The notes under the pieces: generated by a model
The model's database searches: none
Told to the model about the DNA's origin: nothing
Seen by the model: only the letters and a program-made list of their open reading frames with translations
Shown here: piece after piece, positions 1-64,000 of the stretch
How positions within the stretch are numbered: the first letter of the stretch is position 1
How the letters are laid out: each line of letters begins with the position of its first letter
Origin: an uncultured Spiribacter sp.
Lineage (GTDB): Bacteria; Pseudomonadota; Gammaproteobacteria; Nitrococcales; Nitrococcaceae
Reading direction: 5' to 3'
Length of the DNA stretch: 64,000 nt
Assembly (NCBI GenBank): GCA_937884605.1
Contig: CALGDM010000013.1
Coordinates: forward strand, 1-64,000
Program-made: the position numbers and the translations under genes

Positions 1-52
1 GGGCTCCTGTATTGGTAGATGCGACTGATACAACAGCAGGAGGAGATCGACA
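1..52 (+). promoter_or_regulatory. Leader and ribosome binding site of the first gene
   Basis: The 52 bases before the first start codon contain a strong Shine-Dalgarno run, AGGAGGAGAT, about 6-8 bases ahead of the ATG. A GATACA-like box lies just upstream, but no convincing -35 box is visible. The window edge cuts off anything further upstream, so it is unknown whether this is the operon start. Confidence 0.4.
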
Positions 53-808
53 ATGAGTGCACAGAAACTAGCGGGTAAGCGCGCCCTGATTACCGGCGGC
101 TCGCGGGGAATCGGCAAGGGGATTGCAACGCTTTTTGCCGAGAATGGCGCGGATGTGGCGTTTTGCCATTACAACGACGATGAGCGTGCCCGCGAGACCG
201 CCCAGGCCATCGAAGCGATGGGGCGTCGGGTTTATTTTGCCGAGTGCGATGTGAGTCAGCCCGCCAACGTGCAGGCGTTCTACGCCGATGCCAAGCAGGC
301 GCTGGGCCAGATCGACATCCTGGTCAACAACGCCGGCCACAACATCACCGAGCCGTTCGAGGACATCAGCGAGGCAAGCTTCGATCGCATGTGGTCGGTG
401 CACGTCAAGGGCACCTACTTTATGACCCAGGCGGTGTATCGCGACATGAAGCCCCGCGGCGAGGGCCGAATCATTAATATCACCTCGCAGCTTGCCTACA
501 AGGGGGCGCCGGCGCTGACCCACTACTGCTCGGCGAAGGGCGCGAACATGACGTTCACCCGGGCGCTGGCGCTGGAGTGTGCTGACACGGGCGTGCGGGT
601 CAACGCGGTTGCCCCCGGTGTCACGCACACCGATCTGCTCACGCCGCTCGCCCAGGAGGTTCTCGATGGACTGAAAGCGGCGATTCCGATCGGACGATTC
701 GGCGATGTCGACGAGATCGCGCCGTCAGCGCTGCTGCTCGCCTCCGATGACGGCAGCTTTTTCCATGGCACCTGCATCTCGCCCAACGGTGGCGAAGTCA
801 TGCTCTGA
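53..808 (+). CDS. SDR-family NAD(P)-dependent oxidoreductase, probably a sugar or polyol dehydrogenase
   Basis: A 251-residue classical short-chain dehydrogenase of normal length. The cofactor motif TGGSRGIG is at residues 14-21, the structural NNAG at 92-95, and the catalytic Ser145, Tyr158 and Lys162 are all present (HYCSAKG). The start follows a strong AGGAGG site. It lies 40 bases upstream of a carbohydrate-type ABC importer on the same strand, so a role in oxidising the imported sugar or polyol is a reasonable inference. The family is too broad to fix the substrate, and glucose 1-dehydrogenase-like and 3-oxoacyl reductase-like activities are both possible. It is soluble, with no signal peptide. 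Confidence 0.85.
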   Translation: MSAQKLAGKRALITGGSRGIGKGIATLFAENGADVAFCHYNDDERARETAQAIEAMGRRVYFAECDVSQPANVQAFYADAKQALGQIDILVNNAGHNITEPFEDISEASFDRMWSVHVKGTYFMTQAVYRDMKPRGEGRIINITSQLAYKGAPALTHYCSAKGANMTFTRALALECADTGVRVNAVAPGVTHTDLLTPLAQEVLDGLKAAIPIGRFGDVDEIAPSALLLASDDGSFFHGTCISPNGGEVML

Positions 809-848
809 TCCCGGAGCCGTTAAAAAAGAAAGAAACGAGGAGAGAATC

Positions 849-2390
849 ATGCGCAGTGAAAATCTGTTGCGTTCAGCAAAGGTCCTGGCCGCTTCGTCGG
901 CGCTGGGGCTTGCGGCCGGCGTGGCGTCGGCCGAGGACTACACCCGGTTTGGCATTGAAAAAGACGTGCCGGGCATGTGCAGCTACGAGTCCATTGATGC
1001 CAAGGACTACAGCGGTCGTGAACTGACCGTGATCACCCATGCCATTCCGGTTATCGGCGAGCCCACCAAGCTGCACGCCGAGCAGTTCTCGGAGCTCACC
1101 GGCGCCGACGTCGAAGTGGTGCATGTGCCGTTTGGCGATCTGTTCCAGCGCATCATGATCCCGTTCCAGACCGGTCAGGACGCCTATGACGTGCTGTTCT
1201 ACGCCTCGCTCTGGCTCGGTGACTACAACCCCTATCTTGCCAATGTGCCCGAGGAGTATCAGTCGACGGCGGGGATGCAGGGGCTCACCGACACGACCCG
1301 CGATGTCGGGATGTGGGGCGGTGAGATGAAGCAGTACATCATGGATGGTGACCGCCATTATCTGAAGTACCGCGAGGATATCTTCAGCGATCCCGACATG
1401 CAGGCGCGCTTCGAGGAAGAAACGGGCCGCGAGTTGACCGTCCCCGAGACCTGGGAGGAGTACAACGAAGTCGCCCGCGTGTTCACCGGCTGGGACTGGG
1501 ATGGCGACGGTGATCCCAACTATGGCTCGGCCGAGGTGGTCAAGCGTGATGACCTGATGTTCTCGGCGTTCATCAGCCGGGCCGCGCCCTATGCCAAGCA
1601 CCCCGATGTGGGCGGCGGGTTTTTCTTTGATCTCGAGACCATGGAGCCGCTGATCAATAACCCGGGATGGGTTCGCGGGCTTGAGCTGTTCGTCGAGGCG
1701 CAGGAGTCATTCCCGCCCGGCGGCACCAACTTTGGCCTGGGCGACGAGATCTTCTCGTTTGGTGGGGGCGAGACGCTGATGAGCTACAGCTGGGATGACG
1801 CGCTCATCCAGGCCCAGCAGGCCGACAGCCCCATCCGCAACGATGTCCGCACGCAGATGCTGCCGGGCGCCCGCGAGGTATGGAACCGCGAGACCGGTGA
1901 ATGGGATACCTTCGAGGAGCCCAACCGCGCGGCCTACATCACCTGGGGCTGGACCAGTGCCGTCGCGCAGTCGAGCCGCAACAAGGACATGGCGTTCGAT
2001 TATCTGTGCTTTTTCTCCAACGAGGCCAATACCCGCCATGACCTGCAGATCGGTCGATTTGGCGTCAATCCCTATCGCACCAGCCACTTCGATGCCGACT
2101 TCTGGGCCGACGACCTGGGCTGGGATCGGGACATGGCCGAGCAGTACGTGGAAACGCTCGAGCGCATCGACGCCTACGACAACCGGGTCTTTGATCTGCG
2201 AGTGCCTGGCGTGGGGCAGTTCATGACCTCGCTCGCGGCCGGCGTGGCCGAGGCGGTTGCCGGTCAGGCGACGCCGCAGGAGGCGCTCGATGGAGTGGCC
2301 GAGGAGTGGTCACGCACGGTCGAGCGGATTGGCAAGGATCGCGTCCGCGAGGCCTACGCCAACGTGGTTGAAATCGAGGACGCGCGCTAG
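849..2390 (+). CDS. ABC transporter substrate-binding protein (sugar/polyol type)
   Basis: Extracytoplasmic solute-binding protein, 513 residues. The ORF track opens it at 705, but the likely start is the ATG at 849. That start has an ACGAGGAGAG ribosome site just upstream and begins a clear Sec signal peptide (MRSENLLRSAK, hydrophobic core, cleavage near ASA-E). The mature part has the extracellular-solute-binding family 1 look: an early ELTVITHAIP strand, aromatic clusters, and a WGWTSAV stretch late in the protein. It is longer than typical maltose-type binders (about 400), as in the rhizobial glycerol-binding protein GlpV. It is the first gene of the importer, followed by a stable hairpin and the two permeases. 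The substrate is not certain; glycerol, another polyol or a sugar all fit. Confidence 0.85.
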   Translation: MRSENLLRSAKVLAASSALGLAAGVASAEDYTRFGIEKDVPGMCSYESIDAKDYSGRELTVITHAIPVIGEPTKLHAEQFSELTGADVEVVHVPFGDLFQRIMIPFQTGQDAYDVLFYASLWLGDYNPYLANVPEEYQSTAGMQGLTDTTRDVGMWGGEMKQYIMDGDRHYLKYREDIFSDPDMQARFEEETGRELTVPETWEEYNEVARVFTGWDWDGDGDPNYGSAEVVKRDDLMFSAFISRAAPYAKHPDVGGGFFFDLETMEPLINNPGWVRGLELFVEAQESFPPGGTNFGLGDEIFSFGGGETLMSYSWDDALIQAQQADSPIRNDVRTQMLPGAREVWNRETGEWDTFEEPNRAAYITWGWTSAVAQSSRNKDMAFDYLCFFSNEANTRHDLQIGRFGVNPYRTSHFDADFWADDLGWDRDMAEQYVETLERIDAYDNRVFDLRVPGVGQFMTSLAAGVAEAVAGQATPQEALDGVAEEWSRTVERIGKDRVREAYANVVEIEDAR

Positions 2391-2403
2391 CTCGTCATCC
2401 CGG

Positions 2404-2432
2404 GGGGCGGGTCGGCGTTGTCGGCCCGCCCC
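2404..2432 (+). promoter_or_regulatory. Intercistronic stem-loop after the binding-protein gene
   Basis: GGGGCGGGTCG pairs with CGGCCCGCCCC across a 7-base loop, giving an 11-bp stem with one G-U pair. No T-run follows, so it is not a typical intrinsic terminator. Such hairpins between a binding-protein gene and permease genes are known to stabilise the upstream mRNA so that more binding protein than permease is made. That role is inferred here from position. Confidence 0.55.
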
Positions 2433-2476
2433 TGTTGATGGGATCGACGACGGTCTGACCGTGCGGAGCGGGGCAC

Positions 2477-3343
2477 ATGTACCGACAGAAACATCTCTTT
2501 CTTTTACCCGGTTTGCTGGTGCTGGTGGCGATCATCATTTTCCCGCTGCTGTTCACCATCCGGGTCAGTTTTTCCAGCTGGGACGTCTTCCAGCCCGGGC
2601 TGGACTGGATTGCCGGCGCCAACTATGGCCGCCTGCTCGAGGACGCGCGCTACTGGGGGGCGCTGGGACGCCTGATGATCATGGCGGTCGGGACGGTGCT
2701 GATTCAGTACACCCTCGGCTTTGCCCTGGCCTTGCTGGTCTGGGGTGACTTGAAGGCCCGGCGCTTTTTTCGGGTGTTGTTCCTGGTGCCGATGATGACC
2801 ACGCCAGTGATCATGTCGGTGATCTGGCGCACGGTGTTTCATGAAAGCATCGGACCGCTCAATGGCCTGCTCCAGGCGCTGGGGCTGCAGGGCGTGCCCT
2901 GGCTGTCCGAGCCGGCGCTGGCGTTTGCCAGTGTCATGATGGTCGAGATCTGGCAGTGGACGCCGTTCATGTTCCTGCTGTTGCTGGCAGGCCTGGTGTC
3001 GTTGCCGCGCGAGCCCTATCTGGCGGCCAGGATCGACGGCGCGGGCCCCATTCGGACGTTTTTTGCCGTGACCTTTCCGGCCATGGCGGGCATTTCCATC
3101 GCGGCCATCCTGATCCGGCTGATTGAGGCCTCGAAGATCATGGAGTCGGTCTACGTCATGACGTCGGGCGGGCCGGGTACCGCCACCGAGACCTCCACCT
3201 ACTACATCTACATCCGCGGATTGCGCGACTTCCAGCTGGGATACGCATCGGCGCTGTCGGTGACCTATCTGGTGATCATGATCATCAGCCTGACGATCAT
3301 CGCCAAGGTGCTCGTGAGGCTCTTCGTGAAGGATCGAACATGA
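2477..3343 (+). CDS. ABC transporter permease, first subunit (MalF/GlpP type)
   Basis: A 288-residue inner-membrane permease with six predicted hydrophobic segments. The first, LFLLPGLLVLVAIIIFPLLF, is close to the N-terminus. The cytoplasmic EAA loop is visible as EPYLAARIDGAGPIRTFF, the site that contacts the ATPase subunits. The length matches MalF-type sugar/polyol permeases that lack the large periplasmic loop of E. coli MalF. The stop codon overlaps the next permease start by four bases (ATGA), indicating translational coupling. It forms the translocation channel with the next gene. Confidence 0.9.
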   Translation: MYRQKHLFLLPGLLVLVAIIIFPLLFTIRVSFSSWDVFQPGLDWIAGANYGRLLEDARYWGALGRLMIMAVGTVLIQYTLGFALALLVWGDLKARRFFRVLFLVPMMTTPVIMSVIWRTVFHESIGPLNGLLQALGLQGVPWLSEPALAFASVMMVEIWQWTPFMFLLLLAGLVSLPREPYLAARIDGAGPIRTFFAVTFPAMAGISIAAILIRLIEASKIMESVYVMTSGGPGTATETSTYYIYIRGLRDFQLGYASALSVTYLVIMIISLTIIAKVLVRLFVKDRT

Positions 3344-4182
3344 AAACCGTGTATCTGGCGATCAAGTATCTGGCGATCCTGCTGTGGTCAAGCTTTGTGC
3401 TGTTCCCGTTTCTCTGGGCGGTGACGACCTCGTTCAAGACCGCCAACGGCGTGACGGGCGGAGCCACCTGGATCCCCTGGCTGCAGTACGAGCCGAGTCT
3501 GCAGGGCTGGCAGTCGCTGTTTGGCGGCTCGGGTGGCACTGATATCACCGGCCCTTATTTCAACAGCATCATCGTCACCGGCTCGGCGTCGCTGATCAGC
3601 ATTGTGCTGGGGACATTGGCCGCCTACGGCCTGTCGCGTTTTACGTTCAAGGCGGGCTTTATCCGCAATGCGGACATTACGTTCTTTTTCATCTCGCAGC
3701 GGATCATGCCGCCCATCGTGCTGGCGATCCCGTTTTTTCTGCTGCTGCGGCAGCTGGGGCTGCTGGATACGCTGGCCGGGCTGATCCTGGTGTATATCGC
3801 CCTGTTGCTGCCCATCGCGGTGTGGGTGATGGTGGACTTCTTCAACAACGTACCGCGCCAGCTCGACGAGATGGCGTGGCTCGACGGGTGTACGCCGATG
3901 ACGACGTTCTACCGCGTCATCCTGCCCAACTCCGTGCCGGGTCTGATCGTTGCCGGCATGTTCTGCCTGATCTTTGGCTGGAACGATTTCTTTTTTGCTT
4001 TCACGCTCACGTTCACCGACACCCAGCTATTGCCGGTGGCAATCGTCGCGCTCAACTCGTCGGTAACACCGTGGTGGTCGCTTTCGGCCTCCGCTCTCAT
4101 CTCTGTCGCCCCGCTGATTCTGCTGGCCTTTGTGGTCGAGCGTTTCCTCTCGCGGGGTGGCCTGGCCGGTGCAGTGAGGTAG
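3340..4182 (+). CDS. ABC transporter permease, second subunit (MalG/GlpQ type)
   Basis: A 280-residue inner-membrane permease, partner of the preceding gene and coupled to it by an ATGA overlap. Six hydrophobic segments are visible. The EAA loop reads DEMAWLDGCTPMTTFYRVILP, the usual carbohydrate-uptake type with Asp-Gly. The N-terminal WSSFVLFPFLWAVTTSFK is typical of MalG-like subunits. Four bases separate it from the first ATPase gene. Confidence 0.9.
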   Translation: MKTVYLAIKYLAILLWSSFVLFPFLWAVTTSFKTANGVTGGATWIPWLQYEPSLQGWQSLFGGSGGTDITGPYFNSIIVTGSASLISIVLGTLAAYGLSRFTFKAGFIRNADITFFFISQRIMPPIVLAIPFFLLLRQLGLLDTLAGLILVYIALLLPIAVWVMVDFFNNVPRQLDEMAWLDGCTPMTTFYRVILPNSVPGLIVAGMFCLIFGWNDFFFAFTLTFTDTQLLPVAIVALNSSVTPWWSLSASALISVAPLILLAFVVERFLSRGGLAGAVR

Positions 4183-4186
4183 GCCC

Positions 4187-5308
4187 ATGTCGGCATTGAC
4201 GTTGCAGAATCTTAATCTGAGCGTGCGGGACGAGACCTGGCTGGATGATATCTCGCTGCATCTCGAGCCGGGCGCGCTCTACACCCTGCTAGGGCGCACC
4301 GGCGCCGGCAAGACCAGCCTGATACGGGCGATTGCCGGTCTCGAGACGCTGGACGCGGGATCCATCGAGCATGGCGGAGTGCGCTGGGATGGTCTGGCTC
4401 CCTGGCGTCGGCCGGTGGCCATGGTCTATCAGCAGTTCATCAACTATCCGCATCTCTCGGTGCTCGATAATGTGGCCTTCCCGCTGCGTCGCGCCGGCGT
4501 TGCCGCGGCACCGGCCCGCGAACAGGCCTGGCAGACCATTCAGCGGGTGGGACTGGCGGCGATGGCGGATCGCCGCCCCGGTGCGCTGTCCGGCGGCCAG
4601 CAGCAGCGTGTGGCCATCGCCCGGGCGCTGACCAAGGATGCCCCGGTGCTGTTACTCGACGAGCCCCTGGTCAACCTCGATTACAAGCTGCGCGAGCAGA
4701 TGCGCGAGGACCTGGTCGAGCTGCTCGAGGGGCGTCAGTCGACCATTGTGATCTATGCGAGCACCGAGCCGTCGGAGGCGTTGCAGATGAGCGCCCGCCT
4801 GCTGGTGATGGAAGAAGGGCGCGTGGTCCAGGAGGGGCCGCCGCGGCAGGTTTTTGACGCGCCGGCCAGCGTGGGCGCGGCGCGAGTGGTCAATGACCCT
4901 CCGGTGAACATTCTGTCCATGACGCTGGATACCGACGCCGCCGAGGTTGAAAGCCTGGGCTGGTTTTCGCTCGAAACGCTGCTGGGTGTCGAGCGCCTCG
5001 GGTTGGTCGGCGATCAGGGGCTGCCGCCCGGGCAGTACTATCTGGGATTGCGGGCCAGTGATCTGGCCCTGGCGCCGGAGGGTCGCCCGGCGGTGGTTAC
5101 GCTCACCGAGGTCAGCGGCTCGGAGACGGTCACGCATCTCGACATGGCGGGATGCCATCTGGTGCTGCACGAGCGTGCGGTGGTCAATCACCCGGTTGGC
5201 AGCCAGATCCACATTCGGCCGCGGCTCTCGACGGTATTTGTATTCGATCGCAATGGCAGGCGTGTGCATGTCGCGCAGCCCGGTCAGCGTGCGGACTCAA
5301 GGCAGTAA
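4187..5308 (+). CDS. ABC transporter ATP-binding protein, GlpS-like, with a degenerate switch loop
   Basis: A 373-residue ATPase subunit with the C-terminal OB-like domain of carbohydrate importers. Walker A GRTGAGKT is at 36-43, signature LSGGQ at 134-138, and Walker B with catalytic Glu (LLLLDEP) ends at 160. The switch-loop histidine, normally in a THD motif, is missing: the equivalent stretch is YASTEP at 190-195. A similar YATTEP stretch, as I recall it, occurs in the GlpS ATPase of rhizobial glycerol importers, as does the MVYQQFINYP Q-loop region. It is expected to pair with the next gene product as a heterodimer. The importer assignment is firm; the glycerol or polyol specificity is inferred. 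Confidence 0.87.
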   Translation: MSALTLQNLNLSVRDETWLDDISLHLEPGALYTLLGRTGAGKTSLIRAIAGLETLDAGSIEHGGVRWDGLAPWRRPVAMVYQQFINYPHLSVLDNVAFPLRRAGVAAAPAREQAWQTIQRVGLAAMADRRPGALSGGQQQRVAIARALTKDAPVLLLDEPLVNLDYKLREQMREDLVELLEGRQSTIVIYASTEPSEALQMSARLLVMEEGRVVQEGPPRQVFDAPASVGAARVVNDPPVNILSMTLDTDAAEVESLGWFSLETLLGVERLGLVGDQGLPPGQYYLGLRASDLALAPEGRPAVVTLTEVSGSETVTHLDMAGCHLVLHERAVVNHPVGSQIHIRPRLSTVFVFDRNGRRVHVAQPGQRADSRQ

Positions 5309-5313
5309 CACCC

Positions 5314-6387
5314 ATGGCGGATATCCATCTCGAATCACTGGCCCATTCCTACGACCCGGCGGCGACGTCGCCGGAGTATGCGCTCAAGCCCCTCGACATG
5401 ACCTGGCGCAATGGCGAGACCTATGCGCTGCTCGGTCCCTCGGGCTGCGGCAAGAGCACCATGCTCAACATCATCTCGGGCCTTATCCAGCCGAGCCACG
5501 GACGGGTGCTGTTCGACGGCGACGATGTAACCGGGCGGGGCACGGCAGCGCGCAACATCGCCCAGGTCTTTCAGGTTCCGGTCATCTATCGCTCCATGAC
5601 CGTGCGCCAGAACCTGGCGTTTCCGCTGGTCTGCCGGCGTCGTCAACGCGCGGAGATTGATCGGCGGGTCGGTGATGTGGCCGAGCTGCTGGGGCTGCAG
5701 CGCGTGCTCAATCGCCCGGCGGTAGCGCTCACGGCCGACCAGAAGCAGCTTGTCTCACTGGGACGGGCACTGGTGCGTGACGATGTCAGTGCTTTGCTGC
5801 TCGATGAGCCACTCACGGTGATCGACCCGCAACTCAAATTCGAGCTGCGTCGCAAGCTGAAAGAGGTCAATCAGGCGTTCAATATCACCATGGTGCTGGT
5901 GACCCATGACCAGAACGAGGCGCTGACGTTTGCCCGCAGCATCATCGTGATGAACCACGGCGAGATCGTGCAGCAGGGCGATCCGCAGACCCTGTTCGAT
6001 AATCCCCGGACCGAGCATGTGGGCTACTTTATCGGTTCGCCGGCAATGAACTTCCTGCCGGCCGCCCAGAGTGCGGATGCGCTGGGCGTGCTCGACGGCC
6101 AGCTCCAGGTGCCGATGACTTCGGCCATGCGCGGCAGCGATGACCTGAAAATCGCCTTCCGGCCCGAGCACGTCAATCTTGGTGGCGAGGGGCATCGCGT
6201 GGATGCCCGCGTGAAGCGGATCTGGTTCGAGGGGCTCGATCAGGTCCTCGAGCTGGATAGCGGCGGTACCCGGTTCCGCGCCCGGCTCGACGACTGGCGC
6301 GGGACGGTGGGCGATGCCATCGAGCTGCGCGTGATGGACAGTCACCTGCGTGTGTTTCGGGACGGAGAACTGCTCGAGGCGCGGTGA
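5314..6387 (+). CDS. ABC transporter ATP-binding protein, GlpT-like, with a degenerate signature motif
   Basis: A 357-residue ATPase. The ORF track extends it to 5152, but the ATG at 5314, five bases after the previous stop, gives the usual N-terminus (MADIHLESLAHSY). Walker A GPSGCGKS is at 41-48, Walker B with Glu (LLLDEP) at 161-166, and the switch His in THDQ at 197-200. The signature motif is LTADQ (139-143) in place of LSGGQ, and the D-loop LTVIDP is also atypical. IAQVFQVPVIYRSMTV is close to the Q-loop region of GlpT-type proteins. Its defects complement those of the preceding ATPase, so the pair should form one intact and one broken ATP site. Confidence 0.87.
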   Translation: MADIHLESLAHSYDPAATSPEYALKPLDMTWRNGETYALLGPSGCGKSTMLNIISGLIQPSHGRVLFDGDDVTGRGTAARNIAQVFQVPVIYRSMTVRQNLAFPLVCRRRQRAEIDRRVGDVAELLGLQRVLNRPAVALTADQKQLVSLGRALVRDDVSALLLDEPLTVIDPQLKFELRRKLKEVNQAFNITMVLVTHDQNEALTFARSIIVMNHGEIVQQGDPQTLFDNPRTEHVGYFIGSPAMNFLPAAQSADALGVLDGQLQVPMTSAMRGSDDLKIAFRPEHVNLGGEGHRVDARVKRIWFEGLDQVLELDSGGTRFRARLDDWRGTVGDAIELRVMDSHLRVFRDGELLEAR

Positions 6388-6415
6388 CAGGCTCTCGCTG
6401 AACGAGTAGGTTGTT

Positions 6416-6440
6416 GCCTCCCTGGTCAGCGTCGGGAGGC
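6416..6440 (+). promoter_or_regulatory. Hairpin covering the ribosome binding site of the yaiI-like gene
   Basis: GCCTCCC (6416-6422) is perfectly complementary to GGGAGGC (6434-6440). The 3' arm contains the only Shine-Dalgarno-like run (GGGAGG) before the ATG at 6446. If folded, the hairpin would hide the ribosome site. It also sits just downstream of the ABC operon, but there is no T-run, so it is not an obvious terminator. Confidence 0.45.
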
Positions 6441-6445
6441 GCGCA

Positions 6446-6910
6446 ATGCAAAACCCTGGCGCAGTGCACGCGGTGCACTTGTGGGTGGACGCCGACGCCT
6501 GCCCGGTGCCGATCCGCGAAATCCTGTTTCGGGCCGCGCAGCGTGTCAGCGCCCGGCTGACACTGATTGCCAATCGGCCGGTTCCAACGCCGCCCTCGGC
6601 ACTGATTGAATCGGTGCAGGTGGGGGCGGGCTATGACGTGGCCGACGCCGAGATCGTGCGGCGAGTGGGCGAGGGGGATCTGGTGGTCACCAGCGATATC
6701 CCGCTGGCCGCGGAAGTGATCGACAAGGGGGCCCACGTACTGAGCCCCCGCGGCGAGGTGATGGGACGCGAGACCATCCGTGCTCGGCTTCAGATGCGGG
6801 ATTTTATGGAGACACTGCGCGGTAGCGGGATTCATACCGGGGGGCCGGCGGGGCTCACGCATGCCGATCGCAAGGCCTTTGCCGATGCCCTGGATCGGTA
6901 TCTGGCCTGA
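6446..6910 (+). CDS. yaiI: YaiI/YqxD family protein (UPF0178)
   Basis: A 154-residue member of the YaiI/YqxD (DUF188) family. The characteristic N-terminus [13 protein letters not shown] is present, followed by [16 protein letters not shown] and RGEVM, with [13 protein letters not shown] near the C-terminus. The length is typical. The family is thought to have a PIN-like nuclease fold, but its biological role is not established. Its start lies behind a hairpin that may restrict translation. It converges with the cyclic-di-GMP gene run, with 3 bases between the two stops. Confidence 0.88.
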
Positions 6911-6913
6911 CCG

Positions 6914-8005
6914 CTAGCCGAACCCGTACGGCTCGCCCGATGCCTTGGCCTGATACATGGCCTGGTCGGCACGCCGCAGCAATGCGTCCCAACCTTGATA
7001 CTCGTTGTGCGTGACGACAACGCCGGCGCTGGCCCCGACTCGAAACGTCAGCTCGCGGCGGTCATTGCTGACGGTCATGGGCTGGCTGATGCCATCCACG
7101 AGCCGCCGCGCGATGACACCGGCCTCTTCGCGGGCTTTGTCTCCGGTGGAGTCCAGATCCCTGGCGATGACCACGAACTCGTCACCACCGTAGCGATAAC
7201 CGGCGTCGTCAGGACGCTGGAGCCCATTGATGCGCTCGCCGATCCGCGTGAGCACACGATCGCCGACGGCATGGCCGTAGTTGTCATTGATCTCCTTGAA
7301 GTGGTTGAGGTCGACGAAGATGACGGCGGCATGGCGGTCCGCATCGCGATCGCGCTCGCCGTTGTCGCCGGTTTCCGCCGCGCCGCTGCGGGCTAGCGCC
7401 ATGTGCAGGCTGTGGCGGTTGGGCATCTGGGTGACGGAGTCATAGAGTGCCCGACGCGCCTGCCGCTCGAGATCGCGCTTATCGAGAGTAAACGCAACCA
7501 CATTGGCGACTGTACGCAGCAGATCGATCTCGCCGGTCAGAAAGTGGCGGTGAGCGTGTACCGAGTCGTAGCCCATAAAACCGGCGATTTCCCCGTGCAT
7601 CATCATGGGGACCGCCAGGAGCGACTTGATGCCCTGATCCTCGAGGATGCTTTTTTCGGGGCGTCGATCCGACAGCGCCCCCACATCGGGAATGTCGACG
7701 ACGCCCTCATTATCGAACAACGTCCACCAGTCGGCGGCAATATCGACGGGCAGATCCTGGAGCTTGTCGATGGCGGGTTCGGTGTTTTCAGCACACCACT
7801 CGTGGGTGTTATCCAGGGCAACGCCATCGCGAATACGAAACACGTAAGTGCGATCGGACTCGGTGAATACGCCGAGTTTTTCGAGCGCCGCCTGAATCGC
7901 CCGGTCCAGATCGTCAGGGCGCGCCCCGAGCAGATCGTTGACGATCTCCATGCTCAGGCGCAGGCCTTGCGTGAGCCGCTCGTGGTCAGGGTCTTGTTCA
8001 GACAT
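6914..8005 (-). CDS. GAF-domain diguanylate cyclase
   Basis: A 363-residue cytoplasmic protein with an N-terminal GAF sensor domain (roughly 20-180, including GIKSLLAVPMMMHGEIAGFMGYD) and a C-terminal GGDEF domain. GGDEF is intact at about 273-277 (YRYGGDEFVVIA). An RxxD inhibitory site (RPDD) lies five residues upstream, so it should make cyclic-di-GMP and be product-inhibited. The ORF track starts at 8116; the ATG at 8005 is preferred because it overlaps the upstream gene's stop by eight bases and gives MSEQDPDHERLTQ. It is the last gene of the minus-strand signalling run. Confidence 0.9.
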   Translation of the reverse strand: MSEQDPDHERLTQGLRLSMEIVNDLLGARPDDLDRAIQAALEKLGVFTESDRTYVFRIRDGVALDNTHEWCAENTEPAIDKLQDLPVDIAADWWTLFDNEGVVDIPDVGALSDRRPEKSILEDQGIKSLLAVPMMMHGEIAGFMGYDSVHAHRHFLTGEIDLLRTVANVVAFTLDKRDLERQARRALYDSVTQMPNRHSLHMALARSGAAETGDNGERDRDADRHAAVIFVDLNHFKEINDNYGHAVGDRVLTRIGERINGLQRPDDAGYRYGGDEFVVIARDLDSTGDKAREEAGVIARRLVDGISQPMTVSNDRRELTFRVGASAGVVVTHNEYQGWDALLRRADQAMYQAKASGEPYGFG

Positions 8006-9908
8006 CGTAATAAGCATTCTGGTGGCCCATGCAGATCCGGTCACGACCCCGATCTTTCGCAGCGTACAGGGCTTTATCGGCATTTTGCAGGAGGGCCTCC
8101 TGATCGCCGGCGTCACTGCTATGGGCGATACCGATGCTCACGCTCAGCCCGATTTCTGCCCCGTCCCACTGGACGGCGATGGCGTGGGTTGCGGTCTGCA
8201 GTCGCTGTCCGATTCGCGCCATCGTGGTCAGGTCAATCCCTGTGGTGATCACGAGGAATTCCTCGCCGCCGGTTCGGCATAGGATTTCGCCCTGACGGGT
8301 CATGCCTGACCACACGCTTGCCACCTCGCTGAGCATACGATCGCCCGCCGCGTGGCCGTGTTTGTCATTGATCCGTTTGAAGTGATCGATATCCAGCGCG
8401 ATGAGGCCGACGGCGGGTCCGCCGCGTGCCCACTTGCCCCAGGCGCGCTCGAGCTCGCTCATTGCAGCGCGTCGATTGGGGAGACCGGTGAGGGCATCGG
8501 TCATCGATAGCGTCTCGAATTTGCGACGGCTGATGACCAGCTGGTTTGCCGTCCGACGCAGATCGCGCCGGTCTGCAACCCACATGGCTCTCAGTGCAGC
8601 GAGTCGGTGCGCGGGGGCGAACCGGCTTGCAAGCGTACGCTCGTCAACGGATCGATCGATGCAGGCGTCGGTACCGGCGTCAAAAAGCCGCGCCTCGGCT
8701 GCCGCATCCAGACCATCGGCGACGAACATGATGTACGTGGTCTGCCCCCATTCCGTCGCGCGGATCAGCCGCAACAGACGTTCCGCGGAGCCCTCGATGT
8801 TTGAGTAATCGAGAACCAGCAGGTCAGGCTGGCGGTCCACCGCTGTTCGCAGCATCTGCTCGGGGTCGTCATGCTGACAGACCGAAAAACCCGCTGCGCG
8901 GGCCCCCGCGACCAACGGGCCCTCGGCCGCATCCTGCAGGATGAGCGCGGTTTTCTCGTCGTCGGCGGAGTCGCTATCGGCCCGCGCGATCGATGTTTCC
9001 GAACCGGTGGCGACCGGCTCATGAGCCGGCGTCTCAGGCAGGTTGAACAGCGGCGCCCACTGGCGCCACTCCGTCACGGCATCGGCGAAGCGGGCACTCA
9101 GGGTTTGCGGATCCATGTTGAGTGCGTCGGCCGCGAGCCCTTCGAGGACCTCGCGGTCCTGCGCGGATACCGGTTGATCACCGCTCATGATCCCGTCATT
9201 AGCGAGTTGAAAGGCGATATGGAACAAGGCGGCGATACGGAACGAACGGGCATCGACGGTGGCGTCGAGCTGCTCGGGCCTCTCGTGATGAGCGGCGGGC
9301 CGGGCGAGTGGCTCCGGCACGCCATAGTCGCGCATCATTTCGTAGGACAGGTCATTGTGATCAAAGCCGAAGCGCTCGCGCTCGCCAACGCTGATCGACC
9401 CCTCTTTTCGGGTGAGGACTTCCGCATATTCGTGGGGGTAGGCGGTCGCAAGGGCCAGACAGCCGATCCGGGCTAGCAACGCGCAGGCAAAGATGTCGTC
9501 CCGCGGTGCGGTACTGGACTCGCCAACCAGGTCGCGCGCAATCATCGCTGCCAGCAGCGAATGGGCTGAAAAGCCGCCATAGTCAAATGCCGTGCAGCGT
9601 TGCTGCCCGGGGCGGTCGACCAGCGAGAACGCGACGGCGACCTGCTTGACCGTATCGACTCCCACCCGCATGACCGCCTCTCGGATGGAGACAACCGGAC
9701 GCGCCGCTTCGCTTGCTGCGTTAGCCAGGCGCAGCAGACGACCACTGAGTGCGGGATCTGTCTCGACGAGCTGCGTCACCTCGTCGACAGAGGGGGCCGC
9801 ATTCTGCCAGAGCTCCATGATGGCCAGGGCCACGCCGTTGGGACTGGGCAGCTCGTCGGTGGCGTCTTTGAGGATGAGTTGGGATCGCTGCATCACTGGT
9901 GAGTCCAT
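7998..9908 (-). CDS. HDOD - pseudo-receiver - GGEEF signalling protein
   Basis: A 636-residue three-part protein. Residues about 10-210 are an HDOD domain (LPSPNGVALAIMELW, SIREAVMRVG). About 310-430 is a response-regulator-like receiver that keeps the Asp in LLVLDYSN but lacks the conserved Lys near its end (GTDACIDRSV). The C-terminus is a GGDEF domain with GGEEF at 547-551, an active-type signature. The RxxD position reads RQGE, so product inhibition may be lost. The start codon directly follows the stop of the PAS-GGDEF-EAL gene. The receiver may act as a protein-interaction module and not a phosphoacceptor. Confidence 0.88.
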   Translation of the reverse strand: MDSPVMQRSQLILKDATDELPSPNGVALAIMELWQNAAPSVDEVTQLVETDPALSGRLLRLANAASEAARPVVSIREAVMRVGVDTVKQVAVAFSLVDRPGQQRCTAFDYGGFSAHSLLAAMIARDLVGESSTAPRDDIFACALLARIGCLALATAYPHEYAEVLTRKEGSISVGERERFGFDHNDLSYEMMRDYGVPEPLARPAAHHERPEQLDATVDARSFRIAALFHIAFQLANDGIMSGDQPVSAQDREVLEGLAADALNMDPQTLSARFADAVTEWRQWAPLFNLPETPAHEPVATGSETSIARADSDSADDEKTALILQDAAEGPLVAGARAAGFSVCQHDDPEQMLRTAVDRQPDLLVLDYSNIEGSAERLLRLIRATEWGQTTYIMFVADGLDAAAEARLFDAGTDACIDRSVDERTLASRFAPAHRLAALRAMWVADRRDLRRTANQLVISRRKFETLSMTDALTGLPNRRAAMSELERAWGKWARGGPAVGLIALDIDHFKRINDKHGHAAGDRMLSEVASVWSGMTRQGEILCRTGGEEFLVITTGIDLTTMARIGQRLQTATHAIAVQWDGAEIGLSVSIGIAHSSDAGDQEALLQNADKALYAAKDRGRDRICMGHQNAYYDV

Positions 9909-12038
9909 TCAAGACACGGGGAATCGAGGTCCCGGTCCCAGCGGTTGCTGCCGGTCCGGGTCACGCGGGGTATGGGTGAGCGCGCTCAGCAGGGCGCGGA
10001 GCAGTTCATCGCGCTGTTGCATCAATGACTGCCAGCGCTCCGGTGACGGTTGGTGTGTCGCGTTGAGACAACGCAGCGCCTCATTGTGGATCGAACGGTG
10101 GAGGTCGCGGATACGGATGAGCGCGGATCGCCGCTCGCGATCGACGGGCGTCAGGGATGCCTCGGAGACTGGCTTGATGTTGGCATCCAGCCACTGCTGC
10201 AATGCTTGCTCCGCGCCCCATGCCGGCGGCACGGATTGATTCTGATAGAGGGCGTGCTCGACCTGACCGAGCCACTGCGAATAGGCGACAAGGGCGAACA
10301 CTGCGGGCATGTCGGCCGGTGTGACCGGCGCCATGGAGCGCCACTGCGCGGGGGGAGTCCATTGAGTCAGCCAGTCCACGAGGGCGGATGCTGGCATGGG
10401 CGGTGCAATGCCAAAACCCTGGGCGCGCTCGCAGCCAAGCGCGAGCAGCATTGTGCCGTGATCGAGCGTCTCGACGCCCTCGGCAATGGTCTGGCGAGCC
10501 AGTTTGCGGGCCAGGCTCTGGACACCATCGAGAATCGCCAGGTCATCGGGGTCATCGAGCATGTCACCGACAAACGTCCGATCAATCTTTAACTGCGGCG
10601 CGGGCAGATTCTTGAGGTAATTGAGGGTCGCGTAGCCGGTGCCGAAGTCATCCAGTGAGAATCCGATCCCCAGCCGCCGGCACGCGTCGATCACGGATCT
10701 GACTCGGGCGATATCGTCCAGGGCGCTGCTCTCGAGGACTTCCAGCTCGAGGTCGCCGGGTTGCAGGGTGGGATGCCGGGCCAGGCAGCGCTCGAGCTTA
10801 TCGATGAAGTCGGGTTGGGCGATCTGATAGCCATCGACATTAATGCTGACGGGCAGGGCATAGCCCTGCTCGCGCCACGCCACCACTTGCCGGGCGGCCG
10901 TCTCGAGCACCCAGTCACCGACTTCGACGCTTACTGGTGTGGCCTCGAGGGCGGGCAGGAAATCACCGGGCGGGAGCAGACCGTGGTCGGGATGCTGCCA
11001 GCGGATTAACGCCTCGGCGCCGATGACCCGGCCATCCGGTAGATGGACCTTGGGTTGGTAGTGCAGTGTGAATTCACGCCGGCCCAATGCTTGACGAACG
11101 GCGTCAATGGTCTCGTTCTGATCGCGCACCGCCGAGTCGTGGTCGGGGTCAAAGATCGCAATCCGGTTTTTGCCCGCCTGTTTGGCGGCGTACATGGCAT
11201 GGTCGGCCTGACGGATAAGCTGCTCCGCCTCGAGCGCCGCGGCCTGGGGGTAGAGCGCCAGCCCAATGCTGGCGGACGGTACGTTCGTCCGAGGCCGGCG
11301 AGCGGCTGAGCGCAGCGGCGCGCGATGGGCGCTGGCAATACGCCGCCGGGCCTCCTCGACATCGCGGACACCCTCGATGACAACGACAAACTCATCGCCG
11401 CCGACACGTGCCAGCATGTCGTCATCGCGCAGCGCGGTGGCAATGCGCCGGGCAATGCCGGCGAGGATCCGGTCACTCCGAGCAAAGCCATGGGTGTCAT
11501 TGACGGATTTGAAGTCATCGAGATCGATGTACGCGACGGCGAGCTGCTTGTCGGTCCCGTGATGACGATTCATGGCATGGCCGAGTGCTTCATTGAGCCG
11601 TAGCCGGTTTGGCAACCCCGTCAGCGGATCGTAGAGCGCGAGATGCTCGAGGCGCTGTTTGTCACGCGCCTGTTCGGTAATGTCAGTGACCGTCGTCGCT
11701 TTGTAGCGGCGTCCGTTGGGTAGAACGACGCGCGCGGCGGTGACCCAGACCTCACGCAGGGCGCCGTCCTTGCGAACGACCTGCCATTGCCCGGCGCTCT
11801 CGTTGCCACCCCGCAGGAAGGCATCGTGGATGCGCTCGGCGGCCGCCCGTCGATCAGCGGGCAAGACGACGGTGAAGGGCTTGCCGATCAGTTCGTCGGC
11901 GGTGTAGCCGTAGGTCTCGCAGTAGGCCTGATTAACCTTGACAAAGCGACGCTGCTCGTCGGTAACGCAGATACCGACGTCGGCGGAGTGATACACCGCC
12001 TCGAGTAGCGCGGATTCGTCCGATGCGTTCAGCCCCAT
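9909..12038 (-). CDS. PAS-GGDEF-EAL cyclic-di-GMP turnover protein
   Basis: A 709-residue protein: a PAS/PAC sensor (about 15-125), GGDEF (ARVGGDEFVVVIEG with upstream RDDD I-site) and a complete EAL domain (GAEALIRWQHP, DDFGTGYATL, LKIDRTFV, IAEGVET). Both synthesis and hydrolysis of cyclic-di-GMP are therefore possible. A helical C-terminal tail of about 130 residues has a YSQWLGQVEHAL...LHRSIHNEA pattern, reminiscent of a CZB domain that has lost some metal ligands; this is a weak call. The ORF extends to 12158, but the ATG at 12038 starts just before the PAS domain and avoids overlap with the TVP38 gene. A GGAGGAG run lies 19 bases ahead, an unusually long spacing. Confidence 0.88.
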   Translation of the reverse strand: MGLNASDESALLEAVYHSADVGICVTDEQRRFVKVNQAYCETYGYTADELIGKPFTVVLPADRRAAAERIHDAFLRGGNESAGQWQVVRKDGALREVWVTAARVVLPNGRRYKATTVTDITEQARDKQRLEHLALYDPLTGLPNRLRLNEALGHAMNRHHGTDKQLAVAYIDLDDFKSVNDTHGFARSDRILAGIARRIATALRDDDMLARVGGDEFVVVIEGVRDVEEARRRIASAHRAPLRSAARRPRTNVPSASIGLALYPQAAALEAEQLIRQADHAMYAAKQAGKNRIAIFDPDHDSAVRDQNETIDAVRQALGRREFTLHYQPKVHLPDGRVIGAEALIRWQHPDHGLLPPGDFLPALEATPVSVEVGDWVLETAARQVVAWREQGYALPVSINVDGYQIAQPDFIDKLERCLARHPTLQPGDLELEVLESSALDDIARVRSVIDACRRLGIGFSLDDFGTGYATLNYLKNLPAPQLKIDRTFVGDMLDDPDDLAILDGVQSLARKLARQTIAEGVETLDHGTMLLALGCERAQGFGIAPPMPASALVDWLTQWTPPAQWRSMAPVTPADMPAVFALVAYSQWLGQVEHALYQNQSVPPAWGAEQALQQWLDANIKPVSEASLTPVDRERRSALIRIRDLHRSIHNEALRCLNATHQPSPERWQSLMQQRDELLRALLSALTHTPRDPDRQQPLGPGPRFPVS

Positions 12039-12123
12039 AAGCGTACTTGGCCAGTCTCTCCTCCCGCGTCGACCCGCGCGGCTGTGTCGATGATATCGGA
12101 TTCGAGCAGCATTGAAATCTCTA

Positions 12124-12801
12124 TCAGTGCGAATCCCCCGGGGGTCGATCATCAACATCCGGCAGACCGCCGCGCAGGCTGCGTATCAGGCGCGGCAGAA
12201 AGGCCAGACTCGCGACCAGCGCCACCGCGATCAATAGCGCCTGCACGACATTCCCCCCACCCGTCAGCGCCTGGCGGCCGGCATGCCCGATCCACACATA
12301 GGCCAGCGCGCCCGGTGCCATCGCAACCATCGAGGTCAGCACGTAGACGCGCAAGCCGATGCGCGTCAGTCCGAGCATGTAGTTGAGCAGATTGAAGGGG
12401 ACCAGCGGAACCAGCCGCATCAGCGCGACAAAGCGCCAGCCCTCGCGATCGATACCGGCCTGGAGGCGATTCAGCCGGGCGCCGCTGCGCCGCTCGACGG
12501 CAGGGCCCAGGCCATGCCGGGCGGCGACGAAGGCAAGCGTCGCGCCGGCGGTGGCACCGATCAGGCTGTAGAAAGTGCCCCAGACCGGCCCGAACAACGC
12601 GCCGCCACTAATGGTGAAGACCAGGCCGGGCAAAAACGCCACCGTCCCGAGGGCATAGGCCGCGACAAAGCCCAGTCCTGCCCATGGCCCAAGCCCGCTG
12701 AGCCAGGCCGCGATGGCCTCGCGGCTGATCTGGTCACGGATCGTGATACCGACGATGATGATTGCGATGACCGTACCGACCAGCAGCCAGCGCCGGGTCA
12801 T
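12124..12801 (-). CDS. TVP38/TMEM64 family membrane protein
   Basis: A 225-residue inner-membrane protein of the TVP38/TMEM64 (DedA-like, SNARE-associated) family. It has an N-terminal membrane anchor, the signature FLPGLVFTISGGALFGPVWGTFYSLIGATAGATLAFV, then LMRLVPLVPFNLLNYMLGLT and two further membrane segments. The start at 12801 overlaps the upstream stop as ATGA; a longer version from 12822 (seven more residues) is possible. The family is often encoded next to flavin disulfide oxidoreductases, as here. The proteins are candidates for lipid or small-molecule movement, with no settled substrate. Confidence 0.9.
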   Translation of the reverse strand: MTRRWLLVGTVIAIIIVGITIRDQISREAIAAWLSGLGPWAGLGFVAAYALGTVAFLPGLVFTISGGALFGPVWGTFYSLIGATAGATLAFVAARHGLGPAVERRSGARLNRLQAGIDREGWRFVALMRLVPLVPFNLLNYMLGLTRIGLRVYVLTSMVAMAPGALAYVWIGHAGRQALTGGGNVVQALLIAVALVASLAFLPRLIRSLRGGLPDVDDRPPGDSH

Positions 12802-14225
12802 GGCAACACTCGGTGGAGCCATCGAACCGCGCGCCGCGTGCGCGGCGAGAACAGGGATGGGGCATAGTAGGCGCCTGCCGCGCGTTTGATGATCTGCGCC
12901 AGGGTCGGATAGGCGTGCACCATCCCGGCGATGCGCCGAAGCGGCACCTTCTCGGCAATGGCCAGGCCCAGTTCGTGGATGATCTCACCGGCATGGGGCG
13001 CCAGCAGGCTGGCACCGATGATCCGGCCCCGGTGGATCAGCAACTGCAGTTCGCCGGTGGATTCGCCATCGGCGATGGCGCGATCCACATCCGCCAGGTC
13101 AAAGCCGACCCTGTCGTATCGCAAGCCGGCATCATCCGCCGTGGCCTGAGTCATCCCGACGTGGGCGAGCGCCGGGTCGGTGTAGGTCACCCAAGGGGTG
13201 GCGCTGTAGTCGACTTTTCGTGGCAGGCGAAAAATGGCGTTGCTGATGATGATCCCGGCCTGGTACTCGGCCATGTGGGTAAATGGCAGTGGACCGGCGC
13301 AGTCGCCAATGGCGTAGATATGCCGCTGGCGGGTTCGCAGGCGCCGATCCACGGCGAGGGTGCCATCGGCGTTGATGGCGAGCCCCGCCGCCTGGGGATT
13401 GATGGACTGGGTATTGGCCCGCCGACCGGTGGCGACGAGCACGCGATCAAAGCCGATGGTCTCGGGCCCGGCGCCGGCCTCCAGGTCGAGCAGCGCACCG
13501 TCGTGATCCTGCTGCGCCCGGGTCACCGTGGTGTTCAAACGCAGGTCGATCCCCTCGTCGCGCAGGTGCTCGCCCAGCGTGTGCGCAAGGGCGGGCTCGT
13601 CGCGGGGCAATATCCGGGGGCCGGTCTCGATCAACGTCACATGGCTGCCGAGTCGGGCAAACGCCTGGGCCAGTTCCGTGCCGATGGGCCCACCCCCGAT
13701 CACCGCCAGGCGATCGGGCAGGTCGCGTTCGTCAAAAACGCTTTGGTGGGTCAGATAGGGGATTGTTTCCAACCCGGGAATGGCGGGAATGACAGGGCTT
13801 GAGCCGGTGGCAATCACAAACCGCCGGCCGCGGACTGCCTGGCCCTTGACCAAAACGGTCTCGCGATCACGAAAAGCCGCCTCGCCAAACCGCACATCGA
13901 CGCCGTAGCCGCGAAAACGCGCCGGGTCGTCATGCTGCTGAATCTGGGCAATGACGGCGCGAACCCGATCCATGACGGCACCCAGATCAGTGGCCGGCGC
14001 TGCCGCGTCAATCCCAAACGCCGGTGCCTGCCGCACGGCCTGAGCGACGGCGGCGCTACGGATCAGGGCCTTGCTGGGGACACAGCCCGAGTGCAGGCAG
14101 TCACCGCCCAGTGCCGATTCGCGCTCGATAAGCACGACATCCAGGCCGAGTTGCCCGGCGACGCTGGCAGTGATCAACCCGCCGACACCTCCGCCGATGA
14201 TGACCAGATCGTGGGCGTTGCGCAT
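12798..14225 (-). CDS. FAD-dependent pyridine nucleotide-disulfide oxidoreductase (mercuric reductase / Lpd-like)
   Basis: A 475-residue class I flavin disulfide reductase. It has an N-terminal FAD motif (VIIGGGVGGLITAS), the redox pair in GGDCLHSGCVPSKAL, an NAD(P)-binding motif (VIGGGPIGTELAQAFARLG), a second FAD motif (IYAIGDCAG) and a dimerisation domain ending with HAYPTLAQIIKRAA. The N-terminal heavy-metal domain and C-terminal Cys pair of true mercuric reductase are absent, and there is no 2-oxo-acid dehydrogenase operon, so the electron acceptor is unknown. It is translationally coupled to the TVP38 gene; that pairing recurs in bacteria and suggests a shared membrane redox task. Confidence 0.9.
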   Translation of the reverse strand: MRNAHDLVIIGGGVGGLITASVAGQLGLDVVLIERESALGGDCLHSGCVPSKALIRSAAVAQAVRQAPAFGIDAAAPATDLGAVMDRVRAVIAQIQQHDDPARFRGYGVDVRFGEAAFRDRETVLVKGQAVRGRRFVIATGSSPVIPAIPGLETIPYLTHQSVFDERDLPDRLAVIGGGPIGTELAQAFARLGSHVTLIETGPRILPRDEPALAHTLGEHLRDEGIDLRLNTTVTRAQQDHDGALLDLEAGAGPETIGFDRVLVATGRRANTQSINPQAAGLAINADGTLAVDRRLRTRQRHIYAIGDCAGPLPFTHMAEYQAGIIISNAIFRLPRKVDYSATPWVTYTDPALAHVGMTQATADDAGLRYDRVGFDLADVDRAIADGESTGELQLLIHRGRIIGASLLAPHAGEIIHELGLAIAEKVPLRRIAGMVHAYPTLAQIIKRAAGAYYAPSLFSPRTRRAVRWLHRVLP

Positions 14226-14228
14226 GAT

Positions 14229-14879
14229 TCATGACTCCGGGAGTAGTCGTAGGGTGCCGTATAGGGCTTCGGCGCGATCACCGGTGTTGTCACAGTCGGT
14301 CATCAGCGCCAGCCCATCAATACGGTCAATGGCACGGTCATGCAAACGGGCGAAGTCCTCGCGCAGATTGCGGCGGTGGACACGCCAGCCATCGTTGCCG
14401 GTGCTGGCACCGTCCAGAGAGTCGACAACCACCATCCGGGCCTGACTGGCGAAGGCGTTGGGCCATTGCTCGCCCGGCTGGGCGCGGGTACTGGTGACGT
14501 AGTTGATCGCGCGTGTCCGCCAGCGCAGGATCGGATGTTCGTCGACGGCGTAGAGCCTGGCGGCATAGTCGTCACCGGACTGGCGGCGCGGGTCGCCGGT
14601 TGCCACCGGATCCAGCACGCGCCAGCGCCACTCGATGATGGGGGTTTTGTCCAGATCGATCGCCTCCGGATAGACAAGCCCCGAGGCGGTGCCGTCCTCG
14701 CAGACCGCCCGCACTGCGGTGCCCTCGGCCGTTGAAGCGAGTGCATAGTCGGTTTCACCGGCAAAGGCATGGGGCTGCCAGTCGATGATCCGCTCAGGCG
14801 GCAGGCGCACTTCTGCCGTTGGCGCTTGCGCCATCACAGCGCCCATTGCCAGCACAACGATGCCGATCCCGCGGATCAT
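14229..14879 (-). CDS. DUF3047 domain protein, secreted
   Basis: A 216-residue protein with a short signal peptide ([19 protein letters not shown]) and a DUF3047 body. Typical features are [22 protein letters not shown], a central Asn-Tyr-Val (AINYVTS) and an aromatic [15 protein letters not shown] near the end, with a terminal [18 protein letters not shown]. The function is unknown. It is probably periplasmic. The start overlaps the stop of the upstream cyclic-di-GMP gene by ATGA, and its stop lies three bases before the oxidoreductase start. Confidence 0.8.
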
Positions 14880-16762
14880 TGCGCCTCGGCGGGTTTGTCC
14901 AGCCAGTCGGTCTCGAAGGCGGCCGCATTCATCGGCCGGGCGAGTAGAAATCCCTGCGCCACCTCGCAGTGGCGATCCCGCAGCCAGTCGAATTGCGATT
15001 GGGTCTCGACGCCCTCGGCGACCACCGTGAGCTCGAGTTGCCGCGCAAGCTCCAGGGTGGCGCGCAGGATGGCGCGAGCCTTGCCCTCATCGGTGTCGAT
15101 GGAGCGGATGAAACTCTGATCAATCTTGAGCGCATTGAGCGGCAGCTTCTGGACATAGCGCAGCGATGAGTGGCCCGTGCCAAAGTCGTCCAGGGCCAGC
15201 GACACGCCGGCGGCGTGGAAAATCTGTAGATTACTCAGGCCGGTTTCCGAGTCCTCGAGGGCCTCGGATTCGGTGATTTCTACAGTCAGCATGGCCGGAT
15301 CGGCATTATGCGCCGCGAGCCGATCGAGGATCTCCCGGGCGGTCCCCTCCATCATCAGGCTGAGCACCGAGAGGTTGACCGAGAGCTTGAAGTCATGGCC
15401 CCGGCGCTGCCAGGCGGCGAGCTGGGCCGACGCCTGATCAAACACCCACCCGTCAAGCTTGCGCACCAGTCCGGCGGCCTCGGCCACGGGAACAAATTCA
15501 CCCGGGCTGATGCTGCCGAGTTCCGGATGCTCCCAGCGCAACAGCACTTCGGCGCCACAGAGTTGGCCATCGCGGAGGTGGCATTGCGGCTGATAGGCAA
15601 GCCAAAGGCCTTCGGGCGCGTCGAGTTCGCGTTGCAGGGCCTGGGTCAGACCGGCACGGCGATCAAACACCTCGCGCATCTGCGCGTCAAAACTGATCGC
15701 CTGGTTGCGGCCCTGACGCTTGGCGGACTCCATTGCAATTTCGGCGTTTTGTATCAGCTCTCTCGGTGTCATGCCGTCGCCGGGCGCCCACACCACCCCC
15801 GCGCTCATCGTGGTCAGCACCGCATAGGAATCGACGCCGTGGGGCTGCTTGGCCGCCTGGAGCAATTCGTCCGCCCGGGTCATGACATCGGTCTGGCCGC
15901 TTGGCGGCAGTACAATCACGAATTCATCGCCCGCCACACGGGCCATCACTTCCGTCGGCTTTTTGGCCGATGACAGGCGCTGCGCCAGCGAACGCAGCAC
16001 CGCATCGCCGGCGGCATAGCCGAGGGTGCCATTGATGTTCTTCAGGTTATCGATATCCATTGAAATGAGCGCAAACGACTCGCCACTCTTCTCGGCCGCC
16101 GCCAGACGCGACTCGACGGCCTCGGTCAGGCTGAGCCGACTGCCGATGCCAGTCAGCGTATCGGTCCGGGAAAGGCGCGCGAGGCGTTCCTTCTTTTGCA
16201 CGGATTCGTCAATACCCGCTTCCATCCAGCGCGCCAGCGAAGCGCCCACGAGGTTGACCAGCACCAACGCCGGAGCGGCCGCGAGCCCACCAGCGAGCGC
16301 GCCAGCCGGAAAGAAGAATATCGTCACCAGCGCCAGCGACAGGAACAGCCCGAACCCGATATAGGTCCAGGGCGCGCGCAGCGTGAATCGCGCCTCGACT
16401 AAGCGCCAGGTCAGCCCGACCAGCGTGGCGATTGTCAGCGTTGCCACCCCCACCGCAGCGCCGGGGCCGCCGATGATGATCCGCGCCGGCACCGTCACGA
16501 TCAACGCTGCGCCCGCGCCACGCCAGCCGCCCAGCAATCCGGCAAAGCCCATGAGCAGGATACGGGCATCGATCAATACGCCGGGCTGGATTTCCACCGG
16601 CTGGAGCATCAACAGGACGGTTCCCAGGCCCAGCATGGCGCCCAGCACGAGCGTCTGCATGGGCATGCTGGCGAACCGGCTGCGGAGATGGTGGTAGTGG
16701 ATCAGCACCACCGCTGCAAAAGTCACCAGCCCCAGCAGGGCGGCCGGCAGTGCGGCTAGCAC
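14876..16762 (-). CDS. Membrane 5TM-type AGDEF-EVL cyclic-di-GMP protein
   Basis: A 628-residue inner-membrane protein. The N-terminal 180 residues contain five or six membrane segments of the 5TMR-LYT type ([26 protein letters not shown]), followed by GGDEF and EAL domains. The signature residues are variant: AGDEF in place of GGDEF, no RxxD site, and EVL in place of [19 protein letters not shown] and VVAEGVE are intact, so phosphodiesterase activity is likely; cyclase activity is uncertain. The listed start is a GTG; the frame stays open and protein-like upstream to about 16849, so the true N-terminus may be longer. It is probably the first gene of the signalling run. Confidence 0.85.
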
Positions 16763-16883
16763 TATGGCGTGACTCGGGTGGGAATGACCGGATCTGTCCG
16801 CGTCGCGGGCAATGCTTTCATGAATCTGCCTCTGCTGCTCGTCGGTCAGTGTAACGTCCGAGTCGGCCGATCGTTGAGACCGA

Positions 16884-18113
16884 TCATTCGTCGTCTTTGA
16901 TCAGCTCGGTGTTGACCACCACCTCGGATTCGAGTGTCCGATGGACAGGGCATTTATCAGCAATCTCCAGAAGCTGCTGACGTTCTTCGGCGCTCAGTTT
17001 GCCCGCCAGACTGATGCGGCGGTGGAACACATCAATGCGTGCACCCCCCTCGCCGCAGTGCTCGCAGTCCGTGCGGTGTTCCTTGTCGTGCGTCACGTCG
17101 GTGTAGACATGCTCTAGCGGCATGTTCTTGCGTCGGGCAACCATTCGGATGGTCATGCTGGTGCAGGCACCCAGGCCGGCGGCGACGAGTTGGTACGGTG
17201 AGGGCCCGCGATCCGTACCCCCGAGCTTGACCGGTTCATCGGCCGTGAGCATGTGTTTGCCGGAGATGTTGACGTCCTGGCGGAAGCCCTTCGGGCCGGC
17301 CTCCGAGACGCGAGTCACCCCCTCGGGGGCTCCGGTGGGCGGTGTCTCGGCCGCCAGTTCCACGTAACGGGTCGACCACGCCCCAATGACATCGGCGGCG
17401 TATTCGGCATCCTCGGCGCGTGTAATCAGGTGATCGGCGTCATCGAGCGTGATGAAGCTCTTCGGGTGCATCGCCCCCTGGAATATCTCGGCGGCATTGC
17501 GGATGCCCACCGTGGTGTCGTGGGGCGAATGCAGGACAAGCAGCGCGGCATCCATATGCTTCAACGCCTCGTCCAGCTTCGCCTCGGTGATATCCTCCAG
17601 AAACTGGCGGCGGATGCGGAACGGCCGCCCGGCCAGATCCACTTCGGCTTCGCCCGTCTCGCGAATCACATCGAGCTGCGCGGCGAAGTTCTTCGAGACA
17701 TGAGCCGGATCCGCCGGCGCACCGATGGTGACCACGGCGCGCGCTCCCTCGATCTGAGGCGCCGCCTTGATGACGGCCGCACCACCGAGGGAGTGGCCGA
17801 TGAGTAGCTGTGGGTCGGCGACATGGTCGCGCAGGTAGTCGGCGGCGAGCCGCAGATCCTCCACGTTGGAGGTGAAATTCGTGTTGGCGAACTCGCCCTC
17901 GGAGTGCCCGAGCCCGGTGAAATCGAAACGCAGAACGGCAATACCCTGCGCGGCCAACCGCCCGGCGATCCGTCGCGCGGCGGGGATGTCCTTCGAGCAG
18001 GTGAAGCAATGTGCGAACAGTGCCGCCCCCCGTACGGGGCCATCCGGCAGGTCCAGGCGAGCGTTGAGGGTGTCGCCACTGTGTCCGCTGAAAGTGATTT
18101 TTTTCGTGTTCAT
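16884..18113 (-). CDS. Alpha/beta hydrolase - OsmC fusion protein
   Basis: A 409-residue bifunctional protein. Residues 1-250 form an alpha/beta hydrolase with nucleophile elbow GHSLGG and HDT...DDADHLI supplying likely catalytic acid and His. Residues about 265-405 form an OsmC/Ohr-type domain with both redox cysteines, in [10 protein letters not shown] and KCPVHRTL, as expected for thiol-dependent peroxide reduction. The same fusion is widespread in proteobacteria. It probably handles organic hydroperoxides or acyl substrates in the cytoplasm; the joint role of the two halves is not established. The FMN reductase gene lies 50 bases upstream on the same strand, suggesting an oxidative-stress pair. 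Confidence 0.92.
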
Positions 18114-18163
18114 TCTCTATTGCCTCTCCTGTCGGGGATCTGTTCGGTAGAGGGGCGGCCCGC

Positions 18164-18751
18164 TCAGGCCTGGCGCAAAGCCGTCGCCGTGTTGATGAGT
18201 TGCGCGATAATGCCTTCGAGCGCGTCGCGATGGTGCGTGTCAATGAGTTGGCCGTCGGCATCGAATGTATTCGGAGCGCCGGCGATGGCGAGCTGCTGGG
18301 GCACGACGTGCATGCCGATATTGCCGAGCAGCATGCGCAGGGGCACGAGCCCGCGCAGGCCACCTAATCCACCCGGCGAGCCGGCGGCAATCGCCGCCAC
18401 CTTGCCCTTGTAGGCCACCAGCGGTGGTTCATCGGCCGAGGCCCGTCGTGAGATCCAGTCGATGGTGTTTTTCAGCAGCGGTGAGAGGGAGCTGTTGTAC
18501 TCCGGCGAGGCGATGAACAATCCATCGCTGGCGCGGAAGATGGCCTTCAGCTCGACTGCCGCCTCGGGCAATCCCTCCCGGTCCTCCAGGTCACCGTCGT
18601 ACAGCGGCATGGGGTAGTCCCGCAGGTCGAGGAAGGTTGTCTTCGCGCCGGCCGCCTCCGCCATGGCAGCGGCTGCATGAGCGATCTTCTTGTTGACGGA
18701 GTCCTCACGAGCGCTGCCCGCGAGGAAGGTCAGGGATGGGGGGTTGGACAT
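18164..18751 (-). CDS. NAD(P)H-dependent FMN reductase
   Basis: A 195-residue flavodoxin-fold reductase. The FMN phosphate loop is GSAREDSVNKK near residue 12, and the family motif SPEYNSSLSPLLKNTIDW is intact, as is AAGSPGGLGGLRG. It is likely to reduce free FMN, quinones or azo compounds using NAD(P)H in the cytoplasm. The length and motifs are normal. It probably shares a transcript with the downstream hydrolase-OsmC gene. Confidence 0.9.
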   Translation of the reverse strand: MSNPPSLTFLAGSAREDSVNKKIAHAAAAMAEAAGAKTTFLDLRDYPMPLYDGDLEDREGLPEAAVELKAIFRASDGLFIASPEYNSSLSPLLKNTIDWISRRASADEPPLVAYKGKVAAIAAGSPGGLGGLRGLVPLRMLLGNIGMHVVPQQLAIAGAPNTFDADGQLIDTHHRDALEGIIAQLINTATALRQA

Positions 18752-18789
18752 AATGCTATCGCTCCGATTGTCGAGACGCGCTCGGGGTT

Positions 18790-19104
18790 ATGATCCGCTT
18801 TCAGCCTATCAGCAGGAGTCCTGCCCGAATGCATTCAGATCCATCCTGCAGAGGATCATTTCCGACGAGGCCTCCCGATACGCAATCAAGTAGTGATCCT
18901 GCATTTGAAGACAGATCGGATAGCTACCGGAGGAATCGTTGAGCCGCGACGATCGCTACGCTCACTGCAACCGCGGTGGTCAATCTGGGTCATCTGCCAG
19001 CTGTTTTGGTCTGGCTTGGCCCAACGCTTTTGCTGGCCCCTGTCATCACCTGGTGGATTCACAGAGTGAACCGGTCTGACAGTCAGACGGAGCCTGTTCG
19101 GTGA
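18790..19104 (+). pseudogene. Possible small membrane-protein gene with an in-frame TGA
   Basis: This lies in the only long gap of the window (18752-19165). From the ATG at 18790 a frame runs 50 codons to a TGA at 18940-18942. The same frame then stays open for 53 more codons with a hydrophobic segment (VVNLGHLPAVLVWLGPTLLLAPVITWW) before a final TGA at 19102. The first half uses AGG, AGA and TCA codons unlike the neighbours; the second half looks more native. A GGAGG run precedes the internal stop, so a separate TTG-started product in another frame is also possible. I do not recognise a family. This could be a decayed gene or chance. Confidence 0.25.
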
Positions 19105-19121
19105 AACTTCCCATTCTCCCT

Positions 19122-19150
19122 TTGGCAACGGCGAGCAATCCGGCTATACT
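19122..19150 (+). promoter_or_regulatory. Sigma-70 promoter of tRNA-Val
   Basis: TTGGCA at 19122-19127 and TATACT at 19145-19150 are separated by exactly 17 bases. A GC-rich discriminator (CTCGCCCC) follows and the tRNA begins 15 bases after the -10 box. This is the typical arrangement of a growth-rate-controlled stable RNA promoter. Confidence 0.8.
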
Positions 19151-19165
19151 CTCGCCCCTGACGAC

Positions 19166-19242
19166 AGGCGCGTAGCTCAGTAGGTTAGAGCACCACCTTG
19201 ACATGGTGGGGGTCGGTGGTTCGAATCCACTCGCGCCTACCA
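19166..19242 (+). tRNA. tRNA-Val(GAC)
   Basis: A full cloverleaf can be folded. The acceptor AGGCGCG pairs with CGCGCCT, the anticodon stem CCACC pairs with GGTGG around the loop TTGACAT, and the T arm is GGTGG-TTCGAAT-CCACT. Discriminator A and an encoded CCA end follow. Anticodon GAC reads GUC and GUU valine codons. A strong promoter precedes it. Confidence 0.95.
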
Positions 19243-19303
19243 CATCCTGTCCGCTTATCAATGCAAGTGGCCTTTGGTATGGGTCACCACTGTGGAGTCC
19301 GCA

Positions 19304-21229
19304 ATGCCCCTCATTACGCTCCCCGACGGCAGCCAACGCGAGTATGCCGAGGCACTGTCCGTCCTTGATATTGCCCGGGATATCGGCGCCGGTCTGGCCA
19401 AGGCGACCATTGCCGGCCGTGTCAACGGCAATCTGGTTGACGCCTGCGACCGCATCGAAGCCGATGCCAGTCTGCAGATCATCACGCCGAAGGACCCGGA
19501 AGGTCTTGAGATCATCCGCCATTCCTGCTGCCACCTGCTGGGTCAGGCGGTCAAACAGCTCTATCCCGAAGCGCAGATGGCGATCGGTCCCGTGGTGGAG
19601 GGCGGTTTTTACTACGACATCCGCTACGACGCCGGTTTTCACCCTGATGACCTCGAGCGCATCGAGGAGCGCATGGCCGCGCTCATCGATCAGGATTACG
19701 ACGTCATCAAGCACGTAACGCCGCGCTTCGAGGCCCTGCAGCTCTTTCGCGAGCGCGGCGAGAACTACAAGGTCGAGTTGATCGAAAACCTCACCGAGGT
19801 GGATTCGCTGGCGCTCTACCATCACCAGGAATACGTCGACATGTGTCTGGGCCCGCATGTGCCCAACACCCGGTTCCTGAAGGCGTTCAAGCTCACCAAG
19901 CTGGCGGGCGCCTATTGGCGTGCGGATGCCAACAACGAGATGCTCCAGCGCATTTACGGGACGGCGTTTGCCGACCGCAAGGCCCTCAAGGCGCATCTGA
20001 AGTTTCTCGAAGAGGCGCAAAAGCGCGACCACCGCCGCATTGCCCGCAGCCAGGATCTTTTCCATATTCAGGAAGAGTCGCCGGGCATGGTGTTCTGGCA
20101 CCCCAACGGCTGGCGCATTTACACCACGCTGCAGGATTATCTGCGCCGCCGGCTCTCCGAGCATGGCTATCAGGAGATTCGTACGCCCGAGCTGGTGGAT
20201 CGCAGTCTCTGGGAGCGCTCGGGGCACTGGGAGAAATTCCGCGAGGACATGTTCACGACGCACTCCGAGCATCGTGACTACGCGGTCAAGCCCATGAACT
20301 GCCCCTGCCACGTGCAGGTGTACAACCAGGGTCTGAAGAGCTACCGCGATCTGCCGCTGCGTCTGTCGGAGTTTGGTAACTGCCATCGCAACGAGCCCTC
20401 GGGCACGTTGCATGGGTTGATGCGCGTGCGCAATTTCGTCCAGGACGACGCCCACATCTTCTGCAGCGAGGATCAGCTGCAGGCCGAGGTCTCGGGGTTT
20501 CTTGACCTCGCCTTCAGTGTCTATCGCGACTTCGGTTTTGATGACGTCCAGGTTGCGCTTTCCACCCGTCCCGCCAAACGCGTGGGCGAGGACGGTCTAT
20601 GGGACCGCGCCGAGGCGGCGCTGGAACAGGCCCTGCATGCCAAGGATATGGGCTTTACCGTGAACCCGGGGGAGGGCGCCTTCTACGGGCCCAAGATCGA
20701 ACTCTCGATGCGCGATTGCCTGAATCGGGTCTGGCAGTGCGGGACGATGCAGGTCGATTTCTCGATGCCGGGCCGACTGGACGCCGAGTACGTCACCGAG
20801 GCCGGCGACCGGGCCGTCCCCGTGATGCTGCATCGGGCGATCTTTGGCTCGTTCGAGCGCTTCATCGGCGTGCTCACCGAGCACTACGGTGGCGACTGGC
20901 CGGCGTGGCTCGTTCCCACCCAGGTTCAGGTGGTCAACATCACGGATCGGCAGGCCGATTATGCCGAAACCGTCCGGAAACACCTGACTGACCGGGGTTT
21001 TCGGGCCGAGTCCGACTTGAGGAACGAGAAGATCGGCTTTAAGATCCGTGAACATACGATTCAGCGGGTACCGTACATGGTCGTTGTCGGCGATCAGGAG
21101 CGGGAGACCGGCGAGGTCGCGGTGCGCACCCGCACCGGTGAAGACCTGGGGTCGATGTCGCTTGACGCCTTGATCGATCGGCTGGACCGTGACGTTGCCC
21201 GTTTGGGCAGAACGCTTGTGGAGGATTAA
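19304..21229 (+). CDS. thrS: Threonine-tRNA ligase
   Basis: A 641-residue class II synthetase of standard length. It has an N-terminal TGS domain ([11 protein letters not shown]), an SAD editing domain ([16 protein letters not shown]), and a catalytic core with [28 protein letters not shown] and [14 protein letters not shown], including the Cys and His zinc ligands. A C-terminal anticodon-binding domain follows. The ATG at 19304 with GTGGAG ahead is preferred over the track start at 19274, because it begins directly with the TGS domain ([10 protein letters not shown]). It is the first gene of thrS-infC-rpmI-rplT-pheST-ihfA. Confidence 0.97.
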
Positions 21230-21232
21230 AGC

Positions 21233-21793
21233 ATCGCTATACGCAGAAAGCCGGGGGCACGTCGCCAGCAGCCCGGCGCCGGTGAAAACCGGCGGATCAA
21301 CGAAGACATTCAGGTCCCGCGGGTTCGGATGATCGATGAAAACGGCGAGCAGGTCGGCATTGTCGATACGACGGAAGCCGTCGAGCGGGCCGCCGGCGTC
21401 AATCTCGACCTCGTCGAGCTCGATCCCAACGCGGATCCGCCCGTCTGCCGGGTGATGGACTTCGGTAAATGGAAGTTCGAGCAGTCCAAAAAGCAGCAGG
21501 CGGCAAAAAAGAAACAAAAGCAGATTCAGGTCAAGGAAGTAAAATTCCGGCCTGGAACTGACTCGGGTGACTACGAGGTCAAGCTGCGCAACCTCAGGAA
21601 GTTTCTCGAGGATGGCGATAAGGTCAAGGTCACGCTGCGATTCCGCGGCCGCGAGATGGCCCATCAGGAGCTTGGTCTCGAGCTGCTGCAGCGGGTCGAG
21701 AAAGACCTTGAAGACGATGCCACCGTCGATCAGCGGCCCAAGATGGAAGGCCGGTTGATGGTGATGACGATGTCTCCCCGCAAGGGGAAATAG
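21233..21793 (+). CDS. infC: Translation initiation factor IF-3, non-AUG start
   Basis: A 186-residue IF-3. The track starts at an internal ATG (21329), which would cut off the N-terminal domain. Upstream, the frame is open and reads [31 protein letters not shown], the expected N-terminus. The likely start is ATC at 21233, eight bases after a GGAGG run; ATA at 21239 is an alternative. A rare initiation codon is a known feature of infC, through which IF-3 represses its own translation. Core motifs [29 protein letters not shown] and [14 protein letters not shown] are intact. Only three bases separate it from the thrS stop. Confidence 0.95.
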
Positions 21794-21818
21794 CGGAGGC
21801 CCAGCGCCTCCATTGGGT

Positions 21819-21848
21819 GAGCACCCGGCCAACCGGGTGTTCTTTTTT
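21819..21848 (+). terminator. Terminator-like hairpin between infC and rpmI
   Basis: GAGCACCCGG pairs with CCGGGTGTTC (10 bp, one G-U pair) around a CCAA loop, followed by TTTTTT. This is a textbook intrinsic terminator shape inside an operon. A smaller hairpin (GGAGGC-CCAGC-GCCTCC) lies just before it. It may reduce or regulate read-through into rpmI-rplT, or separate them onto their own transcript. Confidence 0.75.
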
Positions 21849-21869
21849 GTGGCAACGGAGAAACGGTTC

Positions 21870-22067
21870 ATGCCCAAGATCAAGACGAACCGTGGCGCCG
21901 CCAAGCGCTTCCGCAAGACCGCCAGCGGTCGTTATAAGCGGGCGCATGCCTTCCACAACCACATCCTGACCAAAAAGGATGCCAAGCGGAAGGTCAAGTT
22001 GCGTGCCACCACACTGGTTGCAGAGCAGGATACGCCGGCCATTCGGCGGCTCATGCCCTACAGCTGA
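21870..22067 (+). CDS. rpmI: 50S ribosomal protein L35
   Basis: A 65-residue basic protein starting [24 protein letters not shown], the standard L35 N-terminus, and ending AIRRLMPYS. The track start at 21813 lies inside the terminator-like hairpin; the ATG at 21870 follows an ACGGAG site. It lies between infC and rplT as in most bacteria. Confidence 0.96.
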
Positions 22068-22096
22068 ACACAATCTGAAACAAGAGGATTCTGAAG

Positions 22097-23549
<1,453 letters not shown>

Positions 23550-23558
23550 GAGCGCCGC

Positions 23559-25937
23559 ATGAGAATCAGCAAACATTGGTTGAGTGAGTGGGTCACGCTG
23601 CCGGATTCGACCCGCGAGCTGGCGCATCGGCTGACCATGGCCGGCCTCGAGGTGGATGCGGTTGAAACCGCGGCTCCCGCATTCAGTGGTGTCGTCATCG
23701 GCGAGATCACTGACTGTGAACAGCACCCGGATGCCGAGCGCCTGCGCGTCTGCCAGGTTGATGATGGCACCGATGAACCGAAAACCGTGGTCTGCGGTGC
23801 GCCCAATGCCGCGACGGGGCTGAAGGCGCCCTTCGCCCAGGTTGGTGCAAGGCTGCCGGAAGGGATGAAGATCAAGGCGACCAAGCTGCGGGGTGTGAAA
23901 TCCTCTGGCATGCTCTGCGCCGCCCGCGAGCTCGGCCTGTCCGAGGAGAGTGCGGGTCTGATGCCCCTGCCGACGGACGCACCGGTGGGGTCGGATCTGC
24001 GCGAATGGCTGGATCTGGATGATCCGATTATTGATGTCGAGTTGACGCCCAATCGCAGTGATTGCCTGAGTATGCAGGGAGTGGCCCGCGAGGTGGGGGT
24101 GCTGACCGGGCATTCGGTGACGCGTCCGGCCATCGAACCGGTCGAGCCGGTGCATGAATCGACCCTGCCGGTTGCGCTTGAGCAACCAGCGGCCTGCCCG
24201 CGCTACTGCGGCCGGGTGATACGGGGTATCAATCCACGCGCGGCGACGCCGCTATGGCTCGCCGAACGGCTGCGCCGTGCGGGCATCCGGCCCTTGAGCC
24301 TGACGGTGGATATCACCAACTATCTGATGCTCGAGCTGGGGCAGCCCATGCATGCCTTTGACCATGCGACCCTTGTCGGGGGCATCCGAGTGCGGGCCGC
24401 GGGCGAAGGCGAGACCCTGGCGCTCCTCAACGGCGACACCGCGACCCTGAAGGCGGGCACGCTGGTCATCGCCGATCACGAAAAGCCGGTGGCCATTGCC
24501 GGCGTCATGGGTGGGCAGGACACCGCAGTCAGCGACGCCACGGTTGATCTCTTTCTGGAATCGGCATTCTTTGCGCCGGGGGCAATGGCCGGATGTGCCC
24601 GCGAGTACGGACTGCACACCGACTCGTCGCATCGCTTCGAGCGTGGTGTTGATCCGCAGCGCTGCATCGAGGCCATCGAGCGGGCCACGGCGCTGCTCTG
24701 CGCGCATGCCGGGGGCGAGCCAGGGCCAGTCACCGAGTCGGTTGAAGTCGAGTATCTGCCTGAAACGCCCGCGGTGAGTGTGCGGCCGGCGCGGGTGAAT
24801 GCCGTGCTGGGCACAAGCATCGAGGCCGGGACCATGCAGCAGATGCTGACCCGCCTGGGCATGCCGTCGCTGGCTGATGATGAGACATTGCATGTCACCG
24901 CTCCCAGCTGGCGGTTTGATATTGCCCGCGAGGTGGATCTGATCGAGGAGATCGCGCGCATCCACGGCTATGATCGGCTGCCATCGCGCCGTTCGGCGTT
25001 ACCGGCGCGCATTCCGGCCGAGCCCGAGTCGCGGGTGGCGCTGGGGCGGTTACGCTCGCTGCTGGTGGACCGCGGCTATCACGAGGCGATTACCTACAGC
25101 TTTGTCCCCGCGGATCTGCACTCGCAGCTCGACCCCGATCACATGGCGCTGGCCCTGGCCAATCCGCTGTCGGCGGACATGGGGGTGATGCGGACATCGC
25201 TGTGGCCCGGACTGATCCGAGCCCTTGCGCACAACCGCAATCGGCAGATGAGCCGTGTCCGACTGTTCGAGACCGGCTTGCGGTTTCGGGGCGTTCTGCC
25301 GGATCTGGAACAGAGCCCGGGAATCGCGGGCGTGGTCACCGGCCCGGCGCGGCCTAAACACTGGGATCACACCGAGCGCCCGGTGGACTTTTTTGACATC
25401 AAGGGCGATGTCGAGGCGCTGCTCGCCATGCTGGGTGCCGAACGGCGCTACCGGTTCGAGTCAATGCCGCACCCGGCGCTGCATCCCGGTCAGTCCGCTC
25501 GCATCCTCTGCGATGACGAGCCCTGTGGCTGGGTGGGGGCGCTGCATCCGGCCACGGCTCGGCAGCTGGATCTGGACAGCGCGGTCTATCTGTTCGAAAT
25601 CGATCAGGCGGTGTTCTCGACCCGGGCCCTGCCGGCGTTTGCGCCACTGTCCCGATACCCCTCGATTCGTCGCGACCTGGCGCTGGTGGTTGATGAGTCA
25701 TTGTCCGCCGATGCCGTGCGCGAGGTGATCGCCGAGGCAGCAGGGGGCGTTCTCGAGTCGGTGGAGCTTTTCGATGTCTATCGCGGCAAGGGTGTCAGTG
25801 ATGGGTGTAAAAGCCTCGCTATGGGATTGATATTGCAGGATAATTCCCGCACTCTGACCGACGAGGATGTGGAGGCGGTCATGACGGCCGTTATTCACGC
25901 ACTGAGTGAGACACTTGACGCGGAATTGAGGGAGTAG
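23559..25937 (+). CDS. pheT: Phenylalanine-tRNA ligase beta subunit
   Basis: A 792-residue beta subunit of full length. It contains the tRNA-binding domain (about 40-150), the B3/B4 editing domain (MQGVAREVGVLTGH...), the B5 domain, the synthetase-like core (IEEIARIHGYDRLP) and the C-terminal FDX-ACB domain (SRYPSIRRDLALVVDESL). It forms the alpha2-beta2 enzyme with PheS. An AGGAGCGCC ribosome site precedes the start and ihfA follows six bases after the stop. Confidence 0.97.
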   Translation: MRISKHWLSEWVTLPDSTRELAHRLTMAGLEVDAVETAAPAFSGVVIGEITDCEQHPDAERLRVCQVDDGTDEPKTVVCGAPNAATGLKAPFAQVGARLPEGMKIKATKLRGVKSSGMLCAARELGLSEESAGLMPLPTDAPVGSDLREWLDLDDPIIDVELTPNRSDCLSMQGVAREVGVLTGHSVTRPAIEPVEPVHESTLPVALEQPAACPRYCGRVIRGINPRAATPLWLAERLRRAGIRPLSLTVDITNYLMLELGQPMHAFDHATLVGGIRVRAAGEGETLALLNGDTATLKAGTLVIADHEKPVAIAGVMGGQDTAVSDATVDLFLESAFFAPGAMAGCAREYGLHTDSSHRFERGVDPQRCIEAIERATALLCAHAGGEPGPVTESVEVEYLPETPAVSVRPARVNAVLGTSIEAGTMQQMLTRLGMPSLADDETLHVTAPSWRFDIAREVDLIEEIARIHGYDRLPSRRSALPARIPAEPESRVALGRLRSLLVDRGYHEAITYSFVPADLHSQLDPDHMALALANPLSADMGVMRTSLWPGLIRALAHNRNRQMSRVRLFETGLRFRGVLPDLEQSPGIAGVVTGPARPKHWDHTERPVDFFDIKGDVEALLAMLGAERRYRFESMPHPALHPGQSARILCDDEPCGWVGALHPATARQLDLDSAVYLFEIDQAVFSTRALPAFAPLSRYPSIRRDLALVVDESLSADAVREVIAEAAGGVLESVELFDVYRGKGVSDGCKSLAMGLILQDNSRTLTDEDVEAVMTAVIHALSETLDAELRE

Positions 25938-25943
25938 GGCGGC

Positions 25944-26243
25944 ATGGCGCTGACCAAGGCCGATATGGCCGAGCGGCTTTTCGAAGAAGTGGGACTGAAC
26001 AAGCGCGAGGCCAAAGACCTTGTCGAAAGCTTTTTCGAGGAGATCCGCCAGGCGCTCGAGGCGGGCACGCCGGTCAAGCTCTCCGGGTTTGGCAACTTTG
26101 ACCTGCGCGATAAAAGCGAGCGCCCCGGCCGCAATCCCAAGACTGGTGAGGAGATCCCCATCTCGGCGCGACGGGTAGTGACTTTTCGGCCAGGGCAAAA
26201 GCTCAAGGCCCGGGTAGAGGCGTATGCCGGGCACGACCAGTAA
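25944..26243 (+). CDS. ihfA: Integration host factor alpha subunit
   Basis: A 99-residue HU/IHF-family DNA-bending protein. [34 protein letters not shown] and the beta-arm region [27 protein letters not shown], including the Pro that intercalates in DNA, are typical of IhfA. The pheT-ihfA linkage supports alpha and not HU. The partner IhfB is not in this window. Its 3' end overlaps the MerR gene by 20 bases. Confidence 0.96.
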
Positions 26244-26580
26244 CGACGCGCTGCCGCCGATACCGGCCAAGCGCTACTTCACCATCGGTGAGGTCAGTGA
26301 GCTCTGCGCTGTCAAACCCCATGTCCTGCGCTACTGGGAACAGGAGTTCAGTCAGCTCAGCCCGGTCAAGCGCCGCGGCAACCGCCGCTACTATCAGCGC
26401 CAGGACGTCATCCTGATCCGCCAGATCCGCGGACTGCTCTATACCCAGGGGTTCACCATCGGCGGCGCACGCCAGCAGCTTGCCGGTGCCTCCGCCCGCG
26501 ATGACACCACTCAGCGCCAGCAAGTGGTGCGCCAGATCCGTGGCGAGCTCGAGTCACTGCTGAGTGAACTCAAGCGCTAG
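26224..26580 (+). CDS. MerR-family transcriptional regulator
   Basis: A 118-residue small MerR regulator found downstream of ihfA in many gammaproteobacteria. The N-terminal winged helix reads [28 protein letters not shown], then [24 protein letters not shown], with a short C-terminal coiled coil for dimerisation. It has no metal-binding cysteines at its end, and its target is unknown. It starts inside the ihfA coding region, so the two are probably translated together. Confidence 0.92.
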
Positions 26581-26609
26581 AACGCCGTCACACGATTGGA
26601 GCCGGACGA

Positions 26610-26638
26610 TTGGCGTGATGCCCGAGCTGCTGTAATAT
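26610..26638 (+). promoter_or_regulatory. Sigma-70 promoter of tRNA-Pro
   Basis: TTGGCG (26610-26615) and TAATAT (26633-26638) are 17 bases apart. The tRNA begins ten bases after the -10 box, which is close, so transcription would start within a few bases of the mature 5' end. Confidence 0.7.
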
Positions 26639-26648
26639 TAGGGTTCGT

Positions 26649-26725
26649 CGGGGCGTAGCGCAGCCTGGTAGCGCATCTGCATGGGGTGCAGAGGGTCGCA
26701 GGTTCAAATCCTGCCGTCCCGACCA
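26649..26725 (+). tRNA. tRNA-Pro(GGG)
   Basis: Cloverleaf: acceptor CGGGGCG with CGTCCCG (one G-U pair), anticodon stem TCTGC with GCAGA around loop ATGGGGT, and T arm GCAGG-TTCAAAT-CCTGC. Discriminator A and an encoded CCA follow. Anticodon GGG reads CCC and CCU. It has its own promoter, and no integrase or direct repeat suggests use as an attachment site. Confidence 0.95.
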
Positions 26726-26787
26726 GACTTTCCAATCGAGCAGCATCCGCCTGTTCAGAAAAATACAGATCCAAAGGAACAACCCGA

Positions 26788-27834
26788 ATGAGCGACGTTG
26801 TTGTCGAGCGCCTGAACGAGGGCCCACTCGTTTGTGCGGAGGGGTTTTTGTTTGAACTCGAGCGCCGGGGCTATCTGTCCGCTGGCGAGTTCGTCCCGGA
26901 GGTCGCATTGCTTCGGCCTGACGCCCTCGAGACGCTGCATCGGGACTTCCAGCATGCCGGATCGGATATCGTGCAGGCGTTCACCTATAACGGCCACCGC
27001 GAGAAGATGCGCGTCATTGGCCGCGAGGATCGACTCGAGCCGCTCAACCGTGCCGCGTTGCAGATTGCCCGACGCGTGGCCGATGACCGGCCCGGCAACC
27101 TGATGGCCGGGAATATCTCCAATACCAATATCTGGGATCCGGACGACCCGCAGGCGCAGGTCGCGGTGCGGGCCATGTTCGACGAAATGGTCGGCTGGTC
27201 CGTCGAGGAGGGCGCTGATCTGATGATCGGCGAAACCTTCTACTATGCCGGTGAGGCCCGGGCGGCCCTCGATGCCATCCGTGCCCGCGGGCTACCGGCG
27301 GTCATTACCCTCGCGCCGATGGCCGAGGATCGGATGATGGACGGGCCGGGCATCGTCGAGACCTGTGTGGCGCTCGAACAGGCCGGCGCCAGTGTCGTCG
27401 GCATGAACTGCTTTCGCGGGCCCGATACCATGCTGCCGTGGATCGAGCGCATTCGCGCGGCGGTCTCCTGCCATGTCGCTGCGCTGCCGGTTACCTATCG
27501 CACCACTGAGGCCGAGCCGACCTTCTTCAGCCTGACCGAGTCGCCGGCTTGCGCCTGCCCGTCGCCCCATGGACGGCCGTTTCCAACGGCGCTCGACCCG
27601 ATGTACTGCAACCGCTACGAGATCGGCGACTTCGCCCACCGTGTCCATGCCATGGGTGTGAACTATCTGGGTGTTTGCTGCGGCGCCGCGCCCATGCACA
27701 TTCGTGAGGTGGCCATGGCCGTGGGACGCGAGCCGGAAGCCGCCCGGTTCGGCGAGCGTATGGAGAATCACTTCATGTATGGCTCCCACGAACGGCTGCC
27801 CGCACACATCCGCGCGCTCGGAGACAGGGCCTAG
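26788..27834 (+). CDS. Betaine-homocysteine S-methyltransferase family protein
   Basis: A 348-residue Pfam homocysteine S-methyltransferase protein, transferring a methyl group to homocysteine to make methionine. The three zinc-binding cysteines are visible: one in VGMNCFRGP and two adjacent in [24 protein letters not shown] and [11 protein letters not shown] resemble betaine-dependent (BHMT) enzymes more than MmuM, so glycine betaine is the likely donor. That would fit a halophile using betaine as a compatible solute, recycling it for methionine. The ATG at 26788 follows AAGGAAC. It lies 62 bases after the tRNA. Confidence 0.85.
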
Positions 27835-27839
27835 CCGGT

Positions 27840-27857
27840 CCGCGCCTTCGGGCGCGG
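27840..27857 (+). promoter_or_regulatory. UUCG-tetraloop hairpin between the methyltransferase and PAS-GGDEF genes
   Basis: CCGCGCC-TTCG-GGCGCGG is a perfect 7-bp stem closed by a very stable TTCG loop, starting a few bases after the methyltransferase stop. No T-run follows, so it may stabilise the upstream mRNA or weakly terminate. Confidence 0.5.
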
Positions 27858-27872
27858 GGCGGGGCCTTTGGC

Positions 27873-28868
27873 ATGGGTTGGGTACTGGCGACGATCGGCC
27901 TTGCGGCTGTGGCAATTTATTGTTGCTACATCCGGCGGGTCCGCCACAATGTTACCGAGGCGTCGGCCACTCAGGATCGACTGGAACAGGCGGCCAAGAT
28001 CTTCGAGGTGATGCGCGAAGGCATTCTTGTTTCGGACGAGTCGCATCGCATTGTCGAGGTCAATCCGGCGCTCGAACGCATGCTTGACTATTCGGACGAT
28101 GAACTCTGTGGCCAGACGCCGGTCACGTTCTTCTCTCCCAGAGACCGTGAGGCGGCGTATCCGGCCATCGTCAAGGCCCTCGACGAGGGGTCGGGTCGCT
28201 GGCAGGGCGATGTCCGGATGCAACGGCGGGATGGCAGTACCGTTGATGTCGACTGCTTCGTGGCGCGAATCCGCAACGATTCGCTGGGCACGGTGCACCA
28301 TGTCGCGGTATTTCACGACATTAGTGAGCGACTCAGTTACCAGCAGCGCCTCGAACAGCTCGCGAGCTTTGATGCCCTCACCGGGCTGCCCAACCGCCGC
28401 CTATTGACCGATCGGCTTGACCAGGCCATTGCGCAGTCAAAGCGAACGCAGGAGGTGTTTGCCGCCTGCATGCTCGATCTGGACGAGTTCAAGTCCGTCA
28501 ATGACCAATTCGGCCATGAGGCCGGCGATCGCGTGCTCAAAGTCGTGGGCGATCGGCTGGGTGGTGTCCTGCGCGGTGGCGATACCGTGGCGCGATTGGG
28601 CGGGGATGAATTTGTCATCGTGGTCCGGAACTATACCGGCGACCCGGCAGTATTCCAGCGCATTCTCGACGCCCTCAACGGTCCCATCGAGCTGGGTGAT
28701 CGGCAGCCGACGGTTGAAATGAGTGGCAGTCTGGGAGTCAGCCTTTTCAAGCCCGCAGCGCCGCTGGACGGCGATCAGCTGGTGCGACAGGCCGATCAGG
28801 CGGCTTACCGCGTCAAGTCCAGGGGCGGTCATGATTACCGGTTCTTTGACCGTCTGACGATCGATTAA
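27873..28868 (+). CDS. PAS-GGDEF diguanylate cyclase, membrane-anchored
   Basis: A 331-residue protein with one N-terminal membrane helix (VLATIGLAAVAIYCCYI), a PAS domain (about 45-155, KIFEVMREGILVSDESHRIVEVNPALERMLDY) and a GGDEF domain. GGDEF is intact (ARLGGDEFVIVV) and an RxxD site (RGGD) lies five residues before it, so an active, product-inhibited cyclase is expected. It follows the methyltransferase gene with 38 bases and a hairpin between, and converges with an unknown membrane gene. Confidence 0.9.
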   Translation: MGWVLATIGLAAVAIYCCYIRRVRHNVTEASATQDRLEQAAKIFEVMREGILVSDESHRIVEVNPALERMLDYSDDELCGQTPVTFFSPRDREAAYPAIVKALDEGSGRWQGDVRMQRRDGSTVDVDCFVARIRNDSLGTVHHVAVFHDISERLSYQQRLEQLASFDALTGLPNRRLLTDRLDQAIAQSKRTQEVFAACMLDLDEFKSVNDQFGHEAGDRVLKVVGDRLGGVLRGGDTVARLGGDEFVIVVRNYTGDPAVFQRILDALNGPIELGDRQPTVEMSGSLGVSLFKPAAPLDGDQLVRQADQAAYRVKSRGGHDYRFFDRLTID

Positions 28869-28891
28869 CCCGTGACCGCCCCGAGGGTCGG

Positions 28892-29440
28892 CTACATCAT
28901 GCCGTTGTTATCCTTTCCCAGGTCAATTTCCACGCCGCCAGCGGTCATGATGTCCCGTAACAGGATGATGATCCCGGCAACACAGAGAAACAGGCTGAAT
29001 ATCAACGCGACGCTCTGAAAGTGTCGCAGGACGTAGAAAAACCCCGGCTGTTCAATGGGAACCCAGATGATGGGTGCCATTACGCCCAGAAGAAAGACAA
29101 ACGCATAGAGCAGAAAGCGGATGAACTCCACCGGCACCCTGCGCACGGTCAGTCCATAGACCAGCACCGCCACAATCAGGACACTCGCGGTCGCCTGAAC
29201 GACAATCATGGCGCGATCCTGGATGAACGAGAATCGCCCCTCCTCGTAGCCAACACTCCCGACCTCGCCGTAGAGCATGACCAATGCCAGATTGATCGCG
29301 AGAAAAGTGATGCAGAGTGCGTTGGGCAGAATCAGCATGCGCTCGCGTCGTTGCATCGAGAAGCCGCCGATCCACCACCAGACGAAAAACCATAAGGGGA
29401 TGGCGACGACATAGGTCGATAGGGCAACAATCACATGCAT
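28892..29440 (-). CDS. Uncharacterised membrane protein
   Basis: A 182-residue protein with five clear hydrophobic segments, the first at the N-terminus (VALSTYVVAIPLWFFVWWWIGGF). The third and fourth are joined by a short basic loop (LTVRRVPVEF), and the C-terminal tail is short and soluble (EIDLGKDNNGMM). I do not recognise a family. The ribosome site is weak. It is divergent from the deacetylase gene with 69 bases between, and convergent with the PAS-GGDEF gene. Codon use is like the neighbours, so it is probably a real gene. Confidence 0.7.
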   Translation of the reverse strand: MHVIVALSTYVVAIPLWFFVWWWIGGFSMQRRERMLILPNALCITFLAINLALVMLYGEVGSVGYEEGRFSFIQDRAMIVVQATASVLIVAVLVYGLTVRRVPVEFIRFLLYAFVFLLGVMAPIIWVPIEQPGFFYVLRHFQSVALIFSLFLCVAGIIILLRDIMTAGGVEIDLGKDNNGMM

Positions 29441-29509
29441 AAGGCGCTTGTCCGGGTGGTTGTGGTTTTCACGGATGCGAAAGCTGACCGCATCAGCGAG
29501 AATACGGTA

Positions 29510-30418
29510 ATGTCAATCGCTGCCGTCCACCACCCCGGTTACACCATTGACCTGCCGGCGAGCCATCCGTTTCCGATGGCGAAGTTCCGGGTGCTGCGCA
29601 ACCAGCTGGGGCAGCACAAGGGCCCGATCACGTGGCACCAACCGTCCATGGCGACGTCAGAGCAACTCCAGCGCGTCCATACCCGAGCCTACCTCGACGC
29701 CCTGACGGGGGGGCATCTCGATCGCGCGGCCCAGCGGCGCAGTGGCTTTCCCTGGTCAGCGGCGCTGATCGAGCGGGTCCGCCTCGAGACCGGCGGGACA
29801 TTGCTGACCGCCCGGCTGGCGCTTGACCAGGGCCTGGCGCTCAACGCGGCCGGCGGCACTCATCATGCCCATGCGGACTTTGCCAGTGGCTACTGCCTGC
29901 TCAATGATCTGGCCGTGACGGCAAAGACACTGCTTGAGACCGGCGAAGTGGGGCGGCTTTTGATTATCGATCTGGACGTCCATCAGGGCGATGGCACCGC
30001 ACGGTTGCTGGCTGACGAGCCGGCGGCGTTTACCTTCTCGATGCATGTCGCCCGCAATTTCCCGGCGCGCAAAGCCGACAGCGACTGGGATCTGCCGCTG
30101 GCGAGCGGGCTCGACGACGCGGCTTATCTCGGGACGCTGACGGGCGTGCTGCCGCGGTTGATCGATGATTGCGATCCCGATCTGGTGATTTATGACGCCG
30201 GCGTCGATGTCCATCATGCCGATCGACTTGGCCATTGCGAGCTGAGCAATGCCGGCCTCTACGAGCGCGACCGTCGGGTCATCGAGGCGGTTCGCTCGCG
30301 CGGAATCCCCCTTGCGGGCGTGATCGGAGGTGGCTATGACCGCGACCTCGAAGCGCTCTGCCAGCGCCATGCGCAACTCTTTCATGCCGCCCTGCACACC
30401 CAAGAGGAGTCAGCCTGA
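29510..30418 (+). CDS. Histone deacetylase family protein (acetylpolyamine/acyl amidohydrolase type)
   Basis: A 302-residue zinc-dependent deacetylase of the HDAC superfamily. The catalytic His pair is in GGTHHAHADFASGYC. Zinc ligands are in DLDVHQGDGT (Asp, His) and YDAGVDVHHAD (Asp). The closing GVIGGGYDRD is typical. The length fits single-domain bacterial enzymes. Likely substrates are acetylated small molecules or lysine side chains; this cannot be settled from sequence. The ATG at 29510 is preferred over the track start because the family begins near here. The stop shares a base with the transporter start (TGATG), so the two are coupled. Confidence 0.9.
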   Translation: MSIAAVHHPGYTIDLPASHPFPMAKFRVLRNQLGQHKGPITWHQPSMATSEQLQRVHTRAYLDALTGGHLDRAAQRRSGFPWSAALIERVRLETGGTLLTARLALDQGLALNAAGGTHHAHADFASGYCLLNDLAVTAKTLLETGEVGRLLIIDLDVHQGDGTARLLADEPAAFTFSMHVARNFPARKADSDWDLPLASGLDDAAYLGTLTGVLPRLIDDCDPDLVIYDAGVDVHHADRLGHCELSNAGLYERDRRVIEAVRSRGIPLAGVIGGGYDRDLEALCQRHAQLFHAALHTQEESA

Positions 30419-31803
30419 TGCGGTATCGCCTGAACGTGCCCATTGCGGTCATGACCATTGTGGTACTCGCCGCTGGTGCGATCGTGTTCAGTCCGCCGGG
30501 CTGGCTGCCTGCGGGCACGGTACTCACCACCGCCATCGCGCTGGTGACCATCGGACTCTACGCCACGGGCCTGATCGCCGAGGCAATGACCTCGCTGGTG
30601 TTCTTTCTGGCGGCGATGCTCTTCGCGATTGCCCCGCCCGATGTGGTCTTCTCGGGGTTTGCCTCGAGTGCGTTCTGGATCATTTTTGGCGGCCTGATCA
30701 TCGGCATGTCCATCCGCCATACCGGCCTGGGTCAGCAGATTGCGGATCGCCTGATTGCACGACTGCCGGGGCGCTACAGCGCATTGATCGCCGGTACGGT
30801 CACCGTGGGACTGCTCTTTGCGTTTCTCATGCCCGGTGCCATGGGACGAATGGTGCTGCTGGTGCCCATCGCCGTGGCGGTGGCCGACCGGGCGGGATTT
30901 GGCGAGGCGGCCAACGGCCGGATTGCGGTGGTGCTGGCGGCGATTTTCGGCACCCATGTGGGCTCGTTCGCGATTCTGCCCTCAAATACGCCCAATGTGG
31001 TCTGGTCGGGCGCCATGGCCTCAGTGCACGGCGTCGAGGTGGGTTATATGGAGTATCTGGCCTGGCACTTTCCGGTGCTGGGGGTGCTGCGCTCGGTGCT
31101 GCTGGTTGGGGTGCTGGTCTATGCGTTTCCCGATCGCCTCGGTGCGCGCACCGAAACGCCTGCCGCGGCGCCGCCCCTTGGTCGTGATCAGCGGCTGACC
31201 GCTTTTGTGCTGATCGCGGCCCTGGCAATGTGGGCCTCGGATGCGGTGCACGGCATCGGTCCTGCCTGGGTGGCGCTGGCGGCGGCGCTGGTCTATCTGC
31301 TCAATGCCCCGCGTTTGGTACCCGCCCGGCCGTTTGCGGCCCTGGATGTCGGGCCCTTGCTGCTGCTCGCCGGTATCCTGGGGCTGGGCGCTGTGCTCGC
31401 GCATACCGGCATCGGTGAGGCGGCCTTCAAGCAGCTCCTGCCCCTGCTGCCGTTTGAGCCGGGGCAGGGCGCGCGTAACTATGCGTTGGTCAGCCTGGGT
31501 GGGACGGCGCTGGCGGTGTTGACCGCCATGCCCGGCGTGCCGGCCATCGGTGTGCCATTGGGCGATACACTGGCGACGGCGACGGGCTGGCCCGTGGAGT
31601 CGGTGCTGACCATTCTGGCGGCAAGCTATTCGACCTATCTACTGCCCTATCAGGCGCCGCCGATCCTCATTGGCGCGCAACTCGGCCAGATCCCGTACCG
31701 CGCGCTGGTGCGCTTTACGCTGGGTTTTGCCGCGCTCAGCATCGTGCTGATCTTTCCGTTGCATTATCTGTGGCTGCGGATCATTGGCGTGCTGGCAGGT
31801 TGA
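30418..31803 (+). CDS. DASS-family (SLC13-type) anion transporter
   Basis: A 461-residue inner-membrane transporter with about 11-12 hydrophobic segments. The DASS pattern is visible: an early AFWIIFGGLIIGMSIRHTGLG, then the SNT-like loop LPSNTPNVVWSG in the first half and a repeat-related YSTYLLPYQAPPILIGAQLG in the second. Such proteins import dicarboxylates, sulfate or related anions, usually with sodium. The substrate is unknown. Translational coupling to the deacetylase gene suggests the transporter may handle a substrate or product of that enzyme, which is inference only. Confidence 0.85.
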   Translation: MRYRLNVPIAVMTIVVLAAGAIVFSPPGWLPAGTVLTTAIALVTIGLYATGLIAEAMTSLVFFLAAMLFAIAPPDVVFSGFASSAFWIIFGGLIIGMSIRHTGLGQQIADRLIARLPGRYSALIAGTVTVGLLFAFLMPGAMGRMVLLVPIAVAVADRAGFGEAANGRIAVVLAAIFGTHVGSFAILPSNTPNVVWSGAMASVHGVEVGYMEYLAWHFPVLGVLRSVLLVGVLVYAFPDRLGARTETPAAAPPLGRDQRLTAFVLIAALAMWASDAVHGIGPAWVALAAALVYLLNAPRLVPARPFAALDVGPLLLLAGILGLGAVLAHTGIGEAAFKQLLPLLPFEPGQGARNYALVSLGGTALAVLTAMPGVPAIGVPLGDTLATATGWPVESVLTILAASYSTYLLPYQAPPILIGAQLGQIPYRALVRFTLGFAALSIVLIFPLHYLWLRIIGVLAG

Positions 31804-31847
31804 TCGTACCCTGTGTGTTGCAACGCAACGTGAGGTATCCTGTGGGC

Positions 31848-32561
31848 ATGGAAACGATGACAAAGACCCGCGTCGGCGTCCTGCTGTGCGATGACCTGCA
31901 CGAAGAGCTGCAGACCGAGTGGTCCTCGTATCGGGCGCTTTTTGAGACGCTGCTGGCCGACGAGCATGACAGCATCGAGGTGAGCGGCTTTCGGGTGCAC
32001 GACGGTGAGTGGCCGGACAGCCTCGCATCGGCGGATGCCTGGCTGATTACCGGCAGCCGCGCGAGTGTGCATGAGTCGCCGGACTGGGTGGTCGAGCTGC
32101 AGGCGTTCGTGCGCAGCGCCGAGGCGCAGGGCCAGCCGATGATCGGCGTGTGTTTTGGTCATCAGCTGATTCAGGCGGCGCTGGGCGGTCGCACGCAGCG
32201 CTCGTCCCTCGGCTGGCATCTCGGCGCCTACCCGGTGTACTGCGAGGCCGCCTTCGCCGGTCGCCAGCCTGGCGAGTCATTATCGTTGCTGGCGGTGCAT
32301 CAGGATCAGGTGGTCGAGCCGGCGCCAGGCTTCGAGCGCATCGCGACCAGTGAGCAGTGCCCGTGGTATGCGATGCGCCGGGGGCGCACGCTGACCATTC
32401 AGGGCCATCCGGAGTTTGATCGCGAGTTCTTTCAGGCGTTGATGGGACGGGTGCGGACCAAGGCCGGTGACGAGGCGGTGGATCAAGCCCTTGCCACCCT
32501 CCCTGGCGACGATCACACCGCGGCGGTGCGGGCAACGATGCGCGACTGGCTGCGCGCCTAG
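31848..32561 (+). CDS. Class I glutamine amidotransferase-like protein
   Basis: A 237-residue GATase1 domain protein. The nucleophile elbow is GVCFGHQLIQAALGG and the partner His-Glu is in IQGHPEFD, so the triad is complete. WLITGSRASVHESPDWVVEL is typical of stand-alone members similar to GMP synthase glutaminase subunits and gamma-glutamyl hydrolases of small compounds. The substrate is unknown. The track starts at 31770 inside the transporter gene; ATG at 31848, or GTG at 31842 (better spaced from GAGG), is more likely. It converges with glk, the two stops sharing the palindrome CTAG. Confidence 0.85.
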   Translation: METMTKTRVGVLLCDDLHEELQTEWSSYRALFETLLADEHDSIEVSGFRVHDGEWPDSLASADAWLITGSRASVHESPDWVVELQAFVRSAEAQGQPMIGVCFGHQLIQAALGGRTQRSSLGWHLGAYPVYCEAAFAGRQPGESLSLLAVHQDQVVEPAPGFERIATSEQCPWYAMRRGRTLTIQGHPEFDREFFQALMGRVRTKAGDEAVDQALATLPGDDHTAAVRATMRDWLRA

Positions 32562-33532
32562 CCGCCCGATCGCAGACACGCGGAGAGGCCAAGCAGTGCC
32601 GCCGACGGGTGGGTGACGGCGATGATCGGTACCGGCTCGAGGTAGGCACTGAAGCGGCCCTTGGCCAGAAAGGCGCGGCGAAGTCGCTGCCAGTCGAAGG
32701 CCTCGCCCAATGCGGGAATGACCCCACCCCCAAAGTACACGCCACCCCGCGCGCCGGTCGCCAGGGCCAGGTCACCAGCGGCATTCCCCAGGGCGTCGGT
32801 CATGTGCGCGAGCACTTCGCGGCCCACCGGGTCACCCTCCATGCCGGCCCGGGCGATCGCCTCGGCGTTGTTCAGGACGGGCTCGCGGCCGTCAATGGCC
32901 TGAATCGCTCGATAGATCGCCTCGATCCCCAGGCCCGAGGCCACACGCTCGGCGCTGCAGTGGCCGAAACGCTGGCCAATCTGTTCGGCAATGGCCCGTT
33001 GGCGGGCCGTTTGCGGGGCAAAGCTGATATGCCCGCCTTCGCTGGCAAACACCCGCCAGTCCTTGCCGCAGGGGGTGATGATGGCGCTGCCCAGACCGGT
33101 CCCGGGGCCCAAGGCCAGACGGGGCGCTTCGGTTTGAGCAACACCGGCATGGATAACCTGCTGATCACGCCCGCCCAGGGCCGTGACGGCCCAGCCCTGA
33201 GCCACCCAGTCGTTGAGCAACGCCACCTGCACAAGTCCCAGATCGCTTGCAACCGCGGAGGGCGAGAACCGCCAGCCCGCGTTGGTGAGCTCAACGGGGT
33301 CGTGATCGAGTGGGCTGGCAACGGCGCAGAGGGCCCGTTCTGGCGCAGGGTCGGGCGCCAGCTCCCTGAGGGCAGCCGCCAGAAATTCGGCGAGGCCATC
33401 GAAAGACCGGGTTGGCCGCCGGAAGACCCGTGTCGGTGGCTCGCCGGGCTCGGTGACCAGACCGGCCCGGGCATGGGTGCCGCCGATGTCGGCGACCAGT
33501 ACCGGGCGGGCGTCAGGCCGAGTAGTAGACAT
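32558..33532 (-). CDS. glk: Glucokinase
   Basis: A 324-residue E. coli-type glucokinase phosphorylating glucose with ATP. Motifs: phosphate 1 LVADIGGTHARAGLV, LNDWVAQGWAV with catalytic Asp, LGPGTGLGSA, and SEGGHISFAP. The ATG at 33532 ([18 protein letters not shown]) is chosen; it overlaps the pgl stop by 20 bases. Third gene of zwf-pgl-glk, supplying glucose 6-phosphate to the Entner-Doudoroff route. Confidence 0.95.
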   Translation of the reverse strand: MSTTRPDARPVLVADIGGTHARAGLVTEPGEPPTRVFRRPTRSFDGLAEFLAAALRELAPDPAPERALCAVASPLDHDPVELTNAGWRFSPSAVASDLGLVQVALLNDWVAQGWAVTALGGRDQQVIHAGVAQTEAPRLALGPGTGLGSAIITPCGKDWRVFASEGGHISFAPQTARQRAIAEQIGQRFGHCSAERVASGLGIEAIYRAIQAIDGREPVLNNAEAIARAGMEGDPVGREVLAHMTDALGNAAGDLALATGARGGVYFGGGVIPALGEAFDWQRLRRAFLAKGRFSAYLEPVPIIAVTHPSAALLGLSACLRSGG

Positions 33533-34238
33533 GCACCGGCACTCGCCGCTGGTGGAGCAATGCGTAGACCGGGTAGCGCTCGGGGTCGGCCGCGGTGACT
33601 GCCTGCTCGAGGGTATCCCACTTCTGCGCGCCGTTGACATGCAGGGCAATCCAGCGGCTCTGCAGCAGCGTCATCAACGTCAGTGACAGGCGATCGTGGG
33701 GCGGGTCGGGCGCCCGCGTGACGACGCAGCGTGCCTCGGTGGTGGTGCTGAGCGCCCGGGGCAGAGCCGGATCCCCCGGAAAGATCGAGGCAATATGCCC
33801 GTCATTGCCCATGCCCAGCACCACGGCATCGAACGGGCGCGGCAGCAGGCCCAGTGCCGCGCCGCAGGCGGCTTCGTCACCCCGGTCGCCGGTGGTCGCC
33901 TGGTAGAGCGGGTGGAAATGGGCCGCCACCGCCCGGTCCTGGATCAGATGGGCGCGAACCATGGCGGCGTTGCTGGCGGGATCATCCGGTGCCACCCGAC
34001 GTTCGTCGGTCAGGCTGACATGTACCCGATCCCATTGCAGATCACGGCTGCAGAGCGCCTCGAAAAGCGCCACGGGCGTGCGGCCGCCGGGCACCAGCAG
34101 GCTGGCGCGATCGCGGCGTCGAGCGCCATGGTCGATCACTTCGGTGAGTCGATCCGCCAGCGCCGACGCCGCGCGCTGCGGCGATGCAAAGCGCTGGGCG
34201 GCCTCCAGCGTGCGGACCGCGTGCTCAGCGTTCTTCAT
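33513..34238 (-). CDS. pgl: 6-phosphogluconolactonase
   Basis: A 241-residue DevB-type lactonase, the second step from glucose 6-phosphate. [42 protein letters not shown] and [16 protein letters not shown] are the family motifs. The ATG at 34238 gives [17 protein letters not shown] and overlaps the zwf stop by 14 bases; the longer track ORF runs inside zwf. Coupled to both neighbours. Confidence 0.95.
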
Positions 34239-35688
34239 GCCAGGTCGCATCCTCGCGCGCCAGCAGGGCACTTGAGGCGGCAGGCCCCCAGGTCCCGGCG
34301 GTGTAGGGCTTGGGCGCATCGCCCGCGTCGTTCCAGGCCTCGAGAATCGGCTCGATCCACGACCAGGCGGCATACAGCTCGTCACGCCGCATGAACAGCG
34401 TCAGTCGCCCGCGCAGCACATCCATGAGCAGCCGCTCGTAGGCATCCGGCGGGCGCTGGCGGAAGGCCTCGGCAAAGTCCAGGTTGAGTGCCACCGGCCG
34501 CAGCTGCATGCGATCACCGGGGGATTTGGCCATCATGTGCAGTTTTACGCCCTCATCCGGCTGCAGCTGGATGACCAGGCGGTTGGGCTGCCCCGCCCCA
34601 TAGGCCACCCCAAAGATGGAATGCGGGACATCGTGAAAATTCACGACAATCTCGGCGCCACGCTCCTGCAATCGCTTGCCGGTGCGCAGGTAAAACGGCA
34701 CGCCCGCCCAGCGCCAGTTCTGCAGCTCGGTGCGCATCGCGACGAAGGTCTCGGTGCGGCTGTCCGCCGGCACCCCGTCCTCGTCGAGATAGCCCTGCAC
34801 CGGCTGACCGGCAATGGCGCCGGCGCGGTACTGCCCGCGCACGGTGTTGCGCAGGACGTCCTGTCCCTCGAGGCGCTTCAGCGCCCGCAGTACCTTGAGC
34901 TTTTCATCGCGCACCGCATCCGCGCCAATGTCGGTGGGCGGCTCCATGGCGATGATGCATAGCAGCTGGAGCATATGGTTCTGGACCATGTCGCGCAGGG
35001 CGCCGGTGCGGTCGTAGAAGTCGGCCCGGCCACCGACACCCAGCTGCTCGCTGACGCTGATCTGCACGTCGCGCACCCACTCGCGCCGCCACAGCGGCTC
35101 GAAGAGCATGTTGCCAAAGCGCAGCGCGATCAGGTTCTGGACCGTTTCCTTGCCCAGGTAGTGATCGATGCGATAGATCGCGTCCTCGGCAAAGATCGCG
35201 CCGATCTGCTCACTGATTGCCTGGGCCGAGGCAAGGTCATGGCCGAGGGGTTTTTCGAGCACGACCCGCGCACGGTCGGTGACCAGTCCGTGACGGTGCA
35301 AGGTCTGACAGATATCGACGAAATAGGCGGGCGCCACCGCCAGATAGAACACCCGGTTGTGGTCTTCGCGGCCGCTCAGCACCGCGGCCATGGCGTCGAA
35401 GCCTGCCTCCGTGTCCGCATCGACCGAGACAAAATCGAGCCGGGCGACAAAACGGTCCCAGTCGGCAGCGGTTCGCTCATCGGGTTCAAGGTGCCGGTCG
35501 AACGCCTCATCGATCCGCTCGATGAATGACGCCCGATCGAGCGCCCGTCGCGCAGTGGCGATGATGCGCCCATCGGCGGGCAACTGACCGGCGCGGTCGC
35601 GACGATACAGGGCGGGCAGCAGTTTGCTCATCGCCAGATCGCCGGTGGCGCCAAACAGCACCAGGTCAAAGGGGTTGGTTGTTTTCAC
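34225..35688 (-). CDS. zwf: Glucose-6-phosphate 1-dehydrogenase
   Basis: A 487-residue enzyme of usual length. Cofactor-binding [19 protein letters not shown] is at the N-terminus, the catalytic [13 protein letters not shown] near residue 180, and VEKPLGHD-like [14 protein letters not shown] precedes it. It oxidises glucose 6-phosphate to 6-phosphogluconolactone with NAD(P). An AGGAGGTGGGG run lies 6-15 bases ahead of the ATG. Divergent from edd across 129 bases, which should hold both promoters. Confidence 0.97.
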
Positions 35689-35817
35689 CCCACCTCCTGT
35701 ATGTGGACGCTTGCGTGAGGCAACAGGGTACCGTTTTCGCGCACCTGAGCATAAGCAGGCGTCCTGTGCCCCGCGCGAGTGCGATAGACTGATGCCCGGA
35801 TTGATGAGGGAGGTCCT
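35689..35817 (+). promoter_or_regulatory. Divergent zwf/edd control region
   Basis: This 129-base region separates two divergent sugar-catabolic operons. It contains the inverted repeat TTGC-GTGAG-GCAA at 35711-35723, close to the zwf start. A sugar-responsive repressor such as HexR would be expected to bind between these genes, but the repeat does not clearly match the HexR pattern TTGT-N7/8-ACAA. The edd start has an AGGGAGGT ribosome site. No strong -35/-10 pair is obvious. Confidence 0.4.
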
Positions 35818-37655
<1,838 letters not shown>

Positions 37656-37656
<1 letters not shown>

Positions 37657-38375
37657 TGTCCATGAAGTCATTGATGGCGCGCTCGCCGGTGATTCCGGTC
37701 GTGAAAATCAACACACCATCCCGGGCGCCCGCACTGGCGCGGGCCCTGCTCGCCGGTGGCGTATCCGTCATCGAGGTTACCCTGCGAACCGCCGGCGCGC
37801 TCGAGGCGGTGGCGGCCATTGCCCGCGATGTCCCCGACATGGCGGTCGGCGCAGGCACGGTGACCGCATCAGCTCAGGTGCGGCAGGCCGCCGATGCCGG
37901 CGCGCAGTTTCTGGTGAGCCCCGGCTATGCGGACGCCGTTAACGCCGCGGCCGAGCGCACCGCGCTGCCGCTGCTACCGGGGGTGGCGACGGCCACGGAG
38001 GTGATGCGCGCCCAGGCCGATGGCTTTGAGCAGCTGAAGTTCTTTCCCGCGGTACCCAGTGGGGGAATCGCCGCGCTGCAGGCGTTTGCCGGTCCCTTTC
38101 CGGCATTGCGGTTCTGTCCCACGGGGGGTGTGCACTCCGGCAATTACCTGGATTTTCTGCAGCTCGCCAATGTCCCCTGCGTGGGTGGTAGCTGGCTGAC
38201 GCCGGTCGAGGCGATCGAGTCCGATGACTGGTCGCACATCGAGGCGCTCGCCGCCAGTGCGGTGGCGGCGCGGCGTCGCGAGACCGCCGGCGGCCGGCCG
38301 CTGACGGCGGAGGAGGGGTGGCAGTCCTGGGCCGGTGAGGAAGACCCGGGCAGCGCCGATGAGGAACTGCGGTAA
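37656..38375 (+). CDS. eda: KDPG aldolase (2-dehydro-3-deoxyphosphogluconate aldolase)
   Basis: A 239-residue class I aldolase that splits KDPG to pyruvate and glyceraldehyde 3-phosphate. The catalytic Glu is in VIEVTLRT and the Schiff-base Lys in EQLKFFPA; GAGTVT and CPTGGV are also present. The track begins with a GTG at 37653; the ATG at 37656 overlaps the edd stop (TGATG). The last 30 residues (RRRETAGGRPLTAEEGWQSW) extend beyond a typical Eda of about 210 residues. Confidence 0.96.
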
Positions 38376-38430
38376 TTTTTCCAGTTTAAAATGTACCAAA
38401 GCAGTCCTGTTTCAGTTACAATCCCAACCC
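38376..38430 (+). promoter_or_regulatory. Upstream region of the SUF operon
   Basis: An AT-rich stretch of 55 bases, unlike the GC-rich surroundings. A TACAAT box ends at 38422, only eight bases before the ATG of the regulator gene, and no Shine-Dalgarno sequence is present. Transcription from that box would give a leaderless or nearly leaderless mRNA. A second -10-like TAAAAT lies further upstream. The region probably also contains the operator for the Rrf2 regulator; I cannot define it. Confidence 0.4.
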
Positions 38431-38904
38431 ATGATCAAGCTGAACCGCGAAACCGACTACGGCGTGGGTATCCTGGCGCTGATGGCGAAGGACCCTCAGG
38501 CGCGCCACAGCGCGGCGTCCCTGGCTGAAGTGCGGGGGCTGCCACAGCCCATTGTCAGCAAGATCCTCAAGCACCTTGCCCGCAGCGACCTGGTGGTCTC
38601 CTATCGAGGCGCCAAGGGTGGCTATGGGCTGGCCCGGCCGGCCGATGAGATCTCCGTTGCCGAGATCATTACCGTGCTGGAAGGGCCGATTGCACTGACC
38701 GACTGCATCGAGGACGGGCGCGGCGCCTGTCAGTACGGCAGTCAGTGCAACATCAGCAATGTCTGGGGTCGCATCAACGATGTGGTCCTGCGGGCGTTGT
38801 CTGAGATCACGTTGGCGGAGACCGCAACCGAACAGAACGGGGGCGGTCAAAACCCCATTCATACGCTTGAATTTACCGGAGTGCGTCATGTCCGCGAGCA
38901 CTGA
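38431..38904 (+). CDS. sufR: Rrf2-family SUF operon regulator (SufR/IscR-like)
   Basis: A 157-residue Rrf2 winged-helix regulator. It has the DNA-binding region [21 protein letters not shown] with [34 protein letters not shown], and a three-cysteine cluster site ([16 protein letters not shown]) expected to bind an iron-sulfur cluster. It should sense cluster status and repress the operon. It overlaps sufB by 17 bases. The N-terminus is fixed by homology; no ribosome site is seen. Confidence 0.92.
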
Positions 38905-40345
38905 GACGATTGAACGGTTTACCCAGAAGGGCTACGAGGCCGGGTTTGTTACCGATGTCGAGGAAGACCGGGTTCCGCCGGGCCTGAACGAGGATGTCAT
39001 CCGGCAGATCTCGGCCAAAAAGAACGAGCCGGAGTGGATGCTCGAATGGCGGCTCAAGGCCTATCGCAATTGGCTGACCATGCGCGAGCCGGACTGGCAG
39101 TACGTCCACTATGATCCCATCGACTTCCAGGCGATTTCCTACTACGCCGCGCCCAAGCGCGACGAGGACCGCCCGGAAAGCCTTGACGACATCGACCCCG
39201 AGATCAAGGCGACCTACGACAAGCTCGGCATCCCGCTGCACGAGCAGGAGCAGCTCGCCGGTGTCTCGAATGTCGCAGTCGATGCGGTGTTCGATTCGGT
39301 CTCGGTGGCGACCTCGTACAAGGAGAAGCTGGCCGAGCAGGGCATCATCTTCTGCTCGATGTCCGAGGCCGTACAGAATCACCCCGAGCTGGTGCACAAG
39401 TACCTCGGGACGGTGATTCCGTACAACGACAATTACTTTGCCGGCCTGAACTCGGCGGTGTTTACCGATGGATCGTTTGTCTACATTCCGAAGGGCGTGC
39501 GCTGCCCGATGGAACTGTCGACCTATTTCCGCATCAATGCGGCCAACACCGGGCAGTTCGAGCGCACGCTGATCATCGCCGAGGACAGCAGCTACGTGTC
39601 GTATCTCGAAGGCTGCACGGCGCCCATGCGCGACGAAAACCAGCTGCATGCCGCCGTGGTCGAATTGGTGGCGCTGGACGATGCCGAGATCAAGTACTCG
39701 ACGGTCCAGAACTGGTATCCCGGCGACAAGGAAGGCAAGGGCGGCGTCTACAACTTCGTCACCAAGCGCGGTCTCTGCGCCGGCGACAACTCGAAGATCT
39801 CCTGGACCCAGGTCGAGACCGGTTCGGCGATCACCTGGAAGTATCCCAGTGTGGTCATGCGCGGTGACAATTCGGTGGGTGAGTTCTACAGCGTGGCGGT
39901 GACCCGCCTGCGTCAGCAGGCCGATACCGGCACCAAGATGACCCACATCGGCAAGAACACGAAGAGCACCATCGTCTCGAAGGGCATTTCCGCCCAGGAA
40001 GGCGAGCAGGTCTATCGTGGGCTGGTGCGGATCACGCCCACCGCGGAAAACGCCCGCAACTACTCGCAGTGTGACTCGATGCTGATGGGCTCGGAGTGCG
40101 GCGCGCACACGTTCCCTTATCTCGACGTCAACAACTCGACGGCTCAGCTCGAGCACGAGGCGACCACCTCGAAGATCGGCGAGGATCAGATCCTCTACTG
40201 CACGTCGCGGGGCATCTCCCCCGAGGATGCGGTGTCGCTGATCGTTAACGGCTTCTGCAAGGAGGTCTTCCGCGAGCTGCCGATGGAGTTTGCCGTCGAG
40301 GCCCAGAAGCTGCTCGAGGTCACATTGGAGGATTCGGTCGGCTGA
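38888..40345 (+). CDS. sufB: SufB, scaffold subunit of the SUF complex
   Basis: A 485-residue SufB. It has the beta-helix core of the SufBCD scaffold with HNNFFAGLN-type residues ([39 protein letters not shown]), [24 protein letters not shown] and the C-terminal [11 protein letters not shown]-like [14 protein letters not shown]. The ATG at 38888 follows a CCGGAG site inside the regulator gene. It assembles nascent iron-sulfur clusters with SufC and SufD. Confidence 0.97.
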
Positions 40346-40402
40346 TCGCCGGCCAATCCCCTGTCAACGCACACAAGGAATCTGTTTCAGGAGTCGCAAC
40401 CA

Positions 40403-41158
40403 ATGGCATTGCTGGAAATCCGCAATCTGCACGTCAACGTCGAGGGGACCGAAATCCTCAAGGGCGTCGATCTGACCATCGACACCGGCAAGGTGCACGC
40501 GATCATGGGCCCCAATGGCGGGGGCAAGAGCACCCTGGCCAAGGCGCTGGTGGGCGATGAGGCCTACGAGATCACCGAAGGCGAAGTCCTCTATGACGGC
40601 AAGGATCTGCTCGAGATGGATCCCGAGGAGCGGGCTCGTGAGGGGGTGTTCCTCGGCTTTCAGTACCCGGTGGAGATCCCCGGCGTCTCGAATACGTATT
40701 TCCTCAAGGCGGCGGTCAACGCCATGCGCAAGCATCGGGGCGAGGGCGAAATCGATGCGATGGAGTTTCTCGAGCTGGTGCGCGAGCGTGCCAAGCGCGT
40801 GAAGCTTGATGAGTCATTGCTCCAGCGCCCGGTCAACGAAGGCTTCTCCGGTGGCGAGAAAAAGCGCAACGAAATCTTCCATATGTCGGTCCTCGAGCCC
40901 AAGCTGGGGATTCTCGACGAGACCGACTCGGGCCTTGATATCGACGCCCTGCGCATTGTCAGCGAAGGCGTCAACGCGATGCGCGATGGCGAGCGCTCGT
41001 TCATGGTGATCACCCATTACCAGCGCCTGCTCGAGCATATCGTGCCCGATGTGGTGCATGTCCTGGTGAATGGCCGCATCGTCAAGACCGGTGGCAAGGA
41101 GCTTGCCCAGGAGCTTGAGGACAAGGGCTACGAGGGCTTTGACGAGGCTGCGGCCTGA
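40403..41158 (+). CDS. sufC: SufC, ATPase of the SUF complex
   Basis: A 251-residue ABC-type cytoplasmic ATPase. Walker A is GPNGGGKST, the signature is FSGGEKKRNEI, and Walker B leads into ILDETDSGLDIDAL, as is specific to SufC. The switch His is in VITHYQRL. It drives conformational change of SufB-SufD during cluster assembly. The ribosome site before it (CAGGAG) is normal. Confidence 0.97.
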   Translation: MALLEIRNLHVNVEGTEILKGVDLTIDTGKVHAIMGPNGGGKSTLAKALVGDEAYEITEGEVLYDGKDLLEMDPEERAREGVFLGFQYPVEIPGVSNTYFLKAAVNAMRKHRGEGEIDAMEFLELVRERAKRVKLDESLLQRPVNEGFSGGEKKRNEIFHMSVLEPKLGILDETDSGLDIDALRIVSEGVNAMRDGERSFMVITHYQRLLEHIVPDVVHVLVNGRIVKTGGKELAQELEDKGYEGFDEAAA

Positions 41159-41178
41159 ATTCGCGAGGAGCATCAGTG

Positions 41179-42507
41179 ATGGAAGCAGTAGCGCAGTCCA
41201 AGAGCGTTTATCTCGAAGCCTTCGAGCAGCTCACGCAGACCGGACCCGAGTGGCTCCGCCCGCTGCACGAGCGGGGCATTCACGCGTTCGAGGCCCGCGG
41301 CTTTCCGGGCTCGCGCGAGGAGGCCTGGCGCAAGACCAATCTGCGGCCGGTCACCCAGACGAACTTTCCGGTGGCCGACTCGCAGGGTGCGGCACCCCGG
41401 GAACTGGTGGAGCGGCTCGGCGAACTGGGCGAGAGCTATCGGCTGGTCTTTGTCGACGGTCGGCTTGCCGCCGATCTGTCGGATCTGGCCGATCTGGCGA
41501 AAGGCCTCACGGTGACGCCGTTCAGTGAATATGCCGATCACCCGCCCGAGCGCCTGAGCGCGGCACTCGGCCGGCGGGTGGACATTGACTGGCATCCGTT
41601 CGCGGCCCTCAACACCGCGTTCTTTGCCGACGGGGCCTATGTGCATGTGGCACGTGGCGCGATGATTGAAAAGCCGATCGCGATCACCCACATCATCACC
41701 GCCGAGGCCGATCAGCGGGCCGTGTATCCGCGGTTGGTGGTCGAAGCCGAGGATGGTGCCGAAGTGCGCGTGGTTGAGCGCTTTATCGGCGACGACGCCG
41801 CCAGTACGCTGGTCTGCCCGGTCAGCGAGCTGTCCGCGGGCGAGAATACGATCCTCGACTACAGCCGGCTGCAGGAAGATGGTGCCGGGGTGATGAACAT
41901 TGGCACGGTCAATCTGGCCGCCCAGCGCAATGCCTCGTTGCGGGGCGCATTCGTTGCCGATGGTGGGCGACTGGGTCGTGTCGACCTGATCGCCGACCTG
42001 GAAGGTGAAGGCGGCGAGATCGACTGCAATGGCATCTATCTGACCGAACAGCGCCAGTTCGTGGACTTCCACACCTGGTTCAATCACCGCAGCGAGAACT
42101 GCTTCAGCCGGCAGCGCTTCAAGGGCATCCTCCAGGATCGCTCCGAGACGGTGTTTGACGGCCTGGTGAAGGTGTTCGAGGGGGCGCAGAAGACCGACGC
42201 GGTGCAGGAAAACCGCAACCTGGTGCTGGGCAAGCGGGCCCTGGCCCATTCCAACCCGCGGCTCGAGATCTTTGCCGACGACGTCAAGTGCACCCACGGC
42301 TCGACCGTGGGCGAGCTCGACGAGCAGGCGCTTTTCTACCTGCGGACCCGCGGGATCAGCGCGGAAGGCGCCAAGGGCATGTTGACTCTGGCGTTTGCGG
42401 GCGAGATCGTCGATATGTTCCGTGTCACTGGCGTCCGTGACCATGTCCGGCGGGTGCTGATGCGCCGGCTGAACGTGGAAGACGCGGACATTGGGGAGAT
42501 TCTTTGA
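41179..42507 (+). CDS. sufD: SufD, scaffold subunit of the SUF complex
   Basis: A 442-residue SufD, related to SufB but shorter. GFPGSREEAWRKTNLRPV at the N-terminus, and IFADDVKCTHGSTVGELDEQALFYLRTRGIS near the C-terminus with the conserved Cys and His, are diagnostic. The track begins with a GTG at 41176; the ATG at 41179 is better spaced from GAGGAG. The stop overlaps the TTG start of sufS. Confidence 0.96.
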   Translation: MEAVAQSKSVYLEAFEQLTQTGPEWLRPLHERGIHAFEARGFPGSREEAWRKTNLRPVTQTNFPVADSQGAAPRELVERLGELGESYRLVFVDGRLAADLSDLADLAKGLTVTPFSEYADHPPERLSAALGRRVDIDWHPFAALNTAFFADGAYVHVARGAMIEKPIAITHIITAEADQRAVYPRLVVEAEDGAEVRVVERFIGDDAASTLVCPVSELSAGENTILDYSRLQEDGAGVMNIGTVNLAAQRNASLRGAFVADGGRLGRVDLIADLEGEGGEIDCNGIYLTEQRQFVDFHTWFNHRSENCFSRQRFKGILQDRSETVFDGLVKVFEGAQKTDAVQENRNLVLGKRALAHSNPRLEIFADDVKCTHGSTVGELDEQALFYLRTRGISAEGAKGMLTLAFAGEIVDMFRVTGVRDHVRRVLMRRLNVEDADIGEIL

Positions 42508-43754
42508 GCGCTCATCCCATGCACGAAGCCCGGCCCGGCGCTGATCTGGCGCCGTACCGGGCGGATTTCCCGGTGCTGCAGCGGCCCATGAACGACCGCC
42601 GCCTGGCGTTTCTGGACAGCGCGGCGAGCGCGCAGAAGCCGCAGTGCGTGATCGATGCCGAGCGCGACTGCTATGAGCGTTATTACGCGAACATCCATCG
42701 CGGCGTGTACCAGCTCTCGCAGCAGTCGACCCAGGCGTTCGAGAACGTCCGCGGCATTGTCCAGCGCTTCATCAACGCGCCGGACGAGCGGGAAGTGGTG
42801 TTTGTCCGCGGCGCGACCGAGGCGATCAATCTGGTCGCCCAGTCGTTCGTGCGCCCAATGCTGCAGCCCGGCGACGAGGTGCTGATCACCGGCATGGAGC
42901 ACCATGCCAACATCGTGCCCTGGCAGCTTGTCACCGAGGCCACCGGTGCCCAACTGGTGGTGGCGCCGGTGCTCGATGATGGCTCGCTGGACATGGACGG
43001 ACTGCGCGAGCGCATCAGTGAGCGCACCCGATTCATCAGCATCGTGCATGTCTCGAACACGCTCGGCACGATCAACCCGGTGGAAACCGTCACCGAGCTC
43101 GCCCACGCCCGGGGCATTCCGGTGTTGATCGACGGGGCCCAGTCGGCGCCGCACATGCCCGTGGACGTGCAGGCCCTGGGGGCGGATTTCTACACGTTTT
43201 CGGCCCACAAGACCTACGGGCCCAGTGGCTCGGGCATTCTCTGGGGCCGCCTGGCGCATCTGCAGTCGATGCCTCCCTACCAGGGCGGTGGCGACATGAT
43301 TCGCACGGTGCGCTTTGAGGGCTCGGAGTACGCCGACCCGCCCCAGCGCTTCGAGGCGGGGACGCCGAACATTGCCGGCGTGATCGCCACCGGTGTCGGG
43401 CTCGAGTACATGGAGTCGGTCGGGCGTGATCGCATCCTCGCCCATGAACAGTCCCTGCTTGCCTACGCCAACGAGCGTCTGGCGGCGTGGGATGATCTGC
43501 GCGTGATCGGCACGGCACCGGGCAAGGCGGGTGTGATTTCGTTCGTCATCGACGGGATTCATCCCCACGACATGGGGACCATCCTCGACATGGAGGGCGT
43601 TGCCGTTCGGGTCGGCCATCACTGCACCCAGCCGCTGATGGAGCGCTTTAATGTGCCGGCTACCGTGCGGGCATCGTTTGGCCTCTACAACGATCGCGAG
43701 GATGTCGATGCCCTGGTGGAGGGTCTGACCAAGGTGAAGTCGCTGCTCGGCTGA
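42504..43754 (+). CDS. sufS: SufS cysteine desulfurase, TTG start
   Basis: A 416-residue PLP-dependent group II cysteine desulfurase. The PLP Lys is in FSAHKTYGPSG, and the catalytic Cys in RVGHHCTQPLMERF. It removes sulfur from cysteine for cluster building. The TTG at 42504 is supported by GGGGAG six bases upstream and overlap with the sufD stop; the ATG at 42519 would be too far from that site. Its sulfur acceptor should be the SufU protein encoded next. Confidence 0.95.
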   Translation: MSAHPMHEARPGADLAPYRADFPVLQRPMNDRRLAFLDSAASAQKPQCVIDAERDCYERYYANIHRGVYQLSQQSTQAFENVRGIVQRFINAPDEREVVFVRGATEAINLVAQSFVRPMLQPGDEVLITGMEHHANIVPWQLVTEATGAQLVVAPVLDDGSLDMDGLRERISERTRFISIVHVSNTLGTINPVETVTELAHARGIPVLIDGAQSAPHMPVDVQALGADFYTFSAHKTYGPSGSGILWGRLAHLQSMPPYQGGGDMIRTVRFEGSEYADPPQRFEAGTPNIAGVIATGVGLEYMESVGRDRILAHEQSLLAYANERLAAWDDLRVIGTAPGKAGVISFVIDGIHPHDMGTILDMEGVAVRVGHHCTQPLMERFNVPATVRASFGLYNDREDVDALVEGLTKVKSLLG

Positions 43755-43756
43755 CC

Positions 43757-44215
43757 ATGACCGACCTATCGGCGCTCTACCAGGCCGTGGTGCTTGACCA
43801 CAACCGCGCCCCACGCAACTGTCATGCGGTCTCACCCCATGACTACGAAGGCGATGGCAACAATCCATTGTGTGGCGACTGGGTGCATGTCGAGCTTCGA
43901 CTGGACTCGGCGGGTCGTATCGAGGATGTCGGTTTCAGCGGAGAGGGTTGTGCCATCTCGACGGCATCGGCGTCGATCATGACCGAAGTGTTGATGGGGC
44001 GCACACTTGATGAGGCGCGTCGGATCGGCGAACGCTTCCAGCACCTGGTGACCGATCGGGACGCGCCGCTGCCGGCGGAAGATGACCCCGAGCTCGAAAA
44101 ACTCCTGGCATTGGCCGGCGTGCGTGACTACCCCATGCGGGTGAAGTGCGCCACCCTTGCCTGGCATACCCTGCAGGCGGCGATCGAGCCGACTGCCTCG
44201 GCGGATTCGGAGTAG
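43757..44215 (+). CDS. sufU: SufU-type sulfur transfer/scaffold protein
   Basis: A 152-residue IscU-fold protein of the SufU type. Its three cysteines are in NNPLCGD, GEGCAIS and MRVKCATLAW. The insertion between the second and third (GRTLDEARRIGERFQHLVTDRDAPLPAEDDPELEKL) is SufU-like. In firmicutes SufU accepts sulfur from SufS through zinc-ligand exchange; the same is likely here as no SufE gene is present. Two bases separate it from sufS. Confidence 0.93.
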   Translation: MTDLSALYQAVVLDHNRAPRNCHAVSPHDYEGDGNNPLCGDWVHVELRLDSAGRIEDVGFSGEGCAISTASASIMTEVLMGRTLDEARRIGERFQHLVTDRDAPLPAEDDPELEKLLALAGVRDYPMRVKCATLAWHTLQAAIEPTASADSE

Positions 44216-44218
44216 CGC

Positions 44219-44542
44219 ATGGTGGAACGCCCCCCGGTCGATACACTGCGCGAAGGCGTGGTCAGCGCCCTTCGCAGTGTCTATGACCCTGAAATCCCTG
44301 TGGATGTCTACGAGCTGGGCCTGATCTACGAGATTGAAGTGGATGCGGACGGCTTCGTCGACGTGCTGATGACGCTGACTTCGCCCGCCTGCCCGGTGGC
44401 CGGTCAGATGCCGATCATGATCAAGGCCGCGGTGGAACAGGTCCAGGGCGTTGAGGCCGCCGAGGTGGAGCTGACCTGGGATCCGCCGTGGACGCAGGAC
44501 CGGATGTCCGAAAGCGCGCGCCTGCAGCTGGGGTTCATGTAG
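44219..44542 (+). CDS. sufT: SufT, MIP18/DUF59-family iron-sulfur maturation protein
   Basis: A 107-residue DUF59 protein. VYDPEIPVDVYELGLIYEIEV and LTSPACPVAGQMP with the conserved Cys are typical, and the end WDPPWTQDRMSESARLQLGFM matches SUF-associated members. It acts in iron-sulfur cluster maturation or delivery. It is the last gene of the operon; its 3' end overlaps the convergent cpaF gene by eight bases. Confidence 0.95.
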   Translation: MVERPPVDTLREGVVSALRSVYDPEIPVDVYELGLIYEIEVDADGFVDVLMTLTSPACPVAGQMPIMIKAAVEQVQGVEAAEVELTWDPPWTQDRMSESARLQLGFM

Positions 44543-46184
44543 GCCCGTCGGCCGGCTGAAAAAGGCCTGGATCCACTGGCGGCTCGAGGGTCGATCCCTG
44601 TTCGATGAATGCCGGCCGCTGCCCGGTGGCGGTAAAGCCGTTGTCATAGCGGTACAGATCGGTCAGCAGGATCCGCTCGCCTTCCATACCCGCGACTTCG
44701 GTGATCGCCGTGATCCGTCGTGCCCCATCGCCAAAGCGCGTCAGCTGCACAATGATATCGATGGCCGCTGCGATCTGGTCACGAATCGCCCGCGCCGGCA
44801 GGTCCATTCCCGCCATCAATGTCATCACCTCGAGTCGGGCGAGGGCATCGCGGGGTGTATTGGCGTGGGCCGTGGTCAGGGATCCGTCATGCCCGGTATT
44901 CATCGCCTGGAGCATATCCAGCGCTTCGCCGCCGCGGCATTCCCCCACAAGGATGCGATCGGGGCGCATGCGCAGTGCATTGCGAACCAGTTCGCGAATG
45001 CTGATCGCACCACTGCCCTCAACGTTGGCCGGACGCGACTCCAGGGCCACCACGTGATCCTGCTGCAGACGCAGCTCGGCGGAGTCTTCAATGGTAACGA
45101 TCCGCTCGGACTCGTCGATTTCCTCCGACAGGGCATTCAGGACCGTTGTCTTGCCCGTGCCGGTGCCGCCGGCGATGAGGATATTACGACGGCGATGGAT
45201 GCACAGGCGCAGGAACGCCGCCATGGGGGCATCCAGGGCCCCGAATCCGATCAGATCGCCAAGCCCGATGCGTGTGTCACTGAATCGCCGGATGGTGAGC
45301 GTGGCGCCATTGAGCGCCAGCGGCGGGATGATCGCGTTGACCCGTGAGCCGTCGGGCAGCCGTGCGTCCACGAGCGGCGAGCCTTCATCAAGGCGCCGGC
45401 CGAGGGGCGAGACGATCCGGTCAAGCACGCTATCCAGGGACGCCGCCGAGCTGAATGCCAGTGCGGTCTTCTCCAATCGTCCCTGGCGCTCGACATAGAT
45501 GCTTGACGGGCCGTTGACCATGATTTCGCTGACCGCGGCGTCTTCCATGAGCGACTCGATGGGCCCGAGGCCCACGGTTTCAGCGACCACGGCAGCCACC
45601 ACGGTATTGCCGTCAAGGTCCTCGGGGATCGACAGCTCGCCTTCCTCGATCAGCTGCCAGGCCGTGGTGCGGGCTTCTTCGCGCAGTCGCTGGGGCGATA
45701 GGGTCTGGAGGATATCCCGCCGATACAGATCCAGACGCTGGCTGATGCATTCCTGAAACCGACGTACCAGTTCCGGGGCAATGCGCGGCGTGGCCGCCGG
45801 GATCGGTGGCTCCGCCGGCGCGGCCGGTGCGACAGGTGTGACAGGGTCGGGATCGGGCGCCGAGGGGACGGGCGTCTCGGCCGTGTCGACCGGCCGGACC
45901 TGCCAGCAGGTGTCGCCCAGGCGCAGCGCATCGCCGGCGGCGAGGGGGCCGGCCTGGCGGACCGGCTCGCCGTTGAAGTCGATTTCGCGCCGACCGGTCA
46001 GCAGGCGGATGTGCAGCCCATCGGTGTCCACGCGGAACTCGGCATGGCGCCGGGCGATTCCCTCACCGGCAATCCGCAGATCACAGCGACGCCCGCCACC
46101 AATGGTGTATCGACGCCCCGGATCCAGGGCAATGGGGATCGGGCGCTCATGACCACGGTGCTGGAGGAGTTCGAGCTTATTCAT
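44535..46184 (-). CDS. cpaF: CpaF/TadA-type pilus ATPase with N-terminal FHA domain
   Basis: A 549-residue secretion ATPase. Residues 1-98 are an FHA phosphopeptide-binding domain (YTIGGGRRCDLRIAGEGIARRHAEF). A Pro/Ala-rich linker (101-135) follows, then the TadA ATPase with MVNGPSSIYVERQGRLEK, Walker A GGTGTGKT (339-346), and the Asp/His boxes VTIEDSAELRLQQDHVVALESR and GECRGGEALDMLQAMNTGHDGSLTTAHANTPRDAL. It should power Tad pilus extension and possibly retraction at the inner membrane. The FHA fusion is not part of classical CpaF. It is last in the tad operon. Confidence 0.93.
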   Translation of the reverse strand: MNKLELLQHRGHERPIPIALDPGRRYTIGGGRRCDLRIAGEGIARRHAEFRVDTDGLHIRLLTGRREIDFNGEPVRQAGPLAAGDALRLGDTCWQVRPVDTAETPVPSAPDPDPVTPVAPAAPAEPPIPAATPRIAPELVRRFQECISQRLDLYRRDILQTLSPQRLREEARTTAWQLIEEGELSIPEDLDGNTVVAAVVAETVGLGPIESLMEDAAVSEIMVNGPSSIYVERQGRLEKTALAFSSAASLDSVLDRIVSPLGRRLDEGSPLVDARLPDGSRVNAIIPPLALNGATLTIRRFSDTRIGLGDLIGFGALDAPMAAFLRLCIHRRRNILIAGGTGTGKTTVLNALSEEIDESERIVTIEDSAELRLQQDHVVALESRPANVEGSGAISIRELVRNALRMRPDRILVGECRGGEALDMLQAMNTGHDGSLTTAHANTPRDALARLEVMTLMAGMDLPARAIRDQIAAAIDIIVQLTRFGDGARRITAITEVAGMEGERILLTDLYRYDNGFTATGQRPAFIEQGSTLEPPVDPGLFQPADGPT

Positions 46185-47463
46185 AACGGATCTCCCGAAG
46201 CGGCAAGCGCGGGACGGGGGCTGAGCGGGTCGGATCGGCCCGTTCCGGGGTGGTGGCCGCCGGATCGTCCTGCAGTGTGGGGGTGATGAGCACCACGAGC
46301 TCGGTCTGTTCGTTCTGGAACCGCTCGGAGCGAAAAAGCCGACCGATCACCGGCAGCTCGCCGAGGCCGGGCACCCGACTGACCGCACGGGATTGCTGCT
46401 CGTCGATGAGACCGGCAATCAGCAGCGTCTGCCCGCTCGGTCCGCTCATTTCGGTGATGGCGTTGCGGACCGAAAAGCCGGGTACGCCGAGTACCGTGAC
46501 AGACTCGTCGACATCGCTGACTTCCACCTCGATGCGGGTGCGGATATGGGCATCATCGCCCACCACCGGCGCCACCTTGAGCAGTATCCCGTAGTCCTTG
46601 AAGGTCACCGTCGGGTCGCCCTCGCCGTTCTGTATGGGGATCGGGACTTCACCGCCGGCCTGGAACTCGGCGGCAGTCCCGCTCAGGGCCGAGAGCATGG
46701 GCTCAGCGATCACCCGGGCCTCGCCGGACTGGCCAAGCAGGTCGATCATCGCGGTCAGGCTGAGGCCCACGCCCAGATAGCCATTGCCCTTGCCGATATC
46801 CAGGGGCAACGACTGATTGGGCAGAAAATCACCAAGCGCACCGCGAAAGACATCGTTGGTCTCGAGATCGGCAGCGTAGGCAAAGCTGATCGCGGGGGAC
46901 TGCGTCGTCCAGTCAAGACCGATCTCGCGCAGGGTCGAGGTGCGCAGTTCCACGAACCGGGCCTTGACCTGAACGCTTGGCGTGTCGCGGGCGGTTGCCG
47001 GATCGGTGAAGTCGCCCAGCTCCGGATAGGCTTCCACCAGGCGCTCGAAGCGAGCCTGATCACGATCCGTTGTGGGGTGCCCGGTGACGAAGTACTCGGC
47101 GTTGATGCGCTCGAGACGAATCCCGTCAACACGCCTGGCCAATTGCTCGAGCTGGCGGTCGCGCGGCGTGTCCGCGGAGGGCTGGACCGTAACGGCGAGA
47201 TGCCTGGGGCTGGCGCCTTCGGACCAGATGCGCAGATCGGTCTGCCCGGCGGCCCGGCCCATTAAGAGGATGCCATCGTCGTTGTCGAGCACCTCGACTT
47301 CGGCCAGTTCGCCGTCGCCGAGCGCGACGCGGACCACATTGCTTGCATCGATGATCTGCGAGTGTCCGACATCCACCGTGACGGCGGCGGCGGGCAGCCC
47401 GAGCATCAGCCCAAGCGCCGCGCCCATTGGTTGGTACCAGTGCCCGGTGCGGCGCCCAGTCAT
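46177..47463 (-). CDS. cpaC: CpaC/RcpA-type outer-membrane secretin
   Basis: A 428-residue secretin of the Tad system. It has a signal peptide (GAALGLMLGLPAAAVTVDV), an N-terminal secretin-associated domain (VGHSQIIDASNVVRVALGDGELAEVEVLDNDDGILLMGRAAGQTDLRIW), a BON-like stretch, and the C-terminal secretin domain (FVELRTSTLREIGLDW ... GEVPIPIQN ... VPGLGELPVIGRLFRSERFQNEQTELVVLITP). It forms the outer-membrane pore for the pilus. Overlaps cpaB by ATGA and cpaF by eight bases. Confidence 0.93.
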   Translation of the reverse strand: MTGRRTGHWYQPMGAALGLMLGLPAAAVTVDVGHSQIIDASNVVRVALGDGELAEVEVLDNDDGILLMGRAAGQTDLRIWSEGASPRHLAVTVQPSADTPRDRQLEQLARRVDGIRLERINAEYFVTGHPTTDRDQARFERLVEAYPELGDFTDPATARDTPSVQVKARFVELRTSTLREIGLDWTTQSPAISFAYAADLETNDVFRGALGDFLPNQSLPLDIGKGNGYLGVGLSLTAMIDLLGQSGEARVIAEPMLSALSGTAAEFQAGGEVPIPIQNGEGDPTVTFKDYGILLKVAPVVGDDAHIRTRIEVEVSDVDESVTVLGVPGFSVRNAITEMSGPSGQTLLIAGLIDEQQSRAVSRVPGLGELPVIGRLFRSERFQNEQTELVVLITPTLQDDPAATTPERADPTRSAPVPRLPLREIRYE

Positions 47464-48242
47464 GGCTCACCCCCGATAATCAGCTCGACCGCGGGTGGCG
47501 TGTCACCGGATGGAGCATGGGTGATTGCCGCGGTGTCGATGCGATAGCCATCCACCGGTGCATTATCCCGGTCAGCGCGCAGGACGACGTGGATGCTGCC
47601 AATGGCAACGGCCTGGGTGATCCGCGCGGCCTCCACCGGTGAGACGGCCAGAGTCAGGTCGTCATAGCCGGGTTGTCGGGTATTGTCCCGCGGGACGGCA
47701 AGTCGCGCGCCGGTGGCGAGGATGGGTATATCCGCCAGCAACGGCAGCGTGGTGCGTTCGCCGTCGTCGCGGTGGGTGAGCAGCAGATCCACACGGTCCC
47801 CGGGACTCAGCAGCCCGGCAATCTCGGCGCCGCCGGACACCGGAATGGTGATGGCCCGGTCGCCGGGCGTGATCTGATCGGCAAGCCGCGCGCGGTCCGA
47901 ATCGGTGACATGCACCGGCAGGATTGCGCGGCCCGCGCTCAGATCGTGGGTCAGGGTCCGCCCCGCGATGCGCGCCCAGGCGCTGTCGGCAAAGGCATGC
48001 TCATGGACAAAACGCACGGGCATCTCACGCACGGCGACGCGATCCGGTGTCAGGCGGCTGCCTTTGGGCAGATCGGCGCCGGCGACGATCACTGCACGGG
48101 TGGCGTGCGTCGAGCGCAGTTCCGCTTCGACAGCCCGGGCGCGTTGCTCGAGATGCCGATCGCCAAACCAGACACCGGCGCCACCGGCCAGCAATGCCCC
48201 GGTGACCAGCAATACACCGCGTTTCAGGGGAGTCATCATCAT
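47460..48242 (-). CDS. cpaB: CpaB/RcpC-type Flp pilus assembly protein
   Basis: A 260-residue periplasmic protein with an N-terminal membrane anchor (GVLLVTGALLAGGAGVWFG) and SAF/CpaB domain (VIVAGADLPKGSRLTPDRVAVREMPVRF, LSAGRAILPVHV, ITIPVSGGAEIAGLLSPGDRVDLLLTH). It is thought to act with the CpaC secretin. The first of three consecutive ATG codons (48242) is well placed after GGAGAAGG; the track's longer start lies over the 42-codon ORF. Confidence 0.9.
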   Translation of the reverse strand: MMMTPLKRGVLLVTGALLAGGAGVWFGDRHLEQRARAVEAELRSTHATRAVIVAGADLPKGSRLTPDRVAVREMPVRFVHEHAFADSAWARIAGRTLTHDLSAGRAILPVHVTDSDRARLADQITPGDRAITIPVSGGAEIAGLLSPGDRVDLLLTHRDDGERTTLPLLADIPILATGARLAVPRDNTRQPGYDDLTLAVSPVEAARITQAVAIGSIHVVLRADRDNAPVDGYRIDTAAITHAPSGDTPPAVELIIGGEP

Positions 48243-48261
48243 CGCCTTCTCCGGGGGCAGT

Positions 48262-48390
48262 TCATAACGGGATGGCAAGGCTCCAAAGCGTCTGGTCGGT
48301 GTGGCTGGCGAAGGCCGTGATCAGCCGATCGATGCCGGACCAGACCCCCATCAGCCCCGCAATCACCGCCAGGTACTCGGCGCTGCTCAT
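48262..48390 (-). CDS. 42-residue pilin-like small protein of the tad operon
   Basis: Not in the ORF track because of its size. Reading on the minus strand, the ATG at 48390 shares a base with the upstream stop (TGATG), and the frame ends at a TGA at 48262-48264, 19 bases before cpaB. The product begins MSSAEYLAVIAGLMGVWSGIDRLITAF and has one hydrophobic helix. The Glu-Tyr followed by a hydrophobic run resembles the mature start of Flp pilins, but no prepilin leader is present. Tight coupling and codon use support a real gene; the function is unknown. Confidence 0.55.
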   Translation of the reverse strand: MSSAEYLAVIAGLMGVWSGIDRLITAFASHTDQTLWSLAIPL

Positions 48391-49148
48391 CACCTGCCCC
48401 CTGGTATGACGCGCTGCGCGAGTAGCAGAGTCCTGCCGGAGTGGCGCAGCAGTTCCGCTTCGAGGGCCTCGCCGTCGCGATGCAGCAGCAGGCGTTGACG
48501 GTCGGCGGTGCTCGGGCGGTCGATAGCCGCGGATTGCCAGCCAGCGGCTTCGAGCGTTTGAGTCAGGGCCCTGGCGGCCGCCGCGAGGGCCAGCGGGGTG
48601 TGGGCGTGGACGGAAGCGCCGGCGGCATTGCGACTCTGGAACTCGATCTCAAACCCGGCCGGCAGGGGCAGATAGGGTTCGGGAGGTGGCGAGTCGGCGG
48701 TATCGAGCGGCATCAGGCTGATCATCACGGCATGCCCCGCGCCAGTGGGCTTGACGGCCAGGCGCCGTGAGAAGCGGTCGCTGGCCTGCCAGAGCGTGTC
48801 GTCGCGTCCGTCACCGTCGGAGTCCTCGGCCTGCAGGACGCCGGGATGAGCCTGCCACTGCCGACTGTAGAGGGTGAGCAGGGCCGCGAGGTCGGCGCCG
48901 CTGCGGTAGGCGAGTGTGCACATCGGCAGTCCGCCGATCATGACGCGTGCATCGCGCAGTACCTCGATGGCATCAGCGGGGGTCCCCAGACTGTCCAGCT
49001 CGTCGCCGCAGGCATTGCGGGCGTTCACCGCCGGCGTCAGCAGCAGGCTGGAAAGCACGCTGACCCAGAGCCAACGGGGTCGCCAGCGCCGGTCAGCGAC
49101 GCCGGGGCAAACGTGCCGAGGGGGGAACGAAATCGGTGGCTTTGGCAT
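48390..49148 (-). CDS. Uncharacterised secreted or membrane-anchored tad operon protein
   Basis: A 252-residue protein I do not recognise. A hydrophobic segment (RWLWVSVLSSLLLTPAVNA) ends near residue 43 and is probably a signal peptide, after a long N-terminal part. The rest is periplasmic, with an acidic calcium-like stretch EDSDGDGRDD and a C-terminal half containing HAHTPLALAAAARALTQTLEAAGW. The ATG at 49148 has a strong AGGAAGGA site but overlaps the upstream gene by 56 bases. Its place between tadE-like and cpaB genes suggests a pilus-related role. Confidence 0.65.
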   Translation of the reverse strand: MPKPPISFPPRHVCPGVADRRWRPRWLWVSVLSSLLLTPAVNARNACGDELDSLGTPADAIEVLRDARVMIGGLPMCTLAYRSGADLAALLTLYSRQWQAHPGVLQAEDSDGDGRDDTLWQASDRFSRRLAVKPTGAGHAVMISLMPLDTADSPPPEPYLPLPAGFEIEFQSRNAAGASVHAHTPLALAAAARALTQTLEAAGWQSAAIDRPSTADRQRLLLHRDGEALEAELLRHSGRTLLLAQRVIPGGR

Positions 49149-49845
49149 CGCGTCCTTCCTTGAAGACAAAAAATCGGCCGAGGATCTGAGCCGGTGTCGA
49201 GAGCGCATCAACGGGTTCACTGGCAACGATCTGCTGCATACGCCGCTCATACTCGGCGTCTGTGGTGGCCTGCCAGGTGCGCGTCGAGAGGCCGCCCGCG
49301 GCAGTCAGTGTCAGCGGCGGACGGTTCTCGCCCGCCTCCAGACGCGGTTGTGCCCGAACGCGGATGCGATCACCGCGCAGACCGCTGCGCTTGAGGTCGA
49401 GCATGGCTTTGGAGAGTCCGACAAAAGACGCAATCGATGGCATTGAGTCGCCATGGGCAAGGCCTCGCACGGCGCGACCGGCTGCCGGCAGGCGGGCGAG
49501 ATCTCCGTCGGGGGGTGTCGACCGCTGCCGGTTGTCGGCGACGCGTAGTGCACCCGTCGGATCCTGCCACAGCGGATTGCGGCTCGGCCCCGCGCGCCTG
49601 AGCTGGTCCACAGCCACCAGAGGCGCGTGGTCATTGCCGAACACGCGATCCTCGATCGCCAGCTGGCGTCTGGCGTCGCTGGTGTTGCCGGCAAGGCTCT
49701 GCCAGGCGGCATAGCGGGCGGCGGCCGTGGTGCTGCGGTCCATGTCGGCAAGCCGCCCCAGATAGTCCATTGCCACAAACGCCGGGATCAGCGCCAGCAG
49801 GCCGACCAGCGACTCGGTGATCGCGCTTCCCGCCTGCCGGTTCAT
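49093..49845 (-). CDS. TadE-like pseudopilin
   Basis: A 250-residue protein with a single N-terminal helix following a TadE-type start (MNRQAGSAITESLVGLLALIPAFVAMDYLGRLADMDRSTTAAARYAAW). The Glu five residues into the hydrophobic segment is typical of TadE/TadF pseudopilins. The remainder is a soluble domain without recognised motifs. The ATG at 49845 overlaps the upstream stop by ATGA; the track ORF extends far upstream without support. Probably a minor pilin or assembly factor at the inner membrane. Confidence 0.75.
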   Translation of the reverse strand: MNRQAGSAITESLVGLLALIPAFVAMDYLGRLADMDRSTTAAARYAAWQSLAGNTSDARRQLAIEDRVFGNDHAPLVAVDQLRRAGPSRNPLWQDPTGALRVADNRQRSTPPDGDLARLPAAGRAVRGLAHGDSMPSIASFVGLSKAMLDLKRSGLRGDRIRVRAQPRLEAGENRPPLTLTAAGGLSTRTWQATTDAEYERRMQQIVASEPVDALSTPAQILGRFFVFKEGRDAKATDFVPPSARLPRRR

Positions 49846-51068
49846 GGCAGTCCCGGTGCCTCGAGACCGCTCAACGAGGCCTCCCAGTAGGGGTTGAAAA
49901 GCGTGGCGGGGTCCTGCCGGCTGGGGCAGTGCCGACCGCAGTCGTCGGGGACGCGGTAGCGCACCTCGCCGATGCTTATGTGTGCATTGATCGCTTCGCG
50001 GTCGTTTCGTCCGGGCAGCGCGGCGGTCACCAGCGCGGGAATGCGGATCAGGCTTTTGTCCCGCGGCGGCTGACGAAGCCGTGTGTAGCGGGCGACGCCG
50101 ACGTAGTTGCCGGCCAGCCGATCGGCATCGGCATCGCCACGGGCCAGGGTCGACCATGACTCCCAGCTCATTTTGCGCCAGTCGAAAAAGCTGACCTGCA
50201 GACGATCCCCCGAGCGCCAGCCACCGGCATCGGTGCGGGGTGGCTGCTGGGTCACGCCCTGCTTGCGAAAGCGCACGATCCTGAAAAGTGAACGGTCCCA
50301 GTCCCGGGCCCCCCGACCGAAGCGCGGTCCCCCGGACTGGGCGGGCCCCCGAAGCCAGCGGCTCAAGCGTCGGTCGTGATTGATGGTGGATCGCAGTACC
50401 CGCTGAAAGTAGCCACCGTCCCGTCCCGGCGTGACGCCCTCGAGTTTGAAGAATGCCGAGACCTGTCGGCTGAGCAGGCGCGCTTCCATCGCGGTGGCAT
50501 AGGGGTCGGGCATGGCCTCGATGGCGCGGCGCTCGTTGACCTTGAAATCGTCTCCGTAGCGCAGCGCGACACGTTGCATGACTGCGTCAACCCGCGCCGG
50601 CCGCAGCGCATTGCGCGCGCCGTACTGAGCCAGTGAAAGTAGATCCATGTAGCGGTCGGCGCTGACGATGTAACCGCGGGCGGCCGTTGATGCGGTCTTG
50701 ATCGCGGCATCGACGAGTCGTTGGGCCTCGCGGGTGGCCACACCGACGTAGGGCAGAAACTGAGCGTAACGGGCGATCTGGCGGGCCGCCTCGCCGGTGT
50801 AGCGCAACCAGCTGATGGTGGCCACCAGATGACCGACGGCGATATGGCTCGCGATCAGGCTGCGATTGGTATAAGCGATCAGATTGAGTCGTCGAGCGGT
50901 CCAGCTGGCACCGCTGTAGGCAGCGGCATCGGCGGCATTGACCACCGCCGATTCCTGCCCGATGCCGCGGATCGACCGGTGCGTGAGCACGATCGCCGCG
51001 GCGGCCAGCGCCAGAGTGGCCAGAACCACCGGCAGGATCTGGCCGCATTGCCGATCAGTTCTGCTCAT
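49842..51068 (-). CDS. TadG-like Flp pilus assembly protein
   Basis: A 408-residue protein starting with a TadG-like segment: GQILPVVLATLALAAAAIVLTHRSIRGIGQESAVVNAADAAAYSGASWTARRLN. This combines a hydrophobic helix and the Ala-rich NAADAAAYSGA stretch found in TadE/G proteins. A von Willebrand domain, present in many TadG proteins, is not apparent. The long remainder is probably periplasmic. The ATG at 51068 overlaps the pilin-like gene by 14 bases. Confidence 0.75.
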   Translation of the reverse strand: MSRTDRQCGQILPVVLATLALAAAAIVLTHRSIRGIGQESAVVNAADAAAYSGASWTARRLNLIAYTNRSLIASHIAVGHLVATISWLRYTGEAARQIARYAQFLPYVGVATREAQRLVDAAIKTASTAARGYIVSADRYMDLLSLAQYGARNALRPARVDAVMQRVALRYGDDFKVNERRAIEAMPDPYATAMEARLLSRQVSAFFKLEGVTPGRDGGYFQRVLRSTINHDRRLSRWLRGPAQSGGPRFGRGARDWDRSLFRIVRFRKQGVTQQPPRTDAGGWRSGDRLQVSFFDWRKMSWESWSTLARGDADADRLAGNYVGVARYTRLRQPPRDKSLIRIPALVTAALPGRNDREAINAHISIGEVRYRVPDDCGRHCPSRQDPATLFNPYWEASLSGLEAPGLP

Positions 51069-51348
51069 TGAAATTCTGCAGCGTGTCTTCCTGGCCGGCC
51101 CGATCTGCGGCGCGTTGCGAATTGTTGTCGGCCTGATCGACCTGGTCACTGCCGTCCTGACCGGCCATTTCCCGGGCCATGGCGGCGGCCTGGCTGGAAA
51201 TGGTGTCGCCGAATGCCGAGAAAATGCCGATACCGGCCACGGCGATGAGCGCGGTGATGATGATGTACTCCGACATCCCCTGACCGCGTTGGCGGTGAGT
51301 GGGGCGGGTGAGATGCGGGGCTTTCGGATGCGGGCGTTGGATGAGCAT
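51055..51348 (-). CDS. Flp-type prepilin-like protein
   Basis: A 97-residue protein with a class III prepilin site: RQRG followed by QGMSEY, matching G-XXXXEY. A hydrophobic helix IIITALIAVAGIGIFSAFG comes next. After cleavage the product would be about 74 residues, longer than a classic Flp (45-60), with a polar Gln/Asp/Asn-rich tail (GQDGSDQVDQADNNSQRAAD). An AAGGAGG site precedes the ATG. It is the best candidate for the major pilin in this locus. The cleaving prepilin peptidase must be encoded elsewhere. Confidence 0.82.
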   Translation of the reverse strand: MLIQRPHPKAPHLTRPTHRQRGQGMSEYIIITALIAVAGIGIFSAFGDTISSQAAAMAREMAGQDGSDQVDQADNNSQRAADRAGQEDTLQNFNEQN

Positions 51349-51403
51349 GGCGCCTCCTTGACTGGGCGTTGAACAGGCCGTGTGGAGATCAGCCTAGGAA
51401 CAA

Positions 51404-53239
51404 TCAGTCATGCCGCGAAGTACCGCCGGTCGGGGGGAGTCGCTGGGCGGCCGAGCGGCAGCGTTGCGGGCGTCGAACGGTGGCAAGCCAGTGGATCCCG
51501 GGTGCATCCACAGCGACGCGGGCGTCGCCCGCGTCGCTGCCAGGGAAGGCGAGGGGTGGCTCACCCGGCAACCACCGGATCGCGCGAAGGCCCTGGGCGG
51601 TGCGCTGCAAACCATAGGCCGGCGGCTGCATGGCGCTTACCGGCCCGTCCATTGCCATTAGCCCGGTCTGCTCGCAGAGCCAGACCAGCGCCTCGTCGCG
51701 GCCTGCCGGGACGGCATTGGCACCGTAGGCCAGACCGTAGGCCTCGCTGAGCCGGGCAATGGCCACACGGTGTGGGGCATCCCGCTCGAGTGCTCTGTCG
51801 AAGGCAGGATCGGGCGGCGTTGACTCAGGCCTCGGCGACGGGGCGTTGAGTCCGACGATGAGGGCGCCGGTGGCCAGCGCGATCACAATTGCGCTGGCAG
51901 CGGAGTGACCGGTGGCCGGTTGCACCCGCCGGCGCCCGAGTGTGATCAGTGCCAGCCAACCGCCACCAAGACCCGCGGTGATCAGCCCCGGGGCTGCCTC
52001 GCTGGCTGCTGGCCGGACCGGCAGAGGCAGCGTGACCACCGCTTGAACGCCCGCCGGCGCAAGGCGGCGTTGGCGGCCGTCCGGATGCAACAAAACGCTG
52101 GGTCCGCCGTGGGCAACGACCAGGACGGGGATGCCGGCGCGCGCGGCCTGTAGATGCACGCTGCGCCGATGCAGCCCTGGGAGCCTTCCGGATCGCCACG
52201 CCGGCAGACGGGCGGGATTGACGATCAGTCGCGGGTCATGGACCGCAGCCCGGTCGACGGCCCGGGGGTGCGCAGCGTCCGAGCAGATCAGCACCTCGAG
52301 GGCTGCCAGCCCGTTTTCGCCGGGCTTGGCGCCGGCGCTGAGGGCGGATTCGGCGTACGGCAGGGGAAAGACCTTGGTCCAGCCCCCGCGCGCGTCGCTG
52401 CTCGCCTCCTTGCCGGGTCTGATCGGGACCTCACTGCGAAGCCGCCCGGGTGCGTGATAGCGGTAGCCATGCCGTAGGTGGATCATGCCGCCGGGCGGTC
52501 TTTGCCAGGGCGGAGGCAGCAGGACGGGGGAGGCCGCTTCGGGCCAGACCACCCAGCGTGCCTCCACATCGGCAAGCGCGGCATGGGCGAGCAGGGTCGA
52601 TGTGGCGGCGCGTCGGTCAAGGGTCTGGACAACGGCAAGGCGCGGCGAGTCGGGCAGCGCTTTCGGCAGCGGGTTGGAAGCGATGAGCGAAAGCGGCACC
52701 ACACTCAGCGCAATTCCCAGCGGCGCGATCCAGTCGCGATGCCGGAACGGGCGTGTTGCCGCCATCAATGCAACAGCGAGCCCCGTCTGCCACAAGCCAA
52801 TGGCGCCATCCGCGGCGATGACGCCGGCGCCGTCGATCAGGCCGAACGGCACAACGGATGGCGGGACGAAAAGACTCAGCGAGGCGGGAATTCCCATGCT
52901 TCGCAGCCCCGCAAGCAGGCCGACCAACCCGATCATCGTGCCCGCGAGCCGTCTCGAACCGGTGCCGCCATGGCGATCCGCGGCGAGCCAGGCCGCCAGA
53001 CCGAACACGCCGAGAACGGCCAGGATCACCAGCATCGCGAGGGCGGGTTCGCGGCCTGCAACGGGGCCCAAAGCCACCCCCAATGGCAGTCCCAGGGCAA
53101 TCAGCGTATTGATCAATCGCGCGCGCTGCGGCTGGCGCATGCCCATCAGCCAGGGGACAAGCCAGAGTCCGCCGGCGGCTGCGAATCCCGCCGGTGGCAG
53201 TGCGGCCACTGCGAGCAGCCCGGCGAGCAGTCCGGTCAT
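51404..53239 (-). CDS. Apolipoprotein N-acyltransferase-like protein with C-terminal extension
   Basis: A 611-residue membrane protein. Residues 1-190 have about six hydrophobic segments. A nitrilase domain (about 198-410) carries an Lnt-like triad: Glu234 in WPEAASP, Lys289 in WTKVFPLPYAES, Cys319 in VLICSDAAHP. NPARLPAW and HLQAARAGIPVLVVAHGG match the region after the Lnt cysteine. A final membrane helix (about 448-466) is followed by an extra 140-residue soluble domain that I cannot identify (E. coli Lnt ends near 512). It lies directly after tadD, a lipoprotein gene, so a dedicated role in acylating a pilus lipoprotein is possible. It may not be the housekeeping Lnt. Confidence 0.75.
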   Translation of the reverse strand: MTGLLAGLLAVAALPPAGFAAAGGLWLVPWLMGMRQPQRARLINTLIALGLPLGVALGPVAGREPALAMLVILAVLGVFGLAAWLAADRHGGTGSRRLAGTMIGLVGLLAGLRSMGIPASLSLFVPPSVVPFGLIDGAGVIAADGAIGLWQTGLAVALMAATRPFRHRDWIAPLGIALSVVPLSLIASNPLPKALPDSPRLAVVQTLDRRAATSTLLAHAALADVEARWVVWPEAASPVLLPPPWQRPPGGMIHLRHGYRYHAPGRLRSEVPIRPGKEASSDARGGWTKVFPLPYAESALSAGAKPGENGLAALEVLICSDAAHPRAVDRAAVHDPRLIVNPARLPAWRSGRLPGLHRRSVHLQAARAGIPVLVVAHGGPSVLLHPDGRQRRLAPAGVQAVVTLPLPVRPAASEAAPGLITAGLGGGWLALITLGRRRVQPATGHSAASAIVIALATGALIVGLNAPSPRPESTPPDPAFDRALERDAPHRVAIARLSEAYGLAYGANAVPAGRDEALVWLCEQTGLMAMDGPVSAMQPPAYGLQRTAQGLRAIRWLPGEPPLAFPGSDAGDARVAVDAPGIHWLATVRRPQRCRSAAQRLPPTGGTSRHD

Positions 53240-53246
53240 TATCGAC

Positions 53247-53702
53247 TCATTCCCGGGGTGGCGATGCCTTGCCAAGCGCGTCAATTGCCCGGCGCAGATC
53301 AACCAGTCCCGGCTGGCCGGCGCTGACGGGGGCCAGTCGCTCGTGCTGATCGAGCAGAAGGCGGGCTTGCTGGAGGTGGACGATGGCCAGGTTGTAGGTG
53401 GCAAGGACATGACCCGGGTCACGGGCGAGGGCGGCCTCAAAGTGCTCGATGGCCGCGTTGGGATCGGCCGCGCCGTAGGCGATCAATCCAAGCTGGAAAT
53501 AGGGTGATACGAGCTCCGGGGACTGCTCGATGACCGACTCGTAGCCACGCCGTGCCCGCTCGAGATCGCCGCGCTCAAGGGCGGTATCGGCCCGGGCGAG
53601 GCGCTCGATGACCGATGGCGCATTATGGGTCGGCATGGCCACACAGCCTTGAAGCATGGCGGCGAGTGCCACCAGTCGGACCGAAGCCGTAAAGCGACTC
53701 AT
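53247..53702 (-). CDS. tadD: TadD-like TPR lipoprotein
   Basis: A 151-residue lipoprotein. The signal peptide ends in a lipobox, LQGC, with the acylated Cys at residue 20, followed by about two or three TPR repeats (RARRGYESVIEQSPELVSPYFQLGLIAYGAADPNAAIEHFEAALARDPGHVLATYNLAIVHLQQ). It is expected to be an outer-membrane pilotin or assembly factor for the CpaC secretin. Overlaps the DUF192 gene by ATGA and lies seven bases before the Lnt-like gene. Confidence 0.85.
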   Translation of the reverse strand: MSRFTASVRLVALAAMLQGCVAMPTHNAPSVIERLARADTALERGDLERARRGYESVIEQSPELVSPYFQLGLIAYGAADPNAAIEHFEAALARDPGHVLATYNLAIVHLQQARLLLDQHERLAPVSAGQPGLVDLRRAIDALGKASPPRE

Positions 53703-54073
53703 GGGTAATCCTTGTTGCAGTAGAAACGCTGGCCGATCAGGTTGGGCGGCAGCGATTGCGCGGCCATCTCGAGGGTGGCACGGGTGCCTCTGGGGGCCGG
53801 TACCCAGCGCCCCGGTGGCACCCGCGAAGACACCTTCAATACGGTAAGCTCGCGATCGAGCTGGACAACATCGATGGCAAAGCGCATGCCAAGGGTGTGC
53901 ACGCCGCCCCGTGCGATCAGCAGCAGGCCGCCGTCGGTGACGGGCGGATGCGATCGCCCCAGCAGGCCGATCAGGCGCGACATGAACCGGTCGGCGACAT
54001 CGACACGAATGCGCAGCGGACCGCCCGGTTCAGGCATGAAAAGGCAGGTGGGCACGGTGCCGCCGCGGCTCAT
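53699..54073 (-). CDS. DUF192 family protein within the tad operon
   Basis: A 124-residue DUF192 protein. Motifs: VADRFMSRLIGLLGRSHP, GGLLLIARGGVHTLGMRFAIDVVQLD and RVPPGRWVPAPRGTRATLEM. Many family members are secreted, but this one lacks a signal peptide. The function of the family is unknown. The start and stop overlap its neighbours by ATGA on both sides, so it is embedded in the operon and translated with tadC and tadD. Confidence 0.85.
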   Translation of the reverse strand: MSRGGTVPTCLFMPEPGGPLRIRVDVADRFMSRLIGLLGRSHPPVTDGGLLLIARGGVHTLGMRFAIDVVQLDRELTVLKVSSRVPPGRWVPAPRGTRATLEMAAQSLPPNLIGQRFYCNKDYP

Positions 54074-54960
54074 AACAGACCGCCGTCCATGAACTGCAGC
54101 ACGATCGGGAAACCGATGATCAGAAACGTCACCGGGAAGAGCAGCCCCACCAGAGGGGCGAGCATTTTGACCGGCGCTTCGTTGGCCTTTTTCTCGGCGG
54201 CGGCAAATCGCTCGCGCCGGCGCTGCGCGGCCTGATCACTGAGCGTCTGGCTGATCGCAGCGCCGGTTTCCTCAGCCTGGGCGATGGCTGCCACAAACCC
54301 ATGCACCGCGCTCAGGTCCACCCGTCGGGCCATGCGCTCGAGCGCCTCGAGGCGTGGGACACCGGTGCGTGTGTCGCGGTCGATGCGCTGCATTTCCGCT
54401 CGCAGCGGCCCCGGTTCAAGGTGTTGGGTGCATTGTGGCAGTGCCGCACTGAAACTCAGTCCGGCCCGCACCGAAAGCCCCAACAGCTCGAGCAGGGCAG
54501 GGAACTGCCGGGCGATCAGGCGCTGCCGACGCTGCCCATGATCGCGAAGCCAGATCGCCGGATACGCGTAGCCCAGCAGCAAACCGGCGAGCACCGCCCT
54601 TGCTCCGCCCGCGTCGACCGAACTGAGCACAGGCTGCAGAACGACCGCGGCGAATGCGGCGAGCAGGGCCGTGAGACCCCGCAGCACCATCCACTCGCCC
54701 GGCAGCACCGCATAACCCATGCCGGCGCGATCGAGCCGGGCCGCCAGGTCCCGGGGCGAGAACCACTGCGCCGGATCCACTTCGGCGTGAATCAGTCGGG
54801 CCAGCGGCAGCAGCAGCCGAAACAGCCGGGGTGAGGGATCACGCCAGCGATCAACCCGCGGCCCGCGGCGCACCCGGGCGAGCTCGGCGATGCCGACCGC
54901 GCCGCTTGCCGCGGTGAGTCCCAGCAGGCTGACCGACCAGAGCGCGCCTGCTTCAGACAT
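54070..54960 (-). CDS. tadC: TadC inner-membrane platform protein
   Basis: A 296-residue type II secretion F-domain protein. The central F domain reads RQFPALLELLGLSVRAGLSFSAALPQC and FVAAIAQAEETGAAISQTLSDQAAQRRRERFAAAEKKANEAPVKMLAPLVGLLFPVTFLIIGFPI, with membrane helices before and after. The start codon in the track is a TTG; the ATG one codon later (54960) is preferred and overlaps the tadB stop by eight bases. It forms the pilus assembly platform with TadB. Confidence 0.93.
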   Translation of the reverse strand: MSEAGALWSVSLLGLTAASGAVGIAELARVRRGPRVDRWRDPSPRLFRLLLPLARLIHAEVDPAQWFSPRDLAARLDRAGMGYAVLPGEWMVLRGLTALLAAFAAVVLQPVLSSVDAGGARAVLAGLLLGYAYPAIWLRDHGQRRQRLIARQFPALLELLGLSVRAGLSFSAALPQCTQHLEPGPLRAEMQRIDRDTRTGVPRLEALERMARRVDLSAVHGFVAAIAQAEETGAAISQTLSDQAAQRRRERFAAAEKKANEAPVKMLAPLVGLLFPVTFLIIGFPIVLQFMDGGLL

Positions 54961-55804
54961 CAATGGCGACCACCCGGCGGATCCAGACCACCGCCAGCGA
55001 CATGGCCACCGCCACGATGGCGATCACCGCCCAGCCAAGGGGCTCGGTGAACAGTCGCGCCATCATTGCGGGCTGCTGGAGGTAGAGCATGCCACCAATG
55101 CCGAAGGGCAGTACCATCATCACTCGCCCCTGCATCCGCCCCATGGCGGTCAGTGCCGTGATGCGCTCTTCAACCTGAGCGCGCTCGCGCAGCGTTTCAG
55201 CCAGCGTATCGAGGGTATGCGCCAGATCGCCGCCCACCCGGTGCGAGATCATGATCGCGTTGCGGAAAAGCGCTGTTTCCTCGGACGGCACGCGCCCGGC
55301 AAATCCGCCGAGCACGGTCTCGAGTTCTTCGCCCAGGCGCTGGCGGCTTAGCATCAGGCCGAACTCCTGGCTGAGTGGCGCCGGTTGTCGGCGCGAGACA
55401 AGCTCCATGGCGCGACCGATGTTGGTGCCGGCACGAAGCGAGCTGGCCAGGGTCTGCAGGGCATCGGGCAGTTGGCGGATAATGGCCTTGCGGCGGCGCT
55501 CGCGGATGGTGCGAACGCCAATCCGCGGCAGCGCCAGCCCGGTCAACCCGGCGGCCGCAGCCAATGGCCAGGGCAGCAGTAATCCGGTGATAGCGGCCAG
55601 TACCAGTCCCAGCCCCAGGGCGATCTGCAGGAGCCGTCGCGCGGGCAGATCGATGAACTGCGCGCGCAGGTCATCCTGCGCGGTGGTCCGGATATGCGAT
55701 CGATAGCGCTGGATGGCGGGGCCAAGGCCGCCCACCACTGCCACAAAGGCAAGGCTCGCGGCCAGACAGAGTCCGATGAGAGCAGGCAGCGCGGAAGACA
55801 TCAT
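54953..55804 (-). CDS. tadB: TadB inner-membrane platform protein
   Basis: A 283-residue F-domain protein, partner of TadC. It has two N-terminal membrane segments, then RQLPDALQTLASSLRAGTNIGRAMELVSR and FRNAIMISHRVGGDLAHTLDTLAETLRERAQVEERITALTAMGRMQGRVMMVLPFGIGGM, ending in another membrane segment. First gene of the tad operon. Two consecutive ATG codons (55804, 55801) lie directly after a strong hairpin that contains the only ribosome-site-like bases. Confidence 0.93.
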   Translation of the reverse strand: MMSSALPALIGLCLAASLAFVAVVGGLGPAIQRYRSHIRTTAQDDLRAQFIDLPARRLLQIALGLGLVLAAITGLLLPWPLAAAAGLTGLALPRIGVRTIRERRRKAIIRQLPDALQTLASSLRAGTNIGRAMELVSRRQPAPLSQEFGLMLSRQRLGEELETVLGGFAGRVPSEETALFRNAIMISHRVGGDLAHTLDTLAETLRERAQVEERITALTAMGRMQGRVMMVLPFGIGGMLYLQQPAMMARLFTEPLGWAVIAIVAVAMSLAVVWIRRVVAIDV

Positions 55805-55825
55805 GGCCCCGACACTGCCGGGGCC
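55805..55825 (-). promoter_or_regulatory. Hairpin touching the tadB start codon
   Basis: GGCCCCG and CGGGGCC form a 7-bp stem with a 7-base loop, in the 32-base gap between gshA and tadB, ending at the base before the tadB ATG. It covers the position where the ribosome site should be. It could limit tadB translation, or be a weak terminator for gshA; there is no T-run on the minus strand. Confidence 0.5.
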
Positions 55826-55836
55826 TCAGGGCGGGT

Positions 55837-57423
55837 TCAACGACCGTTGGTCGATTCCTGGGCGAAATACTGGTCGACAAACGCCTCGAACGAGGGCTCG
55901 TCCATTGCCTCCATGCTCGCCTGCTCGGCCCGCGACCGGGTTGCCTCCGCGGCCAGGCGCGCGCGCACGGACTCATCCAGCGGCCAATCGCGGATGGTCT
56001 CAACATGTTCGGCCGAGGTGCGCAGGGCAAAGTCGACGAATTCCTCGTTGCGGGCGCGCATCGCGGCAAGCACCTGCGCCGACGGGGTGCGATCGGCGTC
56101 CTCAACCGATGCCCGGTAGTCGGCAAGGATGCGGCTGTAGCGGCCGTCCTGGTGCACCTCATCGAGCAGTTCGGCCGGGCCTGTCATTGCGCCCAGCAAC
56201 TCGTCCGCCCAGTCCCGCAGGCCGACGCGCTCGCCGTCGCCGCGATGCAGGGTCAGGTCGGGGTCGCGCCCGTGCCGGGCGACGAGGCCCTGATTGGCGT
56301 TGATGTGATGCTGCTCGAGGGCGTTAATCGGCGGGCTGTCCTCGAGCAGGCAGAACACCAGCAGGGTCTCGAGAAACCCGATCTGGTCGGCATTGATGCC
56401 GATGGGATCGAATGGGTTGAGGTCGAGGGCGCGGATTTCGACATACTCGACGCCGGCGCGGTTGAGCGCGCAGGTCGGGGGTTCTCCGGACTGGGCCACG
56501 GCCTTGGGCCGGACGAAGCTGTAGTACTCGTTTTCAATCTGCAGCACGTTGGTGTTGAGCTGGCGCCAGACCCCGTCGACGCGAGTGCCGATGCGTGCAT
56601 ATTCCGGATCGGGGGTGCTGATCGCCGCGCGCAGACTCGCCACATAGGCGTCGAGGTTGTTGTAGTCGATCTCGAGGGCGGCCTGGGCGTTGTTCTTGTA
56701 GCCGATGTCGCTCATGCGCAGGGACGTCGCATGGGGGGTGTAGAAGGTATTCGCCGAGAACGACTCGAAATCGAGGTTGCGCCCGCCGGTAAACGACTTG
56801 CAGATCGCCGGCGAAGCGCCCATCAGATAGGGCACCAGCCAGCCATAGCGCTGAAAATTGCGGATCAGCCGAAAGTAGAAATCCGAGCGAAAGGTGGCAA
56901 ATTCGCGGCGGTCGCCTTCGCGTGCCTGGACCGAGCGCAGAAACGCCTCGCTGAACGAGAAATTGAAATGGATGCCGGCGATTGCCTGCATGGTGCGTCC
57001 ATAGCGCCAGTCAAGGCCGTGGCGGTAGACATGCTTCATTCGGCCGATGTTTGAGTGGCCGTAATCGGCGATGGGGATGCTCCGGTCGCCACCGACGATG
57101 CAGGGCATCGAGGTTGCCCACAGCAATTCGTCACCGATCTGATCGATGGTATAGCGGTGCAGATCGGCAAGATGCTGCAGCGCCGCCTCGCCATTGGTGT
57201 AGGCCGGCGTGACCAGCTCGAGCAGTGCCTCGGAGTAGTCGGTGGTGATTTCCGGGTGACAAAGCGGCGAGCCGAGTCCCGCGGGATGCGGCGTCTGTGC
57301 GATATGGCCGGCGGGCGTGACCCGCAGGCTTTCCTTTTCGAGGCCATGGCGGCTGCCGGCAAGCAGACCGCGCTCGCCATGGGCCTGCAATCGTTTCACC
57401 CGACGCTCGGCGCTACGGTTCAT
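55837..57423 (-). CDS. gshA: Glutamate-cysteine ligase
   Basis: A 528-residue E. coli-type gamma-glutamylcysteine synthetase, the first step of glutathione synthesis. Motifs: RHGLEKESLRVTPAGH, ITTDYSEALLELVTP, MQAIAGIHFNFS, GASPAICKSFTGG, LQIENEYYSFVRPK and VEYVEIRALDLNPFDPIGI. The track starts at 57489; the ATG at 57423 matches the usual distance to the GLEKE motif, but neither start has a good ribosome site. It lies upstream of tadB on the same strand. Confidence 0.95.
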   Translation of the reverse strand: MNRSAERRVKRLQAHGERGLLAGSRHGLEKESLRVTPAGHIAQTPHPAGLGSPLCHPEITTDYSEALLELVTPAYTNGEAALQHLADLHRYTIDQIGDELLWATSMPCIVGGDRSIPIADYGHSNIGRMKHVYRHGLDWRYGRTMQAIAGIHFNFSFSEAFLRSVQAREGDRREFATFRSDFYFRLIRNFQRYGWLVPYLMGASPAICKSFTGGRNLDFESFSANTFYTPHATSLRMSDIGYKNNAQAALEIDYNNLDAYVASLRAAISTPDPEYARIGTRVDGVWRQLNTNVLQIENEYYSFVRPKAVAQSGEPPTCALNRAGVEYVEIRALDLNPFDPIGINADQIGFLETLLVFCLLEDSPPINALEQHHINANQGLVARHGRDPDLTLHRGDGERVGLRDWADELLGAMTGPAELLDEVHQDGRYSRILADYRASVEDADRTPSAQVLAAMRARNEEFVDFALRTSAEHVETIRDWPLDESVRARLAAEATRSRAEQASMEAMDEPSFEAFVDQYFAQESTNGR

Positions 57424-57569
57424 GGTATTGGCATATCCGATTCCGAAAGCCGCGATTGTGCCGATGTCGAACGCCATTTGGAATGGCATGTTGCGGTGCG
57501 TATGGCCACTGCGCGCAGGCGGCGGTTACCGTGCTGGTAATCACTGTGCGATCTCAGGAGGATCACGGC

Positions 57570-58292
57570 ATGACGAGAACGGCACTGGTAACCGGAGGGA
57601 CCCGGGGCATTGGCGCAGCCATTGCGCGGGCGTTGCGAGACTCGGGCCATCAGGTCATTGCGACCTATCAGGGCAATGATGAGGCCGCGGCGGCGTTCAC
57701 GCGGGACACGGACATCCCGACGCGCAAGTGGGACGTCTCCGATTTTGACGCCTGTCAGCGCGGTGTTGCTGGCGTGGCCGAGGACTATGGATCGGTCGAT
57801 GTGCTGGTCAATAACGCCGGGATTACACGGGATTCGACGCTGCACAAAATGGATGAAGCCGACTGGAGCGCCGTCATCACCACCAACCTGACCTCGGCAT
57901 TCAACATGACTCGGGCGGTCATCAACGGGATGCGCGATGCCGGCTTCGGGCGGGTGATCTCGATTGCCTCGATCAACGGTCAGAAAGGTCAGATGGGGCA
58001 GGCCAACTACGCCGCCGCCAAGGCCGGGCTGATCGGGTTTACCAAGTCGGTGGCTCAGGAGAATGCCCGTCGTGGCGTAACGGCCAATGTCGTCTCGCCC
58101 GGTTATATCAGCACCGAGATGGTGGCCGCGGTGCCGGAGAACGTCCTTGAGAAGATTGTCGGCCAGATCCCGGTCAACCGCCTCGGCGAGGCCGAGGAGG
58201 TCGGCCAGGCGGTGGCCTATCTGGCGAGTGACGGGGCGGGGTTTGTCACCGGCTCGACGCTGAGCATCAATGGCGGGCAGTGGATGGCCTGA
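57570..58292 (+). CDS. phbB: Acetoacetyl-CoA reductase
   Basis: A 240-residue SDR of the PhaB/PhbB type, reducing acetoacetyl-CoA to (R)-3-hydroxybutyryl-CoA for polyhydroxyalkanoate synthesis. TGGTRGIG, NNAGITRD, and the PhbB-specific SINGQKGQMGQANYAAAKAG with catalytic Ser, Tyr and Lys are present; it ends SINGGQWMA. A good AGGAGG site sits seven to ten bases before the ATG at 57570. PHA synthase and thiolase are not in the window. FabG is the main alternative but fits less well. Confidence 0.9.
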   Translation: MTRTALVTGGTRGIGAAIARALRDSGHQVIATYQGNDEAAAAFTRDTDIPTRKWDVSDFDACQRGVAGVAEDYGSVDVLVNNAGITRDSTLHKMDEADWSAVITTNLTSAFNMTRAVINGMRDAGFGRVISIASINGQKGQMGQANYAAAKAGLIGFTKSVAQENARRGVTANVVSPGYISTEMVAAVPENVLEKIVGQIPVNRLGEAEEVGQAVAYLASDGAGFVTGSTLSINGGQWMA

Positions 58293-58297
58293 TCGCC

Positions 58298-58594
58298 TCA
58301 GTGCGAGGCATTGAAAAGGCTCGGCCCCTGTTCGTCGATCAGGCGTCGGGCCTTTTCCAGAGTGACTTCCGCGGCCATCTCCTGGCTGCCATGGACGTCC
58401 GCGCGGACAAAGCTTGTCGTCCGCGTGGTGCCGTCGCGATCCATTGAAATCTGTCCGCTGACGCGCCACCCGCCGGGATCCTCGCGCGGCGTCGCGGTGA
58501 TCGTGTAGCCCTGGTAGGTGGTCTCGGCGACCACCCGGGGGGGATTGTCGCTGCCGTTGCGACCCATCATGCTGCGCAGGAATCGTATGATCAT
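58298..58594 (-). CDS. HlyU-family protein
   Basis: A 98-residue protein similar to the HlyU family (PF10115). Its body reads AETTYQGYTITATPREDPGGWRVSGQISMD...TTSFVRADVHGSQEMAAEVTLEKARRLIDEQGPSLF. The family is named after a Vibrio regulator but most members are uncharacterised; the name should not be read as a haemolysin link. The ATG at 58594 is the first good start; the track's longer ORF is antisense to the next gene. Converges with phbB across five bases. Confidence 0.8.
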   Translation of the reverse strand: MIIRFLRSMMGRNGSDNPPRVVAETTYQGYTITATPREDPGGWRVSGQISMDRDGTTRTTSFVRADVHGSQEMAAEVTLEKARRLIDEQGPSLFNASH

Positions 58595-58644
58595 GGCCTG
58601 ACAATGCCCATGACGGCGCCGGCAATCAAGGGAGCGACGCGCGG

Positions 58645-59256
58645 ATGACGACCATGGCGGACCGACTGACCTTTCTGAAGGGCTTTCTCCAGCGACCGCG
58701 CGAGGTGGGATCGGTAGTGCCCAGTTCGCGGTTTCTCGAGCAGCGCCTGCGCCGGGTGATTGATGCGGGACATGCAAGGACGCTGGTGGAGCTGGGGCCC
58801 GGCACCGGAGGCACGACCCGGGCCGTGCTCAAGGCCCTGCCCGCCGATGCCCAGCTGCTCGCCATCGATACCAACCCCGCCTTCGTTCGTGAACTGGCAG
58901 CGATTCGGGACCCGCGTCTGCATGTGGCCGAAGGCAGTGCCACCGACCTGGCCGCGCTGATCCGCCAGCACGGTCTGCCGGCCCCCGATATTGTGTTTTC
59001 GGGTATCCCGTTCTCGACCCTGCCCGAGGCGGTGGCGGACGGCATTCTCGAGGCGGTCTGGGCAGCCCTCGCCCCCGGGGGTCGGTTTACCGCGTATCAG
59101 TTCCGCGATGCCGTCTGTCGTCAAGGCAGCCGGGTGATGGGCGAGCCGCTGGTGGAGTGCGAATGGGTCAACCTCCCGCCCATGCACTTTTACTCATGGG
59201 ACAAGCCCGAGCGCGCTGGCAGCCGCCGGGCGAGGGGCAGTGCCACCGCGCCGTAG
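58645..59256 (+). CDS. PmtA-like SAM-dependent methyltransferase
   Basis: A 203-residue class I methyltransferase. N-terminal FLKGFLQRPREVGSVVPSSRFLEQRLRRVI and the SAM-binding LVELGPGTGGTTRAVLKAL resemble phospholipid N-methyltransferases and KsgA-like proteins; VFSGIPFSTLPEAVADGIL is also typical. Membrane lipid methylation is possible, though some related proteins have other targets. An AAGGGAG site precedes the ATG at 58645. Its last 67 bases overlap the convergent MFS gene. Confidence 0.82.
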   Translation: MTTMADRLTFLKGFLQRPREVGSVVPSSRFLEQRLRRVIDAGHARTLVELGPGTGGTTRAVLKALPADAQLLAIDTNPAFVRELAAIRDPRLHVAEGSATDLAALIRQHGLPAPDIVFSGIPFSTLPEAVADGILEAVWAALAPGGRFTAYQFRDAVCRQGSRVMGEPLVECEWVNLPPMHFYSWDKPERAGSRRARGSATAP

Positions 59257-60368
59257 ATGAGGATGGGCACCACCGCGTAGCGGGCGGCCCCCAGCCAGTC
59301 ACCGACCAGCCCGCCCAGCAGCGGCACAAAGAAATTGGTGATCGCGCCGACGGCAAACATGCCGGCGGCGAGCGCGGCGGTCGCATTGCCGCGGGTGTAC
59401 AGCGGCGGCAGCGCGACCAGCAGGATCAATAGCAATCCCACCGACAATCCCGTGGGGATGAGCGCAAGCAGCGCCGGCCAGCCCGACAGAAACAGGAAGC
59501 CGCTCAGGCCGAGCAGACTGACCAGCATGAGCACCTGCAGCGGCCGTGGGCGGCCGATCCAGCGTCGGCCCACGGTGAACATGATCAACGAGGCCGCAAT
59601 CTGCGTGGTGTTGAAAAGGGTCAGGGCCAGGGGCAGTAGCTCGGCCTCGTTACGCCCCTCGAGCACCGTGCCCATGTAGGCATTGACGCCAAAGAACACC
59701 GATCCACTCGCGCCCAGCAGCACGCCCAGCTTCCAGACCAGCGGCCGGCGCCAGTCCGGTAACCAGTGGCCGGTATCATTCTCAAAAGCCCGGGAGGGCC
59801 GGCTCAGCAGCCGGATGCTGAGCGCCGGGATCAGCGCCGGCAGTGACCAGAACAACAGCGTCAGGCGCCAGTCGCCGCCGGCGAGAGGCAGCATGACCGG
59901 CAGGGTCAGCGTCGACCCGATGACCTCACCGATCAACATGCCGTTCATGTAAATGGCGGTGCCCATGGCAATGCGTGATGGCCACCATTCGGTCAGCAGT
60001 GTCGGCAACGCGGGCTGGATACCGGCAATGGCGATGCCCATCACGGCGGTCGCGATGAAAAGGGTCGGCACGCCACCAAGCCCGCGGGCTGATGAGCTCA
60101 ATACCACCAGCACCAGTGCGGTGATCAGGGTGCGCCGCGCGCCGATGCGGCTGATCAGCCAGGAAGCGCCCAGGCCCGCCACCGCGAGCATCAGAATCGG
60201 CAGGGTGGTGAGTGCGCCGGTGGCCGCCTGTCCCAGATTCAGGTCGTCCGCGATACGGGGCGCGAGGGGCGGGGCGACCAGCACGGTCAGGCGCAGATAC
60301 AGGCCGGTCAGCCAGAGCAACAGCATCACAATCGGCGTTGATGGCGTTTTCGACGCGTCAGTATCCAT
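59190..60368 (-). CDS. CynX/NimT-family MFS transporter
   Basis: A 392-residue major facilitator with 12 predicted membrane helices. LYLRLTVLVAPPLAPRIADDLNLGQAATGALTTLPILMLAVAG and GIQPALPTLLTEWWP are typical of the CynX/NimT branch, whose members move cyanate, nitroimidazole or other small anions. The substrate here is unknown. The region after the sixth helix has the usual cytoplasmic loop. Divergent from the small genes at 60420. Confidence 0.88.
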   Translation of the reverse strand: MDTDASKTPSTPIVMLLLWLTGLYLRLTVLVAPPLAPRIADDLNLGQAATGALTTLPILMLAVAGLGASWLISRIGARRTLITALVLVVLSSSARGLGGVPTLFIATAVMGIAIAGIQPALPTLLTEWWPSRIAMGTAIYMNGMLIGEVIGSTLTLPVMLPLAGGDWRLTLLFWSLPALIPALSIRLLSRPSRAFENDTGHWLPDWRRPLVWKLGVLLGASGSVFFGVNAYMGTVLEGRNEAELLPLALTLFNTTQIAASLIMFTVGRRWIGRPRPLQVLMLVSLLGLSGFLFLSGWPALLALIPTGLSVGLLLILLVALPPLYTRGNATAALAAGMFAVGAITNFFVPLLGGLVGDWLGAARYAVVPILIYGAVALPLARRLPARSGLSHE

Positions 60369-60419
60369 GCATTCCCCAGGCGTTAAACGATAGACTCTAG
60401 CACCGAAGGAGGTCGTTTC

Positions 60420-60668
60420 ATGCGGTGGTTGAGTGATTCCAACGGTATCCAGTGGAGTGTTGATGTGCTGTTCGGTTCCTACGGCACCTATTACCTCATG
60501 TTCAGCCCGGGACCGGGTGAGGCGACCGGCCAGGCCCGCAAGCTGGCCATTGCCGCCGACTCCCAGCGCGAGGCAGCGGCCGCGCTGGAGGCCATGGATG
60601 AGGCTGCGCTGGTTGCCGCGCTCGCCGACTCGACCGACTTCAACGAAACCTCACCGCTTGGATTCTAG
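60420..60668 (+). CDS. Small uncharacterised protein
   Basis: An 82-residue acidic protein, MRWLSDSNGIQWSVDVLFGSYGTYYLMFSPG..., with an Ala-rich helical middle (REAAAALEAMDEAALVAALADS). It has an excellent AAGGAGG site and lies four bases before a DUF2249-like gene, so it is likely real. No membrane segment or known motif is seen. I do not recognise it. Confidence 0.65.
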   Translation: MRWLSDSNGIQWSVDVLFGSYGTYYLMFSPGPGEATGQARKLAIAADSQREAAAALEAMDEAALVAALADSTDFNETSPLGF

Positions 60669-60672
60669 CGCG

Positions 60673-60924
60673 ATGCATGACGGCTACCCGGGGGGCGTTA
60701 TCGACCTGCGGCTCCACCGACCGCAAACGCGGCTGATGCTGGTTGAACAGACACTGGCCGCATTGCAGCCCGGCGAAGATATCCTGCTGGTGTTCCGCGA
60801 GCGCCCCGCGCATCTGCCCGATTACATCCGCGCTCAGTACCCTGGCCGCTTTGAGGTGTCCAGCGTTGATACCGGCCCGGAAGTCTGGAGTCTGCGTGTC
60901 CACCCTCTGGATACCGACAACTGA
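60673..60924 (+). CDS. DUF2249-like small protein
   Basis: An 83-residue protein with a DUF2249/SirA-like pattern: VIDLRLHRPQTRLMLVEQTLAALQPGEDILLVFRERPAHLPDYIRAQYPGRFEVSSVDTGPEVWSLRVHPLD. The early Asp-Leu-Arg, central helix and late Trp-Ser-Leu-Arg strand fit the fold; the Cys-Pro of true TusA proteins is absent. The track embeds it in a longer frame from 60433; the ATG at 60673 is the likely start. It lies one base before the VIT1-like gene. Confidence 0.65.
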   Translation: MHDGYPGGVIDLRLHRPQTRLMLVEQTLAALQPGEDILLVFRERPAHLPDYIRAQYPGRFEVSSVDTGPEVWSLRVHPLDTDN

Positions 60925-60925
60925 C

Positions 60926-61684
60926 ATGCGAGAGCTCGAACACAGTCACCGCCCCGAGGATATTCGCCATCGCCTGGAGACGGGTCGAAGTGCCAGCTAC
61001 CTACGGGACGCCATTCTGGGTGGCATCGACGGCTGTGTGACCACCTTTGCCGTGGTGGCCAGTGTTGCCGGTGCCGGTCTACCCGGCCTGATTGCGTTCA
61101 GCCTGGGTCTGTCCAGCCTGATTGCGGATGGCTTCAGCATGGGCGTGAGTAACTACCAGGGCGTTAAAAGTGATCGCGATGCCGTCGAGCAGGCGCGCGC
61201 CACCGAAAACAGTCACATCCGCGAGGTCCCTGACGGCGAGCGTGAAGAAATCCGCCAGATCTTTGCCCGCAAGGGCTTTCAGGGCGAAGTGCTCGAGGAA
61301 ATCGTCGAGACCATTTCCGCGGACGAGTCGCTGTGGGTGGAAACCATGCTGCGCGAGGAACATGGCCTCGATCTTGAGGGGGCCGACCCGGTGCGGGCGG
61401 CGCTGTGGACGTTCGGCGCCTTCGTGATCGTGGGCGCCATTCCCCTGCTGCCTTTCATGCTGCCGCTGGTGGGCGTTGATGTGGCGTTTCTAGTAAGCAG
61501 TGCCCTGACGGCCATCACGTTTTTCGGCATCGGTTTCGTCAAAGGGGTTATTCTGGGCGACGGCCATTGGCGCGCCGGGATTGAAACGCTCCTCATGGGC
61601 GGCGGTGCGGCGGTGATTGCCTATCTGGTCGGCGGCGTTTTCGAGCCAATGATGACCGAGATGGGATTGGCCATATCGGGTTAA
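60926..61684 (+). CDS. VIT1/CCC1-family iron/manganese transporter
   Basis: A 252-residue membrane protein of the VIT1/CCC1 family. YLRDAILGGIDGCVTTFAVVASVAGAGLPGLIAFSLGLSSLIADGFSMGVSNY forms the first two helices with their metal-contacting residues. A soluble Glu-rich metal-binding part follows (EREEIRQIFARKGFQGEVLEEIVETI), then three more helices. It probably exports Fe(II) or Mn(II) from the cytoplasm. Its start nearly touches the previous stop (TGACATG). Confidence 0.9.
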   Translation: MRELEHSHRPEDIRHRLETGRSASYLRDAILGGIDGCVTTFAVVASVAGAGLPGLIAFSLGLSSLIADGFSMGVSNYQGVKSDRDAVEQARATENSHIREVPDGEREEIRQIFARKGFQGEVLEEIVETISADESLWVETMLREEHGLDLEGADPVRAALWTFGAFVIVGAIPLLPFMLPLVGVDVAFLVSSALTAITFFGIGFVKGVILGDGHWRAGIETLLMGGGAAVIAYLVGGVFEPMMTEMGLAISG

Positions 61685-61704
61685 AGCAACAAGGAGAGCG
61701 CATT

Positions 61705-62172
61705 ATGTCCCGTCAACCCAGCATCCTGATTGTGCCGGTGGATGGATCCAGGGGCGCCAGCGCGGCCGCCGAGTACGCGCTCGGCCTCGCGGAGGCACTC
61801 AATGTACCGGTCCGCCTGCTCTATGCCTTCCCCCGCGACCCCGTCGACATGTTCGGCATCCCCACTGAAGCCCCCGGGCCGGAGGAGCTCGAGTACTTCT
61901 CGCCACAGGCCTTCGAGCGCCTGCGCGATCAAAGTGCCGAGAAGGCGTTTGCCGCCACCCGAGAGGCAATCGGCGAGACCGCGGTGGAGATTCAGGAGCA
62001 GATCGTCTCGGGCCATCCCGCCGAGGCCATTGTCAGTCATGCGGCCGCAGAGGATGAGCCCCAGATAGTCATCGGCAGCCGTGGTCTGAGTGGCTTCAAG
62101 GAGTTTCTGCTGGGCAGCGTGAGTCAGCGTGTTCTGCATCACGCCGATTGTCCGGTCACCGTGGTGCGCTGA
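61705..62172 (+). CDS. Universal stress protein (UspA family)
   Basis: A 155-residue single-domain Usp. VPVDGSRGASAAAEYALGLA at the start and the ATP-binding signature GSRGLSGFKEFLLGSVSQRVLHHADCPVTVV at the end (G-x2-G-x9-G-S) predict an ATP-binding member. An AAGGAG site nine bases before the ATG. It is just after the VIT1-like gene, possibly co-transcribed. Confidence 0.94.
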   Translation: MSRQPSILIVPVDGSRGASAAAEYALGLAEALNVPVRLLYAFPRDPVDMFGIPTEAPGPEELEYFSPQAFERLRDQSAEKAFAATREAIGETAVEIQEQIVSGHPAEAIVSHAAAEDEPQIVIGSRGLSGFKEFLLGSVSQRVLHHADCPVTVVR

Positions 62173-62178
62173 ACCGGC

Positions 62179-62682
62179 GTGGCCGCAGCATCCGGTCACT
62201 CCCTGGCGGATCGAGTCACGGGTCTCGCCGCCCGTCTTGGTGATGCGGGTCAGCGTCTGGTGACCGCGGAGTCATGCACGGGCGGCTGGATTGCCAAGGT
62301 GTGTACCGATCAGCCCGGCAGCTCAGCCTGGTTCGAGGAAGGGGTTGTCACCTACAGCAATGCCGCCAAGCAGGCGCGTCTGGCGGTGCCGGCCGATACC
62401 CTTGCCCGCCACGGCGCGGTCAGTGCGGCGACGGCCGAGGCAATGGCGCGGGGTGCGCAGGCCGGTATCGGCGGGCGTGTTGCCATCGCCACTACCGGCG
62501 TCGCGGGTCCGGGTGGGGGCTCCGCTGACAAACCGGTTGGTCTTGTGTGGTTTGCCTGGGCGCTGCCCGCTGGCCAGGTGGCGAGCGAATCGGTGCGCTT
62601 CGAAGGCGATCGCGATGCCATTCGCCGCCAGAGTGTGGCGCATGCGCTCGATGGCCTGCTGATGCGTCTATCCACCGCCTGA
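62179..62682 (+). CDS. pncC: Nicotinamide-nucleotide amidohydrolase (CinA C-terminal domain)
   Basis: A 167-residue PncC/CinA C-terminal domain protein deamidating NMN in NAD recycling. [38 protein letters not shown], and [23 protein letters not shown], are characteristic. The start is a GTG (62179) with a weak ribosome site. Its position just before recA is the usual gammaproteobacterial arrangement. Confidence 0.93.
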
Positions 62683-62776
62683 CGCGGCGGTTTGCCCGAC
62701 CGCCGGGGTGGGCGGTTGGCCGGGACTATGGGACAATCCTCCCATTATCGATAGCTTGCAAACCCAGGGGTTGAGC

Positions 62777-63820
<1,044 letters not shown>

Positions 63821-63825
63821 GCACC

Positions 63826-64000
63826 ATGAGCGACGGCGCCGGCGACCCCGCCGAATCGATCCGCGAGTGCTGCATCCGGCTTCTGGCCCGTCGCGAGCAC
63901 TCGCGGGCCGAGCTGCAACGAAAACTCGAGGCGCGTGACTTCGCACGCGCCGATATCTCCCCCGTTCTGGATGCCTTGATCGAGGATAATCTCCTGAGCG
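63826..64000 (+). CDS. recX: Regulatory protein RecX (partial, cut by window end)
   Basis: The ATG at 63826 opens a frame that is still open at the window end (58 codons). The product, with ESIRECCIRLLARREHSRAELQRKLEARDF and ISPVLDALIEDNLLS, matches the first two helical repeats of RecX, which modulates RecA filaments. It starts five bases after the recA stop. It is missing from the ORF track because no stop is reached. Confidence 0.93.
   Translation, partial: MSDGAGDPAESIRECCIRLLARREHSRAELQRKLEARDFARADISPVLDALIEDNLLS

Follow-up and report, generated by a model that had tools for sequence, protein, structure and literature searches.

An operon at the start of the 64,000-nucleotide stretch of DNA analysed here (the window) encodes an ABC importer with two different ATPases, S and T, whose losses come together in one of the two composite ATP sites. 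It is postulated that the system is a type I (CUT1-like) importer in which S and T form an obligate heterodimer, that ATP is hydrolysed at the site on T while the ATP bound by S acts as a clamp, and that the ATPase pair has been joined by a module swap to the permeases of another importer, a reading to which a probability of roughly 85% is given. Alignments, profile scores and trees establish the composite degenerate site, its fixation among relatives, the co-inheritance of S and T, and the separate histories of the ATPases and the permeases.

The operon and its products

The operon lies on the plus strand at positions 53-6387, in the order SDR, SBP, P, Q, S, T, with the following features:

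53..808, plus strand, SDR (short-chain dehydrogenase/reductase), which opens the operon; the order is the same in the congener locus L209
849..2390, plus strand, periplasmic solute-binding protein (SBP) of 513 aa, SBP_bac_8 by Pfam, not GlpV-like
2477..3343, plus strand, permease P, MalF-like by Pfam
3017-3043, plus strand, EAA loop of permease P, YLAARIDGA, without Glu
3340..4182, plus strand, permease Q, MalG-like by Pfam
3868-3891, plus strand, EAA loop of permease Q, EMAWLDGC, Glu present
4187..5308, plus strand, ATPase S of 373 aa, GlpS-like NBD with a MalK-type C-terminal domain
4586..4609, plus strand, signature of S, LSGGQQQR, intact, completing the consensus ATP site on T
4754..4771, plus strand, switch loop of S, YASTEP, degenerate, with Thr193 at the place of MalK His192
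5314..6387, plus strand, ATPase T of 357 aa, a GlpT-like ATPase and not the G3P antiporter
5728..5751, plus strand, signature of T, LTADQKQL, degenerate, facing the ATP bound by S
5899..5913, plus strand, switch loop of T, VTHDQ, intact

All of the frames are open, and the ATG of T lies 5 bp past the stop of S. The products have the hallmarks of a CUT1/MalK-type system: the MalK fold with its C-terminal regulatory domain, two MalF/G-like permeases, and an extracytoplasmic binding protein. The first base of the window is also that of its contig, so that only 52 bp precede the first gene, and the upstream side of the operon was consequently examined in the congener locus L209. Downstream, three consecutive GGDEF/EAL/HDOD-like signalling genes, recognised from their translations, occupy positions 6914-12158 of the minus strand.

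One consensus and one degenerate ATP site

Each ATP site of an ABC dimer is built from the Walker A and B motifs and the A-, Q- and H-loops of one NBD together with the signature of its partner (PMC7756269). Identity to E. coli MalK is about 30% for each of S and T; between the two it is 27%. In MalK numbering, S carries the Walker A sequence GRTGAGKTS, Q82, LSGGQ, DE158-159 and D165, with Thr at the His192 position and Val13 in place of the A-loop aromatic W13; T has an A-loop Tyr, GPSGCGKST, Q82, LTADQ, DE, the D-loop LTVIDP, and His192. Position 47 is Arg in S and Asn in T.

The first-pass annotation had read the first ATPase as having a normal LSGGQ and a replaced switch His (YASTEP), and the second as having a normal switch His (VTHDQ) and a broken signature (LTADQ). 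Both readings are borne out by the alignment with E. coli MalK, which puts Thr193 of S at His192, and by the survey described below. Given the composition of sites in ABC dimers (PMC7756269), the site that joins the Walker motifs of S to the signature of T collects all of the defects, the broken signature of T lying opposite the catalytic-loop losses of S, while the site made of the Walker motifs and H-loop of T and the signature of S is complete. Thus, the further claim that both defects fall in the same site is also upheld.

AlphaFold models of S and T (mean pLDDT 87 and 88, from input alignments of the window and related loci, with plasmid-derived alignments left out) match the structures of MalK, AlgS and SugC over their full length. 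Of the 60 best-matching PDB sequences, none belongs to a solved structure of a pair of GlpS/GlpT type.

Fixation of the asymmetry among relatives

A profile built from S proteins was run against 399 Pseudomonadota genomes, and the scores split into about 87 matches of at least 360 bits and generic MalK types of no more than about 303 bits. A survey set of 100 S, 100 T and 103 generic MalK-type ATPases, plasmid and GTDB loci included, was aligned jointly in E. coli MalK numbering. Whole-profile scores decided membership of the S and T families, and in both profiles they left a clear gap before the generic types. The S sequences were chosen by this score rather than by the sequence patterns GGQQQR and MVYQQF; these were among the patterns used for a separate 80-locus set, which is biased to an intact S signature.

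A conserved switch His in the first protein, which the first-pass annotation had named as evidence that would count against its reading, is absent from the family: position 192 is His in none of the 100 S sequences (Thr in 95, Ser in 5), which, because all S/T pairs share one origin, represent a single evolutionary event. The signature GG is found in 0/100 T, the first Gly being replaced by Ala (94) or Pro (6) and the second, at position 137, by Asp (99) or Ala (1). By comparison, all 103 generic MalK-type ATPases keep both the switch His and SGG. The complementary elements are invariant, with LSGGQ in 100/100 S and the switch His in 100/100 T, and none of the 200 sequences of the two families has lost the Walker A Lys, the Walker B Asp-Glu or the Q-loop Gln. 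In addition, two losses that the first-pass annotation had not reported affect the same composite site: an A-loop aromatic is found in only 1/100 S, and the P-loop Gly39 has been changed in most S relatives, the window copy being among the 8/100 that keep it.

The replacement residues are themselves conserved (the switch YA[ST]TEP and the Q-loop QQFINYP in S; the signature L[TS]AD and the D-loop LTVIDP in T), which favours a specific role over decay. That the pair is decaying and the importer non-functional in the window organism is scarcely credible. The patchy occurrence of the operon, present in 3/14 genomes of the genus, would fit such a loss, but the open frames, a binding protein 97% identical to that of a congener, the conservation of the same substitutions across Pseudomonadota and Actinomycetota, and the fully intact catalytic residues of the other site all speak against it. 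S and T each form one clade (100/100 each), so that the asymmetry arose once and was then kept. A sister relationship of S and T by a single duplication was considered but not adopted, the branches of the ATPase tree being long.

Pairing of S and T and docking on the permeases

S and T are adjacent and on the same strand in 100/100 cases, 97 within the cut-off and 3 as overlapping long open frames, and the window group forms a matching sub-clade in the S and T halves of the tree. At position 47, Arg or Lys is found in 99/100 S and Asn in 99/100 T. In MalFGK2, Arg47 makes a salt bridge with the EAA loop of the permease; an account of this bridge was not found in the literature searched. The relationship between residue 47 and the EAA loops was examined in those canonical systems that have a single P-type and a single Q-type permease in the vicinity. 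When Arg or Lys is present at 47, an acidic EAA residue is found in 31/34 P and 30/34 Q, and when another residue is present, in 0/16 P and 1/16 Q (Fisher p 2e-10 for P and 2e-8 for Q, values that overstate the covariation, as few independent changes in the tree underlie it). In the S/T systems, the EAA loops are mixed in 70/70 checked, with Gln, Leu or Met in P and Glu in Q.

One EAA loop with Glu and one without match the Arg47 of S and the Asn47 of T, and this match, which goes beyond the first-pass annotation, supports a fixed S/T heterodimer. Read most simply, these residues would have S docked against permease Q, and T against permease P. It is very improbable that S and T instead work as homodimers or with other, shared ATPases, such that their defects never meet. 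There is precedent for sharing, since MsmX energises several importers (PMC7658222), but an S2 dimer would lack the switch His, and a T2 dimer the signature, in either site. The constant side-by-side pairing of S and T, their mirrored trees and the mixed EAA loops likewise disfavour homodimers, the second finding that the first-pass annotation had said would undermine its case.

As a separate observation, the canonical MalK-type importers L182, L185, L193, L200, L035 and L024 have Asn47 together with Arg or Lys replacing Glu in both EAA loops, and may be a charge-swapped docking variant.

Separate histories of the ATPases and the permeases

S and T fall within the GlpS and GlpT clades (100/100 in the tree, and by profile scores). 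The same genome also carries an orthodox glp locus (L001, G000:C22:50000-63000, at 1363-11370) in the order glpR, glpD, S, T, P, Q, a small GlpU-like frame, GlpV and glpK. Its ATPase pair, to which the window S and T are 41% and 46% identical, has the same degenerate site. The parallel with GlpS/GlpT, which the first-pass annotation had drawn, is thus confirmed.

A different affinity was found for the SBP and the two permeases, which score 46, 103 and 97 bits against the Glp set of their own genome versus 291, 224 and 192 bits against single-UgpC importers. The window SBP is 73% identical to Tabrizicola/Ponticoccus plasmid relatives and 34% identical to the SBP of a single-UgpC importer. In a tree of P and Q joined (570 columns), the window clade, which comprises plasmids of Tabrizicola, Ponticoccus and Streptomyces, an Actinobacteria MAG, G481 and a congener, is sister to the single-UgpC group (100/99) and apart from the Glp permeases, and a forced clade of window and Glp permeases is rejected (p-AU 9.6e-6). 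Among the neighbours in the window and in L209, no GlpU-like gene, glpK, glpD or glpR lies beside the operon. Furthermore, at 8815-13269 of L210 (G525:C30:22000-35316), window-type permeases and a binding protein 56% identical to that of the window are accompanied by a single ATPase, as far as can be seen on a contig that stops 48 bp past its gene. This ATPase is canonical (MSGGQ, VTHD, Arg at 47), and both permeases have the EAA Glu.

Judged by these trees and scores, the two ATPases do not share the history of the permeases. Because the ATPases group with Glp, and the permeases and SBP with single-UgpC importers, a pair of GlpST lineage was combined with the permease/binding-protein set of another importer. 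The non-Glp nature of this set is likewise new relative to the first-pass annotation.

Distribution, neighbours and substrate

The operon is also found on plasmids of Alphaproteobacteria and Streptomyces, which, together with its patchiness in the genus, suggests horizontal transfer. At its head stands the SDR in the window and a zinc alcohol dehydrogenase (AdhP/IolM/Tdh-like) in relatives, in which a divergently placed regulator, either a sigma-54 activator or a GAF-domain protein (DhaR/AcoR-like), is also found. In locus L209 of the congener G013 (8852-8899 and 6921-8774), the palindrome-like sites TGTCCAGAGATTGGACA and TGTTCAGTTTTTGGACA lie in the stretch that separates the operon from a divergent sigma-54-type activator carrying a GAF domain, a region past the end of the window's contig. 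A search upstream of the operon in L209 for an exact sigma-54 promoter gave nothing above chance.

Naming a substrate from the neighbours was attempted and dropped; dehydrogenases and sigma-54 activators recur, and catabolic neighbours vary by host. As a substrate, a small alcohol or a polyol is plausible. When the glp-type ABC importer of Cupriavidus metallidurans is derepressed, the result is resistance to zinc and cadmium (PMC7912956).

A model for the transport cycle

In the proposed mechanism, the ATP bound by T and closed over by the signature of S would be hydrolysed. The ATP bound by S would face the LTAD loop of T in a site without the switch His and the A-loop aromatic; it would undergo little or no hydrolysis and may serve as a structural clamp, with one ATP powering each import cycle. 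S would lie beneath Q, and T beneath P. The pair, taken from a GlpST-type system, would have been joined to a permease/SBP set of a kind that is served in its relatives by one canonical ATPase.

This division of labour is argued by analogy. MalK H192R has less than 2% ATPase, H-loop mutants of HisP and HlyB lose ATPase, and TAP combines an H-loop H/Q change in TAP1 with a signature change from LSGGQ to LAA/VGQ in TAP2 (PMC6222333). From the TAP and MalK H192R precedents, the S site should bind ATP with little hydrolysis, and the T site should hydrolyse it. An H-loop mutant of Pdr5 still hydrolyses ATP (PMC6222333), and because S retains both the Walker Lys and the catalytic Glu, slow or residual hydrolysis at the S site is possible. 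Consequently, of the claim in the first-pass annotation that one site is intact and one dead, the degenerate site stands, but "dead" is better replaced by "probably of low activity".

A stronger version of this argument, in which both sites hydrolyse, another residue replaces the switch His of S, LTAD still closes, and the asymmetry is cosmetic, is unlikely. It would account for the retention of the Walker A Lys, the catalytic Glu and the Q-loop Gln in every S, and the Pdr5 mutant shows that an H-loop change need not abolish ATPase (PMC6222333). However, two or three elements have been lost from one site, the Asp of LTAD occupies the position at which a signature Gly contacts the gamma-phosphate, a search near the S switch loop found no conserved His, and the corresponding mutants of MalK, HisP and HlyB are defective (PMC6222333).

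Taken together, these results raise a more tentative idea, held at slightly worse than even odds: that S/T is a portable, oriented, one-stroke engine, with one hydrolysis per cycle, the second ATP as a permanent clamp, and each ATPase always beneath its own permease (S with Q, T with P), and that it can be transferred between unrelated permeases if the EAA loops adapt, P losing its Glu.

Implications

In the maltose importer, the textbook example of type I, transport is crippled when one of the two ATPase subunits is damaged. A widespread family of importers on the MalK fold with one naturally degenerate site therefore offers a test of the need for two hydrolysis events, of the purpose of the silent site, and of whether one ATP per substrate is sufficient. 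Relatives of the permeases with a canonical single ATPase (the L210 and L008 type) would be natural matched controls, and the EAA/Arg47 pairing provides a sequence rule for which ATPase lies under which permease. The principle of a degenerate site is known from exporters but seemingly undescribed in MalK-type importers; the open-access literature searched (subscription papers lay outside it) contained no description of a degenerate site in MalK-type or carbohydrate importers, or of the GlpS/GlpT asymmetry.

Comparison with known systems

The window importer shares with the E. coli MalFGK2/UgpC-type CUT1 systems the MalK fold and domain order, MalF/MalG-like permeases and a periplasmic binding protein. 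However, MalK forms a homodimer in which both sites are intact, whereas S and T are divergent ATPases with one intact and one degenerate site. The peptide importer DppDF also has two different NBDs, but both Dpp sites hydrolyse ATP (PMC12136057). Among the asymmetric exporters, TAP1/TAP2 likewise brings the loss of a switch His and of a signature together in one site. These exporters differ in having fused TMD-NBD subunits, and in TAP1, CFTR and Pdr5 the Walker B Glu has also been changed, a residue that S and T keep in 200/200.

The closest likeness is to the GlpSTPQUV glycerol importer of Rhizobium leguminosarum (and Cupriavidus Rmet_2229-2234), whose two neighbouring ATPases belong to the S and T lineages found here and have the degenerate site in common with them. 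Yet the gene order is SBP-P-Q-S-T in the window and S-T-P-Q-U-V in GlpSTPQUV, and, unlike that importer, the window system has neither GlpP/GlpQ-type permeases nor a GlpV-type binding protein.
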